Below, in pieces: positions 1-64,000 of a DNA stretch of 64,000 nt. Source of the stretch: Halovenus carboxidivorans. GTDB taxonomy: Archaea; Halobacteriota; Halobacteria; Halobacteriales; Haloarculaceae. The stretch lies in contig NZ_WUUT01000003.1 in the NCBI RefSeq assembly GCF_009831575.1, forward strand, positions 308,748 to 372,747, read 5' to 3'. The notes beneath the pieces are model-generated. The model did not search any database and was not told the DNA's origin. It saw only the letters and a program-made list of their open reading frames with translations. Position numbers and translations under genes: made by a program. Every line of letters starts with the position of its first letter. Positions within the stretch are counted from its first letter, which is position 1.

Positions 1-94
1 GCCCCCACGAATAGTACCACCGGAGATCGTGCCATGAACTCACAACACACGGCCGTCTGTCGTAGGGGAACAGACGCAGCGAGGGGGGACCAGC

Positions 95-1759
95 ATGCGC
101 GGTGACCGACTCGACGCCTACCACTTCTACGAGCACTCCTACGAGAGCTACGACGCCCTCCGGGACGATTTCGAGTGGGAGGTCCCGGAGCAGTTCAACA
201 TGGCGTGGTACGTCTGTGACCGCTGGGCCGACGACAAGGGCCGCGTCGCCGTCTTCGGCGAACACGAGTCGGGAGCGCGTGAGACCTACACCTTCTGGCA
301 GCTCCAGAACGCCACCAACCGCCTCGCCAACTACCTCAGCGACCACGGCGTCGAGGCGGGCGACCGGGTGGGCGTCAACCTGCCACAGCGTGTCGAGACC
401 GTCATCGCCCACGTCGCCTGCTGGAAACTCGGAGCCGTCTCGGTTCCGCTGTCGACGCTGTTCGGGCCCGACGCCATCGAGTACCGACTCGAGGACTCCG
501 ACGCCGTCGCCGGCATCGTCGACGAATCCAACGTCGAGGACTTCCGGGAGGGGACCGAGGAGCTTTCGCTGAACACGACGCTGACCGTCGGTGATGTCGC
601 GACGCGGGACGGTGAGGCGGATCTCTGGGCGGCACTCGAGGGCTACTCTCGGGAGTTCGAGATGGCCGAGACCGACAGCGAGGACGACGCGATCATCATC
701 TACACCTCGGGGACGACCGGCGACCCCAAGGGGGTCCGTCACGCCCATCGGATGTTGCTCGGTCACCTGCCGCTTTTCATCACGACCTTCGGTAACATGG
801 AGATGCACGACGACGACGTGTTCTGGACGCCGGCGGAGTGGGCGTGGGTCGCCTCGCTGTTCGACGTGCTCTTTCCCGGCCTGTACTACGGCAAACCGGT
901 CGTCGCCTACAACGGCGGCCAGTTCGACCCCGAGACGGCCTTTCGGATCATCGAGGAGTACGGCGTCTCGAACTTCTTCGGTCCGCCGACCGCGCTGCGG
1001 ATGATGATGCGGGCCGACCCCGACTACCGCCTCGACACGATCCGCACCATCTCCGGCGGCGGCGAGTCGCTGGGCCAGGATATCGTCGAGTGGGCCGAGG
1101 AGACCTTCGACGGCGCGGTGGTCCACGAAGGCTACGGGCAGACCGAAGCCAACATGCTCGTCGGCGACTGTACGGCGCTTCTGGAGTTCCGCGAAGGGAC
1201 GATGGGTCGGGCCGGCCCCGGCCACGAGATCGCGATTGTCGATCCGGACACCGCCGAGGCGACTGTCGAACCGGGCGAGGTCGGCGAGATTGCGGTCCGG
1301 TACGAGGGGAATCCGGTCTGTTTCAAGGAGTACTGGAACAAGCCGGAGCGAACCAGCCGGAAGGTTCAGAACGGCTGGCTGCTCACCGAGGACCTCGGCC
1401 GGATGGACGAGGACGGCTACGTCGCCTTCGAGAGCCGGAAAGACGACGTGATCATCAGTGCTGGCTACCGGATCGGCCCCGTCGAAATCGAGGAGTCGAT
1501 GGCCGATCACGACGCCGTCGCCGACGTTGCCGTGATCGGCGTCCCGGACGACGAACGCGGCGAGGTGCCGAAGGCCTTTGTCGTCTCGAACGCGTCCGAT
1601 CCGGACGACAGCCTCCGAAAGTCGCTACGCCAGCACGTCCGGGACCGACTCGCGCAGTACGAGTACCCCCGCGAAATCGAGTTCGTCGACGAACTGCCGA
1701 AAACGTCGACCGGCAAAGTCCGCCGGGCCTCGCTGCGGGAACGGGAGGGATTGCAGTAA
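95..1759 (+). CDS. AMP-forming acyl-CoA synthetase
   Basis: Predicted cytoplasmic ligase that activates a fatty or other carboxylic acid to acyl-AMP and then acyl-CoA. The 554 residues match full-length ANL-superfamily synthetases. The AMP-binding loop YTSGTTGDPKG lies near residues 202-212, the ISAGYRIGP hinge motif near 455-463, and the catalytic C-terminal lysine in TSTGK is Lys541. The resemblance is to medium-chain/acetyl-type enzymes; the substrate cannot be read from sequence. The ATG follows a G-rich stretch that could act as a ribosome binding site. The last 88 nt are repeated, diverged, at 4125-4212. Confidence 0.9.
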   Translation: MRGDRLDAYHFYEHSYESYDALRDDFEWEVPEQFNMAWYVCDRWADDKGRVAVFGEHESGARETYTFWQLQNATNRLANYLSDHGVEAGDRVGVNLPQRVETVIAHVACWKLGAVSVPLSTLFGPDAIEYRLEDSDAVAGIVDESNVEDFREGTEELSLNTTLTVGDVATRDGEADLWAALEGYSREFEMAETDSEDDAIIIYTSGTTGDPKGVRHAHRMLLGHLPLFITTFGNMEMHDDDVFWTPAEWAWVASLFDVLFPGLYYGKPVVAYNGGQFDPETAFRIIEEYGVSNFFGPPTALRMMMRADPDYRLDTIRTISGGGESLGQDIVEWAEETFDGAVVHEGYGQTEANMLVGDCTALLEFREGTMGRAGPGHEIAIVDPDTAEATVEPGEVGEIAVRYEGNPVCFKEYWNKPERTSRKVQNGWLLTEDLGRMDEDGYVAFESRKDDVIISAGYRIGPVEIEESMADHDAVADVAVIGVPDDERGEVPKAFVVSNASDPDDSLRKSLRQHVRDRLAQYEYPREIEFVDELPKTSTGKVRRASLREREGLQ

Positions 1760-1791
1760 GCGGAGTCGAACGCCCGCCCGTTGCTCTGCGT

Positions 1792-2451
1792 TCAGTCCGA
1801 CTCCGTCACGAAAATCTGCGGCCCCAGTTTCGCCCGGACGGCCCGGAGATGTTCCGACAGCGTGGCCTGTGAGATATCGAGTTCCGCGGCGAGAGCCGCC
1901 GCGGACGCCCCGTCGCAGTCGTAGTAGCCGCGCTCGACTGCGAGCCGAGCGACCTCCTGCTGTCGCGCAGTGAGTACGTCGAGGTCGATGAGTACGGGCT
2001 GTGAACTCCCCGCGATGTCGTCCGAACTCAGCGCCTCGACAGAGGCCGACAGCCCCACCGCCTCGAACTGCTGGACGCACTCCTGTACCGCCTCGGTGCC
2101 GGGAGCCGCGACCAGCAACTGAAGCCACTTCTCGTCCCAGGTGAGCGCGTACGGCCGGACCGGGAGGTGCTCGAACCCCTCCGCCAGACAGCGGCTCCCG
2201 TCACACAACCGACCGATCGGGTCTGCATCTGTCTCCGACGGCAACCGGCAGACGACGAACTGCTCCCCCGCGGCAACCGCCTCGACTGTCGGGTCGTCTG
2301 ACACCGCCGTTTCACTCTCTTCGATGACTACCTGTGGCGGTGTCTCTCCGCCCGCGGGGACGAACGTCTGAACACTGTACTCCGTAACGACATCGCGGAG
2401 GGGACACTCGCGGCGCGGCGAAACCGAGAGCTGTGCGTGGGTTCCTGTCAT
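1792..2451 (-). CDS. HTH-10 (bacterio-opsin activator-like) transcriptional regulator
   Basis: A 219-residue regulator. The C-terminal ~60 residues carry the haloarchaeal HTH-10 signature: LTARQQEVARLAVERGYYD, then a helix-turn-helix with SQATLSEHLRAV. The N-terminal ~150 residues resemble the ligand-sensing region of Bat-type regulators but show no recognised cofactor site. It is convergent with the acyl-CoA synthetase (32 nt gap) and divergent from the secreted protein at 2643. A perfect inverted repeat 15 nt upstream of the ATG could be its own operator. Target genes are unknown; the two neighbours are obvious candidates. Confidence 0.85.
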   Translation of the reverse strand: MTGTHAQLSVSPRRECPLRDVVTEYSVQTFVPAGGETPPQVVIEESETAVSDDPTVEAVAAGEQFVVCRLPSETDADPIGRLCDGSRCLAEGFEHLPVRPYALTWDEKWLQLLVAAPGTEAVQECVQQFEAVGLSASVEALSSDDIAGSSQPVLIDLDVLTARQQEVARLAVERGYYDCDGASAAALAAELDISQATLSEHLRAVRAKLGPQIFVTESD

Positions 2452-2465
2452 AGTTGGAGGGCTAC

Positions 2466-2481
2466 CATTCCGGTTGGAATG
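2466..2481. promoter_or_regulatory. Inverted repeat upstream of HTH-10 gene (putative operator)
   Basis: CATTCC-GGTT-GGAATG, perfect 6-bp arms with a 4-nt spacer, 15 nt before the regulator's start codon and in the divergent intergenic region shared with the gene at 2643. Operator or autoregulatory function is inferred from position only. Confidence 0.4.
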
Positions 2482-2642
2482 TTACCGAGAGTCGCCCCGG
2501 TCGGAGAATAAGCCTTCTGGCCGCGCTACCTCCAAATTGGCGGGTATGAGCGCTTATACTCCATCGCTGAGACGGGCGCGGAAAAACCGTAAAATTACTA
2601 GACAGAGACACTATGCCCGGTGCGTCGAATCAATATATTGTA

Positions 2643-4067
2643 ATGTATGGGGAGGAAACATACCCACTGACACGGCGAACAGTACTGCAGACGACCGGCG
2701 CGGCCGCCGTCGGTGTGGTCGGCTTCTCGGGACTCGCCGCGGCGTCCGACTGGACCGTGGCCGACACCCCGACCGGTGACACCCTCCACGATGTCACGTA
2801 CACGTCGGCGGGAGCGTACGCCGTCGGCGGCAGCGGCATCGGCATCGAGCGGACGGCGAACGGCTGGGTAACCGCGTTCAGTGGCGGGCCGACCGGCAAC
2901 GGAAACAACCTCTATGGAAGTGATGTCACCGACGACGGCGACGTACTCTGGTTCGTCGGCGCGTCGGGCGCTATCGGTGCCTACGATGTCTCGACCGGAA
3001 CTGTCCGGGATTACTCGGCCCCGAACGACGTGACGAACAACTTCAACGATGTCGCCGTGACCGGGCCGGCCGGTGACGCGAACGTGTACGTCGCCGGCGA
3101 CTCCGGCAAGGTCTACTACAGTTTCGACAACGGCGAGACCTTCGACTCCGTCACCCCCGGAAGCGGGTCGAGCATCAACGCAATCGATTTCTACGACACC
3201 CGCTCCGGCCACCTCGTCGACGGCAACCAGAGCGCCTTCGCGACCGACGACGGCACCACCTGGGCCAAGATCGGAGTCGAGGACGCCGACGGGAACCTCT
3301 ACGGTGTCGACAGCGACGCCGCCGACGACGTCTCGGTCGCGACCGGCGTCGGGACTGTCTCCCGGTACGACGGTGCGGGCTGGACGCCGGAGCCTGTCGG
3401 AAACCTCGAACTCCGGGACGTCGAGATCGACGGCACGGCCGGACTGACCGGCGGAGACTCCGGGCGGGTGTTCGAGCGCGACGCCGACGGCTGGACGGAG
3501 TTGAGTACACCTGTCGAGGAGAATCTGAAGGCAGTCGTCCGGGGCGACCCCGACATCGCTGTCGGCGCGGCCGGTACCGTCATCGAGCGGACCGGCGGCG
3601 CTGGCGGCGGTGAGGACGACGGGGGCGGCGGCAATACCGGCACGGTCGACCGGCTGAGCCGCACTTCCACCCAGACCGCCGAATCGACGAGTCTCACCTT
3701 CGAGGTGGCGAACGACACCGACGGGACGGTGGTGGTCGACGGCTTCGCCGTCGAGACCGACGTTTCCGTCGATGCGCTCAGCCGAGAGAGTCCGGAGGTG
3801 CAGTTGGCGGCCGATACCGACGGCGAGGCCGCGAGCGGGGAGGGGTTCCCGGTCGACGGCCAGACCCGCCCCCTCGACTCCGCCGCGTCGTACGACCCGG
3901 GGACCAGCGGCAGCGCGGATTTCGGCGCGTACGACAGCGGCAACGTCAAACTGACCGTCGAGCCCGCCGACACCCGACCCGAGTCGGACTACCTCACCGT
4001 GACCCTCCGGTTCGCGGACGAAACCGCCCAGCGGTTCCACTTCGCCGTAACCAACGTCAACTCGTGA
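2643..4067 (+). CDS. Tat-exported beta-propeller-like protein
   Basis: Predicted extracellular protein of 474 residues. The chosen ATG (2643) gives a compact N-terminus with a twin-arginine motif (LTRRTVLQ) and an Ala/Gly-rich hydrophobic segment ending near AAA; the upstream in-frame ATG at 2613 would leave too little room after the TATA-like AT-rich patch near 2586-2596. Residues ~40-310 contain repeated blade-like units (YAVGGSG, VYVAGDSGKVYYS, GDSGRVF) typical of YCF48/sialidase-type propellers. A Gly-rich linker (~320-335) leads to a ~140-residue C-terminal beta-rich domain. No anchor is visible. Function unknown. Its neighbours are a regulator and an acyl-CoA synthetase fragment. Confidence 0.8.
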   Translation: MYGEETYPLTRRTVLQTTGAAAVGVVGFSGLAAASDWTVADTPTGDTLHDVTYTSAGAYAVGGSGIGIERTANGWVTAFSGGPTGNGNNLYGSDVTDDGDVLWFVGASGAIGAYDVSTGTVRDYSAPNDVTNNFNDVAVTGPAGDANVYVAGDSGKVYYSFDNGETFDSVTPGSGSSINAIDFYDTRSGHLVDGNQSAFATDDGTTWAKIGVEDADGNLYGVDSDAADDVSVATGVGTVSRYDGAGWTPEPVGNLELRDVEIDGTAGLTGGDSGRVFERDADGWTELSTPVEENLKAVVRGDPDIAVGAAGTVIERTGGAGGGEDDGGGGNTGTVDRLSRTSTQTAESTSLTFEVANDTDGTVVVDGFAVETDVSVDALSRESPEVQLAADTDGEAASGEGFPVDGQTRPLDSAASYDPGTSGSADFGAYDSGNVKLTVEPADTRPESDYLTVTLRFADETAQRFHFAVTNVNS

Positions 4068-4122
4068 TCGACGGTCAGTGGGTCCGCCCGCTGAACGGTC
4101 CGCGTAAATCTACGTTGGTTCC

Positions 4123-4212
4123 GTCGAAATCGAGTTCGTCGACGAACTGCCGAAGACGCCGACCGGGGCGGTCCGGCGAGCGTCCCTGCGAGAGCGGGAA
4201 GAATCGCAGTAG
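4123..4212 (+). pseudogene. 3'-terminal fragment of an acyl-CoA synthetase gene
   Basis: The frame reads VEIEFVDELPKTPTGAVRRA and onward to a TAG stop at 4210-4212. It aligns without gaps to the last 28 codons of the acyl-CoA synthetase at 95-1759 (24 of 28 residues identical; about 72 of 88 nt by eye). An in-frame TAA at 4105-4107 rules out a longer product here. The catalytic lysine (Lys541 in the intact gene) is replaced by alanine. Most base differences are silent, so the fragment looks like the tail of a long-diverged functional paralogue rather than a recent copy. It abuts the stop codon of the next gene. Confidence 0.8.
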
Positions 4213-4554
4213 TTACCAGTCGAGGCGGCCCTCGGAGACCCGACTGTAGAGAACCGATACGACGACGGCACCGACCAGCGCTCCGCCGACGCCACGGACC
4301 ACCCCGCTGAACCCGACCAGCTGGCAGCCGACCAACGCGACGAACGCGTTCGCGATCCGGAGCCACTCGCTGCCGTCCGTCGCGAGATACACCGTCCCGG
4401 AGAGGGTTACTCCGATGCCCAGGCCGACGATGATGAAGTGGACCCCGAGCGAATCTGCGACGACGAGTCCGGTTATCACGAGCGCCAGACCAGCCAGTAC
4501 GACCCTCGAAACAGACCCGTCACTCCCGACCACGTTTCGATGATCTGTGTGCAT
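4213..4554 (-). CDS. Small integral membrane protein, unknown function
   Basis: A 113-residue hydrophobic protein with about four predicted membrane segments (for example VVLAGLALVITGLVVA and FIIVGLGIGVTLSGTVYLA), a charged N-terminus and a short hydrophilic tail. No enzymatic motif is visible and I do not recognise a named family. Its stop codon is immediately adjacent to that of the acyl-CoA synthetase fragment on the other strand. Confidence 0.65.
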   Translation of the reverse strand: MHTDHRNVVGSDGSVSRVVLAGLALVITGLVVADSLGVHFIIVGLGIGVTLSGTVYLATDGSEWLRIANAFVALVGCQLVGFSGVVRGVGGALVGAVVVSVLYSRVSEGRLDW

Positions 4555-4640
4555 ACTTCCGTGACCGGGACGAGCACGGAAAAAACGCCGGTGACTGTTT
4601 CCGTCCGTGAGAGCCGGCTGGGGGACCGCTTGAACCTCTG

Positions 4641-5993
4641 TCAGTCGACCAGCGGCGTCCCGTCCGCCCGCGGCCCGAGTTCCGGTCCGAACGGCGGGTC
4701 GTCGGGATCGATCCGGCGGCGCTGGCGGTAGTCGGTCGACCGCTCGACGGGGATGCGCCCGATTGCGCTGATCATCTCGACGTACTCCTCGAAGGAGCGC
4801 CGTTCGCCGAAGGAGCCACCAGCGCGTTTGGTGATCTCCTCGGAGAGAATCGTCCCCATGAAGTCGTCAGCGCCACAGGAGAGCATCTTCAGCCCCTGCT
4901 CGTCGCCGTATTTCACCCACGAGGACTGGACGTGGTCGACGTTGTCGAGATAGAGCCGCGAGACGGCGATCATCAGTTCGTCCTCGTCGGTCGTCGCGCC
5001 GCCGTCGATCATCCCCCGCTCGTGCAGAGGCGTGTTCGCGTGGACGAACGACAGCGGGACGAACTCGGTGATCGCGCCGGTCTCGTCCTGTAACTGGCGA
5101 ATCTTATCGAGGTGTCTGACGCGGTGGGCCTCGTTCTCGACGTGGCCGTACATGATCGTCGCGGTCGTGTCCAGACCGACGGCGGCGGCGGCCTCCATCG
5201 CCTCCATCCACTCGCCGCTGTCGATTTTCCCCGGACAGATCACGTCCCGGACCTCGTCGACGAGAATCTCCGCGGCCGTGCCGGGAACGCTGTCGAGGCC
5301 GGCCTCCCCTAGCCGTTCGTAGACCTCCTCGTACCCCCAGTCAGCGCCGCGCTGGGCGTGGTACGCCTCCTCGGGGGTCATCGAGTGGATGTGGACGCCG
5401 TCGACGCTCATCGCCTCGATCTGCTCGCAATACGTCCCAGGATCCGTCTCGTATCGCTCCGGGGACTTGTAGTTCAGGTCGCCGCGCTCGCTGGCTTCGA
5501 GCATCTCGCGGTGTTCCTCGTCCAGCGCGAACGCGGGGTGAAGCCCGCTCACCGACGTGACCTCGTAGATGCCGGTGTCGAGCGCCTGTTCGACGATTTC
5601 GCGGGACTCCTCGGGGGTCTTGGTGAAACCAGCGTGGTCGGTGTCGTTCTCCGCGAGAAACTGATCGGAGCGGTCCTTGAAGTTACAGAACAGACAACCG
5701 GTGTTACAGGCCGTCGTGACGTTGTTGTTGAGATTGGCGACGAAGGTGACCTCCTCGCCGACGACCTCGGCGCGGCGGCGGTCGGCGGCTTCGAGGACGA
5801 GTTCCTTCCGCCTGGGATCGATTCCCGGGCTGTCGGTCCCGGTCGTCAGGAGTTCGATCCCGTCGTCGACCGATAACCGCTTCCCGTCCCGTGCCTTCGC
5901 CAGTGCGTTCTCGAAGGACTGGTCGGTCTCCGGCCGGTGATCGAACTCGAAGCGATCACGCGGCACGTTGCTCGGGCGGGAAGCGTCTGCCAT
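4641..5993 (-). CDS. cofH: FO synthase subunit 2 (CofH), F420 biosynthesis
   Basis: Radical-SAM enzyme that works with CofG to build 7,8-didemethyl-8-hydroxy-5-deazariboflavin, the chromophore of coenzyme F420, from tyrosine and the riboflavin precursor 5-amino-6-ribitylaminouracil. The 450-residue product carries the CxxxCxxC iron-sulfur motif (CNTGCLFC) about 90 residues in and downstream motifs such as MTPEEAYHAQRG typical of CofH rather than CofG. The ATG at 5993 (MADASRP) is preferred over upstream in-frame starts because the extra N-terminus is basic and non-conserved in appearance. No cofG is visible in this window. Confidence 0.9.
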   Translation of the reverse strand: MADASRPSNVPRDRFEFDHRPETDQSFENALAKARDGKRLSVDDGIELLTTGTDSPGIDPRRKELVLEAADRRRAEVVGEEVTFVANLNNNVTTACNTGCLFCNFKDRSDQFLAENDTDHAGFTKTPEESREIVEQALDTGIYEVTSVSGLHPAFALDEEHREMLEASERGDLNYKSPERYETDPGTYCEQIEAMSVDGVHIHSMTPEEAYHAQRGADWGYEEVYERLGEAGLDSVPGTAAEILVDEVRDVICPGKIDSGEWMEAMEAAAAVGLDTTATIMYGHVENEAHRVRHLDKIRQLQDETGAITEFVPLSFVHANTPLHERGMIDGGATTDEDELMIAVSRLYLDNVDHVQSSWVKYGDEQGLKMLSCGADDFMGTILSEEITKRAGGSFGERRSFEEYVEMISAIGRIPVERSTDYRQRRRIDPDDPPFGPELGPRADGTPLVD

Positions 5994-6070
5994 TGTCTCT
6001 AAGGGGACTCCGTAGCGATAAAAACGGCGTGGTCCGGGTCGGTGTTGCCGCACTCGGTGACGGCCGATTT

Positions 6071-7252
6071 CTACGTTTCGCCCTCTTCCAGCGCGAGTTC
6101 CGGACTGGTCCAGATGACGAACTGGTCGTCGTCCTCGCGGTCGATGACGCCGTTGATGTGGTCTTCTTCGACCGGCGGGTCGTTGACCTCGCTTTCGGTG
6201 ATCGGCGAGACCTGCCGCACGTCGTCGACGACCCAGCCGATGTGTCCCTGGTCCTCGAACGCCTCGGAGTCGAAGACCACGATCAGTTCGTCCGCCTCGG
6301 TGTTGTCCTTGCCCAGCGTGACCTTCGGATTGAGAATCGTCGTGATCTGGCCGCGGAGGTCGACGACGCCCTGGACGTACTCCGGCGTGTTCGGCACCCG
6401 GGTGATCGTCTCCTCCTTGACAATCTCCTCGATGTACTCGATGTCGAGACAGTAGTGTTCGTCGTCGAGGCGGAACTCGAGTACGCGGGTCTCCTCTTCT
6501 GTCGTCTCGGTCTCGCCCTCGGCTGCCGGTGCGGTCGCGACGGCTTCGCCGTCGCCAACCTCCGGCCCGGCGGTCTCGACATCGCTTCCGGCCTCGCCCT
6601 CTTCGAGGGCCGCTTCGAGCGTGTCGGTGTCCGGGAGTGGTGCTGTCACGCCCTCGTCGTCGCTCGGTTCCGCTGACGATTCTGACTCCGTTCCCTCCGT
6701 GGGTTGGTCTGTGCTGGTCATTTCGGTCTCTGGCTCGTTGTCTGGTTTCTCGGCCGGTTCCGCTGTCTGTTCGTCCTCGCCGGAGACGGCCTCCGAGACG
6801 AGGTCGGCAACCTCTGCCTCCGCGTCGCTCTCGCTCGTCTGCTCGGCGGTCTCCTGCTCGTCGTCGACGGTTGGCTCCTCGTCAACGCCCGCGTTGTCGA
6901 GTTCTTCCTCTCCGGCCGTCTCCTCTGCGCCTGCTTCTCCGTCGCTTTCGGCCCCTTCAGCGTCTGCCTCCCCCTCGCTTTCGGCCTCCTCCGCGGCCGA
7001 TTCGACGAGATCCTCCATCGTCTGCATTTCCGGCTGTTCGTCGTCCGTCGTCTCCTCTCCGGCCTCGTCGGCGTTCCCCGGGGCTGTTTCTGAATCTGCG
7101 TCCGCGTCGGCAGTCTCCGTCGACTCTTCGGCCCCGGCGTCGGCCTCCGACGGCTCCCCGCCGTCTGTCGACTCGTCGCTGTCTCCGTCCCGACTCCCCT
7201 CTCGCATCTCTCGGATCCGCTTCGCGCGGTCCATGCGGTCGTTGTCAGTCAT
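6071..7252 (-). CDS. cheW: CheW chemotaxis adaptor with long acidic N-terminal extension
   Basis: Cytoplasmic adaptor expected to couple chemoreceptors to the CheA kinase. The CheW domain occupies residues ~255-393 (FRLDDEHYCLDIEYIEEIV, then VDLRGQITTILNPKV). The first ~250 residues are a low-complexity, strongly acidic Glu/Asp/Ala/Ser/Thr region, probably disordered, starting from a short basic patch (MDRAKRIREMREG). A typical CheW has only ~140-160 residues. The start codon overlaps the parA stop as ATGA (7249-7252), implying translational coupling. Confidence 0.9.
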   Translation of the reverse strand: MTDNDRMDRAKRIREMREGSRDGDSDESTDGGEPSEADAGAEESTETADADADSETAPGNADEAGEETTDDEQPEMQTMEDLVESAAEEAESEGEADAEGAESDGEAGAEETAGEEELDNAGVDEEPTVDDEQETAEQTSESDAEAEVADLVSEAVSGEDEQTAEPAEKPDNEPETEMTSTDQPTEGTESESSAEPSDDEGVTAPLPDTDTLEAALEEGEAGSDVETAGPEVGDGEAVATAPAAEGETETTEEETRVLEFRLDDEHYCLDIEYIEEIVKEETITRVPNTPEYVQGVVDLRGQITTILNPKVTLGKDNTEADELIVVFDSEAFEDQGHIGWVVDDVRQVSPITESEVNDPPVEEDHINGVIDREDDDQFVIWTSPELALEEGET

Positions 7253-8142
7253 GCTGTTACCTCCGTGTAGCCGAACTGCTCGTCGAACTCCGCCGCGATG
7301 TCGAGGAAGACCTCCTCCATATCGACGGACTGTTCGTAGGCGAAAATCGAGGTCCCAGCCGAAAACGCCCGCTGGAGGGCGACCCGTTTGCGCACCTCCC
7401 AGACGGGGTGGCCGGCGAAGACCTCGTTGAGCCAGTCGACCATCATCAGGTCCTCGTTGGTCTGTTCGACCCGGTTGGCGACGACGCCGACGGTGTTGAC
7501 CGTGATTCCGGCGAGATCCTCCAGCGCCGCGATCTGGTCGATCAACAGTTCGATGGCTCGCTCGGAGGTCGCCTCGGTCAGCGCCGGGACGACGACGTTC
7601 TGTGTCGCGAAGATGCTCGTCTCGGTCAGCCGACCGTAAAACGGCGGCGAGTCGACGATGATGTAGTCGTACGCGGTTTCGAGTTCGTCGAACGCCTCGT
7701 CCAGCGCCCCGAGCGCGTGCGGCGTGTTGATACCCTCCGGCTCGACGTTGATCGCCAGCGAAGACAACGCCTCGACGCCCGCTCGGTTGTCGCCCAGTTG
7801 GGCGATCAGGTGTGCAATCGTCAACTCCTGTTCGGCGTGCAAGAGATCCAGATTCGACGGGAGCACGTCCATCTCCTCGTGTTCGACGATCAGGTCGTTG
7901 ATGAGGTGGCGACTCTCGTGGTCGGTCAACACGTCGAACAGCGAGGGTGGCTCGCGGTCGTACGCCTCGACCAGTCCGAGTCCCTCGGTGGCGTTGCCCT
8001 GCGGGTCGACATCGACGAACAGCACGTCCCGACCGCGCTCGTTGAGCGCGCCGGCGATGTTGATCGCAATCGTCGTCTTGCCAGTCCCGCCTTTGGCGTT
8101 GGTCACACAGACCCGGGCCGCGCCAGTATCCTCGCCTGTCAT
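7249..8142 (-). CDS. parA: ParA/MinD-family partitioning ATPase
   Basis: A 297-residue deviant-Walker ATPase. The Walker A motif KGGTGKTT near residues 15-22 has the signature lysine of the ParA/MinD group, followed by FVDVDPQGN (Walker A') and YDYIIVDSPP (Walker B). No N-terminal DNA-binding domain is present, so it resembles chromosomal or cargo-positioning ParA proteins. It is the first gene of a two-gene unit with cheW and divergent from a FlaD/E-domain gene. That context suggests positioning of chemosensory or motility complexes rather than plasmid segregation, but this is inference. A TATA-like AT-rich element lies near 8175-8188. Confidence 0.88.
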   Translation of the reverse strand: MTGEDTGAARVCVTNAKGGTGKTTIAINIAGALNERGRDVLFVDVDPQGNATEGLGLVEAYDREPPSLFDVLTDHESRHLINDLIVEHEEMDVLPSNLDLLHAEQELTIAHLIAQLGDNRAGVEALSSLAINVEPEGINTPHALGALDEAFDELETAYDYIIVDSPPFYGRLTETSIFATQNVVVPALTEATSERAIELLIDQIAALEDLAGITVNTVGVVANRVEQTNEDLMMVDWLNEVFAGHPVWEVRKRVALQRAFSAGTSIFAYEQSVDMEEVFLDIAAEFDEQFGYTEVTA

Positions 8143-8271
8143 CTGCTCGTACTCGGTGGGATGTGGTCGGCGCTAATAAAAATACGTCTCCCATTATCAC
8201 GAAGGACAACACGAGGGCAGTCGGATATCGCTCCGTAGCGGTCGTCAGACGCCCGTCTAACGCGACGCCAA

Positions 8272-8303
8272 CATTTATGAGACAGTAGCGGAAACCTACT
8301 GTC
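8272..8303 (+). promoter_or_regulatory. TATA element and overlapping perfect inverted repeat before FlaD/E-like gene
   Basis: TATA-like CATTTATGA (~8271-8280) is followed by GACAGTAG (8281-8288), a 7-nt spacer and CTACTGTC (8296-8303), ending 2 nt before the ATG. The repeat spans the expected start of a leaderless transcript, a typical repressor position. Operator function is inferred. Confidence 0.5.
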
Positions 8304-8305
8304 AC

Positions 8306-8791
8306 ATGAGCATGAATCCGAGCGATTACGACCTCGACGAGCTCCGGAAGATGGCAGAGGAGCGTGACGGCAATCCAGCCGGTGATAACGGCAGCGGCGA
8401 CGACCTCGGGCTGGGATCGATGCGCGGCGAGAGCAGTAGTTCGAGCAGCCCCGACTCCTTCCGCGCGGGGCTGTACCGCGAACTGCTCCCTCTGGAGGCC
8501 GGCGGCGACGCCGAGAAGCCGTATCTCGAAGCCCTGCCGGAGGACAACAACGGCGAACGCCTCATCTTCGAGTGGCTCGAATTCCTGCTGTTGCACGCCG
8601 GCCACCAGGGCACCCGTGAAGCGCTCTCGTACTACGAATCCGTCGGCTGGATCACCGAGACGTGTGAATCACAGCTCAAAGACTACATGCTCGGTCTCGA
8701 CGAGCAGGCTGCGAGCGACCCGACGGATCTCGACGTCGACGACCACCTGCTCAGCCTCGTCTACATCGCCAAACTCGCCTCGATGAACTGA
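8306..8791 (+). CDS. Stand-alone archaellar FlaD/E (ArlD/E)-domain protein
   Basis: A 161-residue protein whose C-terminal ~100 residues match the FlaD/E domain of archaellum accessory proteins: YLEALPEDN, the helical ERLIFEWLEFLLLHAG, and a block around ALSYYESVGWITE. FlaC/D/E proteins form the cytosolic ring linking the archaellum motor to chemotaxis through CheF. The N-terminal ~50 residues are polar and low complexity. It lies outside any archaellum operon, next to parA-cheW, so it may be a paralogue serving as an adaptor for those proteins. An ATG two codons downstream is an alternative start. Confidence 0.8.
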   Translation: MSMNPSDYDLDELRKMAEERDGNPAGDNGSGDDLGLGSMRGESSSSSSPDSFRAGLYRELLPLEAGGDAEKPYLEALPEDNNGERLIFEWLEFLLLHAGHQGTREALSYYESVGWITETCESQLKDYMLGLDEQAASDPTDLDVDDHLLSLVYIAKLASMN

Positions 8792-8810
8792 GTCGTAATC
8801 GCTCGGGTGC

Positions 8811-9614
8811 TCAGTCGAGACTATCGGATTCGATTCCTTCTCGTTCGAGAATCTCTTCGACGTACTCCGCTTGCAGAGACTGATCGTCCGGCAGAGTCAT
8901 CTCCTCGCGTCTGCGGTCGAACGCAATCTCCCCCTGATGCATCACGGTCACCCGGTCGAGCGATCCCTCGAACTCCGTCACGCGGTGTGTCGAGACGAAC
9001 ACCGTGTTGCCCTGCTCGACGTACCACTCCAGGAACTCGAGCAGCCGAGCCGTCGATACGTCGTCCAGCGCGCCGAGCGGTTCGTCGAGGAGCATGATGT
9101 CCGGTTTTTTGATGAACGCGAGTGCGAGATCCAGTTTCCGTCCGAATCCGCCGGAGAGATCCCCAGCCGTCCGGTCTAACGCGCGGTTCAGCCGCAGTTC
9201 CTCGACGACAGTTCGGTTCCACTCCCAGTCGGTCGCCCCGACGATCCCCGCGAACACGGAGATGTTCTGCCGGACGGTCAGGCTCGGGTAGAAGTTCGGC
9301 GTCTGGAATCCGCAACCGACGACGATATCGGGCACCCGGATCTCGCCCGCCGTCGGCTGTGTCAGCCCCAAAACGAGTCGCATGAGCGTCGACTTCCCCG
9401 AGCCGTTCGGCCCGAGCAGGCAGTGATACTGGCCGCCGCCGATCCGCAGGGAGAGATCATCGACCGCCAGTACCGAGCCGTACTCTCGCGTGACGCCGTC
9501 GAGTTCGATGTACTGTTCGGTCCCGTCATCCACGGGCTGTCCGGTCGGTGACGCCCCCGCACCGTCCCCGCGGGATCCCTCGGGGTCCGGACCGTCTGTC
9601 GAGTCGTCGTCCAT
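8811..9614 (-). CDS. ABC transporter ATP-binding protein (ABC-2 type exporter)
   Basis: A 267-residue ATPase subunit: Walker A GPNGSGKST, signature LSGGFGRK, Walker B PDIMLLDEP and a switch histidine in STHRVTEF. The first ~35 residues are a hydrophilic acidic extension. Its start codon shares one base with the stop of the permease gene upstream (TAATG at 9612-9616), so the two form a two-gene exporter unit. The substrate is unknown; in this class it is often a drug, lipid or sodium ion. Confidence 0.88.
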   Translation of the reverse strand: MDDDSTDGPDPEGSRGDGAGASPTGQPVDDGTEQYIELDGVTREYGSVLAVDDLSLRIGGGQYHCLLGPNGSGKSTLMRLVLGLTQPTAGEIRVPDIVVGCGFQTPNFYPSLTVRQNISVFAGIVGATDWEWNRTVVEELRLNRALDRTAGDLSGGFGRKLDLALAFIKKPDIMLLDEPLGALDDVSTARLLEFLEWYVEQGNTVFVSTHRVTEFEGSLDRVTVMHQGEIAFDRRREEMTLPDDQSLQAEYVEEILEREGIESDSLD

Positions 9615-10681
9615 TAGCTCGTCCTCCGATAGTAGATAATCGATCCTTCGAGTGCGACCACGGCGGCTATCAGACAGCCGATCAGCATCGCCAGCCAGTC
9701 AGCGAAGGTCCCGAGGCTGGCTCCCTTGAGCATCGTGCTCCGGGCGATGATGCCGGCGTAGTAGGTCGGTAACAGCTGTGCGACGGTCGTCCGCAGCGAC
9801 GAGAAAAAGCCAAGCGGGAACGCGAGCGCCGACAGCGCGACCACGCCGAGCATCGCGGTGACGTTGACGAACAGTCCCACTCCCGAGAACCGCGAGAGGA
9901 TCATCACCGTCGAACTGACCGTCGAAACGAGCAAAAAGACGAGCAGCAGTGTCAGTATCGCTCCCGGGGCGAGCGCCGCAACGTCGTAGCCGTAGTACAG
10001 CGCCGCTGCCTGAAAGACGACGATTGGGACGACAGTTAGCCCCGTAAAGAAGAGCAGTTTCGCGGCGACGACCGACTCCAGGGAGGCCTCGACCCGCAGT
10101 CGATCCAGCACCGCGGCCTCGGTTTTCAGGTTGTACGGGACGTAGGTGAACGCGAAGAAGATCACGAGCGTCATCAGGAAGGTCGGGAACAGATACTCCG
10201 GCAGCGTCTTCTCCGCGCCGACGACCTCCCGCTCGGCGGTCACCTCCGCGTCGAAGATGCGGTCCATCTCCGTTTCGAGCACGTCCCCGATGATCTCCGA
10301 GGGGGAGAGAAACGGGACGATTGCGCCGTCGACGACGAGTCGAAACTGGGCGTCGGCGCTCGGATCGTTCAGATCCGGCGGCACCTCGATGACGGCGTAC
10401 ACCGACTCCCGTTCGAGCATCGCCCGGCCCTGCTGGACGCTGTCGACTCGTTTCGGGTCCGTGAACGTCGCAATCGTCCCCTCGACGATGTCGAGGTTCG
10501 TCTCGTTGACCTCCTCGTCGGCGGGTGCAACGGCGACGGGAACGTCCCGTGGTAACACGTCCTGAAAGACGACGCTCGTGCCCGCGAAAAAGCCCGGCAA
10601 CAACAACAGCAGAAAGACGAGCACCAGGAGGTTCCGCAGACTCCAGTGAAACTCCTTTTCCAGCAGTGATTGCAACGACAT
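9614..10681 (-). CDS. ABC-2 type transporter permease
   Basis: A 355-residue membrane protein. One N-terminal membrane segment (LLVLVFLLLLLPGFFAG) is followed by a ~130-residue soluble loop and then about five membrane segments to the C-terminus. This is the layout of ABC-2 permeases of the NatB/YhgE-like type. It is first in the operon with the ATPase at 8811-9614. A nested palindrome around a TATA-like element lies ~55-85 nt upstream. Confidence 0.82.
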   Translation of the reverse strand: MSLQSLLEKEFHWSLRNLLVLVFLLLLLPGFFAGTSVVFQDVLPRDVPVAVAPADEEVNETNLDIVEGTIATFTDPKRVDSVQQGRAMLERESVYAVIEVPPDLNDPSADAQFRLVVDGAIVPFLSPSEIIGDVLETEMDRIFDAEVTAEREVVGAEKTLPEYLFPTFLMTLVIFFAFTYVPYNLKTEAAVLDRLRVEASLESVVAAKLLFFTGLTVVPIVVFQAAALYYGYDVAALAPGAILTLLLVFLLVSTVSSTVMILSRFSGVGLFVNVTAMLGVVALSALAFPLGFFSSLRTTVAQLLPTYYAGIIARSTMLKGASLGTFADWLAMLIGCLIAAVVALEGSIIYYRRTS

Positions 10682-10735
10682 TCAGCATCCACTCCACCGG
10701 GTAGCCGTCGGCCGACTTCCTGGCGACGACTCGAC

Positions 10736-10767
10736 CATTGTGGGATATAGCTCCCACCAGCACAATG
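10736..10767 (-). promoter_or_regulatory. Nested palindrome enclosing a TATA element, ABC exporter promoter
   Basis: Outer arms CATTGTG (10736-10742) and CACAATG (10761-10767) enclose inner arms GTGGGA (10740-10745) and TCCCAC (10752-10757). The minus strand reads GCTATATCC between the inner arms, a plausible TATA box for the permease gene. A regulator binding here would mask the TATA box; no regulator is assigned. Confidence 0.45.
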
Positions 10768-10840
10768 AAACTTGCCATGGGGCGTATGCGCCTCGGCCAC
10801 AGAGAGAAACGCTTTTGCGTGAATCGACAAAGCATCAGGT

Positions 10841-11143
10841 ATGGATTGGCCTCACGACCCCGATGGCGAGGAAGGGAGCGAAGGACGACGTAAGTACGGC
10901 CACGCCGTCCTCGCGAAGAAAGTCGACGAAGACGAAGACTTCCCCTTCACCGCGGGGGAGTACGTCGAACAGTACGGCGACCACCCCGTCCGCGTGGATT
11001 ACGAGCGCGTCGTCAGTGTCGAAGAGATTTTCGAGAACATCGACGACGACGAGGAGTTCGAGGATTTCCCCGAGTTCCACCGCGCCGTCGGCGAGGCGAT
11101 GCGCGAGGCCGACTACTGGCCGTACCGTCTCGAACACGCCTGA
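10841..11143 (+). CDS. Small conserved haloarchaeal protein (probably DUF5785)
   Basis: A 100-residue, very acidic soluble protein beginning MDWPHDPDGEEGSEGRRKYG, an N-terminus I associate with the haloarchaeal family DUF5785, though the family number is from memory. No catalytic motif, signal or membrane segment is seen. It is divergent from the ABC exporter and followed by an HTH-type gene. A short repeat ACGC-TTTT-GCGT lies ~25-30 nt before the ATG. Function unknown. Confidence 0.75.
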   Translation: MDWPHDPDGEEGSEGRRKYGHAVLAKKVDEDEDFPFTAGEYVEQYGDHPVRVDYERVVSVEEIFENIDDDEEFEDFPEFHRAVGEAMREADYWPYRLEHA

Positions 11144-11224
11144 CTCCCTGTTCTCTCCGGGCCGACCTACTCGCTGGTGTGTGACCGCGTAACATACTTG
11201 TGGACGAAACGTGTAGCCCGATTG

Positions 11225-11563
11225 ATGAGCAGCCCCGACCAACGCCCCCGGACGGAGGTTCCGGACGGCATCAAGACCGACCTGCTCGCGTCTGAACGGC
11301 GGTGTCACATCCTGCGCGTGCTGGCCGCCAGCGGCGGTGAAGCGTCGGTGACCGACATCGCAGTCCGGACACGCGCTCGGGAGACGAGCCAGTCAGCCGA
11401 CCAAATTCCCCCCGACGCCGTCGACTCGGTCCGCTACGAAATATACGAGCGTCACCTCCCGAAACTCACGGTGACGGGCATCGTCGAGTACGATTCCACG
11501 CTGGATACGGTTCGGCTGACCGACTCCGATGCGTGCCGCGAGACGACGCACATGCTGGAGTAA
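11225..11563 (+). CDS. Predicted winged-HTH regulator (DUF7344-like)
   Basis: A 112-residue protein with the pattern of short haloarchaeal HTH proteins: LASERRCHILRVLA, then VTDIAVRTRARE, a Tyr/His-rich helix (YEIYERHLPKL) and a wing-like VTGIVEYDSTLDTVRLT. These proteins are thought to be DNA-binding regulators; no ligand is known. The ATG at 11225 is chosen because the upstream in-frame ATG (11177) gives a basic non-conserved leader. An AT-rich stem-loop follows at 11645-11675. Confidence 0.7.
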   Translation: MSSPDQRPRTEVPDGIKTDLLASERRCHILRVLAASGGEASVTDIAVRTRARETSQSADQIPPDAVDSVRYEIYERHLPKLTVTGIVEYDSTLDTVRLTDSDACRETTHMLE

Positions 11564-11644
11564 CGGCCTCCGTGTCCCGGGACGATACCAGTGTCAGCGC
11601 AGACGTACCCGAACCGCTTCAATTCAACCTGTACGGGCACTACC

Positions 11645-11675
11645 GGCAAAAATCTACTGGAGATAGCTTTTTGCC
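11645..11675. terminator. Inverted repeat with T-run, possible terminator
   Basis: GGCAAAAA (11645-11652) pairs with TTTTTGCC (11668-11675), and an inner ATCT/AGAT pair tightens the stem. It sits 80 nt after the HTH gene's stop and before the CBS gene. It could be a terminator for the former or an operator for the latter; the sequence does not decide. Confidence 0.35.
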
Positions 11676-11678
11676 TGG

Positions 11679-11697
11679 GTGTGGTAAATATCCACAC
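11679..11697 (+). promoter_or_regulatory. Palindrome abutting the CBS-gene start codon
   Basis: GTGTGG-TAAATAT-CCACAC, perfect 6-bp arms, ends directly at the ATG at 11698. It covers the likely transcription start of a leaderless message, so an operator is plausible. Confidence 0.4.
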
Positions 11698-12276
11698 ATG
11701 GACTCGGAGCTAACAGTGCGAGAGATCATGGACAGGGAGTACGTCGGCGTCACGGAGTCGGACTCGCTGGTCGAGACGGTCGAACTCCTCCTGGAGGAGG
11801 ACAAGGAGACGGCGGTGGTCCTGCACGGCAGTGAACACGTCGGGGTCGTCACCGAGCGGGACATCCTGTCGGCGCTGGTCGACGGCCCGGACCCGACAGA
11901 GGCAACCGTCGGGGAGGTGATGTCGGATCACGTCCCGACCGTCAAACCGGAGGCGACGGTGTCGGCGGCGGCCGATCGACTCTCGACGCAGCCCGCCCGT
12001 CGGCTCTTGGTCACCAACGGCGCGGAGCCGGAGGGCGTGGTCACCGAGGAGGACCTGCTCGCGGGCCGGAGCTACCGGATCGACTCGGAGACGACGACGG
12101 CGGCGACCGGCGAAGTCATCGCCGAGGAGACAATCGGCGGCGCGAGTACCGAGACGACCCCGCCAGCCGAGGATCGGTTCGAGGATCAGGGGATCTGTGA
12201 GGTCTGCGGGACGCTGACCCGAGACCTCGCCTCGTTCAACGGGCAGTTGCTCTGTACCGACTGTCGCGAAATGTGA
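11698..12276 (+). CDS. CBS-domain pair with C-terminal zinc ribbon
   Basis: A 192-residue cytosolic protein. Two tandem CBS motifs (IMDREYVGVTESDSLVETVE with GVVTERDIL; VMSDHVPTVKPEATV with GVVTEEDLL) form a Bateman module that usually binds adenosyl nucleotides. A ~35-residue linker leads to a C-terminal zinc finger (CEVCG and CTDC). The ATG at 11698 is selected because a palindrome ends exactly there and the upstream extension lacks conserved character. Its TGA shares a base with the next gene's ATG (12276), so the pair is probably co-transcribed. Confidence 0.85.
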   Translation: MDSELTVREIMDREYVGVTESDSLVETVELLLEEDKETAVVLHGSEHVGVVTERDILSALVDGPDPTEATVGEVMSDHVPTVKPEATVSAAADRLSTQPARRLLVTNGAEPEGVVTEEDLLAGRSYRIDSETTTAATGEVIAEETIGGASTETTPPAEDRFEDQGICEVCGTLTRDLASFNGQLLCTDCREM

Positions 12277-12737
12277 TGGTCGATATCCGCGACGCCGACA
12301 CCGACGACGCCGACGCAGTTGTCGAGATGTGGCTCGCGCTGGCGGAGGGCCAGCGCCAGTACGGCTCTCACATCCCCGCCGAACCCAACCGCACGCAGAT
12401 CCGCGAATCCGTCCTCCGACACATCACCGCCGAACACCTTCTCATCGCCCAGGGTGACCGCTGTCGTGGATTCGTCATGTTCACCGTCGAACAGGGTTCC
12501 TTCGAGCAGGATGTCGACCGGGGGATCATCGAGAACCTCTACGTCCGCCCGGAGTGTCGCGGCGAGGGAACCGGCTCCGAGTTGCTCGCCGCCGCGGAGC
12601 GACGGCTCGAAGACCGCGGTGTCGATACGGTCGCGCTCAACGTGATGGCGGACAACGACGCCGCCCGGAAGTTCTACCGGCGACACGGCTACGCCCCACA
12701 CAGACTCGAAGTCGAGAAGTCAGTCGAGCAGTCCTGA
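12276..12737 (+). CDS. GNAT-family N-acetyltransferase
   Basis: A 153-residue acetyl-CoA-dependent acyltransferase of the RimI-like GNAT fold. The pyrophosphate-binding loop RGEGTGSELL follows the strand ENLYVRPEC, and the C-terminal ALNVMADNDAARKFYRRHGY is the usual motif B. The acceptor (protein N-terminus, drug or metabolite) cannot be told. The ATG shares one base with the CBS gene's stop codon; a GTG one codon upstream is an alternative start. Confidence 0.85.
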   Translation: MVDIRDADTDDADAVVEMWLALAEGQRQYGSHIPAEPNRTQIRESVLRHITAEHLLIAQGDRCRGFVMFTVEQGSFEQDVDRGIIENLYVRPECRGEGTGSELLAAAERRLEDRGVDTVALNVMADNDAARKFYRRHGYAPHRLEVEKSVEQS

Positions 12738-12792
12738 TCGGGCCGCTGGAAAACGATACACACTCAAAGGATGACCCACAAAATGGGGATGC

Positions 12793-12866
12793 GCCAGGGG
12801 AGCTTGGGCGGTTCAAGCACCCGACTTGTAATCGGGAGTTCGGGGGTTCAAATCCCTCCCCTGGCT
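12793..12866 (+). tRNA. tRNA-Thr (anticodon TGT)
   Basis: A complete 74-nt cloverleaf. Acceptor arms are GCCAGGG (12793-12799) and CCCTGGC (12859-12865), the D stem GCTT/AAGC, the anticodon stem CCCGA/TCGGG around loop CTTGTAA with TGT at 12827-12829 (reads ACA), and the T arm GGGGG-TTCAAAT-CCCTC. There is no intron and no encoded CCA. Confidence 0.95.
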
Positions 12867-12872
12867 TTTTTA
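12866..12872 (+). terminator. Oligo-T terminator of tRNA-Thr
   Basis: Seven consecutive T residues start at the discriminator base, a common archaeal termination signal. Confidence 0.6.
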
Positions 12873-12971
12873 CTGCGGCGAGGACGACCAGCCACCGGCT
12901 CGTGAGTATCCGAGTGTATCTATCCGTAGCTGGTAAATACGGCTATTGTTTCCTGTTAACGTCTCTCATAT

Positions 12972-13607
12972 ATGCCGGGTGCCGCCGCCGGGGTGTTCGT
13001 CATCGCTTTCGGACTCCTCGTCGCCCCGAGTGGGCTGTACTTCGTGCGGATCTGTTACGCCGTCGCCGGTCTCCTCGGCTTCTATATCGGCGTCCGGGCC
13101 GCAGCGACCGCTCCGCCGATCGACGCGGTACGGGAGATCCCGTTCGGCACGGAACTCGTCTACGGGCTGTCGACTGGGCTGTTCAGTGTCGCGCTGCTGG
13201 TCGTCCTGTTCGCCATCGCTGGCGTACTGCTCCCCATCTCGTACGGCCTGCACCTCGGCGCTCGACTGTTCTCCAACCCGCTGCTGGTGTACCTGGTCAC
13301 CGTGGTCGTCGGCCTGGTCGGGTTCACGCTGTTTTTCCTCGGCATCTGGGTCGTAAGCGCCGCCGTCGGCGGCGTGTTGGTCGCCGTCGGCGTCCAGTTC
13401 GTCTTCCCGGTCGCGGGTGAGACGGCCGCGCCGTACGGGGCGGTTGCGGAGTGGTTGCGCTCGGTCGGGGTTCCGGCGATCGTCCCCGAGATTGTCGTCG
13501 GGATCGGCGCTATCGGTCGGTCTGGAATCCTCTTCGGCATCGCCGGGAGCGTCGCTGTCGCTGGTATCGCGGGCCACCTGTTCGTTCTCCAGCAGGTCGT
13601 CGAGTGA
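12972..13607 (+). CDS. Polytopic membrane protein, unknown function
   Basis: A 211-residue protein with about six hydrophobic segments, including VFVIAFGLLVAPSGLYFV at the N-terminus and a cluster between residues 70 and 140. No transporter signature or catalytic motif is recognised. It lies between tRNA-Thr and a convergent metallo-hydrolase gene (10-nt gap). The start ATG follows an AT-rich stretch (TCTCATAT), in keeping with a leaderless or short-leader message. Confidence 0.65.
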   Translation: MPGAAAGVFVIAFGLLVAPSGLYFVRICYAVAGLLGFYIGVRAAATAPPIDAVREIPFGTELVYGLSTGLFSVALLVVLFAIAGVLLPISYGLHLGARLFSNPLLVYLVTVVVGLVGFTLFFLGIWVVSAAVGGVLVAVGVQFVFPVAGETAAPYGAVAEWLRSVGVPAIVPEIVVGIGAIGRSGILFGIAGSVAVAGIAGHLFVLQQVVE

Positions 13608-13617
13608 ACGGGTCCGC

Positions 13618-14385
13618 TCAGTCGTCGATAGCCGAGATGTCGAGAGAGAGTCCGTCCCGGGCGAACCGTACTTCTCCGTCGTAGACCGCTTTGATCGAGT
13701 CGAGCATCTCCTCGTGTCGACCCTCCGTATGCGGGTAGAGGTGGGTCAGATAGACGCGGCCGATCTCGGCGTCGGCGTCCGCGAGTGCTCGGCCGAGCGT
13801 CGTCGGCGTCGGGTGATTCGAAACGTCCACCTCGTCGGGAAACGAACAGTCGTGGATCAGCACCGCCGCGCCGTCTCCGAACTCGATCAACTCCTCGAAG
13901 GCTTCGCTGTCGCCGCTGAAGACGACCGGGGGACCGTCCCCCCGCTCGAAGCGGTAGGCCAGACACTCCATCGAGTGCCGCGTCTCCATCGCCGTGATCT
14001 CGAAGCCGGCGATCTCGTACGGCCCGCCACCGGGGGTGAGTTCTTCGATCCGTAGGTCGAGTCGATCCTGCATGTACTCGTGGGTGTCGAGCGTCCCCTC
14101 GATCAACTCCTCGGTCCCTCCGGGGCCGTAGATCGTCAGCGACTCCTCGCCAGCGAGCCAGCGTGCCTTCATCAACACCGGGATGTCCGAGACGTGATCG
14201 AGGTGGTGGTGGGTCAAAAGCAGCGTGTCCGCGCCTTCGTATCCGACCTCCGTCCTCGCGAGTCCGTGGAGGACGCCGCTCCCACAGTCGACGAGCAGCG
14301 GCTGCTCGCCCTCGAACAGCAGTCCCGTCTGGAACCGCTCGCCCGTCGGCATCGCGCTTCCGGTCCCGAGAAAACGTACCTGCAT
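13618..14385 (-). CDS. MBL-fold hydrolase, ribonuclease Z-like
   Basis: A 255-residue metallo-beta-lactamase-fold protein. The N-terminus FLGTGSAMPTG and the zinc motif THHHLDHVSD (~residues 58-67) are typical of the RNase Z/ElaC and phosphodiesterase branch. Further metal ligands are suggested by the GDSEAFEEL and DCSFPDEV regions and by LTHLYPH. It may process tRNA 3' ends or hydrolyse another phosphodiester; it is shorter than canonical RNase Z, so the exact role is open. Confidence 0.82.
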   Translation of the reverse strand: MQVRFLGTGSAMPTGERFQTGLLFEGEQPLLVDCGSGVLHGLARTEVGYEGADTLLLTHHHLDHVSDIPVLMKARWLAGEESLTIYGPGGTEELIEGTLDTHEYMQDRLDLRIEELTPGGGPYEIAGFEITAMETRHSMECLAYRFERGDGPPVVFSGDSEAFEELIEFGDGAAVLIHDCSFPDEVDVSNHPTPTTLGRALADADAEIGRVYLTHLYPHTEGRHEEMLDSIKAVYDGEVRFARDGLSLDISAIDD

Positions 14386-14468
14386 ACCCCTCGGTTCGAG
14401 GGGATCGGTGAAAACAGTCGGTGGTCTTGGTCACGACAACCGAATCCCAGACCCTCGTCAGCGTCCGG

Positions 14469-15380
14469 TCAGTCTTCGTCCTCGAACATCCCGGTGGTCA
14501 TGTACCGTTCGCCGGAGTCCCAGTAGACCGTCAACACGAGCGGATCTTCGGTCTGTCCGCGGAGTCGTCGAGCGACGCGTTTGGCCGCGACGTTCGAGGC
14601 CCCAGAGGACTGGCCGACGAAGATGCCCTCCGAGCGGGCGAGACGGCGACACTCCCGCTCGGCGGTCTCGATATCGACGGTCTCGACGCCGTCGAGTAGA
14701 TCCTGATCGAGGTTGTCGCTGACGAACCCGGGACCCATCCCCTGGAAGTCGTCGTCGCCGGGTTCCTCGCCGGAGAGGACGGCGTTTTCCTCGGGTTCGA
14801 CCGCGACGACCTCCATCTCGGGGAACTCCTCGCGGAGGCGGCGGCCGATGCCCGAGATTGTCCCGCCGGTTCCGACCCCGGCAACCAGCGCATCGGGCTC
14901 GCGGCCGTCGAGTTGGTCGAGAATCTCCGGGCCGGTCGTCCGGTAGTGTGCCTCGGGGTTCGCGCCGTTCTCGAACTGGTACATCTGGACGTGGCCGTCC
15001 CGGTCGGTCAGTTCGTCGGCGCGGTCGCGGGCGTCGCTGATCGATCCCTCGACGAGTTCGAGGTCCGCGCCGTATGCGCGCATGATCTGGCGGCGCTCCT
15101 CGGACTGCGAGGCCGGCATCACCAGCACGACGTCATAGCCCTTCGCCGCGCCGACCATCGCCAGTCCGATGCCGGTGTTGCCGCTCGTTGGTTCGACGAT
15201 GGTGTCGCCGGGTTCGAGATCGCCCGCCCGCTCCGCCGCCTCGACCATCGACAGCGCCGGCCGGTCCTTCGCCGACCCGCCGGGATTGAACGACTCGATT
15301 TTCGCCGCGACCGTGGTCCCATCGGGGCTGTCGACCTCGACTAACGGGCTCCCGATGGTCGCCAGAATGCTTTCGTCCAT
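14469..15380 (-). CDS. Cysteine synthase (O-acetylserine sulfhydrylase family)
   Basis: PLP-dependent beta-replacement enzyme of the CysK/CysM group; 303 residues. The PLP-binding lysine lies in GGSAKDRPAL, preceded by KIESFNP; TSGNTGIGLAM is the substrate-binding loop, and GVGTGGTISGIGR binds the cofactor phosphate. It would make cysteine from O-acetyl- or O-phosphoserine and sulfide. The ATG at 15380 (MDESILATIG) is chosen because the 27 upstream in-frame residues are basic and unlike the family. cystathionine beta-synthase is a less likely alternative because no CBS domain follows. Confidence 0.87.
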   Translation of the reverse strand: MDESILATIGSPLVEVDSPDGTTVAAKIESFNPGGSAKDRPALSMVEAAERAGDLEPGDTIVEPTSGNTGIGLAMVGAAKGYDVVLVMPASQSEERRQIMRAYGADLELVEGSISDARDRADELTDRDGHVQMYQFENGANPEAHYRTTGPEILDQLDGREPDALVAGVGTGGTISGIGRRLREEFPEMEVVAVEPEENAVLSGEEPGDDDFQGMGPGFVSDNLDQDLLDGVETVDIETAERECRRLARSEGIFVGQSSGASNVAAKRVARRLRGQTEDPLVLTVYWDSGERYMTTGMFEDED

Positions 15381-15493
15381 GCTCGGCCCTACACGCTCGG
15401 CCCTTGTAACTCCCGCCGGCACCGGCAGGCGGTGCCCGGATCTCGGCTCCCTGGGGCGCATACTATAAGTTACCGGCTATCAAACGGCTACTA

Positions 15494-15868
15494 ATGCCTC
15501 TGGAGACCCTAGAACCCAATCCAGCGTGGGTCGCCGACGCCTACGCCGATACGATCGACGAACTCGAAGCGCACAACGAGGAGATCACCTACAAGATCTG
15601 GTGCGGCGACTGGTGTAAAGACTGCCGGGCAACGTTGCCGGATTTCGGCGCCGCGCTCGAGGAGGCAAACGTGCCGAGCAGCCGGGTCATCGAGCACCCC
15701 CTCGACGAGGACAAGCAGGGCGAGGGCGTCGAGGAGTACGGAATCGAACGTATTCCCACGGTCGTCGCCGAGCGCGACGGCGAGGAGATTGCCCGCTTCG
15801 TCGAGGACGAAGGCCTCCCTATTGCGGTCTATTTCGCTGAACGGTTCCGCGAACAGCTGTCGGACTGA
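15494..15868 (+). CDS. Thioredoxin-like protein
   Basis: A 124-residue thioredoxin-fold protein with cysteines in the context KIWCGDWCKDC (CxxxC plus a further Cys) and the cis-proline region GIERIPTVV. The spacing is not the classical CGPC, so redox partner and direction are uncertain. No signal peptide: cytosolic. It ends directly against the convergent gene at 15869, which also contains a thioredoxin-like domain. Confidence 0.8.
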   Translation: MPLETLEPNPAWVADAYADTIDELEAHNEEITYKIWCGDWCKDCRATLPDFGAALEEANVPSSRVIEHPLDEDKQGEGVEEYGIERIPTVVAERDGEEIARFVEDEGLPIAVYFAERFREQLSD

Positions 15869-17986
15869 TTACAACATCCGCTGACCCCACCGCAGTGCGC
15901 GGGCGAGTTCGTTCCGCGGCGGCGAGCAGGTCCGCGCTCGGCAGGCGTAGACGGTCGGTTCATCGTCTTTCTGGTCCCGATCCGCCCAGATCGGTGGCGC
16001 GCCGTCGAGCCCGAGTCGCTCCAGCCACGACTGCAGCCCCTCCTCGTCGGCGGGTCGCCAGGCGAGGATGCCGTCCGGCAGGTACCACTCCCGCAGTTCC
16101 GTCCGGTACTCTTCGGGGATCTCGTCGGCGACTAGGGCCAACTCCAGCGAGCCCTCGATGACCGTATCGGCCGCCAGCGTCAGCGACGCGTGTTGTAGCG
16201 GGTCTGACTCGATGCGGCTCCCCTGCCGGTCGACGACCGTCTCGGCGATCTCCGCGAACGAGCCGTCGGTCTGGAAGTGCGAGAGCTGTTCGAGCAGTTC
16301 CGCCGCGACGCCCATGCTCGACGGCGTCGACTGGTCGGTCGGCTCCTGCGGCCGGGCGATGAGCGATTCGCCGTCCTGCGGCGTGAAATACAGCGTCTCC
16401 TCCTCGTCGTCCCAGAACTCCCGTTCGATCGCTCGGGCGAGATCAACTGCGAAGGCGAGATACTCGACCTCACCGGTCGCCTGGTAGAGGTCGAACGCTC
16501 CCCGGCCCAGGAAGGCGTAGTCTTCGAGATAGCCGTCGATCTTGACGACGCCGTCCTTGTACCGCCGCGAGAGCCGCTTCTCGTCCTCGTCCCACAGGTG
16601 CGTCTCGAGGAACTCGACCGCCTCCGCCGCCGGGTCGGCGTAGGACTCCTCGAGGACGATCGCCGCCTCGGCGAACGCCGAAATCGCGAGCCCGTTCCAG
16701 CCAGCGAGGATCTTCTCGTCACGCGGCGGCCGCGGCTGCTCGGCCCTGGCGGTGAAGACCTGCTCGTGTCCGCGTTCGAGCGCCTCCTCGATCTCGTCGA
16801 CATCCGCGTCGTGACGGGTCGCGAGCGTCTCCGGCGACGCGGTTCGGGTGAGGACGGTCCTGCCCTCGAAGTTGCCGCCCTCGGTGATCCCGTATCGCTC
16901 GCAGAACAGTTCGGCATCGAACTCGTCGTCGACGACCTCCTCGACCTCCTGAGGCGTCCAGACGTAGAATGCACCCTCCTCACGCTCGCCCGACTCGCCT
17001 TCGCTCTGTGCGTCGAGCGTGCTGAAGAAGGCCCCCTCGTCGTGGGTCATCTCCCGCTGGATGAACTCCAGTGTCTCCTCGACGACCTCGGCGTAGCGCT
17101 CGTTCTCCGTGACCTGGTAGCCGGCCAGATACGCCCGCGGCAGTTCGGCGTTGTCGTACAGCATCTTCTCGAAGTGCGGGACCGTCCAGTCGCGGTCGGT
17201 GGCGTAACGGTGGAAGCCGCCGCCGACGTGGTCGTACATTCCGCCGTCGGCCATCGCGTCCAGCGTCTCGGTTGCGACCTCACGGTAGACCTCGCGGTCG
17301 GTCTCCTCGTAGGCGCGGAGCAGGAGATGCAGCCGACCGGTCTGTGGGAACTTCGGTCCCGACCCCCAGCCGCCGTACTCCCGGTCGGCCCCCCGGACGG
17401 CGGCCTGTGCCGCCGTCGAGAGCACGTTCTCCTCGGGCGTCCCGGCCCCGCCGGGGGTCCCTTCGAGTTCGTCGACCGCGAGGTCGGCCCACTTCTCGGC
17501 CCGGGATTCGATCTCCTCGCGGCCCTCCTCGCTGTTCCAGGCGTCGCTGATCTGCCCCAGGATGTCGAGAAAACCCGGCGTTCTCCGCTTCTGCTCTTTC
17601 GGGAAGTAGGTCCCGACCTGGAAGGGCTTCTGGTCGGGCGTGAGCCAGACCGACAGCGGCCAGCCGCCGCGGCCGGTGACCCGCTGGCAGATCGTCTGGT
17701 AGATGCTGTCGACATCTGGTCGTTCCTCGCGGTCGACCTTGATCGGGACGAACTCCTCGTTGAGCAGTTCGGCGACCTCCTCGTCCTCGAAGCTCTCCTC
17801 GGCCATCACGTGACACCAGTGACAGGCGGCGTAGCCGACCGACAGAAAGATCGGCTTGTCCTGCTCTCTAGCGGCTTCGAGGGCCTGCTCGTCCCACGGC
17901 TGCCAGTTGACTGGGTTGTCGGCGTGATCCTGTAGATACGGACTCTCCTCCTCGTCGAGGCGGTTCCGGCTCACTGGGGCTGTCAT
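15869..17986 (-). CDS. DUF255/SPATA20-family thioredoxin-domain protein (YyaL-like)
   Basis: A 705-residue cytosolic protein. The N-terminal ~160 residues form the DUF255 thioredoxin-like domain with CHWCHVM near residue 55 and VKVDREERPDVD-type sequence. The rest resembles an (alpha/alpha)6 glycosidase-like barrel with motifs such as GGGFHRYATD and HFEKMLYDNA, seen in the SPATA20/YyaL family. The biochemical activity of this conserved family is unsettled. A CxCxPP-like segment (ACRARTCSPP) lies near the C-terminus. Length is normal for the family. Confidence 0.88.
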   Translation of the reverse strand: MTAPVSRNRLDEEESPYLQDHADNPVNWQPWDEQALEAAREQDKPIFLSVGYAACHWCHVMAEESFEDEEVAELLNEEFVPIKVDREERPDVDSIYQTICQRVTGRGGWPLSVWLTPDQKPFQVGTYFPKEQKRRTPGFLDILGQISDAWNSEEGREEIESRAEKWADLAVDELEGTPGGAGTPEENVLSTAAQAAVRGADREYGGWGSGPKFPQTGRLHLLLRAYEETDREVYREVATETLDAMADGGMYDHVGGGFHRYATDRDWTVPHFEKMLYDNAELPRAYLAGYQVTENERYAEVVEETLEFIQREMTHDEGAFFSTLDAQSEGESGEREEGAFYVWTPQEVEEVVDDEFDAELFCERYGITEGGNFEGRTVLTRTASPETLATRHDADVDEIEEALERGHEQVFTARAEQPRPPRDEKILAGWNGLAISAFAEAAIVLEESYADPAAEAVEFLETHLWDEDEKRLSRRYKDGVVKIDGYLEDYAFLGRGAFDLYQATGEVEYLAFAVDLARAIEREFWDDEEETLYFTPQDGESLIARPQEPTDQSTPSSMGVAAELLEQLSHFQTDGSFAEIAETVVDRQGSRIESDPLQHASLTLAADTVIEGSLELALVADEIPEEYRTELREWYLPDGILAWRPADEEGLQSWLERLGLDGAPPIWADRDQKDDEPTVYACRARTCSPPRNELARALRWGQRML

Positions 17987-18025
17987 ACCTGATGGTTGTC
18001 GCCCGGGAAGGTAAAGCGGCCGGTC

Positions 18026-18700
18026 CTACAGATCCTCGTCGGCGTCGGGAACCACCGCCGAGACGAGCGCGGACTCCACCCGACGGAGATGCTGGCCGAC
18101 GACGCTTTTCGAGCACCCGAGTTTGTCGGCGATCTCCTGGTGGGTGGCCTCCCGCGGGATCTGGTAGTACCCCTCCTCGACGGCCGCCTGGAGCACTTCC
18201 TGCTGGCGGTCGGTCAGTTCCCGGAACAACTGCTGAGAGCCGGGATCGTGTCGATGGACGTGGTTGATGTGCACGTCGGCGACCTCGCGGGTCTGTTCGA
18301 TCCGGTCGCGGAGTTCGTTGCGCGGCCCCGTCTCGACCATCTCGATGGTCGAGGGATCCTGACTGACGTAGTCGATCGGAAACTCGACCGAGACGCCGAA
18401 GGATCGGTGAACGTCCAACAACTGTTCGAGGCCCTCGTCGGGGTACATCCACAGCTGTGCGACCAGCGGGTCGCTGTCCTCCGTGATCGAATACTCGATG
18501 ATCTTCTCCGGCGCGGCATCGAGACACTCCCGCAACGTGTCCGCGTCGCCGTCAATCTCGTAGACCATCACGACCGAACCGTCCTCGACGAACTCCATCG
18601 AACGGATCGATTCGAGATAGATGCCGGCGTCCCAGAGCACCGTTTCGCCCCTGTCGAAATACCCCTGTTCTGGCGTGATTCGGTATGATACTTCCCACAT
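18026..18700 (-). CDS. HTH-10 (bacterio-opsin activator-like) regulator
   Basis: A 224-residue regulator with the HTH-10 signature at the C-terminus (LTDRQQEVLQAAVEEGYY, then IADKLGCSKSVVGQHLRR). The N-terminal domain (MWEVSYRIT...) is of the dicarboxylate/Bat type without an obvious cofactor site. The ATG at 18700 is preferred, since upstream in-frame sequence does not fit the family. It contains an inverted repeat 27-40 nt upstream. It follows, on the same strand, the 375-nt gap after lpdA and precedes the DUF255 gene by 39 nt. Confidence 0.85.
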   Translation of the reverse strand: MWEVSYRITPEQGYFDRGETVLWDAGIYLESIRSMEFVEDGSVVMVYEIDGDADTLRECLDAAPEKIIEYSITEDSDPLVAQLWMYPDEGLEQLLDVHRSFGVSVEFPIDYVSQDPSTIEMVETGPRNELRDRIEQTREVADVHINHVHRHDPGSQQLFRELTDRQQEVLQAAVEEGYYQIPREATHQEIADKLGCSKSVVGQHLRRVESALVSAVVPDADEDL

Positions 18701-19075
18701 GGTTCGTATCCCGGTGTCGGTGGATCTCACCGTTCGGTGACTGTTCTGCAAACCGTGCACCCGGTATCAGTTTTACATTGTTGTCCATTATAAAGATGCG
18801 GCTATTACAACGAGAACGTATTGGTGAGTTACAGACGGTGTGTTAGCTGTTCCATGGTTTCGAACCGGACAGGGGGTGATTCGACTGGACGACGGTGAGC
18901 ACTCAGACATCGTATCCGGTGTCTGTCCGTCACCGACGGTGCACTTTCTCCACCCGTGACCGGCACCGACCATCCCCCCATCACTGCCGGTCACATCTTC
19001 GTGCGGTTTTCGCACGTCCCGGCGAATCGATTCTGACGCCTCGTGGTCCCCCGTGTCCTCGAAACCTGTCCGCGC
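18701..19075. other. 375-nt intergenic region with promoter and small hairpins
   Basis: No convincing gene: the in-frame stretches on either strand lack homologous character or start context. It holds a perfect inverted repeat TCACCG-TT-CGGTGA at 18727-18740, a TATA-like TTTATAATGG on the minus strand near 18786-18796 (for the HTH-10 gene), and a hairpin GTGCG-GTTTT-CGCAC at 19001-19015 that could end the lpdA operon transcript. Confidence 0.5.
18727..18740. promoter_or_regulatory. Inverted repeat upstream of second HTH-10 gene
   Basis: TCACCG-TT-CGGTGA, 6-bp perfect arms, lying 27-40 nt before the ATG at 18700. Autoregulatory operator is the likely role but is inferred. Confidence 0.35.
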
Positions 19076-20488
19076 TCAGTAGTGGACACTCTCTCCGCGC
19101 GCGCCCTTGGCGGCTTCGTGGACGGCCTCCGAGAGCGTCGGGTGCACGTGGATTGTCGCGGCCACGTCCTCCAGCGTCGCGCCGAGTTCGATCGCGAGAC
19201 CGAGTTCGGCGATCAGTTCGGAGGCCTCGGGCGCGACAATCTGCGCGCCGAGCAGGAACTCGGTCTCCGCGTCGGCGACGACCTTGACGAAGCCGTCGCG
19301 GTCGTTCAGCGTCAGCGCGCGCCCCGAGGCGCGTAGCGGCATCTTTCCGACGGCGGGGTCGAACCCCGCCTGCTCGGCCTCGGCTTCAGTCATCCCGACG
19401 CTCCCGATTTCGGGATCGGTGAAGACGGCCGCGGGAATCGCCTGATAATCGAGTGCCGCCGGCTCGCCGGCGATCACCTCCGCCGCGACCTCGCCCTCCC
19501 TGAACGCCTTGTGTGCCAGCATCGGTTCGCCGGCCACGTCACCGACGGCGAAGATGTGCTCTTTGTTCGTCCGTGCGCGGTCGTCGGTGTCGATCCGGCC
19601 GTCTACGGTCTCGACTCCCGCGGCGTCGAGATTCAGCGTGTCCGTCACGGGCCGGCGGCCGACGGCGACCAGACACTTCTCGCAGTCGAAGGCGCCGTCC
19701 TCGCCGTCCTCGGCGTCGGTGTGGACGGTGATGCCGTCCTCGTGTTCCGCCCAGTCGGCCGCGGCGTGGCCGAACTCGAAATCGACGCCCAGCGACTCCG
19801 CCCGCTCGCGGACGACCTCCGTCACCTCCTCACCGTACGCGGGCAGACACTCCTCCAGTTGCTCGACGATTGTCACGTCACAGCCGAGTTTCTGGAAGAC
19901 GGTGGCCAACTCCATACCGATGTAACCGCCGCCGACGACGACCATCTCCTCCGGCACGTTCTCAAGCGCCAGCGCGTCCCGCGAGGAGAGGACGTACTCG
20001 CCGTCGAACTCGAAGTTCGGAATCTGGATCGGTCGACTGCCGGTCGCGACGACGGCGTGCTCGAACTCGATGGACTCCGCGCCCTGGCCCTCGCCTTCCT
20101 GGACGATCCGGGCGCTGTTCTCGCCGGCAAACTCCGCGCGGCCCTCGATCAGCGTCGCGCCGGCCCGCTCACAGAGCGATTCGACGCCCTTCGTGAGCCG
20201 GGTCACGAGCCGATCCTTCCAGGAGACCATCCCCTGCATGTCGACCGCGGGGTCGGCGTAGACGCCCATCCGCTCGGCGCTGTCGGCCTCGTGGGCGACG
20301 TCCGTCGCCGAGATGAACGCCTTCGACGGGATACAGCCGTAGTTGAGGCAGGTGCCGCCGTAGCTGTCCATCTCGACCAGCGTCACGTCTAAATCGAGCT
20401 GTCCGGCCCGGATCGCGGCCACGTAGCCGCCGGGACCGCCGCCGATTACCAGTACGTCGGTGCCAGTGGTCACGTCTCCTACTACCAT
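19076..20488 (-). CDS. lpdA: Dihydrolipoyl dehydrogenase (E3)
   Basis: Flavoprotein that reoxidises dihydrolipoamide with NAD+; last enzyme of the 2-oxoacid dehydrogenase operon. The 470 residues contain the FAD motif GGGPGG at ~16-21, the redox-active disulfide GGTCLNYGCIPSK, the NAD motif VVGGGYIGME, the second FAD motif VGDVAGEPMLAH and the C-terminal active-site HVHPTLSEAVHEA with the catalytic His-Glu pair. Gene order E1a-E1b-E2-E3; 36 nt separate it from E2. Confidence 0.95.
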   Translation of the reverse strand: MVVGDVTTGTDVLVIGGGPGGYVAAIRAGQLDLDVTLVEMDSYGGTCLNYGCIPSKAFISATDVAHEADSAERMGVYADPAVDMQGMVSWKDRLVTRLTKGVESLCERAGATLIEGRAEFAGENSARIVQEGEGQGAESIEFEHAVVATGSRPIQIPNFEFDGEYVLSSRDALALENVPEEMVVVGGGYIGMELATVFQKLGCDVTIVEQLEECLPAYGEEVTEVVRERAESLGVDFEFGHAAADWAEHEDGITVHTDAEDGEDGAFDCEKCLVAVGRRPVTDTLNLDAAGVETVDGRIDTDDRARTNKEHIFAVGDVAGEPMLAHKAFREGEVAAEVIAGEPAALDYQAIPAAVFTDPEIGSVGMTEAEAEQAGFDPAVGKMPLRASGRALTLNDRDGFVKVVADAETEFLLGAQIVAPEASELIAELGLAIELGATLEDVAATIHVHPTLSEAVHEAAKGARGESVHY

Positions 20489-20524
20489 GTCTCTGTCTCC
20501 GTGTGTTCGGTGTCGTCGGTCATC

Positions 20525-22141
20525 TTACTCTAACAGCAAAAGCGTCGGGTTTTCGAGATACTCGATTACGGTGTTGGTGAACTGTGCGGCCTCCGCGCCG
20601 TCGATCACGCGGTGGTCGATCGACAGCGACAGCGGGAGCGTCTCGCGTGCGACGACCTCGCCGTTTTCCGCGACCGGACGCTGCTCGATAGCACCCAGAC
20701 CGAGGATTCCCGTCTCCGGGTGGTTGATGATCGGCGTGGCGTACTCGCCGCCGATGGCCCCGAAGTTCGTCACGGTGAACGTGCCGCCGCGCATCTCCGC
20801 GGGGGCAATCTCGCGGTTACGTGCCTTCTCGGCCAGTTCGTTCACCTCCGAGGCCAGATCGAGCAGCCCCTTCTGGTCGACGTTCTCGACGACGGGCACC
20901 ATCAGCCCCGCGTCCGTCGCGACGGCGATGCCGACGTTGTAGTACTCCTTATAGAGGATCTCCTCGGCCTCCTCGTCGAGTTCCGTGTTCATGATCGGGT
21001 ACTCCTTCAGCCCCGCGACCAGTGCCTTCAGAACGAAGGGCATGTAGGTGAGGCTGATCCCCCGATCCTCGGCCCGGGGTTTCAGTTCCGCGCGGGCCTC
21101 GACGAGGTCGTCGACCGTCGCCGTGTCGTGGTGGGTCGCGTGGGGAATCGTCTGCGACGAGGTCTGCATCTGGGTGCCGATCGTCCGGCGAATCCCGCGG
21201 TACGGCTCCGTCGAGACCGGCCTGTCGCCGGTCCCCGCGGCGGTCGACTCCGCGGTCACCTCGCTCTCGGCTGTCGTCTCCGCCGGCCGACCCTCGGCAG
21301 ACGCCTCCGCCGACTCGACCGACGCCCCGACCTCGGCGCTCTCCCGTGCCTCGACGTACCGCTCGATATCTTCCGGTTCGACGAAGGCTTCGCCGTCCCG
21401 TTCCTTCTCGGTCGGCACCTCGTCGATGTCGACCTCGTGTTCGCGAGCGACCTTCCGCGTCGCCGGGACAGCCAGTGTCCGCTCCCGATCCGCCGCGTCG
21501 GCGGATGCGCTCTCTCCGTTCGTCCGGCGACCGGTCGCAGACCTGCGCTCGGTGTCGCTCCGTCGTTTCACCGCGGACTTGCGCTGTCCGTCGCCGCTGC
21601 TCGTACGCTCTCGCCCCGTCGTCTCTTCGCCGTCGGATCGCTCCGTCGTCCCCTCGTCGTCGCCCTCGGCGGCCGCGCGCACGTCGGCTTCTGTGATCCG
21701 TCCGCTCGGTCCCGAGCCGTCGACCGCGGTGATCTCGACGCCGAGTTCGCGGGCCAACCGCCGGACGTTCGGCGGCGCGAACACCCGACCGTCGGCGACC
21801 GACGGCTCTTCCGAACCCGCCGCCTCCGTCGCCGTCTCGCCGCCCGATCCCGCTTCCGGTTCCCCGCTCGCGTCCGCCGTCCCCTCGGCGTCGTCCGTCC
21901 CGCCGTCCACGTCGATGGTCACGACGACGCTCCTGACCGGGACGACATCGCCTTCCTCGGCGTGTAGCTCCTGGATCGTCCCGGCGACCGGGGAGGGGAG
22001 ATCGACGACGGCCTTGTCGGTCTCGATCTCCGCGAGCACCTCGTCCTCGTCGACGTGATCGCCCACCGAGACGTGCCAGGCGACGATCTCGCCCTCCGCG
22101 ACCCCCTCGCCGACATCGGGGAGTTCGTACTCGAAGGCCAT
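20525..22141 (-). CDS. Dihydrolipoamide acyltransferase (E2) of 2-oxoacid dehydrogenase
   Basis: Core acyltransferase, 538 residues. Lipoyl domain at 1-77, with the lipoylated Lys43 in ETDKAVV. A peripheral-subunit-binding domain at ~121-157 (PPNVRRLARELGV, GPSGRIT) is followed by a basic low-complexity linker, then a second PSBD-like block at ~224-263 (VPATRKVAREHEVDID). The catalytic domain runs from ~305 with the active-site motif DHRVIDGA (His510). It starts 3 nt after the E1-beta stop. The acyl substrate (branched-chain, pyruvate or acetoin type) is not resolved. Confidence 0.93.
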   Translation of the reverse strand: MAFEYELPDVGEGVAEGEIVAWHVSVGDHVDEDEVLAEIETDKAVVDLPSPVAGTIQELHAEEGDVVPVRSVVVTIDVDGGTDDAEGTADASGEPEAGSGGETATEAAGSEEPSVADGRVFAPPNVRRLARELGVEITAVDGSGPSGRITEADVRAAAEGDDEGTTERSDGEETTGRERTSSGDGQRKSAVKRRSDTERRSATGRRTNGESASADAADRERTLAVPATRKVAREHEVDIDEVPTEKERDGEAFVEPEDIERYVEARESAEVGASVESAEASAEGRPAETTAESEVTAESTAAGTGDRPVSTEPYRGIRRTIGTQMQTSSQTIPHATHHDTATVDDLVEARAELKPRAEDRGISLTYMPFVLKALVAGLKEYPIMNTELDEEAEEILYKEYYNVGIAVATDAGLMVPVVENVDQKGLLDLASEVNELAEKARNREIAPAEMRGGTFTVTNFGAIGGEYATPIINHPETGILGLGAIEQRPVAENGEVVARETLPLSLSIDHRVIDGAEAAQFTNTVIEYLENPTLLLLE

Positions 22142-22144
22142 GTC

Positions 22145-23140
22145 TCAGAACTCCACCGTCTCCCTGATGCCGTCTTTGATTCGCGCCGGCTCCGGCATAT
22201 AGTAGTCCTCGACGGAGTACAGCGGGAAGGGCACGTCGAAGCCGGTGACGCGGCTGATCGGTGCCTCCTGGTAGAGGAGCACGTCCTCCTGGATCGTCGC
22301 GATGATCTCTCCCGCCAGCCCGCCGGTCTTCGGTGCCTCGTGGACGACGACGCCCCTGCCGGTCTTCGTGAACGACTCCTTGATCGCCTCCTCGTCCAGC
22401 GGCGAGAGCGTCCGGAGGTCGATCACCTCGCAGTCGATTCCCTCCTCCGCGAGGTCTTCCGCGGCCTCCATCGTCGGACGGGTCATCGCACCCCAGGTGT
22501 AGACGGAGACGTCCGACCCTTCCCGGCGGACGGCGGCCTCGCCGAGTTCGACGGTGTAGCTCTCCTCGGGCACGTCCTCGCGGAACGCCCGGTAGATGAG
22601 CTTCGGTTCGAGGAAGATCACCGGATCGGGATCCCGGATCGCCGCCGTCAACAGCCCCTTGGTGTCGTAGGGGGTCGAGGGGACGACGACCTTCAGCCCG
22701 GGCTGGTGGACGAAAAACGCCTCCGTCGACTCCGAGTGGTGCTCCGGCGCGCGGATCCCGCCGCCGTAGGGCGCTCGGACCACCATCGGACACGAGAACC
22801 GCCCGTTCGAGCGCGTCCGCAGGCGGGCGGCGTGGCTGACGATCTGGTCGAAGGCGGGGTAGATGAACCCCATGAACTGGATCTCCGGGACGGGCCGCAT
22901 CCCGTAGGCGGCCATCCCGACCGCCGTCCCGACGATTCCCGACTCCGCCAGCGGCGTGTCGACCACCCGATCGGGAAACTCCTCGATCAGTCCCTGCGTG
23001 GCGCGGAAAACGCCGCCGTTCTCGCCGACGTCCTCCCCCATGACGATCACGTCGTCGTCCCGCTCCATTTCGACGTACAGTGCGTCTCGGACCGCCTGTA
23101 CCAGGGTCAAACTCTGTGTCTGGCTCTGCTGTTGGCTCAT
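22145..23140 (-). CDS. 2-oxoacid dehydrogenase E1 beta subunit
   Basis: Thiamine-diphosphate enzyme beta chain, 331 residues, with the family blocks [16 protein letters not shown] near the N-terminus, [16 protein letters not shown], and the transketolase C-terminal region around [15 protein letters not shown]. Its ATG overlaps the E1-alpha stop by 4 nt (ATGA at 23137-23140), so alpha and beta are translationally coupled. Together they decarboxylate a 2-oxoacid and reductively acylate E2. Confidence 0.94.
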
Positions 23141-24261
23141 TGCTGTAGTGCCTCCTCGCCGTGTCTGTTCCGGAGTCTGTCGAGATACGCGCGCTGTTCT
23201 TCGAGTCGCCGTGGCATGTCCGCGTAGACGTGCTCGAACATCGACTCGGGGTCCGGCCGTTCGGCCTCCTCGGCCCGGTCGATCGCCTCGGCGACCTCCG
23301 TCTCGATTGCCGATTCGATCTCCGAGATCCGATCGTCGTCGAGCAGTCCGCGGTCACGGAGGAACCGCTCCATCCGCGGAATCGGGTCCTTCTCGCGCCA
23401 CCGCTCGACCTCCGCCTCGTCGCGGTAGACGGAGGGGTCGTCGGCTGTCGTGTGCGCGCCGAACCGGTACTGGACGGCTTCGATCATCGTCGGCCGCGTC
23501 GCCCGACCGATCTCCTCGTCGGCCTCGCCCGGATTCTTGGCCTTCGACAGGGCCTCTTCGGTGACCTTGTAGACAGCCAGCGGGTCCATGCCGTCGACCT
23601 GCACCCCCTCGAAGCCGTAGGCGTGGGCCTTCTGTGCCAGCGTCGCGCTCGCGGACTGCCGCTCGCGCGGGACCGAAATCGCCCACTGGTTGTTGTTGCA
23701 GAAGAACACCGCCGGCACGTCGAAGACGCCGGCGAAGTTCATGCCCTCGTGGAAATCCCCCTCTGAGGTCGCCCCGTCCCCGAAGTAACAGAGGAAGGCC
23801 CGGTCCTCGTCGCGGATCTTTCCGGCCCACGCGGCCCCGGTCGCGTGCGGTACCTGCGTCGCGATCGGGACCGCGCCCGTGAACATGTTGACATCCGAGG
23901 GCGGTGCCTTGTGATCCTCGCTGCCCATCCAGTACAGCAGGATCTGATCGAGCGGCCAGCCCCGCGCGTAGCCGACGGCGTGTTCGCGGTAACTCGGGAA
24001 CACCCAGTCGCTCTCGTCGAGGGCGAGGGCGCTGCCGACCTGCGCGGCCTCCTGGCCCGACATCGGCGGATAGGTCCCCATCCGACCCTGCCGTTGCAGG
24101 CTCACGGCTCGCTTGTCGAAGTGTCTGCCCAACTTCATGATGCGGTACATCTCGATCAGTGTCTCGTCGTCGACATCCGGCACCGTCTCCCCCTCTCTGA
24201 CGGTCCCGTCGGTGTCGAGGATCTGTACCCGGTCGTCCGGATCACGCTGTAAGACGCTCAC
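23137..24261 (-). CDS. 2-oxoacid dehydrogenase E1 alpha subunit
   Basis: Thiamine-diphosphate-binding alpha chain, 374 residues from the chosen start. The TPP motif [18 protein letters not shown] ends in NNNQWAIS. The GTG at 24261 ([10 protein letters not shown]) is preferred to a GTG 12 nt upstream, because the minus-strand TATA-like GTTATGC at 24284-24290 sits ~25 nt before it, as for a leaderless gene. First gene of the operon. Many haloarchaea use pyruvate:ferredoxin oxidoreductase for pyruvate, so this complex may act on another 2-oxoacid. Confidence 0.93.
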
Positions 24262-24283
24262 GAGAAAATCCACCTCACGAGTA

Positions 24284-24290
24284 GCATAAC
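24284..24290 (-). promoter_or_regulatory. TATA-like element of the 2-oxoacid dehydrogenase operon
   Basis: GTTATGC on the minus strand, about 25 nt from the preferred GTG start at 24261. Confidence 0.4.
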
Positions 24291-24404
24291 TGAGTGTTCT
24301 GGTGCCTGTGGCTTATTGTTTTCGCGGATGCGACCCGAAATTACCCGCCTTCTTCCGTGCTTGTCCGATTCGGAGTTCCCCCTGTCGGGCCGAAATCAGC
24401 GTCC

Positions 24405-25199
24405 TCAGACCCGCCGCACCAGATGGTCTCGGACCGCGCGCTGACACTCCCGACAGGTCTCTTCGAGGCGGCCGGCCGTCGACAACACCGGATACTCGAC
24501 GGGGAAGTCCTCGTACAGTTGCGGAATGATGTGCTCGTGGCGAACCCCGGTTTCGACGGCCTTGCTGGTCGTCTCCCGCAGGAACGCCTGTCTGTCCGCG
24601 GCGAGACGGTCACACTGCTCGCGGTACTCCGCCAGTCGTTCGTGACGCCGCTGGAGGGTCTCGAAGTCCAGTTCCGACAGCGGTGTCCGGTCGGCCTCGG
24701 TGATCCAGTCGGTGATCTCCTCGACTGTCTCGGCGGCCTCGTCCAGTCTCGCCGCCTCGCTGTCCAGCGTCCGTCGCATGACCTCGATCTCTGTGGTTCG
24801 GCTCTCGGCCTCCGAGAGGATCGCTCGCTTGAGTCCGGGCGACAGCGGGGTGTTCGCCCCCGGAGCCAGCGCCGCGGCGACCGACTCGGTCAACTCCGCG
24901 CTGATCGTCTCCAGAAGCGGTTCGGACTCCCCCTCCGCGACGCTGTGCGGCCGGATCGTCTCCGCGAACGCCTCTCGAACCTCTGCGCACCCCTCGGTCG
25001 TCGAGTTGCCGCTGCGGACCTGCGTCGCCGCTGTCACCCCCTGTGCCCCCGTCATTACCTCCGCGCTCGCGGTCGTCGAGTCCGGTGAGATCCCCTCGAC
25101 GCGTTCGATGAACTGCTCGACACCGGATGCCTTCTGTGCGAGCGCGTCCTGTTCGGCTGTCACTCTCTGCTGTGCGTCGTCGATGTGTGTCGTAATCAT
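24405..25199 (-). CDS. Haloarchaeal coiled-coil protein, last gene of iron operon (DUF7260-like)
   Basis: A 264-residue soluble protein, mainly helical with long coiled-coil segments (residues ~1-35 and ~130-220, e.g. LQRRHERLAEYREQCDRLAAD). A C-terminal histidine/cysteine patch (GVRHEHIIPQLYEDFP, CRECQRAVRDH) could bind metal. It resembles a haloarchaeal family I associate with DUF7260; the number is from memory. Start ATG overlaps the preceding stop as ATGA (25196-25199), coupling it to the transporter operon. Function unknown. Confidence 0.7.
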   Translation of the reverse strand: MITTHIDDAQQRVTAEQDALAQKASGVEQFIERVEGISPDSTTASAEVMTGAQGVTAATQVRSGNSTTEGCAEVREAFAETIRPHSVAEGESEPLLETISAELTESVAAALAPGANTPLSPGLKRAILSEAESRTTEIEVMRRTLDSEAARLDEAAETVEEITDWITEADRTPLSELDFETLQRRHERLAEYREQCDRLAADRQAFLRETTSKAVETGVRHEHIIPQLYEDFPVEYPVLSTAGRLEETCRECQRAVRDHLVRRV

Positions 25200-26095
25200 G
25201 GCTGAATCGGTGCGCTTGCGAGTCCGTCTGTGATCCCGTCCTCCCCGAACACGAAGGTCACCTCCCATCCGTCGTCGGTCGGTTCGACCTGCGTCTCCGT
25301 CGGCGCTCGGTCGAGGCCCCGACCGAAGCAGTCGACGATGACCGGCAGCACCGGCAGCCGCTCCCCTCGCGGCGAGAGCGCGTATCCCGACAGTTCGACG
25401 ACGATCCGTCTGGTCCGGTTCTCGGCGCTGACCGCCCACGGCGACCGGCTCACGTCCTCGACCAGCCCGCAGGTCCGCAGGTCGGCACAGGCGGCGGCGA
25501 CGGGCTGATCGGCGACCGCCTGCGTGTCGAGTTCGCTCGCCGCCCGCGCGAGTATCGCCGCCTGTTTCGTCGGCGACAGGTGCTGGGCGAGTTCCTCCGC
25601 CGTGCTTTCGAGCAGACAGAGACACAGGTCGTCCGGATCGGAGACACTCTCCGCAAGCTCGAAGTAACAGTCCATGACGGCGCCTTCGAGTTCCCGATAG
25701 CCGCTTTTCGACAGCGCCTCGAAGACCGCACCGGCGATCCGGTGGCAGAACTCGATCAGTCGCTGGTCGGTGCCGGACGCCGCTCCGGTGACGACTGGTT
25801 CCGTGGCCGTCCAGCCGCTTTGCTCCGTACAGCGGTGGTCGCGGTCCGACCGGCCCTGCTCCTGACAGACGATGATATCGTAGTACGGGAGGTCGTCGTC
25901 GTACTGCCGGAGATGCTGGCGGTATCTGGCCGTCGCGCGTGCGGCCGCTCGCGCGGTCGCTCGGCTCTCGAAGCGCAGCCCCGTAGACGGCACCGGACGG
26001 TCGCCGTAGCGCGCGCAGACGAGGTAGTACTCGCCCCCCTCGCTCGCGAGCGCCTCGATGTACTCGCGCACGTCTTCGAGCGTTGCTCTGCTCAT
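25196..26095 (-). CDS. Haloarchaeal protein of unknown function in iron operon (DUF7551/7552-like)
   Basis: A 299-residue soluble protein with two parts. The N-terminal ~75 residues (VREYIEALASEGGEYYLVCA, an Arg/Ala-rich helix, YYDIIVCQE) look like a small alpha/beta domain. From ~105 a mainly helical domain follows (FCHRIAGAVFEALSKSGY, LSPTKQAAILARAA), ending in a beta-rich tail. Cysteines are unusually frequent for a haloarchaeal protein. It is coupled at both ends by ATGA overlaps (26092-26095 and 25196-25199). The DUF assignment is from memory; role in iron handling is inferred from the operon only. Confidence 0.7.
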   Translation of the reverse strand: MSRATLEDVREYIEALASEGGEYYLVCARYGDRPVPSTGLRFESRATARAAARATARYRQHLRQYDDDLPYYDIIVCQEQGRSDRDHRCTEQSGWTATEPVVTGAASGTDQRLIEFCHRIAGAVFEALSKSGYRELEGAVMDCYFELAESVSDPDDLCLCLLESTAEELAQHLSPTKQAAILARAASELDTQAVADQPVAAACADLRTCGLVEDVSRSPWAVSAENRTRRIVVELSGYALSPRGERLPVLPVIVDCFGRGLDRAPTETQVEPTDDGWEVTFVFGEDGITDGLASAPIQP

Positions 26096-26331
26096 CGTCT
26101 GACCGTCATCGGCTCTCGGGCGCTGATGAACGACTCTGTGCTCTTCTCCGATGCGAAAGCGATCCCCTCCGCGGTCTCCGGCCGTCGCCACGCGGGCAGT
26201 TCCGGGATGTCGTACGCCGAGGGCTCCCGAGTCGCCGCGATGGCCCACCGCCGGGCGTGCATCGTCGACCCCGGCCGCTCCGACGGCTGGTCGCGATCTG
26301 ACGTCTCGCTGTCCGACCGCCGTTCGCGCAT
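26092..26331 (-). CDS. Small protein between binding protein and DUF7551-like gene
   Basis: A 79-residue hydrophilic protein. The ATG at 26331 (MRERRS) follows the binding-protein stop by one base, and its TGA overlaps the next ATG, so it is embedded in a tightly packed operon. The C-terminal half (ELPAWRRPETAEGIAFA, FISAREPMTVRR) has the look of a conserved haloarchaeal motif. No known domain. An internal ATG (26262) is an alternative start. Confidence 0.65.
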   Translation of the reverse strand: MRERRSDSETSDRDQPSERPGSTMHARRWAIAATREPSAYDIPELPAWRRPETAEGIAFASEKSTESFISAREPMTVRR

Positions 26332-26332
26332 C

Positions 26333-27508
26333 TCAGATCTCCCCCGCGACAATCTCTGCGACTCGATCACGGTCGAACAGCCGCTCCCCTTCCGGCATCT
26401 CCGGGTACGGTTCGCCGTGCGTGTAGCCCGGCCACTCCCCGAACTGCTCGGGATAGAGCTGTTTGGCCGTCATTTCGAGCTGGAAGAGGTTCATCAGCGG
26501 GCCCTGAACCGGGTGGGCGGAGGGGTAGACGCGGCCGTTCTCGACGGCGGACAACTCGCTCGCGACCGGGTGCTCCGCGAGTTGCTCGGTGATCGAGCCG
26601 ACGTCGTAGTAGGAGGCGATCCCGTACTGGTGGAGGATCACGTCGGGATCGATCTCCAGCATCGTCTCGTAGTCGTAGGAGCTCTCGTAGGTCACGTCGT
26701 CGCCCGCGAAGGCGTCTTCGGCGCCGAGCGGCCGGACGTGTGCGTTGCTGAACCCCGGCGTGTCGATCCGGGACGGATAGAAGGTATCGTTCATGAAGAT
26801 GACCGCGCCGACCGTCGGCCGTTCGCTCTCCGGCGGGCGTTCGGATTCGATCTGCCGGACCATCTCCTGGCGGATCGACGCCAACTCCTCGTAGCGATCA
26901 CTGGCCCGGAACACCGTCGCGACTCGCTCCGCAATCTCCCAGAGCGTGTAGTACTCGTACGCCTGCCGACAGCCGTCCGGCGGCTCGCTATGAGATCTGC
27001 TGTATACGTTGCCGAACCAGGGGGCGATGTTCTCGCGGATCTCCGTGATGTCCGACTCGTCCCAGCCGTCGAACGAGCGAACCAGACACGGATCGACGAG
27101 GTGGAGATCGGAGTCGAGCTCGTAGAACAGCTCCTCGTCGACGGAGATGTTTCCGGAGCCGGTGTTGAGTTGGGTGAGGTCGTCCTGCTCGAAGGATACG
27201 CCGTCCAACCGGTCGTAGTACGCCGAGAGCGTGTTTCCGCCCGAAGCGGCGTCGAATCCGAGCGAGTTGACGGCGTCGCCGTGGCCGTACGCCACCGCCA
27301 TGTCGGCGTACAGCAGGCTGTACACCATCACGTCGCTCGGCACCTCCTCGAACGACAGTTCGCCGACGGGTACCATCGACACCGAGTACTCGCCCTCCCC
27401 GGCGGTCGAGTCCCCGCTCTCGCTGACCGTACAGCCGGCGAGGACGCCGCCGGCCGCGATCATTCCGCTGTACTTCAACGCCTCTCTCCGCGTCGCATGC
27501 TCTGTCAT
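26333..27508 (-). CDS. Iron-siderophore ABC transporter substrate-binding lipoprotein
   Basis: A 391-residue periplasmic-binding-type protein of the TroA/BtuF superfamily (Fe-siderophore or corrinoid uptake). The N-terminus has a twin-arginine motif (TRREALKYSG) and a lipobox (LAGC), so it is a Tat-exported, lipid-anchored receptor on the outer face of the membrane. Central motifs (DLHLVDPCLV, DPDVILHQYG) are typical of helical-backbone binding proteins. It has its own promoter with two DtxR-like palindromes and belongs with the permease and ATPase genes upstream. Confidence 0.9.
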   Translation of the reverse strand: MTEHATRREALKYSGMIAAGGVLAGCTVSESGDSTAGEGEYSVSMVPVGELSFEEVPSDVMVYSLLYADMAVAYGHGDAVNSLGFDAASGGNTLSAYYDRLDGVSFEQDDLTQLNTGSGNISVDEELFYELDSDLHLVDPCLVRSFDGWDESDITEIRENIAPWFGNVYSRSHSEPPDGCRQAYEYYTLWEIAERVATVFRASDRYEELASIRQEMVRQIESERPPESERPTVGAVIFMNDTFYPSRIDTPGFSNAHVRPLGAEDAFAGDDVTYESSYDYETMLEIDPDVILHQYGIASYYDVGSITEQLAEHPVASELSAVENGRVYPSAHPVQGPLMNLFQLEMTAKQLYPEQFGEWPGYTHGEPYPEMPEGERLFDRDRVAEIVAGEI

Positions 27509-27517
27509 CTCTCGTTG

Positions 27518-27535
27518 TTTTAGGCTACCCTAAAA
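27518..27535. promoter_or_regulatory. DtxR/Idr-like operator 1 of binding-protein gene
   Basis: TTTTAGGC-TA-CCCTAAAA, near-perfect palindrome resembling the DtxR-family box (TTAGG...CCTAA). It lies between the minus-strand TATA-like GGTTATTAG (~27539-27547) and the start codon at 27508, over the expected transcription start. Confidence 0.7.
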
Positions 27536-27555
27536 AACTAATAACCGTTTCGGTC

Positions 27556-27571
27556 TTTAGGTCGACCAAAA
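27556..27571. promoter_or_regulatory. DtxR/Idr-like operator 2 of binding-protein gene
   Basis: TTTAGGTCGACCAAA core, palindromic around GGTCGACC, upstream of the TATA element and just after the ATPase stop codon. Its centre is 37 bp from that of operator 1, matching the 36-bp spacing at the operon's first promoter. Confidence 0.65.
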
Positions 27572-27573
27572 AG

Positions 27574-28437
27574 TCAGTCCGTCGGTAGCTCGACGCCGCC
27601 CGGACGGTCGGCCTGCGGCGGATCGGCCTCGTCGTGGCGCGGTCTGAGCGGTTCGATACGGGGGCCGCGCTCGGTCCGCTCGACGCGGGCGTCGACCTCG
27701 AAGACGTTCGCGAGTAACTCCTCGGTAATCACCGCCTGTGGCTCTCCGCTGGCCCGGATCTCGCCGTCTTTGAGCGCGACGATCCGGTCGGCGATCCGGG
27801 CCGCCTGCTGGATGTCGTGCAACACGACGACGATAGTCACCTCGCTTTCCGACCGGAGGGTCTCGATGATCTCCATCACTTCGAGCTGGTGATGCAGGTC
27901 CAGAAACGTCGTCGGCTCGTCCAACAGCAACACGTCGGTGTCCTGTGCGAGCACCATCGCGATCCAGGCGAGCTGTCGCTGCCCGCCGCTGAGACTGCCG
28001 AGTTCCCGGTCGCGCAGGTGCCCACAGCCTGCCAGTTCGATGGCCCGGTCGACGTGCTCCCGATCCGTCTCGGTGATCGTCTCGAAGAACCCGCGGTGTG
28101 GATATCGCCCGTGATAGACGAGCTGTTCGACGGTGATCCCGTCCGGTGACGTGCTCTCCTGTGAGAGCAGTCCCAGGCGCTTGGCCAGCGCCTTCGACCC
28201 CATCTCGCTGACCGCTTCGCCGTCGACCAGCACCGTCCCCTCGTCGGGCGAGAGCTGATCTGCTAACCCCTTCAGGAGCGTACTCTTTCCGGAGCCGTTC
28301 GGCCCGACCAGCGCCGTCACCGCACCGGGTTCGGCGGTGACCGTCTCGCCGTCGATCACCGGCTCGTCCGCGTAGCTCAGGACGAGGTCTTCGCCTGTCA
28401 GTTCGCTCGCCGTCCGCTCGCGTGTCTCCTCTGTCAT
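27574..28437 (-). CDS. Iron-siderophore ABC transporter ATPase
   Basis: A 287-residue FecE/BtuD-type ATPase: Walker A GPNGSGKST, signature LSGGQRQLAW, Walker B DVLLLDEPT and switch His in VVVLHDIQQ. It powers uptake through the FecCD-type permease. The ATG shares one base with the permease stop (TGATG), indicating one transcript. The C-terminal ~55 residues are variable and acidic. Confidence 0.93.
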   Translation of the reverse strand: MTEETRERTASELTGEDLVLSYADEPVIDGETVTAEPGAVTALVGPNGSGKSTLLKGLADQLSPDEGTVLVDGEAVSEMGSKALAKRLGLLSQESTSPDGITVEQLVYHGRYPHRGFFETITETDREHVDRAIELAGCGHLRDRELGSLSGGQRQLAWIAMVLAQDTDVLLLDEPTTFLDLHHQLEVMEIIETLRSESEVTIVVVLHDIQQAARIADRIVALKDGEIRASGEPQAVITEELLANVFEVDARVERTERGPRIEPLRPRHDEADPPQADRPGGVELPTD

Positions 28438-29822
28438 CAGATCTCACCGATGTTCTCCTGTCTGCGCATCAGATAGAGGAAGTACGGCCCCCCGATCAGT
28501 CCCGTGACGATTCCGACGGGAACCTGCACGCCGCTGCCGGTTAGCAGGCCCATCCCCAGCCGCGCTCCCACGTCCGCGACGACCATCAGCGCCGGTCCGA
28601 CGAACAGACAGCCGACTATCAACTTCTTGTAATCGGTTCCGACGAGGCTGCGGACGAGATGCGGGACGATCAGCCCGACGAAACTGACGATACCGGCCAC
28701 GGCGATGCTCGCCGCCGCCGCCAGCACCGCGACGCTGGCTAACCCGAACCTGACCCGCTCGACGGACACCCCGAGCGACCGCGCCGTCTGCTCGCCGAGC
28801 AGGAGGACGTTCAACTGCCGCGCGCCGGCCATGGCCAATCCCATGGCGAGAATCGACCACGGCAGGACGATCCGCACCTGCTCCCAGTCCGCGCCGGTCA
28901 GCGAGCCGTTGGTCCAGGCGACCGCCGACTGGACGACTCCGACGTTGTCCGCGAAAAAGAACAGCGAGGTCTGTAGGCTGGTGAAAATCGTGCTGACGAT
29001 CACGCCCGCGAGCACCAGCCGAACCGGCGAGGTACCGTTCTTCCACGCGATGGCGTAGACGATCAGAAACGCCGTAATTCCGCCGACCGCCGCCAGCAGC
29101 GGCAACAGCGCCGACACCGAGACGACCACGCTGATCGACGCGAACGCCAGCGGGCCGGTCCCGACCACGGCCAGCAGCCCGAAACCGAGTACGGCCGCCG
29201 CCGTCAGCCCCGCGGCGCCGACCACCGCGGACCTGGTAGCCGACCTGACGGCGTACAGCCAACTCGCCGGGATACCGACGACCGCGGCGACGGTGAGCGC
29301 GGCCGTGAGTACGCCGCCCGCGGACAGCGACAGCGCCGGAACGAGCAGCGGCAGTCCGAGCGACACTCCCGAGAGGACAACGAGCGTCAGCAGAATCGCC
29401 AGCCCGGCACCCGAGGAGACACCGAGAATGAACGGGCTGGCGAGTTCGTTGCGCGTCACCGCCTGGAAGATGGCTCCGGAGACCGCGAGATTCATGCCAA
29501 CGAACACCGCGACGATCACCCGCGGCAGCCGGATGTTCCAGATCACCAGACTCTCCGTGCTCACCTCGGGCATCTCGGTCCCGAACAGGAACGACTGCCA
29601 GGCCGCGGGATCGAACAGCACCTCCCGATTGAACATCGCGTACCACGCCTCGACGTAACTCATCGAGTACGACCCGTGGCTGATCTGGACCATCCCGCCG
29701 ACGAAGACGACGACGACGCTCGCACCCGCCACCGAAAGCAGGGCCGGGTCGAACAGCCAGCCGAACCGGCTTCTCGGCCCCGAACTCACCGTCTGCCCGC
29801 CCGTCGAGGACTCGTTGCTCAT
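28437..29822 (-). CDS. FecCD-family iron ABC transporter permease
   Basis: A 461-residue integral membrane protein, longer than the usual ~340 residues. After an N-terminal hydrophilic segment the first helix is FDPALLSVAGASVVVVFVGG. The family motif region LPRVIVAVFVGMNLAVSG is followed by about ten membrane helices, ending with the conserved GIVTGLIGGPYFLYLM. Extra length lies in additional hydrophobic segments around residues 180-270. Start overlaps the oxidoreductase stop as ATGA (29819-29822). Confidence 0.92.
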   Translation of the reverse strand: MSNESSTGGQTVSSGPRSRFGWLFDPALLSVAGASVVVVFVGGMVQISHGSYSMSYVEAWYAMFNREVLFDPAAWQSFLFGTEMPEVSTESLVIWNIRLPRVIVAVFVGMNLAVSGAIFQAVTRNELASPFILGVSSGAGLAILLTLVVLSGVSLGLPLLVPALSLSAGGVLTAALTVAAVVGIPASWLYAVRSATRSAVVGAAGLTAAAVLGFGLLAVVGTGPLAFASISVVVSVSALLPLLAAVGGITAFLIVYAIAWKNGTSPVRLVLAGVIVSTIFTSLQTSLFFFADNVGVVQSAVAWTNGSLTGADWEQVRIVLPWSILAMGLAMAGARQLNVLLLGEQTARSLGVSVERVRFGLASVAVLAAAASIAVAGIVSFVGLIVPHLVRSLVGTDYKKLIVGCLFVGPALMVVADVGARLGMGLLTGSGVQVPVGIVTGLIGGPYFLYLMRRQENIGEI

Positions 29823-30766
29823 GATTCACCCGCGGCGTTTTCGCCCGTGACCCCGAGATACTCCCGAATCCGTTCGTCGTCGATTGCTTCGAGCACTCGC
29901 TGCTCTCCGAGGGCGGAGACGAGCGCCCCGAGGCCGGTCTCTGCTCGCGCGGTGATCTCCTCTCGTCCGATGTACGACGCCCGCGCTCGTTCGACCACGG
30001 ACGCGCGGACCTGCTCGTAGCGCTCGCTATCCGGGTCGACCGGCGCTTCCGCTCCGTAGCGGTCGTCGAACCACTCGATCCACCGCCGTCGGTCCCGCCA
30101 CTCCGCGTCGAGCTCGGCGTCCCGGCGCACCCAGTCGGGCCGTCCGGCGACGCACTCCCAGTAGCCGTCGGCGCGTTCGGCGTCGGCGATCACCCGGTGA
30201 GCGACCCGAGCGCCGCGTCCGGCGGCCATGATCGCCTGGGTGTCCGCCGCCGCCGACGGCGAGGCGACGTACAACCCCTCGACTGGCGTTCGACCGTCCT
30301 CGTCGGCGTACTCTCTGTCGAAGCGCTCGTACTCCTCCTCGCCGTACCGCTTCGTCTCGAAAAGCGCCTCCTCGTCGTCCAGTCCGCGGAGATACCCGGC
30401 GTCGTACCGCGTCGCCGCGACGACCCGCCGGGCCGTGACGGGTGCTCTCTCCTGTGGCGTCACGACGAACCCGCCCCCGTCGCCCCGCTCGACGCGTTCG
30501 ACGAGATCCGGGGTGATCTCACAGCCTGCGGTCCGAGCGTGGTCGTGAATCTGCTCGTAGAAGGACTCGATATCGATGCCGGCCGGAAACCCGAGATAGT
30601 TTTCGAGGTGGGCACACTGTCGCAGCGAAGAGCGCCCGCGGTCGAAGATCACGGTATCCAGCCCCGCACGTGCGGTGAAGAGGCCAGCGGAACAGCCCGC
30701 TGGCCCCCCGCCGACGACGAGTACCTCGCAGTCGTAGTCCGTCCCCTCGGATGCTCGCCCGCTCAT
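29819..30766 (-). CDS. FAD-dependent oxidoreductase, thioredoxin reductase-like but lacking NADPH domain
   Basis: A 315-residue flavoprotein that opens the iron operon. Residues ~10-115 form the first FAD half-domain (VLVVGGGPAGCSAG, then LENYLGFP). The second half-domain (VEGLYVASPSAAADTQAIM) follows at ~162, leaving no room for the ~120-residue NADPH domain with GxGxxA and CxxC of real thioredoxin reductases. A ~110-residue helical Arg/Glu-rich tail follows. A role in siderophore or ferric reduction is inferred from context; the electron source is unclear. Confidence 0.8.
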   Translation of the reverse strand: MSGRASEGTDYDCEVLVVGGGPAGCSAGLFTARAGLDTVIFDRGRSSLRQCAHLENYLGFPAGIDIESFYEQIHDHARTAGCEITPDLVERVERGDGGGFVVTPQERAPVTARRVVAATRYDAGYLRGLDDEEALFETKRYGEEEYERFDREYADEDGRTPVEGLYVASPSAAADTQAIMAAGRGARVAHRVIADAERADGYWECVAGRPDWVRRDAELDAEWRDRRRWIEWFDDRYGAEAPVDPDSERYEQVRASVVERARASYIGREEITARAETGLGALVSALGEQRVLEAIDDERIREYLGVTGENAAGES

Positions 30767-30859
30767 AGCTGACTACTGTGACTCCCGAATACACGCGATC
30801 TGGCGGTCCGAACTGTCCCTGGTCCGCGTGCTCGCCGGTGGGACTGCTTGTCCATGTTT

Positions 30860-30873
30860 TTCGGTCCACCTAA
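30860..30873. promoter_or_regulatory. DtxR/Idr-like operator A of iron operon
   Basis: TTCGGTC-CACCTAA, an imperfect palindrome (GGTCCACC core) just downstream of the minus-strand TATA-like TTAATTG (30874-30882), roughly 95 nt before the oxidoreductase ATG. Confidence 0.6.
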
Positions 30874-30892
30874 ACAATTAAGTCTGTTTCGG

Positions 30893-30912
30893 ATTTTAGG
30901 AGCGCCTAAAAT
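30893..30912. promoter_or_regulatory. DtxR/Idr-like operator B of iron operon
   Basis: ATTTTAGG-AGCG-CCTAAAAT, a perfect inverted repeat with 8-bp arms, upstream of the TATA element. Its centre is 36 bp from operator A. Strong match in arm sequence to the operator at 27518-27535. Confidence 0.75.
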
Positions 30913-31032
30913 ACCGGCGTGAACGACAGTTCTGACCGGCCGCACGAACTCCGGTCAGCGCGGGGATACTGCGCGGAGAAGCGTCGTCGGCGTTAATTCT
31001 GTTCCCAGTCGACGCCTCCGCCCTCTGCGGGG

Positions 31033-31281
31033 TTACGCCAACTCCGCCTGCACGTCGATCCAGGCACTGACCAGTTTATCGCGGCCGACCCGGTACGCCA
31101 GCGCGAGGACGACGACGCCGAGGGCACCGATCCACAGCGCCATCGCCGTCTCGCCGCTGTTCAGAAACCGGTAGCTTCGGTACTCGAACAGCGTCCCGAG
31201 GCCCGCGAGCACCGTCGTCGCGACGCCGTACAGGACCATCATGCTCAGTTCGACGAGCGCCTCGAAGAGACCGTCTCGCAT
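31033..31281 (-). CDS. Small haloarchaeal membrane protein
   Basis: An 82-residue protein with two membrane helices (MMVLYGVATTVLAGLGTLF and ALWIGALGVVVLALAYRVG) joined by a charged loop with Tyr/Arg. It has a clear TATA-like TTATAATAA ~20-30 nt upstream on the minus strand and reads as leaderless. No known family; function unknown. It lies between lipA and the iron operon on the same strand. Confidence 0.7.
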   Translation of the reverse strand: MRDGLFEALVELSMMVLYGVATTVLAGLGTLFEYRSYRFLNSGETAMALWIGALGVVVLALAYRVGRDKLVSAWIDVQAELA

Positions 31282-31334
31282 AGTCGATGCGAACCCGCCG
31301 ATTATTATAACCTTTTTGTTAGGTGGGCGGCCGA

Positions 31335-32261
31335 CTACTCCCGGCTACGCACTCGCTGTCTGGCGGTCTCCTCGTCCTCGCCGCGGAGAACCGACTCGAC
31401 GAACAGCTCTCCCGCGCGGTAGGACGACCGAACCATCGGCCCGCTGGCACAGTACAGAAAGTCCAACTCCTCCTCGGCGATTCGCCGGTAGGTGTCGAAG
31501 GCGTCGGGGTGGACGAACTCGCTGACCTCCAGGTGCGACCGCGAGGGCTGGAGATACTGGCCGAAGGTGACGATATCGACGCCGACGCTTCGCAGGTCCC
31601 GCATCGTCTGGTACACCTCGTGGTGGTACTCCCCGACGCCGAGCATCAGGCTGGTCTTCGTGTAGGCGTCGCTCTCCCTGGCGGCCTGTTCGAGCACCGA
31701 CAGCGACTGCTCGTAACCCGCCCGTCGGTCCCGAACCGGCCACTGCAGTCGCTCGACGGTCTCGACGTTGTGTGCGATCACGTCCGGTTCGGCGTCGATG
31801 ATCTTCCCGACCAGTTCCTCCTCGCCGCTGAAGTCGGGGATGAGACACTCGACGAGAATGTCCGAGTCCCGCCGCTTGATCTCGCGGATCGTCCGGGCGA
31901 AATGGCCCGCTCCCTGGTCGGGCAGGTCGTCCCGGTCGACGGAGGTCAACACGACGTAATCCAGCCCGATTTCGGTCACCGCCGAGGCGACGTTTTCGGG
32001 TTCGTCCTCATCGAGCGGTTCCATCCCGCCGGTCTCGACGTCACAGAAGTTACAGCCCCGCGAACACCGGTCGCCCATCAGCATGAACGTCGCGGTTCCC
32101 GCGCCGTCGGATCCGGACCAGCACTCGCCCATGTTCGGGCAGGAGGCCTCCTCACAGACCGTGTGCAGGTCGTGATCGCGGAGAATGCCCTTGATCTCGG
32201 TGAATCGCTCACCCGACGGTGGCCGCATCTTCAGCCACTCGGGTTTGCGTGAACGACTCAT
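31335..32261 (-). CDS. lipA: Lipoyl synthase
   Basis: Radical-SAM enzyme that inserts two sulfurs into protein-bound octanoyl groups to make lipoate. The 308 residues carry both cluster motifs: the auxiliary CEEASCPNMGEC near residue 36 and the radical-SAM CSRGCNFC near residue 65. It would serve the E2 lipoyl domain encoded at 20.5-22.1 kb. No octanoyl transferase or lipoate ligase is visible here. Confidence 0.95.
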   Translation of the reverse strand: MSRSRKPEWLKMRPPSGERFTEIKGILRDHDLHTVCEEASCPNMGECWSGSDGAGTATFMLMGDRCSRGCNFCDVETGGMEPLDEDEPENVASAVTEIGLDYVVLTSVDRDDLPDQGAGHFARTIREIKRRDSDILVECLIPDFSGEEELVGKIIDAEPDVIAHNVETVERLQWPVRDRRAGYEQSLSVLEQAARESDAYTKTSLMLGVGEYHHEVYQTMRDLRSVGVDIVTFGQYLQPSRSHLEVSEFVHPDAFDTYRRIAEEELDFLYCASGPMVRSSYRAGELFVESVLRGEDEETARQRVRSRE

Positions 32262-32301
32262 TGGCTAACTCTACGGCGCTGTCGACAAAAATGTGCGGCT
32301 C

Positions 32302-32523
32302 TCACCAGTACGGCGTCCGCGTCCAGAACCGCCAAGGCCGACCGACCGCGATGAAAGCGACGATCGCGCCGACGAACACGAGCAGCGTCACGATCGCCGG
32401 CGCGGAGAACTCGGTCGAGCCGATGAACAACTGATTGTTCGTCACCAGACTGGCCAGGATACCGCCGAGACCGACGGCGATCAACAGCACCGCCGCGCCG
32501 CCGAGTGCCCGCATCTTGCTCAT
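32302..32523 (-). CDS. Small membrane protein, unknown function
   Basis: A 73-residue protein with two membrane helices (GGAAVLLIAVGLGGILASLV and APAIVTLLVFVGAIVAFIAV) and an aromatic C-terminus (RFWTRTPYW). The ATG at 32523 (MSKMRALG) is taken as the start, since the upstream in-frame ATG reads through the divergent promoter. It is 40 nt upstream of lipA. Function unknown; conserved-looking in haloarchaea. Confidence 0.65.
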   Translation of the reverse strand: MSKMRALGGAAVLLIAVGLGGILASLVTNNQLFIGSTEFSAPAIVTLLVFVGAIVAFIAVGRPWRFWTRTPYW

Positions 32524-32583
32524 GTCCGATACTGTGGATGGGGGATACAAAAGGACAAGGGAATCCGGCGGCTACCCCAGCAC

Positions 32584-33300
32584 ATGACGACTGTCGTCGT
32601 GCTCGCCGACCCGCCCGTGCCAGCGTGTGTCCCGTCACTGCTCCCCGACAGCCACTCCGCCGAGCGGGAGGTCGCCCTGTACCGCGCGATGCTCGCCGAC
32701 GTCTGCGCGACGATCCAACACGGCGAGGCAGAACTGCTGGTCAACTACCCCGATCCCGAAACGGTTCCCGACGGTGTCGACCCCGAGACGGCGATCCGGG
32801 ACCTCCTCGACGCCGAACTGACCGACCCCGACGCCGTCCGCTACGAGGTGCAGGCCGGCTCCGACGAAGCCAGCAAGATTGGCAACGCGCTGACGCACCT
32901 GCTCGAATCCGAGGAGCGACCGACCGTCGCCTTCGCCCGTCCGACCGCGCTCTTTCTGCGCCGCGAACACATCGGCGCGACGGCGATGCAACTGCGGACC
33001 AGCGACGTCGTCGTCGGTCCGTCGACCGAGGGCCGCGTCTCCTTTGCGGCGTTCGCGGAGTCGATCGATTTCGCGGACTGCCTCGCCACGCCGGCCGTCG
33101 AGACGCTCGTCGAACGCGCCGACGCGGCCGGTCTCGACGCTTCGTTCCTCCCGGTGACGCCGCTGTGGCAACGGCCCGACGACCGCCAGACAGCCGTCTC
33201 CCTGCTCCGCGCTCGCCTGCGCGCCGGGGCGCTGGTCCCGGACCGGACGGCCGAACTGATCGCCGACTGGGATCTGCCCGCCGGCCCGGACGACGGCTGA
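32584..33300 (+). CDS. DUF2064 (GT-A-like nucleotidyl/glycosyltransferase superfamily) protein
   Basis: A 238-residue cytosolic protein of the DUF2064 group, a glycosyltransferase-A-like fold: N-terminal VVVLADPPVPACV, a middle segment IGNALTHLLESEERPTVAFA, and RTSDVVVGPSTEGRVSFAAF in the place of the usual product-binding loop. The aspartate pair of active GT-A enzymes is not obvious, so catalysis is doubtful. It starts 60 nt from the divergent small membrane protein. Confidence 0.78.
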   Translation: MTTVVVLADPPVPACVPSLLPDSHSAEREVALYRAMLADVCATIQHGEAELLVNYPDPETVPDGVDPETAIRDLLDAELTDPDAVRYEVQAGSDEASKIGNALTHLLESEERPTVAFARPTALFLRREHIGATAMQLRTSDVVVGPSTEGRVSFAAFAESIDFADCLATPAVETLVERADAAGLDASFLPVTPLWQRPDDRQTAVSLLRARLRAGALVPDRTAELIADWDLPAGPDDG

Positions 33301-33367
33301 ACCGCCACTCACCGGGCAGCCGACACAACGGAAGGAATTTTACCGAGGGCGATATACCCCGGAATGA

Positions 33368-33451
33368 GGTGGGGTGGCAGAGCGGCCTATTGCGCCTGCC
33401 TTGAGAGCAGGTGTCCGAGAGGACTCCTGGGTTCAAATCCCAGCCCCACCG
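33368..33451 (+). tRNA. tRNA-Ser (anticodon TGA)
   Basis: An 84-nt class II tRNA. Acceptor GGTGGGG (33368-33374) pairs with CCCCACC (33444-33450), discriminator G33451. The anticodon stem CCTGC/GCAGG holds loop CTTGAGA with TGA at 33402-33404 (reads UCA), a long variable arm follows, and the T arm is CTGGG-TTCAAAT-CCCAG. The last 22 nt are repeated at 33561-33582. Confidence 0.95.
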
Positions 33452-33582
33452 CTTGTGAGTGAGCGGACGCGAACGAACAGCGGTAAGGCCGGTATTTGGA
33501 GTAGACGAGTCACAGCCCGCGCAGCCGAGCGAAGCGAGGCGAGCAGGACTGCCTCGGCGTGGTTCAGATCCCAGCCCCACCG
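33430..33582. repeat. Direct repeat of the tRNA-Ser 3' end (att-like)
   Basis: The 22 nt GGTTCAAATCCCAGCCCCAC plus CG at 33430-33451 recur with a single A-to-G change at 33561-33582, 131 bp downstream. Duplication of a tRNA 3' end is the mark of tRNA-targeted integration (attL/attR). The 109 bp in between contains no gene but an inverted repeat GCCGAG/CTCGGC (33524-33558). It may be the scar of a lost element. Confidence 0.65.
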
Positions 33583-33624
33583 TCGCACGCGGCTTTTCGT
33601 CTGACCGTCGGATATCCGCGACGG

Positions 33625-34134
33625 CTACCTTCCGACCCGATCCCGAATGTTCGCCACCAGCGACTCGAAGTTGTTCATATCCTCGACCTCCTCGATTTCG
33701 TCGCCGACGCCGAACGATCCCGGCTCGTCGACCCGGGCACAGATTCCGCCCTTCCCGTTCGCCAGCGCCCGCAACAGCCCGTCCTGGCCGGTAACTCGCT
33801 CCAGATACCGACAGGGCGGCCGCGCTCGTGTCCCCTCAAGGCGCGCGTCACCGAGCGTGAAGCGGTGGTTCAACAGATCGTGTACGTCGCCGCCGCGGAC
33901 GACGACGTTTCGTCGGTGTTGACCGTCCAGCACGTCCAGTTCGGAGCGTTCACTGATCGCCGCCAGCGCCTCGGCCTGGACGAACGTGATCTGACAGACG
34001 TCGTACGGCGAGTAGTGGCCCCGTCCCGTGCAGTACCGATCACCGGCCAACCCGCCGTCGACGGCCCGGATCGAGTCGTGGGACTGCATCGGCTCACCGG
34101 CGCCGTCCGCGGTGTAGATCGCTTCGACACGCAT
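33625..34134 (-). CDS. MOSC-domain protein
   Basis: A 169-residue single-domain MOSC protein (molybdenum cofactor sulfurase C-terminal fold). Visible family features are the glycine-rich [18 protein letters not shown], the block [10 protein letters not shown], and the conserved cysteine in [14 protein letters not shown] proteins bind Mo cofactor or ferry sulfur; stand-alone members can detoxify N-hydroxylated bases. The partner cannot be told here, although a molybdopterin oxidoreductase lies 6 kb away. Confidence 0.87.
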
Positions 34135-34221
34135 ACCCGCTGTACGCGCTGCTCGCTGATGTGGGTTGGCACGTCCGGCCCTCGATGTGGGTCGGTGGCT
34201 GCTCGCTGGGTCCGTACGTAT

Positions 34222-34262
34222 CGGTATATACCGCTCAGAGCGCCCGGATACGGCTATTATAA
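34222..34262 (+). promoter_or_regulatory. Palindrome and TATA element of transducer gene
   Basis: The perfect palindrome CGGTATATACCG (34222-34233) precedes a TATA-like CTATTATAAG (34254-34262), itself inside GGCT-ATTATA-AGCC. Transcription would start near 34285, favouring the ATG at 34300. Confidence 0.5.
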
Positions 34263-34299
34263 GCCTTCATTATCGGAGGCGAAAGTTGCAGAGCCAACG

Positions 34300-36597
34300 A
34301 TGATCCCTGGTCGTGATTTTGGGTTCATGGACAGCTATCGACTACGATTTGCACTTGCACTCTCGGTGATCTTTCTGATAACGCTCGGTGGCGGCGCGGC
34401 GATCTACCTGACAGTCGACGACCAACTCACTACGGAGACAGAACAGCGACTCGTCTCGACGGCCGAGGACAAGTCCCATCAGACGGCGGTCTGGTTCGAG
34501 CGGACGGACCAACTGCTCCGGTCTTCGGTCCGCTCGTCGGCGATCAGCCGGAACGAGACCGCGTTTCGCATCTGGGACCAACTGACGAGAGTCTCAAACC
34601 GAAAGGCGATTTCGAGCACGCATCTCGTCGATCTGAACACCGGTGAGTCTGTCGTCACGGCCGGAGAAACCTCCGGAGAGGGGACCAACGGAACACTGCC
34701 ACGGGATGCCCAGTCTCGAATCAGCGGTCTGACCGCCCCGGACGGCGCCGAGGTCCGCTACTCGGAGCCACTGGTTCTCGACGGCCAACCGGCGATGCTC
34801 GCCGTCCGGGAGACCCCGGGGCCCGACGAGCGCGCGCTGGTCGCCGTCATCCAGCTCCGGCGGCTCTCGAACCAACTGTTCAGTTCGGCCTACGAGGAGA
34901 CGGCGACGACCGTAAGCGTCGTCAACGCCAGCGGGATCACGGTCCTATCGAGTGACACCGAGGAGATTCTCCAGCGCGACCAAACGTGGGACAAGGATGG
35001 CTACAGCGGGGCTGGGTTCGAGGCGAACGCGGGCGGCGGCGAGTTCGCGGTCGGTCACGCAGGCTTCGAGAGCCGCGACTGGGTCGTGACGAACCGCGTG
35101 CCCACCGCACAGGCGTTTTCCTTGCGGAGTGCCGTCCGGACCCGGCTCGCGGTCCTGTTCGCGGTGTTGCTGGTCGGGTTGGCCGGGTTCGGCCTCACGG
35201 TCGGTCGGACGACGATTCGATCCGTCCGCTCGCTCGCGGCCAGCGCCCAGCAACTCAGCGGCGGGGACCTGGAGACCGAAATCGAGAGCGACCGCTCGGA
35301 CGAGTTCGGGACGGTGTTCGAGTCACTCGAACAACTCCGACGCTCGCTCAAATCCAAGATCGAGGCCGTCGAGAACGAACGCGACCGGGCACAGGAGGCC
35401 AAGACGACCGCCGAAGAAGCCCAACGTGAGGCCGAACGCGAGCGCGAGCGCATCGAGACGATGCACGACCGTCTGGCCGAGAACGCCCGGTCCTACAGCG
35501 CCGTCATGGCCAGTGCCGCCGAGGGTGATCTCACCCAGCGGATGGACCCCGACAGCCAGAACCCGGCGATGGCCGAGATAGCCGAGTCGTTCAACGAGAT
35601 GATGACGGATCTCGAAGCGACGTTCGGCGAGATCCAGCGGTTCGCGGACGCCGTCGACGCGTCGAGTGCGGAGGCGGCGTCCGGAGCCGAGGAGATCCGC
35701 CTGACCAGCGAGACCGTGGGTTCGTCGATCCAGCGGATCGCGACGCAGGCGGACGACCAGCGTGACTCACTCGAAACGCTCTCGACGGAGATGAGCCACC
35801 ACGCCGACGCGACGAGCGAGGCCGCCGCCACCGCCGAGACGGTTGCGGAACTCTCGGCGGACGCCGCAACGACCGCCGAAAACGGGGAACGAACCGCGCG
35901 GCAGTCGACGACGGAGATGGAACAGGTCCAGGACTCCATGGCGGCCGCCGTCGAGAACGTCCAGCGACTCGCCGACCGGATGGACGAGATCGACGAGATC
36001 GTCGCGCTGATCCGGGAGATCGCGAGCGAGACGAACATGCTCGCGCTGAACGCCAACATCGAGGCGGCCCGCCCCGACGCCGACGGCGACGGGTTCGCGG
36101 TCGTCGCCGACGAGGTCAAACAACTGGCCGAGAAGACTCACTCCTCGGCGACGGACGTCGCGGAGTTGATCGAGGAGGTCCAGCAGACGACCGACGAGAC
36201 CGTCGCGGAGATCAGGACCGCGGACGACCGCGTCGAGCGGACAACCGCGGCCGTCGACGAGACTGTCGAGGCGTTTGCGAGCGTCCTCGAAGCGATCGAG
36301 CGGACCGACGACAGAGTCCGGGAGATCGACGATCTCATGGCCTCGCAGGCGTCTCGAAGCGAGGAGATCGACGAGATCGTCGCACGGATCGAACAGCAGA
36401 GCCGATCGACAGCCAGCGACGCAGACGAGGTCTCGGCCGCCGCTCAGGAGCAGACTGCCGCGGTCTCGCAGGTCGACGCCAGTATCGACACGCTCCGGTC
36501 CCGTGCGGAACGACTCCAGCAGACGCTCGAAACCTTCGAAACCAGGGCCGAACCGGATCCCTCACCCCAGTCGGCGCCCCCGCTGTCCCCCGACTGA
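34300..36597 (+). CDS. Methyl-accepting chemotaxis transducer (Htr-type)
   Basis: A 765-residue membrane receptor. TM1 is at ~14-36, followed by a ~240-residue extracellular domain with Cache-like character, TM2 at ~281-303 ([17 protein letters not shown]), HAMP to ~355 and a long cytoplasmic coiled coil. The signalling hairpin contains [16 protein letters not shown] near 575-592, a slightly divergent form of the usual motif. Start 34300 fits the TATA element; 34327 is an alternative. Glu/Gln-rich heptads flank the hairpin as likely methylation sites. Ligand unknown. Confidence 0.88.
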
Positions 36598-36750
36598 CCT
36601 CGCCCGTGGCCGCGCCCGGGCCGCCCCCATCCCCCGGTCCGTATATCGTACACGGCTTTTAAAAATGTGGCCAAACAACACCGACACAATTAGCCTGCCT
36701 GCGGTTACATCGTATGGTTTTATTTCTCCGGGCTTGTGACACCGTGGTGT

Positions 36751-37722
36751 ATGAGAGCAGTTCAGGTCACGGAGTTCGGTGATAGAGACGTGCTCGAAGT
36801 CAACGAGGTCGAGACGCCGGAGCCCGGCGAGGGCGAGGTCCGGATCGAGGTCAAGGCGGCGGGTATCAACTTCGCGGACATCATGCAGCGACGGGGCCAC
36901 TACCAGGGCGGTCCGGAGCCGCCGTACACCCCCGGACTCGAAGTCGCGGGCGTCGTCGACGCGGTCGGTGAGGGCGTCGGCCGCGAGGTCGGTGACGAGG
37001 TCGTGACGATGGTCGACGGCGCTGGCGGCTACGCCGAGTACGCAATCGCCGACGCGATGGGGCTGTTCGACATTCCGGAGGGATTGAGCTTCGAGGCTGC
37101 CGCCGGATTCCCGGTGCAGTATCTCACCGCGCAGAACTGTCTCCACGAGTGGGGTGGGCTCGAAGCGGGTGAGTCGGTGCTCATTCACGCCGCTGCCGGC
37201 GGCGTCGGAACCGCCGCCGTCCAGATCGCTCGGGAGGCCGGCGCGGAGATCTTCGGCACGGCCTCGACCCAGGAGAAACTCGACAAGGCGGCCGCCCTCG
37301 GCGCCGATTACACGATCAACTACGAGGAGGAGGACTTCGTCGAGGTCGTCAGGGAGAACACCGACTACGGCGTCGATCTCGTCCTCGACGGCGTCGGCGG
37401 AGAGACGACACAGCGCTCGCTCGACGCGCTCAAGGAGTTCGGCCGGATGGTCGTCTACGGAGCGGCCAGCGGCACCCCCGGGCGGCCCTCGACCGACGAC
37501 ATCCTCTTCGGCAACCAGAAAGTGATCGGCTACCACCTGGGCCGCGGCCTCCAGCGCAAGCCGATGAAGGTGCTCGCGTCGGTCGACGACCTATCGCAGA
37601 TGCTCGCAGAGGGGAAACTCGAAGTCCAGTTCGACCGCGCGTTCGATCTCGAAGACGTCGCCGACGCTCACGAGTACGTCGAGAGTCGCCAGTCGATGGG
37701 AAAAGTCGTCATCACGCCCTGA
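36751..37722 (+). CDS. Zinc-independent NADPH:quinone oxidoreductase (MDR family)
   Basis: A 323-residue medium-chain dehydrogenase/reductase of the quinone oxidoreductase branch. The substrate-side motif GINFADIMQRRG and the NADPH motif HAAAGGVGTAAVQIA are visible, and the zinc-binding cysteines of alcohol dehydrogenases are absent. The ATG at 36751 has a TATA-like TTTTATT ~30 nt upstream, in line with a leaderless start. It may reduce quinones or enones; physiological substrate unknown. Confidence 0.87.
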   Translation: MRAVQVTEFGDRDVLEVNEVETPEPGEGEVRIEVKAAGINFADIMQRRGHYQGGPEPPYTPGLEVAGVVDAVGEGVGREVGDEVVTMVDGAGGYAEYAIADAMGLFDIPEGLSFEAAAGFPVQYLTAQNCLHEWGGLEAGESVLIHAAAGGVGTAAVQIAREAGAEIFGTASTQEKLDKAAALGADYTINYEEEDFVEVVRENTDYGVDLVLDGVGGETTQRSLDALKEFGRMVVYGAASGTPGRPSTDDILFGNQKVIGYHLGRGLQRKPMKVLASVDDLSQMLAEGKLEVQFDRAFDLEDVADAHEYVESRQSMGKVVITP

Positions 37723-37740
37723 CAGCCGCTTTTCGCGGGC

Positions 37741-38931
37741 TCACTCGGCGTCGCCGTCGAGGCGTCGTGAGAGGAGATAGCCCGCACCGCCGATGGTCGA
37801 CAGCGCGGTCGCCACCCCGAAGCCCGGACCGGAGCCGTCGGAACTCTCCGAACCGTCGGTGTCGTTCGATGCCGAGTTATTCCCGTCCATTCCATCGCTG
37901 TCGGTGCTGTTTTCGCTGTCAGAGCCATCCTCGCCGTCGGAGCCGTCCTGACTGCTGTTCGGATCGAAGCCGACAGCGCCTCTGTCGTAGCTGGCGGTGA
38001 CCCGGACGGTCCGCCCGTCTCGGGTGATCTCCGAGCGGAGTTCGTCGGTCACCATCTGGCTAATCCGGTCCGTGTCGATGCTCCCCTCGTCGGGGTAGCG
38101 GATGACGGTCGTCCCGTCGAACTCCGTCGCGTCGAGGTCGTATCTGAGCGTTCCGATGTAGCCCGACGCCCCCTCGATCGGTGAGTGATCGAGTTGCTCG
38201 GTGTATGCCCCGGTGTTGAGCGTCCCGTCGCTGGAGTGTCGGAGTATCACCTGCCCGGTGTGATCGACCGCCGTGAGGAGGTCCCGTAGCTGTGTCGAAC
38301 TCTCGTATCGCGGTGAGCGGCTGCCGTCGCCGGTGTTTCTGATCGCCACGACCTGCTCGGTGCTCTGGGTGTCCCCTTGAAGCAGATAGCCGTCTCCCCA
38401 GGCGATCACGGCGGTGTTCGGATACTCGTAGACGCCGTCGTACTGCGTCTCGGTCGCGTCGCTGTCCTCGACGGCCTGTGCGATTGCGTCGGTGTCGAAC
38501 GACCCGGTGTACACCGAGGTACGCCCGATGAGCGTGTGCCGCTCCGCCGGAACACCGGTGGGCTCGGCGTTCGTCGGATCACTCATAGAGGCGAGCGGGC
38601 CGAGCACCGGCTCTGCGAGACTCGTCACCCCAAGCGCCTGCCAGAGATTGAGCATGCTGGCCGTGTACACGAACGGTTCGAACTGCAGCGGCGGGTTCGT
38701 ACTCGCGCTCACTTCGCCGAACTGTTCGACCTGTTCCGTGACGGTGTACGTCCCGATATCTATCTCCCCCGCGTTGTTCAACACGCTGTCCCCGTCCGGA
38801 ATCCACTCCGCGTAGCCGGGAATCTCTCCTGTCTGTTGTGCGGCGCCGCGCTGCTGAGCGAGACCAGCCCCCATCACGCCGACTGCGACGGCGGACGAAC
38901 GGAGAAACTGGCGACGGCTCTGATCGTTCAT
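37741..38931 (-). CDS. Tat-exported surface protein with PGF-CTERM anchor
   Basis: A 396-residue secreted protein. The N-terminus has a twin-arginine signal (SRRQFLRSSAVAVGVMG), and the C-terminus has a Ser/Asp/Gly-rich stalk followed by GPGFGVATALSTIGGAGYLL and a short charged tail, the PGF-CTERM archaeosortase signal. The mature domain (~35-330) has no recognised fold. It has beta-rich repeats and a conserved-looking YDGVYEYPNTAVIAWGDGYL. The ATG at 38931 is the one fitting the Tat signal. Cell-surface anchored, function unknown. Confidence 0.8.
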   Translation of the reverse strand: MNDQSRRQFLRSSAVAVGVMGAGLAQQRGAAQQTGEIPGYAEWIPDGDSVLNNAGEIDIGTYTVTEQVEQFGEVSASTNPPLQFEPFVYTASMLNLWQALGVTSLAEPVLGPLASMSDPTNAEPTGVPAERHTLIGRTSVYTGSFDTDAIAQAVEDSDATETQYDGVYEYPNTAVIAWGDGYLLQGDTQSTEQVVAIRNTGDGSRSPRYESSTQLRDLLTAVDHTGQVILRHSSDGTLNTGAYTEQLDHSPIEGASGYIGTLRYDLDATEFDGTTVIRYPDEGSIDTDRISQMVTDELRSEITRDGRTVRVTASYDRGAVGFDPNSSQDGSDGEDGSDSENSTDSDGMDGNNSASNDTDGSESSDGSGPGFGVATALSTIGGAGYLLSRRLDGDAE

Positions 38932-38959
38932 CTTCCCAGTCCATACCCCGTCACCGGTT

Positions 38960-39580
38960 TTAATCACTTCGGTATTTCGAGGATCCGAACAGTCCGGCGA
39001 GATACCAGCCGAGAACGCCTAATACCGTCCAGAGCAACGAAAGCACGAACACCACCTCGGTGCCGAATGCCCGGCCGACGACCGCCGGACCGACGAACGC
39101 CGCACCGATCATTACGCTATCGATCCCGGGCTGGCGCCAGCCATCTGCTCGCAACCGGCTGTAGGCCGCCGTTACAACTCCCGCGAGCGCCCCGCCCGCG
39201 AGACTCAACTGCACCGGCCAGCCGACGCCGGCGAGGCTGATCGTGACTGTCACCGCGCCGGCGACCCAGAGCAATCCCCCGACAGCCACTCCCCGTTCGG
39301 CTTGAGCACGGCCTCGGCCCGCGGCAAGCCAGCCGAGATACCAGAGCCACCCGCCGGTCGTCCCGAGGACGAAGCCGAGCCGAGAGAGGGGGTCCGTCCG
39401 GACGATTGCTACCTGCCCGACGACGCCGACGGCACCGAGCAGACAGAAGGCCACGACTGTCCCGCGTTGCCGGTATCGCCACGCGACCAGTGCCGCCGCG
39501 ACAGTCACGACGCTCGCGGCGACCAGTACCACGACGAATCCCGGCCCGGGACGACTCGTCGACGCGAGACCCGCGATCAT
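38960..39580 (-). CDS. Membrane protein, unknown function
   Basis: A 206-residue polytopic membrane protein with about six hydrophobic segments, for example VVVLVAASVVTVAAALVAW and GVAVGGLLWVAGAVTVTIS. It is on the same strand as the PGF-CTERM gene, 28 nt upstream, so may be co-transcribed with it. No family recognised. Confidence 0.65.
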   Translation of the reverse strand: MIAGLASTSRPGPGFVVVLVAASVVTVAAALVAWRYRQRGTVVAFCLLGAVGVVGQVAIVRTDPLSRLGFVLGTTGGWLWYLGWLAAGRGRAQAERGVAVGGLLWVAGAVTVTISLAGVGWPVQLSLAGGALAGVVTAAYSRLRADGWRQPGIDSVMIGAAFVGPAVVGRAFGTEVVFVLSLLWTVLGVLGWYLAGLFGSSKYRSD

Positions 39581-39903
39581 ACGCGCCGTTTCGTCTGTAG
39601 CTCCCTCAAGCTACGGTCCCTCGGCGGGAGCGAACCGTTCGTTCGGTGAACTACGACAGACGATGGCCTCGCCCCGGTTGTCCCACCCGTGCTCGGGCCG
39701 TCCGCCCCGGCACCGGTGAAGTAGGCGACGGAGAGGACGGCGAGCCCCCCTGAGACGGACTCCAGTCCACCCTACTCATAACTGATCTGACTCGCCTCTC
39801 CGGTACGTTTCTTATTGCTCGGGATTTTCACTGTCTCGCTCCTTTCGCTCCGCTCAGGATGGGCCACGGAACTGTTAATCCGTGGGATACCTTACAGAAA
39901 CCA
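39581..39903. other. 323-nt intergenic region without a clear gene
   Basis: Divergent region between the membrane protein (minus) and the molybdopterin oxidoreductase (plus). It has AT-richer patches near 39808-39822 (TTTCTTATTG) and 39870-39878 (CTGTTAATC), the latter at the right distance for a leaderless ATG at 39904. An in-frame ATG at 39859 would add 15 residues. No RNA or repeat element is recognised. Confidence 0.4.
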
Positions 39904-40986
39904 ATGAGCGGGTCCACGCCGCGTCGTCTGCTGGCCGCGCTCCGGCCGCCGCCGCGTGCGGTCGACTGGTCGATCTTCGCCGCGGTCGTCCTCGCGGCCG
40001 GTTCCGGCGTGCTCTCCTTTCTCGGCGTTCGGCCGGCGTGGGTGCCGGTCTTCTGGTTTCACCGGGCCGTCGGACTCGCGCTGACCGTCCTGCTCGGGTT
40101 CAAACTCGCCCGCGTCCGGTATCGCCTCACCGACCGCCGCCAGTGGCGGCCCTCGACGGCGCTGTCGGTGGTGACGGCGCTGACTGCCATCGCCACCATC
40201 GCGACGGGGGTTCTCTGGGTGTTCGGTTTCGTTCCGGAGATTCCGTACTTCCAGTTCCTGTCGGTCCACGTCGGGCTCGGGCTGCTGTTGGTCGTGCTGA
40301 TGGTGGCACACCAGCGAACCCGGTTCCGGCCACCCAGACGTGTCGACTTCCAGCGGCGGCGAACGACTATGCAGTACTCCGTCCTGTTGATTGCGGGCGC
40401 ACTCTCCTACCGCGGCCAGCAGGCTCTCAACGCCGCGTTCGACACGCCCGGCGACGAACGCCGGCTCACCGGGTCACGGCGACGAGACGGCGACGGCAAC
40501 GCCAGTTTTCCGGTTACCTCCTGGGTCGCTGACAGTCCGGACCCGGTCGATATCGACGCCTATCGCCTCTCGGTCGAGGGTGCCGTCGACGCGTCCGTCT
40601 CGCTGTCGTACGACCAACTCGACCCGACCAGTTCCGCAGAGGTGTTGCTGGACTGTACGAGCGGCTGGTACACCGAACAGGAGTGGGAGGGGGTCGCCGT
40701 CGGTGATCTGCTCGATCTGGTCGATCCCGACGACGCGGCGACACACGTCCGGTTCGTCTCGGTCACGGGCTACCGCTGGAGTCTCCCCATCGAGGAGGCC
40801 CGGGAGGCGATGCTCGCGACACACGTCGGCGGAGAACGGCTCAGCCACGGCCACGGTCGTCCGCTGCGACTCGTCGCGCCCGGCCGTCGCGGGTTCCAGT
40901 GGGTGAAGTGGGTCGAGCGCGTCGAGGTGCGAAAACGGGGCGATCCGGCGCAGTGGCTCGCGACGTTGATCAGCGGCTTCGACTAG
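39904..40986 (+). CDS. Cytochrome b-like membrane domain fused to sulfite-oxidase-type molybdopterin domain
   Basis: A 360-residue fusion. Residues ~20-175 contain about five membrane helices with histidines in WFHRAVGLAL, SVHVGLGLLL and MVAHQRTR that could ligate b-type haem. Residues ~190-345 form an oxidoreductase molybdopterin-binding domain with the Mo-coordinating cysteine in LLDCTSGWYTEQ and the GYRWSLPIEEA block. It lacks an export signal, so the orientation of the Mo domain is uncertain. Its stop overlaps the pgk stop in CTAG (40983-40986). Confidence 0.8.
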   Translation: MSGSTPRRLLAALRPPPRAVDWSIFAAVVLAAGSGVLSFLGVRPAWVPVFWFHRAVGLALTVLLGFKLARVRYRLTDRRQWRPSTALSVVTALTAIATIATGVLWVFGFVPEIPYFQFLSVHVGLGLLLVVLMVAHQRTRFRPPRRVDFQRRRTTMQYSVLLIAGALSYRGQQALNAAFDTPGDERRLTGSRRRDGDGNASFPVTSWVADSPDPVDIDAYRLSVEGAVDASVSLSYDQLDPTSSAEVLLDCTSGWYTEQEWEGVAVGDLLDLVDPDDAATHVRFVSVTGYRWSLPIEEAREAMLATHVGGERLSHGHGRPLRLVAPGRRGFQWVKWVERVEVRKRGDPAQWLATLISGFD

Positions 40987-42206
40987 TGTGTCGCCTCGAC
41001 ACTGCCTTTGAGCACTTCGACGCCCGGCAGGGATCTGCCGGTCAGCGCGTTGATGTACGCGCCCCCGGCGATAGAGACGTGTGAGAAATCGGCCTCGTCC
41101 ATGCCGTACATCTCGATGGCACGGGAGGTGTCGCCGCCGCCGACGACCGAGAAGCAGTCACTTCGACCGATGGCCTCCAGAACGCGGGCGGTGCCGTTGC
41201 TGAACCGCTCGTCCTCGAACATCCCGAGCGCGCCCTTGACGAAGACAGCCTCCGAGTGGGCCGCGATGTCGGAAAACTGCTCGACCGTGTCGCTGCCGAC
41301 GTCCAGGTAGTCGTGGTCTTTGTTCTTGACATCCGCGACGGTCACCTCGCTGCGCTCGTCGTTCTCGTCGGCGAAGGCGAGATCGGAGGGGTAGACGAGT
41401 TCGCTGGGGTGGCTCTCGATCAACTCTCGGATCCGGTCCTTGTTGGCACGCCACTGGCTCTCGTAGAGATCTGACTCGTCGATATCCCGGCCCACGTCGT
41501 AGCCGACGGCCCGCAGGAACAGTTCGCCGACGATCCCCCCGAGCAGGAAGTTGTCGACCCGGTCCTGCAGGGAGGTCATCACGTCGATGACGTCGGTCGC
41601 TTTCTTCCCCCCGGCGACCATCGTCACCTCGCCGTCGAACTCGCGGTTGGCGATTGCGCTGTTGGCCTCGTACTCGGAGACCATCACCCGGCCGGCGTAG
41701 GCTTCCATCTCCAGCGGTAGTCCGACAATCGAGGCGTGTTTGCGGTGTGCCGTCGAGTACGCGTCTCCGACGTAGGCGTCGAACTCCGGAGCCAGCGTCT
41801 GGACGAGGTCGCTTTTGGCGTGTTCCTCCGGTTCCCGTTCCGGCAGTTCGTCGTCTGTCATCCGCACGTTTTCGAGCATGATCGCCTCACCGGCCTCGAG
41901 GTCGTCGATTGCGGTCAGTGCCGTCTCTCCGTAGGTGTCGGGGACGTACTCGATCTCCCGACCGACGTGTTCCGAGAGAATCTCCGCGTGCTGTTCGAGC
42001 GTGACGAACGTGTCCCGACCGGGACGGCCCTGGTGCGCCAGCAGCGCGACACGGTGGCCGTCGTCCAGCAGTTCCCGCACCGTCCGGGCGTGTCTCGAAA
42101 ACCGTCGGTTGTCCTCCACGACGCCGACCGACACGGGCGAGTTCAGATCCAGGCGTGCGAGCACGGTCTGGCCATCGGCGAGGTCGTCCAGTGTCCGGTA
42201 GCTCAT
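40983..42206 (-). CDS. pgk: Phosphoglycerate kinase
   Basis: Interconverts 1,3-bisphosphoglycerate and 3-phosphoglycerate, producing ATP in the lower glycolytic branch. The 407 residues show the N-terminal RLDLNSP, LAHQGRPGR, the AGGKKATDV block and the nucleotide motif VVGGGDTSRAIE. Second ATG (42206) is used; ATG at 42209 is equivalent and 42224 is a non-ATG option. It is convergent with the molybdopterin gene and divergent from the DUF5790-like gene. Confidence 0.95.
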   Translation of the reverse strand: MSYRTLDDLADGQTVLARLDLNSPVSVGVVEDNRRFSRHARTVRELLDDGHRVALLAHQGRPGRDTFVTLEQHAEILSEHVGREIEYVPDTYGETALTAIDDLEAGEAIMLENVRMTDDELPEREPEEHAKSDLVQTLAPEFDAYVGDAYSTAHRKHASIVGLPLEMEAYAGRVMVSEYEANSAIANREFDGEVTMVAGGKKATDVIDVMTSLQDRVDNFLLGGIVGELFLRAVGYDVGRDIDESDLYESQWRANKDRIRELIESHPSELVYPSDLAFADENDERSEVTVADVKNKDHDYLDVGSDTVEQFSDIAAHSEAVFVKGALGMFEDERFSNGTARVLEAIGRSDCFSVVGGGDTSRAIEMYGMDEADFSHVSIAGGAYINALTGRSLPGVEVLKGSVEATH

Positions 42207-42273
42207 CATTTGTGTAGTCGGCAACCTCCTACTAGTACTCCGCGATGTTTCCCGCGAAAATCTACGGATCTAG

Positions 42274-42289
42274 TACTCGAAAGCGAGTA
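42274..42289. promoter_or_regulatory. Palindrome between pgk and DUF5790-like gene
   Basis: TACTCG-AAAG-CGAGTA, perfect 6-bp arms, in the divergent region ~68 nt from the pgk start and ~66 nt from the other start. Possible operator; position only. Confidence 0.35.
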
Positions 42290-42354
42290 AACGCGGCGAT
42301 TTCACTTTCACTTTCAGGCGTCTTTTTAATGCCGACCGGCGAGAACTAGTCAGT

Positions 42355-42780
42355 ATGTCACAATCAACGCTGGACGACGAGGAGCTATTCACCGAGGCGG
42401 CCTCCGAGATGCGCGACGACGTCGAGGAGTCGCTCGCCGCGGCGCGGGCGGAACTGCCCGACGCGGCAGATATCTGGGACGTCGAGGCCGACAACACTCT
42501 CGGGGTGTTGAACAGCCTGCGCACGGCGCTGGAGTTGGGGGAAGCCAAGGATAACCTTCGGGACGCGAAGAAGTGGTACACGATGGGGACTGAAGCCGAC
42601 GCGTTCGACGATGCGGAGGATCTCGCGGAGGAGATTGCGGCCGTCGAGGACCTGCTGGCGGACATCGAGACTGCGAGCGAACAGGTCGGGGAACTCGCGA
42701 GCACGATCCCGCAGCTCAAATCCGCCCTCGAAGAGACCGAGGCAGACCCCGAGGCCGACGCCGAGGCCGCCGAGGCCTAA
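42355..42780 (+). CDS. Conserved haloarchaeal acidic protein (probably DUF5790)
   Basis: A 141-residue, highly acidic, mostly helical soluble protein beginning MSQSTLDDEELFTEAASEM, which I associate with the haloarchaeal family DUF5790 from memory. A central block (ADIWDVEADNTLGVLNSL, KKWYTMGTEADAF) looks conserved and the C-terminus is Glu/Ala low complexity. Function unknown. The stop overlaps the creatininase-family stop by 4 nt on the opposite strand. Confidence 0.75.
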   Translation: MSQSTLDDEELFTEAASEMRDDVEESLAAARAELPDAADIWDVEADNTLGVLNSLRTALELGEAKDNLRDAKKWYTMGTEADAFDDAEDLAEEIAAVEDLLADIETASEQVGELASTIPQLKSALEETEADPEADAEAAEA

Positions 42781-43517
42781 TCCGGCCGCTCCCGTCGTGC
42801 GACGGTGTCGAGCAACGCGGCGAGCGACTCGGCCGCGGCGTCGAGCAGTGCCGCTCCGAGTTCTGCGGATCCCTCGCGGGGATCACCGACGACGCCGCTC
42901 TCGCTGAACTCGCTGCTGTCGTACGCGAGGTTCACCCCCGACTGCCAGTCACCCCACCGCTCGGCGGCCCCGGCGGCGGCCCGGTCGTACTCCGCCGGTC
43001 TGACGTGTTCGCCGCCGAGATGTTCGAGCACGCTCGTCTCGACCGGTCCCCCGTGGCCCATCTCGATCGCCTCCCCGGAGATGTCGGCGGCGTCGACGGC
43101 GTCGAACCAGGTGAACGGGACCGCGTAGCCCTCTCCCGACCGGCTGATCGTTCCGCAGAGTTCCCGTAGCGCCGCGACGTTGCCGCCGTGACCGTTGACG
43201 AGAACGATCCGGTCCCAGCCGTGAGCGAGCAGGCTCTCGCAGGTTTCCCGGACGTACGCACGAAACGTGTCCTCGCTGACCCAGAGCGTCCCGGCGAACT
43301 CCCTGTGTTCGGCGGCAATCCCGACCGGAATCGTCGGGCCCAGCACGGGGTCCCGGTCGCTCTCTTCGATGCCCGCGCGCGCGACCGCACCCGCGGTGAA
43401 CACGTCAGTGCCCAGCACCGCGTGCGGGCCGTGCTGTTCCGTGCTCCCGACCGGTAACACCGCGAGCGACGTTCCTGCCGCGTCCGCCTCGGGCCAGGTC
43501 GAGTTCACCAGCTCCAT
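42777..43517 (-). CDS. Creatininase-family amidohydrolase (possible ArfB)
   Basis: A 246-residue metal-dependent amidohydrolase. The signature PVGSTEQHGPHAVLGTD gives metal ligands Glu, His and Asp, and VNGHGGN with a later Glu completes the site. In archaea this fold includes ArfB, the formylamide hydrolase of riboflavin/F420 precursor synthesis, so ArfB is an attractive reading given cofH in this window. Creatininase or MftE-like activity is not excluded. TATA-like CATATAAAC ~25 nt upstream marks a leaderless start. Confidence 0.82.
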   Translation of the reverse strand: MELVNSTWPEADAAGTSLAVLPVGSTEQHGPHAVLGTDVFTAGAVARAGIEESDRDPVLGPTIPVGIAAEHREFAGTLWVSEDTFRAYVRETCESLLAHGWDRIVLVNGHGGNVAALRELCGTISRSGEGYAVPFTWFDAVDAADISGEAIEMGHGGPVETSVLEHLGGEHVRPAEYDRAAAGAAERWGDWQSGVNLAYDSSEFSESGVVGDPREGSAELGAALLDAAAESLAALLDTVARRERPD

Positions 43518-43685
43518 ACACCTACCTCCACACGAGTCCGTTTATATGTGCTGTCTCCTCACGGCCCGGCACCCGAACAAGATCGGTTCTCCGAAGCGGC
43601 AAATTCGCCAGCAACCGGTAATATAGCCCGTGGTATTGCGGCCTTCCGAAATGCATAAGACACGATAACCGTAATGACCGGTAGA

Positions 43686-44540
43686 ATGCTGGGTACCGGA
43701 TTAACAGGTTCGTCCATCCTCCGACACATGCCGGTCGCCCAGGCCGGGCAAAGCCAGGCAGATGTTTTCGGGCAGCTCTACCTGGTTTTTCTCGTCCTTG
43801 GGACAATCGTCGGGACGGTCGTCATCTCGTACACGGTATACAACGCGTACAAATACCGGACGACCGTCGGCGACGCAGACGGTCGGTACGATGTCGACGA
43901 GGAGGAACTCGCGGAGACGGACGACTACGATGTCGCGCGCCCTCGCCAGGGAGAGATCCCCACAGGGCAAGGTAAAGGCGGCGGAAAGAAACTGTTCATG
44001 TCCTTCGGGATCAGCGCCTTCCTCGTCCTGGGGCTGATTATTTACTCGTACACGATGTTGCTGTACGTCGAGGACACGGGCCAAGGCCAAGGCAACGCCA
44101 TCGAGGTCGATGTCGAAGGCTACCAGTTCGGCTGGGACTACACCTACTTCGAGGACGAGGTCAGCAACGACTCACAGGTCCTCGCGAGCAGCGATTACAA
44201 CGCGACGAAGTTACATCCGGAGGCTGACTCAGACGCGTTAGTGGTGCCCAAGGGGACCACCGTCCGGCTAGATGTCACCTCTCGTGACGTCTGGCACAAC
44301 TACGGGATCCCCGAGTTCCGGGCGAAAACTGACGCAATCCCCGGCGAAACGACCCACACCTGGTTCAAAGCGGAGAAGACGGGGCTGTACCAGGCCAACT
44401 GCTACGAGCTGTGTGGCCAGGGTCACTCGAACATGAACGGCGATGTCCTCGTCGTCGAAAAACAGCGGTTCATCGACTGGTACACCTCACAGGAGAACAC
44501 GGATGCATCACAGATCGAATTCATGGAGGTGAGTAGCTAA
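43686..44540 (+). CDS. coxB: Cytochrome c oxidase subunit II (CuA)
   Basis: Electron-entry subunit of a haem-copper oxidase, 284 residues. Two membrane helices (LYLVFLVLGTIVGTVVIS and ISAFLVLGLIIYSYTMLLY) flank a cytoplasmic acidic loop, then the extracellular cupredoxin domain. CuA ligands are His204, Cys239, Cys243, His247 and Met250 (CYELCGQGHSNM). Start 43686 is chosen because the TATA-like CATAAGA at 43654-43660 predicts transcription near 43681; 43674 and 43728 are alternatives. The stop shares a base with the coxAC start. Confidence 0.92.
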   Translation: MLGTGLTGSSILRHMPVAQAGQSQADVFGQLYLVFLVLGTIVGTVVISYTVYNAYKYRTTVGDADGRYDVDEEELAETDDYDVARPRQGEIPTGQGKGGGKKLFMSFGISAFLVLGLIIYSYTMLLYVEDTGQGQGNAIEVDVEGYQFGWDYTYFEDEVSNDSQVLASSDYNATKLHPEADSDALVVPKGTTVRLDVTSRDVWHNYGIPEFRAKTDAIPGETTHTWFKAEKTGLYQANCYELCGQGHSNMNGDVLVVEKQRFIDWYTSQENTDASQIEFMEVSS

Positions 44541-47176
44541 TGAGCGAACACCTACCACCGAAATCCTCGGTCAAACGCTGGCTCGTAACGACTAATCACA
44601 AAGACATCGGGATCCTGTACATCATCACGTCGCTGTTCTTCCTGATCTTCGGGGGGATCCTGGCGTTCATGATCCGGGTTCAGATGTGGAACTCGGGGAC
44701 AGTGATCCTCAGCGAACTCGGATACAACCAGGTCGTGACCGCACACGGCTTACTGATGGTGTTCTGGTTCCTCTCGCCGTTCGCGTTCGGACTCGCGAAC
44801 TATCTCGTCCCGCTGCAGATCGGGGCTGACGACCTGGCGTTCCCGCGGATCAACGCGATGAGCTACTGGCTGTACCTGTTCTCCGGGGTCATCCTGGGGA
44901 TCAGTTTCTTCCAGGGCTCGACGCTGCCGACGGGCTGGACGCTGTACGCGCCGCTGAACCTCCCGGCGTTTATCCCCTCGGTCGCGGAACTAGGTGCCTT
45001 CTCCGGCATCCTCGCACTGGCGGTGTTCGTCGCCTCCGTCACGCTGGGATCGGTCAATTTCCTGACGACGATGTACCGGATGCGCGCCGACGGACTGCGC
45101 ATGCGGGACGTGCCGCTGTTCAGCATCTCCATCCTCCTGACGGTCTGGATGATGCTGTTCGCGTTCACCGCGCTGCTGGCGGCGATTCTCCTGCTTAGCT
45201 TCGATCACATCTTCGCCGGATCGGCCGGCAGCGGCTTCTTCGGAAGCTCCGAGGGTGGCTCGCTGCTCTGGACGCACCTGTTCTGGTTCTTCGGTCACCC
45301 CGAAGTGTACATCGTCTTCTTCCCCGCGCTCGGCGCGATGGCCGAGATTGTGCAGACGTTCTCCGGGCGACGGCTCGTCGGCCGGAAGTGGTTCATCATC
45401 GCGATGGCGCTGGTGGCGATCCAGAGCTTCATCGTCTGGATGCACCACATGTTCCTCACCAGCATCAACCTCCCAATCAAGACGGTGATGATGGTGACGA
45501 CCATCGGTATCTCGCTGCCCTTCGACCTGATGATCTTCGCGCTGATCTATACGATGATCAAAGGGCGGGTCCGATGGAAGACGCCGTTCCTGTTCGTGCT
45601 CGGCGCCATCCTGCTGTTCATCCTCGGTGGGATCACCGGCGTGTTCCTCGGTGCGATCGTGCTCGACTACTCGTTCCGTGGCACGTACTGGGTCGTCGCA
45701 CACTTCCACTACGTGATGGCTTCGGGCGCAGTCGCCCTGATCGGCGGCATCTACTACTGGTACCCGAAGATCACCGGGAAGATGTACAACGAGTTCCTCG
45801 GGAAGGTCCACTTCGCAGCGGCCTTCGTCGGCTTCAACCTGCTGTACTTCCCGATGTTCGTCGTCTGGGAGACGCCGCGACGCTGGTTCCACTACGAGGC
45901 CGGCTTCACTATCTGGCATCAGGCCGCCTCCGTGGGCGCGTTCGTCTTCGGGGCGTCGTTCCTGATCATGTTCTACAACCTCGTGGCGAGTCTCTACAGC
46001 GACCGCGTGGTCGACGAGAGTCCGTGGGCCTACACCGGTTCCGCGGAGTGGTCGGTCTCCTCGCCACCGCCGGAGGGTAACTTCCCCGGCAAACCGAGCT
46101 TCGCGACGGGCAAGCTCAACTTCCTCGACGGTGCGGCAACCGACGGCGGCGAAGCCGACGCCAAGACCGACGGCGGCGTCGCGACCGCTGCCGACGCGAT
46201 CGAACAGGAAGCGGATCACACGAGTTGGTGGCCGGTAATCCTCTGTACGACCGGCTTGATCACCGCAGTCGGTATCTCCGGTCTGGAGGAGTCGTACTTC
46301 ATCTGGCCGTTCGTCTTCGCGATTCCGTTCTACATCGCCTTCGTCGGTCTGCGCGGCGCGAGCAAGGACGGCTTCGGCGTCGTCCACGGGCTGTATCTCC
46401 TGCTCGCCGGACCGCTGCTGGCGGCGTTCCTGCTCCTGTTCAACCTGCACCACGGCATCGAGGCCGGCTTCGGACAGGCGAACACCTACTTCTGGGTGAC
46501 GCTCGTCGGGATCATCTCCGGCGTCGGTGCCCTGGTCGGGATGGGCTTTGAGTCCTTCTTCGCACCGGAGCCCGAACTGGCCGAGCAGTGGCCCTTCGAG
46601 GGCGTCGACAACACGAAACTCGGCATGTGGGTGTTCCTGAGTTCCGACATCGTGCTGTTCGGTGCCTTCATCGGCTCGTACATCTTCATGCGCCTGCGCG
46701 CCGGCTGGCAGGACTGGTGGCACATCGCCCACGAGAACGGACTGGCCGAACACGCCGTCCTGCCCGGGCTGATCAACACCTACATCCTGCTCGCGAGCAG
46801 TTTCACCGTCGTCCTCGCGCTCGCGTACGCAAAGCGCGGCGACAAACTGAAGACCCTCGCGTTCCTCTCCGCGACGTTCGTCGGGGGCTGTCTGTTCCTG
46901 GTGAACAAGGGCATCGAGTGGGTCGAGTACTACTTCCACTTCGGCTGGGTCTTCGACTCCGGCCCCGCCTCTGTGACGTACTACCTGACGACCGGTCTGC
47001 ACGCGGTCCACGTCGTGATCGGGATGCTCATCCTGCTGTTCCTGATCGCACGTGCCTCCCGCGGTGCCTACTGGAGCGAGGGAGAGACCGCCCACACTGT
47101 CGAGTACTTCGGCCTGTACTGGCACTTCGTCGACATCGTGTGGCTGTTCCTCTTCCCGCTGTTCTACATCCTCTGA
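44540..47176 (+). CDS. coxAC: Cytochrome c oxidase fused subunits I and III
   Basis: An 878-residue fusion of the catalytic subunit I (~1-525) and subunit III (~600-878), joined by a Gly/Asp/Ala-rich linker at ~530-560. Metal ligands are present: haem a His69 (TAHGLLM) and His390, CuB His253 with crosslink Tyr257 (HPEVY), His302-His303, and haem a3 His388 (HFH). It reduces O2 to water with proton pumping. Starts at TAATG overlapping coxB. I+III fusions are known in archaea and some bacteria. Confidence 0.94.
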   Translation: MSEHLPPKSSVKRWLVTTNHKDIGILYIITSLFFLIFGGILAFMIRVQMWNSGTVILSELGYNQVVTAHGLLMVFWFLSPFAFGLANYLVPLQIGADDLAFPRINAMSYWLYLFSGVILGISFFQGSTLPTGWTLYAPLNLPAFIPSVAELGAFSGILALAVFVASVTLGSVNFLTTMYRMRADGLRMRDVPLFSISILLTVWMMLFAFTALLAAILLLSFDHIFAGSAGSGFFGSSEGGSLLWTHLFWFFGHPEVYIVFFPALGAMAEIVQTFSGRRLVGRKWFIIAMALVAIQSFIVWMHHMFLTSINLPIKTVMMVTTIGISLPFDLMIFALIYTMIKGRVRWKTPFLFVLGAILLFILGGITGVFLGAIVLDYSFRGTYWVVAHFHYVMASGAVALIGGIYYWYPKITGKMYNEFLGKVHFAAAFVGFNLLYFPMFVVWETPRRWFHYEAGFTIWHQAASVGAFVFGASFLIMFYNLVASLYSDRVVDESPWAYTGSAEWSVSSPPPEGNFPGKPSFATGKLNFLDGAATDGGEADAKTDGGVATAADAIEQEADHTSWWPVILCTTGLITAVGISGLEESYFIWPFVFAIPFYIAFVGLRGASKDGFGVVHGLYLLLAGPLLAAFLLLFNLHHGIEAGFGQANTYFWVTLVGIISGVGALVGMGFESFFAPEPELAEQWPFEGVDNTKLGMWVFLSSDIVLFGAFIGSYIFMRLRAGWQDWWHIAHENGLAEHAVLPGLINTYILLASSFTVVLALAYAKRGDKLKTLAFLSATFVGGCLFLVNKGIEWVEYYFHFGWVFDSGPASVTYYLTTGLHAVHVVIGMLILLFLIARASRGAYWSEGETAHTVEYFGLYWHFVDIVWLFLFPLFYIL

Positions 47177-47187
47177 GGTGATCACAC

Positions 47188-47454
47188 ATGGCTAACATCA
47201 AACTCTACACGATCATATTCGTCGCGCTGGGCGCGATCAGTACAACGCAGTTCGTCGTCGAGTCGGTCCTGCCGGAGGGACTGTACTGGTTCGGCCTCGT
47301 GGCCATCCTCGCGCTCTCGACGATGAAGGCCTTCGCCGTCGCCGGCTGGTACATGCACCTGCGGGAGGAGCCCCGCTCGATCACGTACCTCGCGATGGCG
47401 GGCGTGTTCTGTGTGCTCGCACTGACCGCTGGCGCGGGCTACTCGGTCGTCTGA
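47188..47454 (+). CDS. Cytochrome c oxidase subunit IV family protein
   Basis: An 88-residue membrane protein with three helices, matching the prokaryotic subunit IV pattern (LYTIIFVALGAISTTQF, KAFAVAGWYMHLREEP). It lies 11 nt after coxAC and completes the coxB-coxAC-IV unit. It probably helps assembly or stability rather than catalysis. Confidence 0.85.
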   Translation: MANIKLYTIIFVALGAISTTQFVVESVLPEGLYWFGLVAILALSTMKAFAVAGWYMHLREEPRSITYLAMAGVFCVLALTAGAGYSVV

Positions 47455-47522
47455 CCGGCTGGTGTCCCCGGGCCGCGGTGTAGTCTCGTTACCTTTTTCC
47501 GCTCACTGAAGCAACGAAGCGT

Positions 47523-48398
47523 ATGGTTACAGTCCGGGCTCCAGCGACGAGTGCGAACCTGGGAAGCGGCTTCGACGTGTTCGGCGTTGCGCTCTCACGC
47601 CCGGCCGATGTCGTCCGTGTTACGAAAGCCTCCGAGACGACAATCGAAGTGAGCGGCGCAGGTAGTGATTTCATACCGGAGGATCCGGACAAAAACACCG
47701 TCGGTGCCGTCGCAGAGGCCCTGGATGCCCCGGCACACATCGAGATCGACAAGGGAATCCGCCCGGCGTCGGGGCTCGGTTCGTCTGCGGCCAGCGCCGC
47801 CGCCGCGGCCGTCGGACTGAACGAACTGTACGACCGCGGCTACTCCCGGGAAGAACTCGTTCCCATCGCGGCGGAAGGGGAGGCGGTCGTCTCCGGCGAG
47901 GCACACGACGACAACGTCGCCCCGGCGATCATGGGCGGGTTCACAATCGCCACCGGCGACGGCGTCCGGAAGGTCGACGCGGAGATTCCACTGGTCGCCT
48001 GTCTCCCGGAAATCGTCGTCTCGACACGGGACGCCCGGCGAGTCGTTCCCGACGGCACGTCAGTCTCGAACCTCGTCGAGACCGTCGGCAACGCGGCGAC
48101 GCTGACGACGGGCATGCACCGTGACGATCCCGAACTGGTCGGTGCCGGGATGCACGACTCCGTCGTGACCCCCGCTCGCGCGAAACTGATCGACGGCTAC
48201 GACCGCGTCCGGGCGGCGGCGTTCGATGCCGGGGCGACCGGCGTCACGATCAGCGGTGCCGGCCCGGCAGTGATCGCCGCCTGTCCCGAGCAGGCACAGC
48301 GTGCGGTCGGGACGGCGATGCTCGATGCCTTCGAGAACGCCGGCACGCAGGCCCGCGTTTACCAGACGAAAATCGGACGCGGCGCGCGCATCCGTTAG
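47523..48398 (+). CDS. thrB: Homoserine kinase
   Basis: GHMP-family kinase that phosphorylates homoserine in threonine synthesis; 291 residues. The N-terminal VRAPATSANLGSGFDVFG and the ATP-binding loop PASGLGSSAASAAAAAVGL are diagnostic, with the C-terminal GVTISGAGPAVIA motif. Cytosolic. Transcribed alone, 68 nt after the cox genes; no other threonine genes are adjacent. Confidence 0.95.
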   Translation: MVTVRAPATSANLGSGFDVFGVALSRPADVVRVTKASETTIEVSGAGSDFIPEDPDKNTVGAVAEALDAPAHIEIDKGIRPASGLGSSAASAAAAAVGLNELYDRGYSREELVPIAAEGEAVVSGEAHDDNVAPAIMGGFTIATGDGVRKVDAEIPLVACLPEIVVSTRDARRVVPDGTSVSNLVETVGNAATLTTGMHRDDPELVGAGMHDSVVTPARAKLIDGYDRVRAAAFDAGATGVTISGAGPAVIAACPEQAQRAVGTAMLDAFENAGTQARVYQTKIGRGARIR

Positions 48399-48442
48399 TC
48401 CTCGGCGGAGCTGTCTCCACTTTCACCTTCCCGCCGCCGTGT

Positions 48443-49654
48443 TCAGTCTTCGGCCTGTGAGCCGACCTCGGGTCGCGGGCCTGCGGGTTCGGTGTCGGAA
48501 ACGCCCTCGGCGGCCCTGTCAGAGAGTTCCCGCTGCGGGAACGGGATCTTGATCCCCTCCTCGGCGAATCGCTCCTTGACCCGGTGGATCACCTCTCGGG
48601 TGGCCCGCCACTTCCGCGGGGGCGTCGGTCTGTTGATCCAGAAGCGCAGTTCCAGCACGACCGCGGAGTCGCCGAACCGCGTCGGAACGACCGCCGGCGG
48701 CGGTGAGTCCGCGATGGACTCGACAGAGTTGATCGCTTCGAGGGCGACCTCCTCGGCGTGGTCCGGGTCGGCGTCGTAATCGATCCCGACTTCGACTCTG
48801 AGCCGGAGATGGCCCTGCTCGCTCCGGTTGATGACGGCGTGGTTGCTGACGATGTCGTTCGGGATGACGATCGACTCGCCGTCGAAGTTCCGCATCCGCG
48901 TGTTCATGATCGTGATCTCGGTGACGATTCCCTCGTTCTCACCGACTTCGACCCAGTCTCCGATGGTGAACGGCCGGGAGAACATCAACACGAACCCGGC
49001 GACCATCGAGCCGAGCGTCTGCCTAGCGGCCATGCCGACGACGATACCCAGAAAGCCGGCGCCGACGAGCAGTCCGGAGAGATTGAGCCCCCACAGCGTG
49101 AGCACCGCGGCGACCGCGAAGACGAACACCGCGAGATTCCCCACCCGCGTGACGATCTCCTGCTGGTGGTCGGTGATCCGGTTGGCGTCCTCGCTGAGAT
49201 CCCGGATCGTCTCCTCGAACAGATCCGAGACGATATATGCGAACAGGAAGATGAGTCCGGTGATGAACAGTTGACCGAAAAGCGGCAGGGAGACGAAGAC
49301 GTAGCCCAGCGCGCTGACCGCCAGATCGACCTGTCCCCAGACGATCAACAGTGCGATCACTGCGCCGCCGAAGATGCTGATCTGAAACAGTCGCAAGAAC
49401 AGGCCGCTGATCGTCCTGGGGATATACTCGCCAATCAGATCGACCGCGTTCGCCGTCCGCCCCTCCGGAAACCGCTTTCGGGCCCGCCGTCCCACTCTAC
49501 GGACGACACGTGGGGCGATCAACACGATCAGCACCGTGAGCACGAAAATACCCGCACTAACTGCGAGCCGTCCTTCCGTCGTCACCAGTTCCTCGACAAA
49601 CTGTCTGAACTCGTCGAGCCGCTGTTGTCCGACGACCTCCGCCCGGGCGCCCAT
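48443..49654 (-). CDS. Small-conductance mechanosensitive channel (MscS family)
   Basis: A 403-residue MscS-type channel. The N-terminus has a helix FVLTVLIVLIAPRVVRR and four or so further helices. The pore helix and beta domain are seen in LSGLLVGAGFLGIVVGMAARQTLG, then FSRPFTIGDWVEVG and a mixed alpha/beta C-terminal domain. It would release osmolytes on hypo-osmotic shock. The ATG at 49654 (MGARAEVV) is preferred, as the longer frame runs into the divergent promoter of the halocyanin gene. Confidence 0.88.
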   Translation of the reverse strand: MGARAEVVGQQRLDEFRQFVEELVTTEGRLAVSAGIFVLTVLIVLIAPRVVRRVGRRARKRFPEGRTANAVDLIGEYIPRTISGLFLRLFQISIFGGAVIALLIVWGQVDLAVSALGYVFVSLPLFGQLFITGLIFLFAYIVSDLFEETIRDLSEDANRITDHQQEIVTRVGNLAVFVFAVAAVLTLWGLNLSGLLVGAGFLGIVVGMAARQTLGSMVAGFVLMFSRPFTIGDWVEVGENEGIVTEITIMNTRMRNFDGESIVIPNDIVSNHAVINRSEQGHLRLRVEVGIDYDADPDHAEEVALEAINSVESIADSPPPAVVPTRFGDSAVVLELRFWINRPTPPRKWRATREVIHRVKERFAEEGIKIPFPQRELSDRAAEGVSDTEPAGPRPEVGSQAED

Positions 49655-49760
49655 ACCTGCGTTGATGTCGTCGACGAACTTCACCGTTACCCACGCTGAC
49701 CGGCGGTCTGTCACGAAAACAGCCGGATTTATACTGCTCAAACTGTGAGTACCAAGTATA

Positions 49761-50405
49761 ATGGACCAGGATACCACGGGCGAACTGACGCGACGATCAC
49801 TGCTGAAGCGGGGTGCCGGCGCCGCGACTGCAGGTGCGGTCGGAGCCGCCGCCAGTAGTACCGCCAGCGCACAGAGCGACCTCTACGGCGGCTATCTCTC
49901 TGAAACTGATAATTTCGAGGGCCAAACTGCCGACGCGACGGGGATGGACGAGGTAACCGTCACCGTCGGCGCCGGAACGAGTGGACTACTCTTCGACCCA
50001 CCGGCGCTACTGATCGAGCCAGGGACGACTGTCAATTTCGAGTGGACCGGCAACGGCGGCGCACACAACGTCTATCACGACACCGCCGTCGCAGACGCCG
50101 AGGAGTCGCTGTTCGACAGCGGTGAGCCAGTCAACGACTCGGGCGTGCTGTACGAGTTCACCTTCGAGAGCTCGAATACCGGCACGTTCCCCTACGCGTG
50201 TAGCCCACACCGCGGGCTCGGGATGCGCGGTGTCATCGTCGTCGGTGAGGAGAACGTCCAGGGTGACACCACGCCGTTCGGAGCGGCCGAGGAGACGCTC
50301 AACTCCGTCGCCATCTTCGGTGGAGCCGCCGTCTTCGGAACGACCGCGCTGGTCGGTCTCTCGGCCTATCGAGAGATGTTCGGCGACGACGAGCAAGAAC
50401 ACTAA
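49761..50405 (+). CDS. Halocyanin (blue copper protein) with C-terminal anchor
   Basis: A 214-residue type I copper protein. Twin-arginine signal (LTRRSLLKRGAG), Ala-rich segment, then the cupredoxin domain at ~60-165 with ligands His102 (GGAHNV), Cys147, His150 and Met155 (YACSPHRGLGM). A C-terminal hydrophobic helix (AIFGGAAVFGTTALVGL) anchors it to the membrane. TATA-like GATTTATAC at 49726-49734 indicates a leaderless start. It may shuttle electrons to the oxidase encoded 3-6 kb upstream. Confidence 0.9.
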   Translation: MDQDTTGELTRRSLLKRGAGAATAGAVGAAASSTASAQSDLYGGYLSETDNFEGQTADATGMDEVTVTVGAGTSGLLFDPPALLIEPGTTVNFEWTGNGGAHNVYHDTAVADAEESLFDSGEPVNDSGVLYEFTFESSNTGTFPYACSPHRGLGMRGVIVVGEENVQGDTTPFGAAEETLNSVAIFGGAAVFGTTALVGLSAYREMFGDDEQEH

Positions 50406-50412
50406 CGCGTCG

Positions 50413-51321
50413 TTAGACGCCGCGATCCTGGAGTTTCTCTTCTTCGGGCAGGTCGACGTTCGCGTCGCCTTTCATTCCTTCTCCGATGTCGGAGGCGATC
50501 TCTGCGAGACGTTCCGGATCGTCCCAGTTGTTGACTGCCTCGACGATAGCCCGCCCCATCTCGCGGGGGTTCTCCGCGCCGAAGATGCCCGAGCCAACGA
50601 AGATACCGTCACAGCCGTGCTGCATCATCAGCGAGGCGTCTGCCGGCGTCGCGATTCCACCGGCGGCGAAGTTGACGACCGGTAGTCGGCCCCGGTCCGC
50701 GGCGTCGTGGACCAGATCCGCGGGGGCCTCGTGTTCGCGGGCCCAGCGCTCGCGCTCTTCGTGGGTCATGCCTTCGAGCTTCCTGATCGCGCTTTTGATG
50801 TTGCGCTGGTGGTGGACCGCCTGGTTCACGTCACCAGTGCCGGCTTCGCCCTTCGTCCGGATCATCGCCGCGCCCTCGTCGATGCGACGCAGGGCTTCAC
50901 CGAGGTTGCGCGCCCCGCAGACGAACGGCGCGGTGAACTCCCGCTTGTCGATGTGATAGCGGTCGTCCGCCGGGGTGAGCACTTCGGACTCGTCGATCAT
51001 ATCCACACCGAGGGCCTGCAGAATCTGCGCTTCGGCCGTGTGGCCGATTCTGGCCTTGCCCATCACCGGAATCGAGACTTCCTCGATAATCTCCTGAACG
51101 TCGACCGGGTCCGGCATCCGGGCCACGCCACCGCGCTTGCGAATATCCGCGGGCACCGCTTCCAGCGCCATGACGGCGACAGCCCCGACGTCCTCCGCGA
51201 TCCGGGCCTGTTCTTTGTTGACGACGTCCATGATGACGCCGCCTTTCTGCATCTTCGCAAAGCCGCGTTTGACCAGTTCGGTCCCGCGCTCTAACTCCTC
51301 GAGATCGGTCGCGTCACTCAT
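50413..51321 (-). CDS. pdxS: Pyridoxal 5'-phosphate synthase lyase subunit PdxS
   Basis: A 302-residue TIM-barrel subunit that makes pyridoxal 5'-phosphate from ribose 5-phosphate, glyceraldehyde 3-phosphate and ammonia supplied by PdxT. Typical blocks are [13 protein letters not shown] at the N-terminus, the catalytic lysine region VMGKARIGH, and GEAGTGDV with [13 protein letters not shown]. No pdxT is next to it. Convergent with the halocyanin gene (7-nt gap). Confidence 0.96.
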
Positions 51322-51371
51322 GTTTCAACGTAGGTTTCCAGTCACTTAACGGGTGCTATCAGGGCGAATCC

Positions 51372-51941
51372 TCACCCGTCGCCGTCCTCGTCGACGATCA
51401 CGACCTCCGAGCCGTCCATCTCGACGTTAATCAGCGTCTTCGGCTCGTAGCCCGTTCCGTCGAGTTCGTTTTCCCCGCCGACTTTCTTGATCACCGCGAC
51501 GGTGTCGACCAGTTCCGCGCCGATGTCCTCCAGGGCGGTCAACAGCGCCTTCAGCGTCCCGCCGGTCGAGAGCACGTCGTCGAGGACCACCACGCGGTCG
51601 CCCTCGCGGATGTCGTTGATGAACATCTCGCTGTCGGCGTAGCCGGTCGATTTCGCGATCGAGACCTCGTCTTCGAGTCCGTACGACCGCTTTCGGACGA
51701 CGACCAGCGGAATGTCGGTCATCAGCGAGACGGCAGTCGAGATGTGGATGCCCATCGCCTCGGGCGCGACGATTTTGTCGACCTTGTCCAGGTCGGCCTT
51801 CCGGATGATGCCGATTACGATTTCGCGGAGCAACTCCGGCCGGAGCATCGGAACGCCATCGCTGATCGGGTGAACGAAGTAGTGATACCCCTCTTTCTCG
51901 ACGACCGGAGCCGACTTGAGCGACTCTCTGAGCCTGTCCAT
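51372..51941 (-). CDS. hpt: Hypoxanthine/guanine phosphoribosyltransferase (archaeal HPT)
   Basis: Purine-salvage enzyme of 189 residues, condensing a purine base with PRPP. The PRPP motif [18 protein letters not shown] is near residue 110, and the N-terminal [15 protein letters not shown] is typical of the archaeal HPT/APT-like group. The ATG at 51941 (MDRLRESL) is chosen; a GTG at 51956 would add five residues. Adenine specificity cannot be excluded from sequence. Confidence 0.88.
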
Positions 51942-52120
51942 ACGTACGCTACTCACAGCGATACGAAAACGTTGCTGTCTCTGTCGCTCGTCTCTCCCAT
52001 CGTAGTTTCTTCACTGTCGACCGAAGCGTTGCGGTTCTTATCTAGCCTCAGCAGGGGCTCGGAATTGAGCTACAAACAGAAGACGGGGGTGCTTAGGTAT
52101 CGAGAATGGAGTTGCCGACG

Positions 52121-52594
52121 TTACTGATCTGGGACGTTGTAATTCGACAGGGTTGCCGAATCACCTTCGCTCTCCCAGATGATGCTGATTCGCTCGTCAC
52201 GGGAAATCTGTGTGTCTGCGGTAAGTGAAGCAGTATCCCTTCCGACAACCTTGGCGCTGTCACCAGCTGATATCTCCTCCCCGAGGTCATTGTAACTATC
52301 GTTGAGGTTCTCAAAGCCAATCGAGCTACTGACTCCTGGTCCCCCCAGTGAGAGTGTACTCGTCTCAATCGCCGGACCCGACGTGTGAGTGATGGTCACA
52401 TTTCTGCTTCCGGAGCTGTTGTCGTACTCGAAGTCGAAGTTCGCGTTCGGTGCCGTGTCGCTGACCTGCTCGCCCAGTCCGAGGACGAACGTCGCGATGA
52501 CAGCCGCCAGGATGACCGTGATCGCGACCATCAGGATCACGCCGATCACCGGGCTGACCGCGTCGTCGTCCGTTAGGAGTTGTTTTATTCTCAT
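52121..52594 (-). CDS. Type IV pilin-like protein
   Basis: A 157-residue archaeal pilin. A class III signal ([21 protein letters not shown]) has acidic residues before the hydrophobic helix [26 protein letters not shown], as processed by the PibD prepilin peptidase. The C-terminal ~110 residues are polar with many Ser/Thr/Asn. Such pilins build adhesion or surface filaments. It stands alone, with base composition lower in GC than its neighbours; no pil operon genes are nearby. Confidence 0.85.
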
Positions 52595-52719
52595 GGTTGA
52601 ATTGACATGTACGCAGCGTGATTATCTGCGCTTGCCCCAATTTTCTCCCGTGCAACAATAAAAGTGATGCGGCCACATTTCAACCGATGAGAACCAATAA
52701 CGCGTCCTTTAGAGGGTTG

Positions 52720-53877
52720 CTACTCCTGTAGTTCGCGCCCGAGTCGGTCGGCGACCGCCGCACCGAGGCCGGTTTTCGAGCCCTCGAACCACTCGATATC
52801 GTCGTCGACCAGGGCCGCCCGAGTCTCAGCACTGCCCATCACGTCGGCTGCGTTGCCGACGACGAAGGCAAGATCAGCGCGGTCGCGGATCTGCCGGGCC
52901 TGCTCGACGACGTTCTCGTCCTCGTCGTCGGTTTCGGCCTTGAATCCGACAATCGGCAACTCCGGGCGCTCCTCGCGGACGCTATCGATGAGTTTGGGCG
53001 TGGGCGTGAGGTCGAGGCTCAGATCGGCCTGCCCGGAGCGGATCTTCTGGTCCGTCGTTTCGACCGTGTAATCCGAGATTGCCGCCGCCGACACCAGGGC
53101 GTCGGCCGTCTCGGCGTGACCGAGAACGGCGTCGAGCATCTCCGCCGCGCTCTCGACCTGTTCGACGGTCGCCCACGGCAGGTCCTCGCCGTCGTGGACG
53201 AGCACGACGTCCGCTCCGCGGGCGTAACACGCGCGGGCGACCGCGCGCCCGGTCTTGCCCGAAGCGCGGTTCGACAGCGTCCGAATCGGATCGATGGATT
53301 CCGTCGTCGCGCCGCTGGTGACGATCACTGTCCGGTCCGCCAGCGTCTGTTCGGTCGTCGCCCGCGCCACCTCGGTGACGATGGCCGACTCGGTCGCGAT
53401 CTTCGCCTTCCCCTCCTCGATCCGCGGGTCGACGAAGTCGACACCCCACGATTCCAGCGTATCCAGCGCGTCCAGCACACCCGGGTGGTCGTACATCGGT
53501 TCGTGCATCGCCGGCACGACGAGGATGGGGGTCCCCGCGCCGAAGGCTGTCGTCGCGCAGGTCGTCACCGGCGTGTCGTCGACGGCGTGGGCCATCTTCC
53601 CGACGGTGTTGGCCGTGGCGGGAGCGATCACCAGCACGTCCGCCCAGCCGTCGTTGCCGCAGAGGTCGACGTGTTCGACTCGTCCCGTGATCTCGGTCAC
53701 GACATCGTTTTCCGTGGCGTATTCGAGCGACCAGGGGTGGATGATCCCCTCGGCGGCGGGGGTCATCACCGCCCGGACCGTCGCGCCCTGTCGACGCAGT
53801 TCGTGGGCCAGTTCGACGGTTTTGACGGCCGCAATCGACCCCGAGACGCCGAGGGCCACCCGGACACCGGAGAGCAT
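52720..53877 (-). CDS. coaBC: Bifunctional phosphopantothenoylcysteine decarboxylase / phosphopantothenate-cysteine ligase
   Basis: A 385-residue two-domain coenzyme A biosynthesis enzyme. The N-terminal FMN-dependent decarboxylase domain (VALGVSGSIAAVKT, APATANTVGKMAHAV, PAMHEPM) occupies ~1-180 and the ligase domain (VIVTSGATTESIDPIR, AAAISDYTV) the remainder. In archaea the ligase uses ATP or CTP depending on lineage. The ATG at 53877 is used, since the frame upstream starts only at GTG 53883. Confidence 0.94.
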   Translation of the reverse strand: MLSGVRVALGVSGSIAAVKTVELAHELRRQGATVRAVMTPAAEGIIHPWSLEYATENDVVTEITGRVEHVDLCGNDGWADVLVIAPATANTVGKMAHAVDDTPVTTCATTAFGAGTPILVVPAMHEPMYDHPGVLDALDTLESWGVDFVDPRIEEGKAKIATESAIVTEVARATTEQTLADRTVIVTSGATTESIDPIRTLSNRASGKTGRAVARACYARGADVVLVHDGEDLPWATVEQVESAAEMLDAVLGHAETADALVSAAAISDYTVETTDQKIRSGQADLSLDLTPTPKLIDSVREERPELPIVGFKAETDDEDENVVEQARQIRDRADLAFVVGNAADVMGSAETRAALVDDDIEWFEGSKTGLGAAVADRLGRELQE

Positions 53878-53957
53878 ACCCACACTCGGGAGCCGCTGTA
53901 CATAAGTCTCTGCGGTTTTCCGGAGAGTATAATCCGCTCGACGCCCAACGTCGAGAC

Positions 53958-54506
53958 ATGAAGGTGCGTGACTGGGAGGACATTCTGAGTGACGTCGTCG
54001 AAAGCGACGCGGAGCCGAGCGGCTGGCGCGCCATCGGCGGCGACCGCCGCAACGGCATCGGCGAGGATCTGTACATCGGCCATCCAGCCGTCGGTGCCTA
54101 CCAGCTCAAAACCTACGCGAAAAACTCCTTCCAGGTCGAGGGTGTCGGCGCACAGATCGCCCGCTCGCTGGACGACGAACTGGAACCGCTCTTTCCCGAC
54201 GAGGAGAGCAGCGGGCTGTTCGGCGTCCAGCAACCCTTCGAGGACGAGGAGGCCGCCAAGGAACGAGCCAAGGAACTCGAAACTGTCGTCGAGACACACG
54301 CCGACGCACCGACGACGCCGCAGGCTCTGTTCGAGGACATCATGGGCGCGCTCGATAGCCCCGCCTACGGGCCGATGGAGTTCGACCAGACCGACCGCCC
54401 GGACTCGATGGACGATCTGACCGATACCTTCGAGGAGGCCGAGGAGTTGCTCGACAAGGAGTTCGAGGACGTGATTGATGAGGGCGTCGAGCGTGGGTTC
54501 CACTGA
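53958..54506 (+). CDS. Conserved haloarchaeal protein, unknown function
   Basis: A 182-residue acidic soluble protein. The block GGDRRNGIGEDLYIGHPAVG followed by AYQLKTYAKNSFQVEGVGAQ looks conserved and might be a small alpha/beta core; the rest is helical and Asp/Glu-rich. No signal or membrane segment. Its TGA overlaps the ATG of the next small gene, so the two are likely co-transcribed. I do not recognise the family with certainty. Confidence 0.7.
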   Translation: MKVRDWEDILSDVVESDAEPSGWRAIGGDRRNGIGEDLYIGHPAVGAYQLKTYAKNSFQVEGVGAQIARSLDDELEPLFPDEESSGLFGVQQPFEDEEAAKERAKELETVVETHADAPTTPQALFEDIMGALDSPAYGPMEFDQTDRPDSMDDLTDTFEEAEELLDKEFEDVIDEGVERGFH

Positions 54507-54739
54507 TGGAACGGCCCGACCCAGACACAGAACGGGACCGCACGCTCTCGCGGCTCCGGATCGGCTTCGTCGTGCTGATCGGGATCTCCGCGGGCCTGAT
54601 CGCAAGCTACGCACAGGGCTCGCCGGCACAGATCCTGATCGCGGTCGGCGGCGGGACCGCGGTCGGCATCGGTCTCGTCTGGCTCGCTTTTCCCGAAGCC
54701 AGCAAGGAGTCTCCCGAGCAGATGGTCCGGCGGCGCTGA
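54506..54739 (+). CDS. Small membrane protein
   Basis: A 77-residue protein with two membrane helices (RLRIGFVVLIGISAGLIASYA and AQILIAVGGGTAVGIGLVWLAF) and hydrophilic ends. Start overlaps the preceding stop by one base (TGATG). Function unknown. Confidence 0.7.
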   Translation: MERPDPDTERDRTLSRLRIGFVVLIGISAGLIASYAQGSPAQILIAVGGGTAVGIGLVWLAFPEASKESPEQMVRRR

Positions 54740-54811
54740 CCGCCCACGCCCGGACGGTCTAACTACGTTCGGCCGACCGATTCGAGGTGACACTTTATCG
54801 ACTGAATCCAG

Positions 54812-56044
54812 TTAGACCGGATCGACCAACTCCTCACCGTCGACCATGTGCTCGGCAACGGCGTCGAGATCCAGCGTCACGCCGAGTCCCGGCCGCTCCG
54901 GGACGGTGATCGATCCGTCTTCGATGACCGACTCCTCGACCAGATCCGCCCACCAGTCGAGTTCGTAGCTGTGATACTCCACGGCCAGCGCGTTCGGAAC
55001 CGCAGCGCCGACGTGGGCGCTTGCGACCGTCCCGACGGGCGAGGAGACGTTGTGCATCGCGACCGGAACGTAGTACTGATTCGCCAGGTCGGCAATCTTC
55101 CGCGTCTCGCGCATCCCCCCGACCTTCGGCACGTCTGGGGCGAGGATGTCGACGGCTTCTGACTCGATCAGCCGTCGGTGCTCGCTCAGCCGATAGCGGT
55201 TCTCGCCGGCCGCAATCGGCGTCGTCGTCGACCGGGTGACCGTCTCCTGTACGTCGAGGTTCTCCGGCGGAACGGGATCTTCGAGCCACCAGACGTCGTA
55301 CTCCTCCACGGCGCCGGCGAGGCGTTCGGCGGAGTTTCCGGCAAACGACCAGTGGCAGTCGAAGGCGACGTCGGCCCGGTCTCTCACCTGCTCGGTCACC
55401 CGCTCGACAATCTCTGTTTTGTGTCGGATCTCCCCGGGGCGGAGATGCCGGTTCGCTCTGTCTTTCTCCTGACCAGAGGACACGTCGAGATCGAATTTCA
55501 GGGCGTCGTAGCCCAACTCCTCGACGACACGCTCGGCCTCCACGGCACAGGCGTCGGGGTCGGCCTCGGCTTCGGTGTGACAGTCACAGTAGGCCCGCAC
55601 CTCGTCGCGGTACTTCCCCCCAAGTAGCTGGTAGGCCGGCACGTCGAGCAGTTTTCCAGCCAGGTCGTGCAACGCGATTTCGATGCCCGAAATCGCCGTG
55701 ACCGTCACGCCCTCGATAGAGCCCTCGCCGGACATCTTCTGGATCAGATGCTCGTACAGCCGGTCGATATCGAGGGGGTTCTCCCCGAGTACGAACGGTT
55801 TCATCCGCTCGATTAACTCGGGTACGCCCGCCCCCCAGTACGCCTCGCCGGTTCCCGCGACGCCGGCGTCGGTGTAGACCCGGACGAGTGTCCACGGGAA
55901 GTTCCCGTCGACCATCGTCGTCTGTACGTCCGTGATCTCGATATCTCGCGGCCCGCGATCCGCCGTTACACCCATCGTCTCCGCGGAGAGGTCCCGCATC
56001 GTATACTCCGCGTTCGGATCGCGAAGCTCCGTGTATTCGGTCAT
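54812..56044 (-). CDS. D-gluconate (or xylonate) dehydratase, enolase superfamily
   Basis: A 410-residue mandelate racemase/enolase-family sugar-acid dehydratase. Visible features are the cap-domain segment VRVYTDAGVAGTGEAYWG, the catalytic lysine region YDALKFDLDVSS, metal-binding VAFDCHWSF, WWLEDPVPPENLD and GENRYRL, and the general acid His in PVAMHNVSSP. Placed next to a KDG aldolase and glucose dehydrogenase, gluconate is the most likely substrate, as in the semi-phosphorylative Entner-Doudoroff pathway. Xylonate dehydratase is a close alternative. Confidence 0.87.
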   Translation of the reverse strand: MTEYTELRDPNAEYTMRDLSAETMGVTADRGPRDIEITDVQTTMVDGNFPWTLVRVYTDAGVAGTGEAYWGAGVPELIERMKPFVLGENPLDIDRLYEHLIQKMSGEGSIEGVTVTAISGIEIALHDLAGKLLDVPAYQLLGGKYRDEVRAYCDCHTEAEADPDACAVEAERVVEELGYDALKFDLDVSSGQEKDRANRHLRPGEIRHKTEIVERVTEQVRDRADVAFDCHWSFAGNSAERLAGAVEEYDVWWLEDPVPPENLDVQETVTRSTTTPIAAGENRYRLSEHRRLIESEAVDILAPDVPKVGGMRETRKIADLANQYYVPVAMHNVSSPVGTVASAHVGAAVPNALAVEYHSYELDWWADLVEESVIEDGSITVPERPGLGVTLDLDAVAEHMVDGEELVDPV

Positions 56045-56095
56045 ACCTTCCTTTCACCCGCCACCACCATAGCCTTCTTGCCGGACGGGACCCCG

Positions 56096-57010
56096 TTAGA
56101 GCAGGCCGAGATCCCGAAGGTCCGCTTCGAGTTCCCTCCGCTCGCCATCGCCCATCGTTCGCAACGGCTCGCGCAGGCCGCCGACATCGAACGGGAGGTC
56201 GCGCAACTGGAGGGCTGTCTTGACACCGGCCATGTACGGGCCGCGTTTCAGGGCGTTTCGGACCCCGAACACTTCCGACTGGAGTTCGCCGGCCCGCTCT
56301 TCCTCGCCGGCGTCGTAGGCCGCGTAGAGGTCGACGACGAGTTCGGGGAAGACGTTCGCGACGGCGCTGACCAGCCCCGCACAGCCGAGGTCGAGACCCG
56401 CGTGCAACAGCGAATCCGAGCCGGCCATGTAGGTCAGTTCGGGGCGGCGGTCGATAGCTTCGGCAAGCCAGGGCACGTCCTTCGAGGAGTCTTTCAACCC
56501 GGCGACGCCGTCGATTGCGGCGATCCGTTCGACGGCCGACAGCGAGAGTTCGTTGCCGGTCTTGCTCGGGATGTGATAGACGTACACCGGCACGTCGACC
56601 GCCCCCGCGAGCCGTCGGTAGTGTTCGACTGCGCCGTCTTCGTCGACCGGGTAGTAGTACGGCGTCACCGCGACGACGCCGTCGGCCCCGACGGACTCGG
56701 CGTGTCTGGCGTGTGCGACGGTCGTCCGGGTGGCGGGTGCCCCGACGCCGGCGATCACGGGTACGTCGACACTCTCCGCGACGGCCTCGACCACCCGCCG
56801 GCGCTCGTCGTCGCTCAACAGCGCGAACTCGCCGTTCGTCCCGAGTGGGAACACCGCCGCCGCGCCCGCCTCTGTGACGAACTCGGCGTGAGCGACGGTC
56901 GCCTCGGGGTCGACCGCCCCCGACTCGTCGAACGCAGTGACAGTCGGCGGCACGACGCCGGCGATTCCAAGCGGATCCTGTCTGCCCGGCGCGGGTGCGT
57001 GTTCGGTCAT
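56096..57010 (-). CDS. kdgA: 2-dehydro-3-deoxygluconate (KDG/KDPG) aldolase, DapA family
   Basis: A class I Schiff-base aldolase of 304 residues. The catalytic lysine is in GLKDSS, the tyrosine region VYVYHIPSKTG sits where DapA-family enzymes hold the catalytic Tyr, and the N-terminal loop FPLGTNGEFALL replaces the usual GTTGE. It follows the dehydratase gene's strand and is 51 nt upstream, forming a unit with it. It would cleave KDG or its 6-phosphate to pyruvate and a triose. Confidence 0.87.
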   Translation of the reverse strand: MTEHAPAPGRQDPLGIAGVVPPTVTAFDESGAVDPEATVAHAEFVTEAGAAAVFPLGTNGEFALLSDDERRRVVEAVAESVDVPVIAGVGAPATRTTVAHARHAESVGADGVVAVTPYYYPVDEDGAVEHYRRLAGAVDVPVYVYHIPSKTGNELSLSAVERIAAIDGVAGLKDSSKDVPWLAEAIDRRPELTYMAGSDSLLHAGLDLGCAGLVSAVANVFPELVVDLYAAYDAGEEERAGELQSEVFGVRNALKRGPYMAGVKTALQLRDLPFDVGGLREPLRTMGDGERRELEADLRDLGLL

Positions 57011-57090
57011 ACGATCGGTTTCAGCCGCCGAACGCAAAGTGGTACCGACCGTCCAGTACATACTTCCACGCAGCCTTCGTATAGCGTGTC

Positions 57091-58149
57091 ATGTACGCGA
57101 TCGGCGTGAAGCGGGACACCTCGGGACCGCAACTGCTGGAGATTCCGCGCCCAGAGCCGGCCCCGGGTGAGGCGCTGGTCCGGACGCTACGGGTGGGTGT
57201 GGACGGCACCGACCACGAGGTGCTGGACGGGACACACGGAGGCTTCCCGGCGGAGGAGGAGCATCTGGTGCTCGGCCACGAGGCCGTCGGCGTCGTCGAG
57301 GAGCCCAACGACACCGAGTTCAACCGCGGCGACGTGGTCGTCCCGACGGTCCGGCGCCCCCCCGCCGGTGGCAACGAGTACTTCGAGCGCGGGGAGGCGG
57401 ACATGGCCCCGCCGGAGGCGACGCTGGAGCGGGGCATCGACGGTGCCCATGGCTTCATGAGCGAGTATTTCACCAGCCCCGCGGAGTATCTCATCGACGT
57501 GCCCGACCGCCTGGCCGAGTACGGCTTTCTGACCGAGCCGGTCAGTATCTCCGAGAAGGCGCTCGAACTCGCCCGACAGTCACGGGCGGGCTTTTCGTGG
57601 GTGCCCGAGACCGCGCTCGTTCTCGGCAACGGCTCGCTCGGACTACTCACGGTCGCGATGCTGGTCGAGGAGATGGAGACGTACTGTCTCGGTCGGCGCG
57701 ACCGGTCCGACCCGACCGTCGACGTGCTCGACATGCTCGGTGCGACGTACGTCGACGGTCGGGAGACGCCGGTTTCCGAGATTCCGAACCGTTACGAGGC
57801 CCCGGATCTGGTCTACGAGGCGACCGGGTACGCGGAACACGCGCTAACCGGCGTCCAAGCCCTCGCTCCGAACGGCGTCGCGGCGCTGCTCGGCCTCCCG
57901 GGTCCCGACGAGCGGTCGGTCGACCTCGGGGCCTACCACAAGGATCTGGTCATGCACAACAAGGCCGTCGTCGGGAGCGTCAACTCTGGCCCACGGCACT
58001 TCCGGGCGGCCGCGGAAACCCTCGACGGTCTCGACGCGACGTTTCTGGATGCGCTCGTCACGACCCTCGCGGACTACCGCGAGTTCGAGTCGGCGTTTGC
58101 GACCGACGCCTCGACCATCAAAGCCGCCGTCCAGTTCCACGAGTTCTAA
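57091..58149 (+). CDS. gdh: Glucose 1-dehydrogenase (zinc MDR family)
   Basis: A 352-residue haloarchaeal-type glucose dehydrogenase that oxidises glucose to gluconolactone with NADP+. Motifs include the zinc region GHEAVGVVEE, FMSEYFTSPAEYL, and LGNGSLGLLTVAM (cofactor glycine motif) with the GRRDRSDP segment that fits NADP+ preference. It is divergent from kdgA over an ~80-bp shared promoter. Its stop overlaps the universal stress protein stop by 4 nt. Confidence 0.9.
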   Translation: MYAIGVKRDTSGPQLLEIPRPEPAPGEALVRTLRVGVDGTDHEVLDGTHGGFPAEEEHLVLGHEAVGVVEEPNDTEFNRGDVVVPTVRRPPAGGNEYFERGEADMAPPEATLERGIDGAHGFMSEYFTSPAEYLIDVPDRLAEYGFLTEPVSISEKALELARQSRAGFSWVPETALVLGNGSLGLLTVAMLVEEMETYCLGRRDRSDPTVDVLDMLGATYVDGRETPVSEIPNRYEAPDLVYEATGYAEHALTGVQALAPNGVAALLGLPGPDERSVDLGAYHKDLVMHNKAVVGSVNSGPRHFRAAAETLDGLDATFLDALVTTLADYREFESAFATDASTIKAAVQFHEF

Positions 58150-58583
58150 CCTTTGACGAGCGTTACCGGACAGGGTGCGTCGACCATGAGTTCCTGTGCG
58201 GTCGACCCGAAAACGACCTTCCCGCTCGGTGACCGCCTGCTTCCCCCGACGAGAACGAGATCCGCACTCAGGTTCTCGGTCAGGCTGACTACCCCGTGTG
58301 TAGCGTCACTCAGACAGCCGTGTATCCGGTAGGAGAGTCCGGCTTCGTTGACGGCTCGTTCGAGCGGTTCGAGCGCACCGCTCTCCTGTGCGACCTGCGT
58401 CGGCGTCGGCTCCGGTCGGTCGAGCCCTGCCTCGGCGTCGTCGTAGGCAGTCTCGGAGAAGACCCGAACCAGTTCGACGGTCGCGGCCGCCGGTCCGGCG
58501 ATGTCGACCGCGGTCGTCGCCAGCGCATCGAGCCGGTCTGTGTCCCCCTCGTCGACGGCCACGAGGACCGTTTCCAGACCCAT
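58146..58583 (-). CDS. Universal stress protein (UspA family)
   Basis: A 145-residue Usp-fold protein, likely ATP-binding: N-terminal VLVAVDEGDTDRL and C-terminal LVGGSRRSPSGKVVFGSTAQELM with the G-2x-G-9x-G-(S/T) nucleotide motif. Cytosolic. It lies between gdh (convergent, 4-nt overlap) and elp3, unlinked in function as far as can be seen. Confidence 0.9.
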   Translation of the reverse strand: MGLETVLVAVDEGDTDRLDALATTAVDIAGPAAATVELVRVFSETAYDDAEAGLDRPEPTPTQVAQESGALEPLERAVNEAGLSYRIHGCLSDATHGVVSLTENLSADLVLVGGSRRSPSGKVVFGSTAQELMVDAPCPVTLVKG

Positions 58584-58626
58584 ACAGAGGAGGTCGCGGA
58601 CGACGCAGTTGAACCTATCGGCCGTC

Positions 58627-60294
58627 TCAGAGCCGTTTGCTGACGTACGGCCCGTCCTGCCTGTAGCCGAGTTTCTCGCGGTAGTACTCTCGGACGCCGA
58701 TCCCGCTGAGGACGGCTAGTTTCCCGTAGCCCGCGTTCGCGGCGATGTCCTCGGCTTTCCGGAGCAACTGCTTGCCGTAGCCCTGGTGTTGGTGTTCCTC
58801 GACCAGACCGTCCCCGTCGGCGATATCACCGACACCGACCTGGCTGCCGTAGACGTGCAGTTCCCGGACGACCGCCGCGTTGTCGAGTTCCCGCCGCACC
58901 GGATCGTTCGGGAACCGGAGCCGACAGAAGCCGACGAGTAGATCCTTCTCGAAGTCCTCGACGCTGATGAAGTACTCCGTCCCGCCGCCGGCCTCGTACT
59001 CCAGTACGTCCATCTCGACTGATTCCGGCTGTTCGTCGTTGTGTCCGACCTCTCGACAGCGGATACACTCACACTCCCAGCCGTGCTCGTCCATGCGCTC
59101 CCAGGCTAGCTGTCGGAGGTTGGACTTCCAGACGCCGCCCTCGATGAAGTCGGCGGGGATGTCCCGCTGGACGCGCTGGAGTCGCGTGTACCGCGGGATC
59201 ATGTTCATAATCTCGGCGACGAGTTCGGCGGCTTCCTCGTTCGAGAGCGGCTCGAAGTCGTCGTTGTGCCACCAGTCGTACACCGCCGTCCCCTCGACGA
59301 CCAGCGTCGGGTAGATCTTCAGGAAGTCGGGTTTGTACTCCGCCCGCTGGAAGATCCGCCGGAAATCCTCCAGACACATCTCCTTGGACATGCCGGGCTG
59401 GCCGGGCATCATGTGAAAGCCCACTTTGAACCCGGAGTCCCGGAGCCGGCGGTTCGCGTCGATGGAGTCCTGGACGCCGTGGCCGCGGTGCATCTCCCGG
59501 TTGATCCGCTCGTAGGTCGTCTGGACGCCGACCTCCACTTTCGTCCCGCCGAGATCCAGCATCCGGTCGATCTGCTCGGGATCACACCAGTCCGGTTTCG
59601 TCTCGAAGGTCGTGGCGACGTTGCGGATCGAGCCGGTCTCGTTCTCCGCGATCACGTCCTCCAGGTACGAAAACTCGTACTCGTCGGGATCCTGTGCGAA
59701 ACTCTCCGTCTGTGACGGATTCGGCTCCTTCTCCGGGTCGAAGTCGTTCATCGCCTCCAGGGCGCGCTTGACGAACCACTCCTGGTAGTCGTGGCTCCGG
59801 GCGGTCATCGTTCCGCCCATCAGAATGAGTTCGACCTTGTCGATGGGGTGGCCGATCTCACGCAGTTGTTCGAGCCGCAGCCAGACCTGCCCGTAGGGGT
59901 CGTAGTCGTTTTGCTCCCCGCGCGCGGCCGCGGGCTCGTGGCCGGTGTAGCTCTGTGCGCTGGAAAACTCCGAGTCCGGCCCGCCCGGACAGTACAGACA
60001 CTTTCCGTGTGGACACCGCTCCGGGGAGGTCATGATCGCGACCGGCGAGACCCCGGAGGCCGTCCGGACGGGTTTGCGCTGGAGGACGGCTTCGAGTTCG
60101 TCTCGTTTCTCCGCCGGCGCGAAATCCAGGAGATCGGAGTGTCGGGGGACTTTCGGCGCGGAATACTTTCCACAGACTTCCTTCTTGGCAGATTCGAGAT
60201 CGTCGCGTTCAATCTCCCCCGCGAGGATCCGGTCGACTAGCTCCGCGCAGACCTGCTCGAACGCTTCCGTCTCCTCGGCGGTCTCCGTACTCAT
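58627..60294 (-). CDS. elp3: Elp3 tRNA U34-modifying radical SAM/acetyltransferase
   Basis: Archaeal Elp3, 555 residues, which attaches a carboxymethyl-type group to the wobble uridine of certain tRNAs. The radical-SAM domain begins near residue 80, with cluster motif CPHGKCLYCPGG and MGGTMTARSHDYQ. The C-terminal GNAT domain (ISVEDFEKDLLVGFCRLR, EHQHQGYGKQLLRKAE) provides the acetyl-CoA site. Length is normal. In archaea Elp3 acts alone, without the other Elongator subunits. Confidence 0.95.
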   Translation of the reverse strand: MSTETAEETEAFEQVCAELVDRILAGEIERDDLESAKKEVCGKYSAPKVPRHSDLLDFAPAEKRDELEAVLQRKPVRTASGVSPVAIMTSPERCPHGKCLYCPGGPDSEFSSAQSYTGHEPAAARGEQNDYDPYGQVWLRLEQLREIGHPIDKVELILMGGTMTARSHDYQEWFVKRALEAMNDFDPEKEPNPSQTESFAQDPDEYEFSYLEDVIAENETGSIRNVATTFETKPDWCDPEQIDRMLDLGGTKVEVGVQTTYERINREMHRGHGVQDSIDANRRLRDSGFKVGFHMMPGQPGMSKEMCLEDFRRIFQRAEYKPDFLKIYPTLVVEGTAVYDWWHNDDFEPLSNEEAAELVAEIMNMIPRYTRLQRVQRDIPADFIEGGVWKSNLRQLAWERMDEHGWECECIRCREVGHNDEQPESVEMDVLEYEAGGGTEYFISVEDFEKDLLVGFCRLRFPNDPVRRELDNAAVVRELHVYGSQVGVGDIADGDGLVEEHQHQGYGKQLLRKAEDIAANAGYGKLAVLSGIGVREYYREKLGYRQDGPYVSKRL

Positions 60295-60409
60295 CGGCTA
60301 GTACTGGCCGATACGGGCGAATAACCGTTTCGCTTGCCCGTCTTTGCCTCTCTCACCGGCGGAACCGACCGCCACCTTTTACATTCCTGCTTATGAATGG
60401 CCGGATGCA

Positions 60410-60640
60410 ATGGGACTACTCGATTCAGTTGGCGCGCTCGCAGCCAGTATCATCGCGGCAATTATCTTCCTCGTATTCGCCATCCTGAGCATGTTCGTCA
60501 CCGTCTTTATCGTCGACGCTGCAGCGAGCATCGCCGGTCTCAACCCGAGTGATGGCTTTGTCGTTCTCGGTGCGGCGATTATCGCCGGTGCGGCAATCGC
60601 GGCCGGCGGATCCGGGCTGGCGCTTACCGACCAGCCGTAA
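60410..60640 (+). CDS. Small membrane protein
   Basis: A 76-residue protein with two strongly hydrophobic segments (GALAASIIAAIIFLVFAILSM and GFVVLGAAIIAGAAIAAGGS). The ATG at 60410 (MGLLDSVG) is preferred: an AT-rich TTTTACATTCC lies ~35 nt upstream, and the longer frame is unlike a membrane-protein start. Function unknown. Confidence 0.7.
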   Translation: MGLLDSVGALAASIIAAIIFLVFAILSMFVTVFIVDAAASIAGLNPSDGFVVLGAAIIAGAAIAAGGSGLALTDQP

Positions 60641-60711
60641 CGTCGTTACCGTCCCGCCGTCTCCGAGATCAGACAGTGGCTTTTTACCGTTCGTCTGTGC
60701 AATTGTCAGTG

Positions 60712-62052
60712 ATGAATTCTCCGAACGTCGTCTTCGTTCTTCTCGATACGGTCCGCGCCGACAGAGTCTCGGCGCTCGGATACGACCGGAAGACGACACC
60801 GAACTTCGACGCTTTCGCGGACGAGGAGACCCTGTACACCGACGCCGTCGCCCAGGCCCCGTGGTCCGTCCCCTCTCACGCCTCGCTGTTCACCGGCACG
60901 TACCCCGCGGAACACGGCGCGACGATTGCCAGCCCGGTGCTCACCGGTGAACCGACACTCGCGGAACTGCTCTCCGACGCGGGGTACGACACCTACGCTG
61001 TCTCGCCAAACGAGTACGTCCGACCCGCTACCGGGTTCGCACGCGGGTTCGACAGCTACGAGACACTCTCGCTGACGGAGCCGTCGGTCGTCGCGGACCT
61101 GCTCGCCCGGCCGGTCAACTGGTTTACGAGCACCGCCTGGGTCCGCCGGCCGGTCGAGTGGGCGTTCAACAGGCTCCAGAGCACCGGAAGCGTGACGACC
61201 GACCCGGCCCCTCCCGCGGAGGACGGACTCCTCGACGCCGTTGCCAACCGGATCGAACGCGCCGACGATCCCTTCTTTCTGTTCGTCAACCTCTTCGACG
61301 CCCATCTGCCCCGCTCGCCCGCTCCGGAGTTCGCTCGACAGTTCGTCGACGACGACCTCGCCGACGTTCCGATCGTCGAACGCGAACGAACGCACACGCT
61401 TGGCGGACACACGATGGACGAGCGCGGACTCAGGAAGTTCCGTCAGTTGTACGACGCCGACGTTAGAACGACCGACGAACGGTTCGGCCGACTCGTCGGG
61501 ATTCTCCGGCAATCCGGCGTCTTCGAGGACTCTCTGGTGGTCGCCGTCTCCGACCACGGCGAACAGCTCGGGGAGTACGGGCTGGTCGGCCACCAGTTCA
61601 GCGTCTTCGACGGGGCCGTTTCGGTCCCGCTCGCGATTCGGTTCCCCGATGGGGGTCCCGACCGCGTGGACGACCAGGTGGAGATTCGCCGCCTCTTTCA
61701 TACGGTTCTCGACGAGGCCGGCGCCCGCTCCTACCCGGAACAGTCGCTCCGCAGCGGTCCCGGCGACGAACTCGCCCGCGGGGCGTACCACTCGCCGATG
61801 CTGGATATCGAGGCGCTTTTGCGCACCGGCACGGTTCGGTACGACCGCGACCTGCTCGGTGAGCCGCTCTCGTTCGTCCGGGACGGCGACACCAAGGTGG
61901 TCTCTTTCGACGGGACGGAGTGGCTGTTCGAGACGCCCGAGCGCGGACAGCCGCCGATCACGAAAGCCGACCCTCCGGGGCTATCCGAACGACTCCCGAT
62001 CACCGACGAACAGGCGACCCTAGAGGTCAGCTCCAACGGCCGCCTCGACTGA
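60712..62052 (+). CDS. Sulfatase/alkaline-phosphatase-superfamily hydrolase
   Basis: A 446-residue protein of the sulfatase fold. Metal and substrate motifs include NVVFVLLDTVRADRVSALGY near the N-terminus and VVAVSDHGEQLGEYG. The catalytic segment reads APWSVPSHASLFTGTYPAEHG: serine takes the formylglycine position and the usual arginine is histidine, so it may not act as a classic sulfatase but as a phosphohydrolase or phosphotransferase. The ATG at 60712 is used. The 3' end overlaps pyrD by 33 nt. Confidence 0.85.
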   Translation: MNSPNVVFVLLDTVRADRVSALGYDRKTTPNFDAFADEETLYTDAVAQAPWSVPSHASLFTGTYPAEHGATIASPVLTGEPTLAELLSDAGYDTYAVSPNEYVRPATGFARGFDSYETLSLTEPSVVADLLARPVNWFTSTAWVRRPVEWAFNRLQSTGSVTTDPAPPAEDGLLDAVANRIERADDPFFLFVNLFDAHLPRSPAPEFARQFVDDDLADVPIVERERTHTLGGHTMDERGLRKFRQLYDADVRTTDERFGRLVGILRQSGVFEDSLVVAVSDHGEQLGEYGLVGHQFSVFDGAVSVPLAIRFPDGGPDRVDDQVEIRRLFHTVLDEAGARSYPEQSLRSGPGDELARGAYHSPMLDIEALLRTGTVRYDRDLLGEPLSFVRDGDTKVVSFDGTEWLFETPERGQPPITKADPPGLSERLPITDEQATLEVSSNGRLD

Positions 62053-63069
62053 TTCGAACCCGTCGCGGTCGAGCAACTCGAGCAGACCGCGGTTGATCTT
62101 GCGGGCGAGCGAGGGCCCCTCGTAGACTAACCCGGTGTACAACTGGACCACGCGTGCGCCCGCGCGGATCTTCTGGTATGCGTCCTCCGCGGAAGAAATA
62201 CCACCGACTCCGACCACCGGCACGTCTACACGCTGTGCGACGTATCGAACCATCTCGGTCGACCGGGCTTTGATCGGTTCGCCGGAGAGTCCGCCGCCCT
62301 CGACGCGGGCGGGCGAGCGCAGAGACGCCGGCCGGTCGGTCGTCGTGTTCGTCGCGACGACGCCGTCGAGGTCGAACTCCTCGACGATGCTCAAGGCGTC
62401 GTCGACCGCCGGTTCGGGCAGGTCCGGCGAGAGTTTCACGAGCAGCGGGGCTGCACCCGCCGTCTGGAGTGTCTCGATGATCGCCGCCATCGAGTCGCGG
62501 TTCTGCAGTTCCGCGAATCCCTGTGAGTTCGGACAGGAGATGTTGACCACGAAGAAATCCCCGCCGGAGGCGACCTGTTCGTAGGTCTCCCGGTAGTCCC
62601 CTGGCGCGTCTTCGGGGTCTACGTCCTCGCTTTTGGCGATGTTGACACCGACCGGAAAGTCGGTATCGAGGCGGTCGAGACGCTCGCCGATCACCGCCGC
62701 TCCGTCGTTGTTCAACCCCATCCGGTTGATGAGGCCGCGGTCCTCGGGGAGTCGGAACATCCGCGGCCGGGGATTACCTGTCTGTGGGCTGGCCGTCACG
62801 CCACCGACCTCGACGAACCCGAATCCGAGCGAACCGAGCGCCGGAGCGATTTCCGCGTTCTTATCGAACCCGGCAGCGACCCCGACGGGGTTGGGGAACT
62901 GCTGGCCGAACACCGTCGTCTGGAGTCGTTCGCTCTCCACCCTGTACCGGTCTCGGACGACCGATCGCAGAGGTGTCTGCTGGTACATCTCCAGAGACCG
63001 ATGGACCAGTCCGTGTGCCGTCTCGGGTGGGAGCCGAAAAAAGAGCGGTTTGGCGATGTCGTAGATCAT
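62020..63069 (-). CDS. pyrD: Quinone-dependent dihydroorotate dehydrogenase
   Basis: FMN enzyme of pyrimidine synthesis, 349 residues, of the class 2 membrane-associated type: N-terminal helix (LFFRLPPETAHGLVHRSLE) that forms the quinone tunnel, GFDKNAEIAPAL, NRMGLNNDGA, FFVVNISCPNSQG and the C-terminal phosphate loop VGVGGISSAEDAYQKI. It overlaps the sulfatase gene tail-to-tail by 33 nt and follows a small AbrB-like gene by 4 nt. Confidence 0.94.
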   Translation of the reverse strand: MIYDIAKPLFFRLPPETAHGLVHRSLEMYQQTPLRSVVRDRYRVESERLQTTVFGQQFPNPVGVAAGFDKNAEIAPALGSLGFGFVEVGGVTASPQTGNPRPRMFRLPEDRGLINRMGLNNDGAAVIGERLDRLDTDFPVGVNIAKSEDVDPEDAPGDYRETYEQVASGGDFFVVNISCPNSQGFAELQNRDSMAAIIETLQTAGAAPLLVKLSPDLPEPAVDDALSIVEEFDLDGVVATNTTTDRPASLRSPARVEGGGLSGEPIKARSTEMVRYVAQRVDVPVVGVGGISSAEDAYQKIRAGARVVQLYTGLVYEGPSLARKINRGLLELLDRDGFESVEAAVGADL

Positions 63070-63073
63070 CGAG

Positions 63074-63271
63074 TCAGAACTCGTGTTCGACGTCCTCGGG
63101 GTCGGCTTTCTGGATGATGATCTTGTTGTCTCGCACCCTGACGAACACCTCGTCCCCGATCTCCATCCCGGCTACGGCAAGTTCGTCTTCGTGGAGATTG
63201 ATGTGCACGTTGTGGTACTCACCGTCCTCGTCTTTCGCGCCACTTGGGCTGAGCTTCTTCTTTCGAACCAT
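63074..63271 (-). CDS. SpoVT/AbrB-like small protein
   Basis: A 65-residue protein with the swapped-hairpin AbrB pattern: hydrophilic N-terminus (MVRKKKLSPSGAKDE), NVHINLHEDELAVAGM, then VFVRVRDNKIIIQK. Such proteins bind DNA as dimers, or act as antitoxins when paired; no toxin gene is adjacent. It precedes pyrD by 4 nt on the same strand and probably shares its transcript. Confidence 0.75.
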   Translation of the reverse strand: MVRKKKLSPSGAKDEDGEYHNVHINLHEDELAVAGMEIGDEVFVRVRDNKIIIQKADPEDVEHEF

Positions 63272-63417
63272 CGCGGCTTTCTAGTCCGTGTTCACTGGAG
63301 CATCTACTTAAGTTTACCGCGCGCGCCTGTCTCACTCCTGCGCGCGAGTGCCAGGGCCGCCTGCACCCGTCCAGCGACCGGCCGAATCGTCGTCAACCGC
63401 TCCTCGTGGCCGCCCGT

Positions 63418-63467
63418 GTTTATAAAAGAATCCGTAGATGGCGGTTGATTAGGGGGTATATTTATTA
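63418..63467 (+). promoter_or_regulatory. Two TATA elements upstream of MC1 gene
   Basis: TTTATAAAAG (63418-63427) and GTATATTTATTAT (63455-63467) both precede the MC1 ATG at 63505. The second would give a ~15-nt leader; two start sites would suit a strongly expressed chromosomal protein. Confidence 0.5.
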
Positions 63468-63504
63468 TCGACCGTGTGCTGGCTTCACATGGAGCGGTGA
63501 ACTC

Positions 63505-63816
63505 ATGGCACGTGACAACGACAAGCGCAACTTCGCGCTCAGAGAGGAGAACGGCGAAGAAGACAGCGTCTTTTCGGGGGGGACACCGAGACAGGCAGCC
63601 CTGAAAGCCGCCCGGCGTCTCGATCCGGCCCCGTCCGAGGAGGAGGCAGAGACCGAAGAGCTCCGGCTTCGGGAAAAAGGCACCCACAAAGTCCACATCT
63701 ACGAGGGGTGGGCGTGGGAGGAAGAAGCCCCGGACGACAAACCGGACTGGATGCCCGGCGAAATCACCAAGGGGAACGTCGAAAAGCAGGGCGTCGAACA
63801 CCTCGACGAGATCTGA
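63505..63816 (+). CDS. Non-histone chromosomal protein MC1
   Basis: A 103-residue DNA-bending architectural protein of the archaeal MC1 family. The whole sequence is diagnostic: ARDNDKRNFALREENGEED at the start, TPRQAALKAARRLDP, KVHIYEGWAWEEEAP and KPDWMPGEITKGNV. MC1 compacts DNA and prefers bent or supercoiled sites. ATG 63505 is chosen; the longer frame adds a basic, non-family extension. Confidence 0.95.
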   Translation: MARDNDKRNFALREENGEEDSVFSGGTPRQAALKAARRLDPAPSEEEAETEELRLREKGTHKVHIYEGWAWEEEAPDDKPDWMPGEITKGNVEKQGVEHLDEI

Positions 63817-63870
63817 CCTCGACGGTAGCTCTTCCTCACCCGGGGTATCTGACAGTCGGTCAGTGCCACC

Positions 63871-63961
63871 TGTAGCCGCTGAACCCAAATAGCTCGGCCC
63901 CGAGAACAGGGATGCGCGGCTCTCATCCACCTCGACCACACGCACGTGCGCGGGATGAGAG
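63871..63961. other. Cluster of inverted repeats at window end (possible structured RNA or operator)
   Basis: Nested pairs are AGCCGC (63874-63879)/GCGGCT (63916-63921) around CTCGG...CCGAG (63893-63904), then CTCTCATCC (63920-63928)/GGATGAGAG (63953-63961) around the palindrome CGCACGTGCG (63941-63950). They sit 58-145 nt after MC1. No known RNA family was recognised; it may also be a terminator. The rest of 63817-64000 shows no complete gene. Confidence 0.35.
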
Positions 63962-64000
63962 GTCGGCCTCCGGCCGCGCAACAGTTTCTCTGCGCTCGCC

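Follow-up and report, generated by a model that had tools for sequence, protein, structure and literature searches.

Introduction

The 3′ ends of tRNA genes are classic entry doors for islands and proviruses. Short repeats at such ends are also known, as in the 178-bp repeats of E. coli tyrT/tyrV, associated with the RtT RNA (Rfam RF00391) and with rttR/tpr. The attC site of integrons is laid out as a hairpin-bearing, mismatched, folded structure. In archaeal integrative elements, as described in parts of PMC8371274, the att repeat spans the T-loop to the 3′ end and the tRNA is kept intact, and a Haloquadratum prophage covered in sections of PMC3119063 has a 22-nt tRNA duplication with an adjacent integrase. 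The same paper deals with two kinds of short gene-less haloarchaeal repeats that sit in palindromes, the SMRs (~110 bp) and the PATEs. Neither Halobacteria or haloarchaea nor tRNA is mentioned in the main text of a paper on archaeal integrons (PMC9668308). We found no description of haloarchaeal tRNA-end units in the literature searched, with subscription journals mostly outside its scope, and do not claim that they are absent from print.

Here we examine a 22-nt duplication downstream of a tRNA-Ser(TGA) gene of Halovenus carboxidivorans. It is one unit of a haloarchaeal tRNA-end repeat family and probably no one-off scar.

Results and discussion

The tRNA-Ser(TGA) locus

The window, by which we mean the whole 64,000-nt stretch of DNA analysed, carries the tRNA-Ser(TGA) gene on its + strand (33368..33452; 54.9 bits with the Rfam tRNA model), and this gene is the anchor of the unit. 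The first 22-nt copy lies within the gene and runs from T-loop to 3′ end (33430..33451, +; GGTTCAAATCCCAGCCCCACCG), and a repeat search placed the second, which forms the distal unit boundary, at 33561..33582 (+; GGTTCAGATCCCAGCCCCACCG). The copies differ by one mismatch and lie 131 apart with 109 bp between them. The duplication had been reported with these properties in a first-pass annotation of the sequence and is real, given that only 1.1e-6 matches with ≤1 mismatch would be expected by chance in 64 kb on both strands at the window's base composition and that these two were the only ones observed. Its description as an att-like tRNA 3′ end also stands, since the repeat spans the T-loop to the 3′ end, a known att type according to parts of PMC8371274 and PMC3119063, and since similar copies lie at the borders of a stretch of Halovenus salina DNA that carries an integrase. 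As in an att duplication, a direct repeat of the 3′ part of the gene bounds the element and the tRNA is intact.

Immediately 3′ of the tRNA end is a hairpin-1 segment (33452..33489, +), weak here and placed by comparison with other units. It is followed by an inverted T-arm (33491..33500, +; GGTATTTGGA), which is predicted to base-pair with the second copy; this arm was not detected by our octamer test and looks decayed. The conserved core hairpin, CAGCCCGCGCAG ... GAGCAGGA (33504..33558, +), was matched by our model R1 with 55.4 bits (E 3.1e-15). Over the unit, only the tRNA exceeded the Rfam gathering score. The window carries this single unit and no array, and its other tRNA gene, tRNA-Thr(TGT) at 12793-12866, has no second 3′-end copy within the 64 kb.

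The absence of a nearby integrase, already remarked upon in that annotation, was confirmed: of ten ORFs examined from 28.4 to 39.0 kb of the window, none encodes one. Those around the unit include a FecCD transporter, a FAD protein, a lipoyl-synthase-like radical SAM protein, MOSC, MCP and alcohol dehydrogenase, and four of the ten have no Pfam match. The 109-bp spacer is itself too short for an integrase gene.

Anatomy of the units

The spacer proved to be a structured, widespread element that had been overlooked in the first-pass annotation, and pieces of it also lie behind other tRNA genes (18 genus genomes searched). A shared plan could be read at Ser, Lys, Ala, Leu and Arg tRNA loci of relatives, in the order tRNA end, hairpin 1, inverted T-arm, second hairpin (of R1 type in the window), and direct T-arm with acceptor strand. 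Each unit starts directly after the last tRNA base and finishes by repeating the local tRNA, in direct orientation, from T-loop to 3′ end; the bounding repeat is this tRNA end, 20-24 nt long. Among 73 distinct units from arrays of four genomes, chosen by excluding intervals <85 or >230 nt and another interval containing an entire tRNA, the median period was 120 nt (IQR 112-131) and the inverted octamer had a median position of 45 nt (IQR 43-51). Within 1.45 kb, every parsed unit was shorter than 230 nt. Identity to the tRNA ends 0-4 nt left of T54 in all 65 of the 65 units examined, which gives the copies a sharp T-loop edge.

The inverted octamer is the exact local T-loop in 30 of the 73 units (label shuffles: mean 17, maximum 25, with 0/500 reaching the observed value) and matches it at ≥7/8 in 58. 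The T-stem part of the inverted arm scored 2.2 of 4 against 1.48 when shuffled, a value reached by 0/1000 shuffles. By a stricter 13-nt arm test the local tRNA was strictly the best match in only 8/73 units, because T-loops resemble one another; in large part, the inverted arm follows the general T-loop consensus. An inverted acceptor-strand copy was also considered and rejected as weak, with 52/1000 shuffles reaching the observed value. Several core types occur in the second hairpin, an R1-type core being present in 11/73 units and a reduced form of it in 17/73.

Two loci with other arrangements were noted. The tRNA-Lys(CTT) array of genome G022 (L211, 2158-3980) contains at least five T-arm copies, and one interval of ~1.2 kb in the tRNA-Lys array of this genome holds a secreted-looking 201-aa ORF; the observation also covers a locus of genome G023 (L267). 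A tRNA-Ala unit (L033, G010:C93) has no distal tRNA copy, its sequence switching right after the core to the start of an ORF, possibly another insertion.

Comparison with described systems

The E. coli tyrT repeats offer the following parallel. In E. coli K-12, tRNA-Tyr is followed by three downstream copies of 19/20 of its last nucleotides with a 178-bp period, and the tyrT locus gave four RtT (RF00391) matches of 133-138 bits. As in the haloarchaeal arrays, the units are in tandem and each is closed by a repeat of the 3′ end of its local tRNA. By eye, each E. coli unit also holds a 10-nt inverted tRNA-end piece, GGGGAAGGAT, before a GC-rich hairpin sequence, although this arm reaches only 6/8 in the automatic octamer test. 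The sequences differ: the E. coli tyrT locus gave no R1 match, and RtT (RF00391) was absent among Rfam matches up to E 10 in 33200-33900 of the window. In addition, the tyrT repeats belong to one tRNA family, whereas in the two censused genomes about a fifth to half of all tRNA genes carry the haloarchaeal units. By analogy, the haloarchaeal units might work like this known E. coli curiosity, though they occupy many tRNA genes and have a conserved hairpin of their own.

With the att sites of tyrosine integrases the units share the repeat from T-loop to 3′ end and the intact tRNA; unlike integrase-bearing elements, they are ~120 bp long, appear to contain no integrase or other gene, and possess a conserved hairpin as well as an inverted arm. 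Their likeness to integron cassette arrays lies in the anchoring at one site, the hairpin site that ends each unit, the mismatched fold and the greater change near the anchor, whereas they differ from integrons (attI/attC) in appearing nearly gene-free and in having tRNA as the boundary sequence. SMRs and PATEs, as presented in sections of PMC3119063, are likewise short haloarchaeal repeats without a gene, but SMRs make no target duplication and target IS605-type palindromes according to those sections, while the units described here end in a 20-24 nt tRNA-end copy.

Census and turnover among relatives

For a census of whole genomes, tRNA genes were located with RF00005 and the last 20 nt of each were sought within 1.2 kb of the gene itself, allowing ≤2 mismatches. 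In the window's genome, 11 downstream copies of a gene's own 3′ end were spread over 8/41 tRNA genes; a relative, G023, had 30 such copies at 19/42. Neither genome had such copies upstream within 1.2 kb, nor reversed tRNA ends within the same distance, and the ends of other tRNA genes were encountered once in the window's genome and three times in G023. Coverage of G018 and G022 was partial (30/43 and 30/45 tRNA genes, respectively). Among genus genomes in which the 22-mer of the window was found at ≤3 mismatches, 3/11 have at least two copies; the second copy is therefore not part of a gene conserved in all relatives, a possibility that the earlier reading of the locus had raised against itself.

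Eight pairs of loci from close relatives were aligned. Four of them, at tRNA-Leu GAG, tRNA-Ser TGA (twice) and tRNA-Arg CCG, differ by a whole extra unit adjoining the tRNA, with the breakpoints in the copies. The extra unit is distal in the Ser GGA pair, the break lies at the inverted arm in the Lys TTT pair, the Met pair has equal unit numbers and a changed hairpin 1, and a Ser TGA pair (G089/G091) was not alignable. Across three congeneric genomes, copies were present in 21 tRNA groups, with few units in common. Hairpin 1 and the core exchange independently, an identical core being found with different forms of hairpin 1. Simple duplication cannot have produced the new units, since both of their hairpins are often unlike those of the units next to them. 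Movement of units between the tRNA genes of one genome was also considered and set aside, there being a slight excess only (core similarity ≥0.8 in 9/528 same-genome pairs against 11/1319 other-genome pairs).

Covariation and distribution of the core hairpin

The core pattern CAGCCCGCRCAG-N(0-30)-GAGCAGGA occurs in 80/146 family genomes, and the reversed control pattern gave 2 matches. At its R/Y position pair, 82 distinct core matches comprise 59 G-C, 22 A-T and 1 A-C. In an alignment of 50 cores, 95.7% of cells pair, and 89 cells changed on both sides compared with 24±3.7 when shuffled and ≤18 when slid, a score favoured by the kinship of the sequences and by a structure drawn from those same sequences. 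Predicted folds beat shuffles for 4/6 tested copies (z −3.0 to −4.4); the exceptions are the window copy (z −0.94) and one further copy.

R1 was found in 55/57 near-complete family genomes (E≤0.001), with up to 23 matches per genome, and in 97/116 sampled genomes representing 39/45 genera of the window's order (E≤1e-6). In a sample of the phylum it was present in 19/147 genomes, all 19 within this order. No Rfam model for the R1 core was found.

Three plasmid records were included, two of which, Natrialbaceae megaplasmids, carry a unit with R1 matches and the third none. Units were also observed behind tRNA or tRNA-like sequences in Natrinema and Natronorubrum megaplasmids (L704, 6016-6067; L705, 4457-4500). 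Phage matches were limited to tRNA regions of Pseudomonas phages. A viral source was considered and rejected: the core pattern occurs in 25 viral stretches, which we take to be chance matches because none is beside a tRNA or has tRNA-derived arms among the matches listed. Two T-arm patterns gave unspecific matches among those listed.

Proposed mechanism and alternatives

At the tRNA-Phe gene of Halovenus salina, copies of the tRNA end lie 0.3, 6.9 and 80 kb downstream. The 80-kb copy ends a unit with an R1 core, and the adjoining 419-aa ORF has a Phage_integrase domain (PF00589, E 3.4e-8). By eye, 14/15 nt of the tRNA-Phe end also precede this distal unit. Because of this stretch and of the Haloquadratum prophage reported in sections of PMC3119063, the unit boundaries look like sites of tRNA integrases, and we infer from such sequence likeness that an integrase may move the units.

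Our preferred reading, to which we give an even chance, is that the units are att-bounded, non-autonomous elements whose movement or loss comes about through recombination at the tRNA 3′ end. Tyrosine integrases that target tRNA 3′ ends would use the copies as recombination (att) sites, which would allow units to enter beside the tRNA and to leave via recombination between copies. The units would be non-autonomous, with the integrase supplied in trans by larger elements. Against this reading, a double-stranded circle of 90-140 bp is hard to form for reasons of DNA mechanics, and no integrase lies near the window's unit; the other four of the eight locus pairs, the 13-nt arm test and the R1 cores away from tRNA genes also count against it. 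The paired inverted and direct arms, together with the mismatched core, may help recognition as a folded strand. The unit of the window may have been resident long enough for changes to arise in its inverted arm and second copy. A further point against the att reading is that gains and losses of whole units would likewise follow from homologous recombination between the 20-nt copies. Taken further, the arrays could amount to an integron-like system, in which tRNA-templated cassettes with single-strand-folded end sites are captured beside the tRNA by a tyrosine recombinase, the site being the tRNA 3′ end itself, so that many tRNA genes acquire gene-poor arrays; the folded end site would then consist of the inverted T-arm, the mismatched core and the direct T-arm. 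We regard this extension as quite unlikely.

The first-pass annotation had left the choice between a scar after loss of an element and a minimal non-autonomous element. Whole-unit presence and absence between relatives fits the latter, which we favour. Large tRNA-bounded stretches with the same kind of copies do exist, in Halovenus salina and, according to sections of PMC3119063, as Haloquadratum prophages, and the loss of such an integrated element could leave a scar; however, the plan, length and core of the spacer recur in units beside different tRNA genes across many genomes, whereas scars would hold random, unrelated remnants. This origin is accordingly very improbable for the window unit. 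It is also conceivable that no dedicated enzyme is involved and that units come and go by replication slippage, hairpin template switching and homologous recombination between copies, the template switching also writing the inverted arms. T-arm copies of alternating orientation, direct and inverted, each separated from the next by a hairpin, do resemble fold-back copying, hairpin 1 and the core are swapped independently, and when the joined copy and unit are folded the inverted octamer pairs downstream in 34/58 and upstream in 22/58 units. We nonetheless consider such an enzyme-free origin on the unlikely side, given that new units are so often unlike their neighbours in both hairpins and that the invariant mismatches and internal loops of the core are not expected after palindrome correction.

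The strong structural covariation of the core, the location of the units on the same strand as the tRNA and the annotation of the parallel E. coli RtT as an RNA would suit another explanation, namely that the units are putative functional 3′ trailer RNAs with a processing, stability or regulatory role, like RtT of E. coli tyrT, and are kept by selection. Against it stand the fast turnover of the arrays, with so few units common among the tRNA groups of the congeneric genomes, the many tRNA genes without units, and the fold of the window unit. A wobble-substitution test for RNA versus DNA strand gave 30 against 24. All in all, a trailer RNA seems to us quite unlikely. The units offer a tractable comparative system for the duplication and reshuffling of tRNA att sites. 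Across an archaeal order, the doors used by islands and proviruses carry stacks of short, fast-changing, structured units, and an att-like duplication at a haloarchaeal tRNA gene need not be the scar of a lost island.

R1 cores and a second dispersed repeat

From 60 chosen R1 matches in family genomes, a loose motif allowed 56 loci to be parsed, 37 of which have an intron-free tRNA within 300 nt upstream. Allowing for introns added a tRNA-Arg(TCT) at L293, and L267 and L299 have a further tRNA-end copy upstream. The remaining R1 cores lie away from tRNA genes, many of them nested within a second repeat, GGACTGAAAGGGGC ... GGGGCTTT.

This second dispersed haloarchaeal repeat, GGACT(G/C)AAAGGG(G)C ... 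GGGGCTTT, forms a long stem that often hosts other hairpin modules including the R1 core. It was seen at L063 (7393, − strand), L139 (1749-1874), L315, L286 and others, with 54 loose matches in the loci examined. R1 cores were also observed between two genes without a tRNA at L035, L190, L192, L205, L222 and L228, with similar flanks in several genera. At L035, the neighbouring genes resemble rpl7ae and rps28e when their translations are read by eye, and the core is on the opposite strand.
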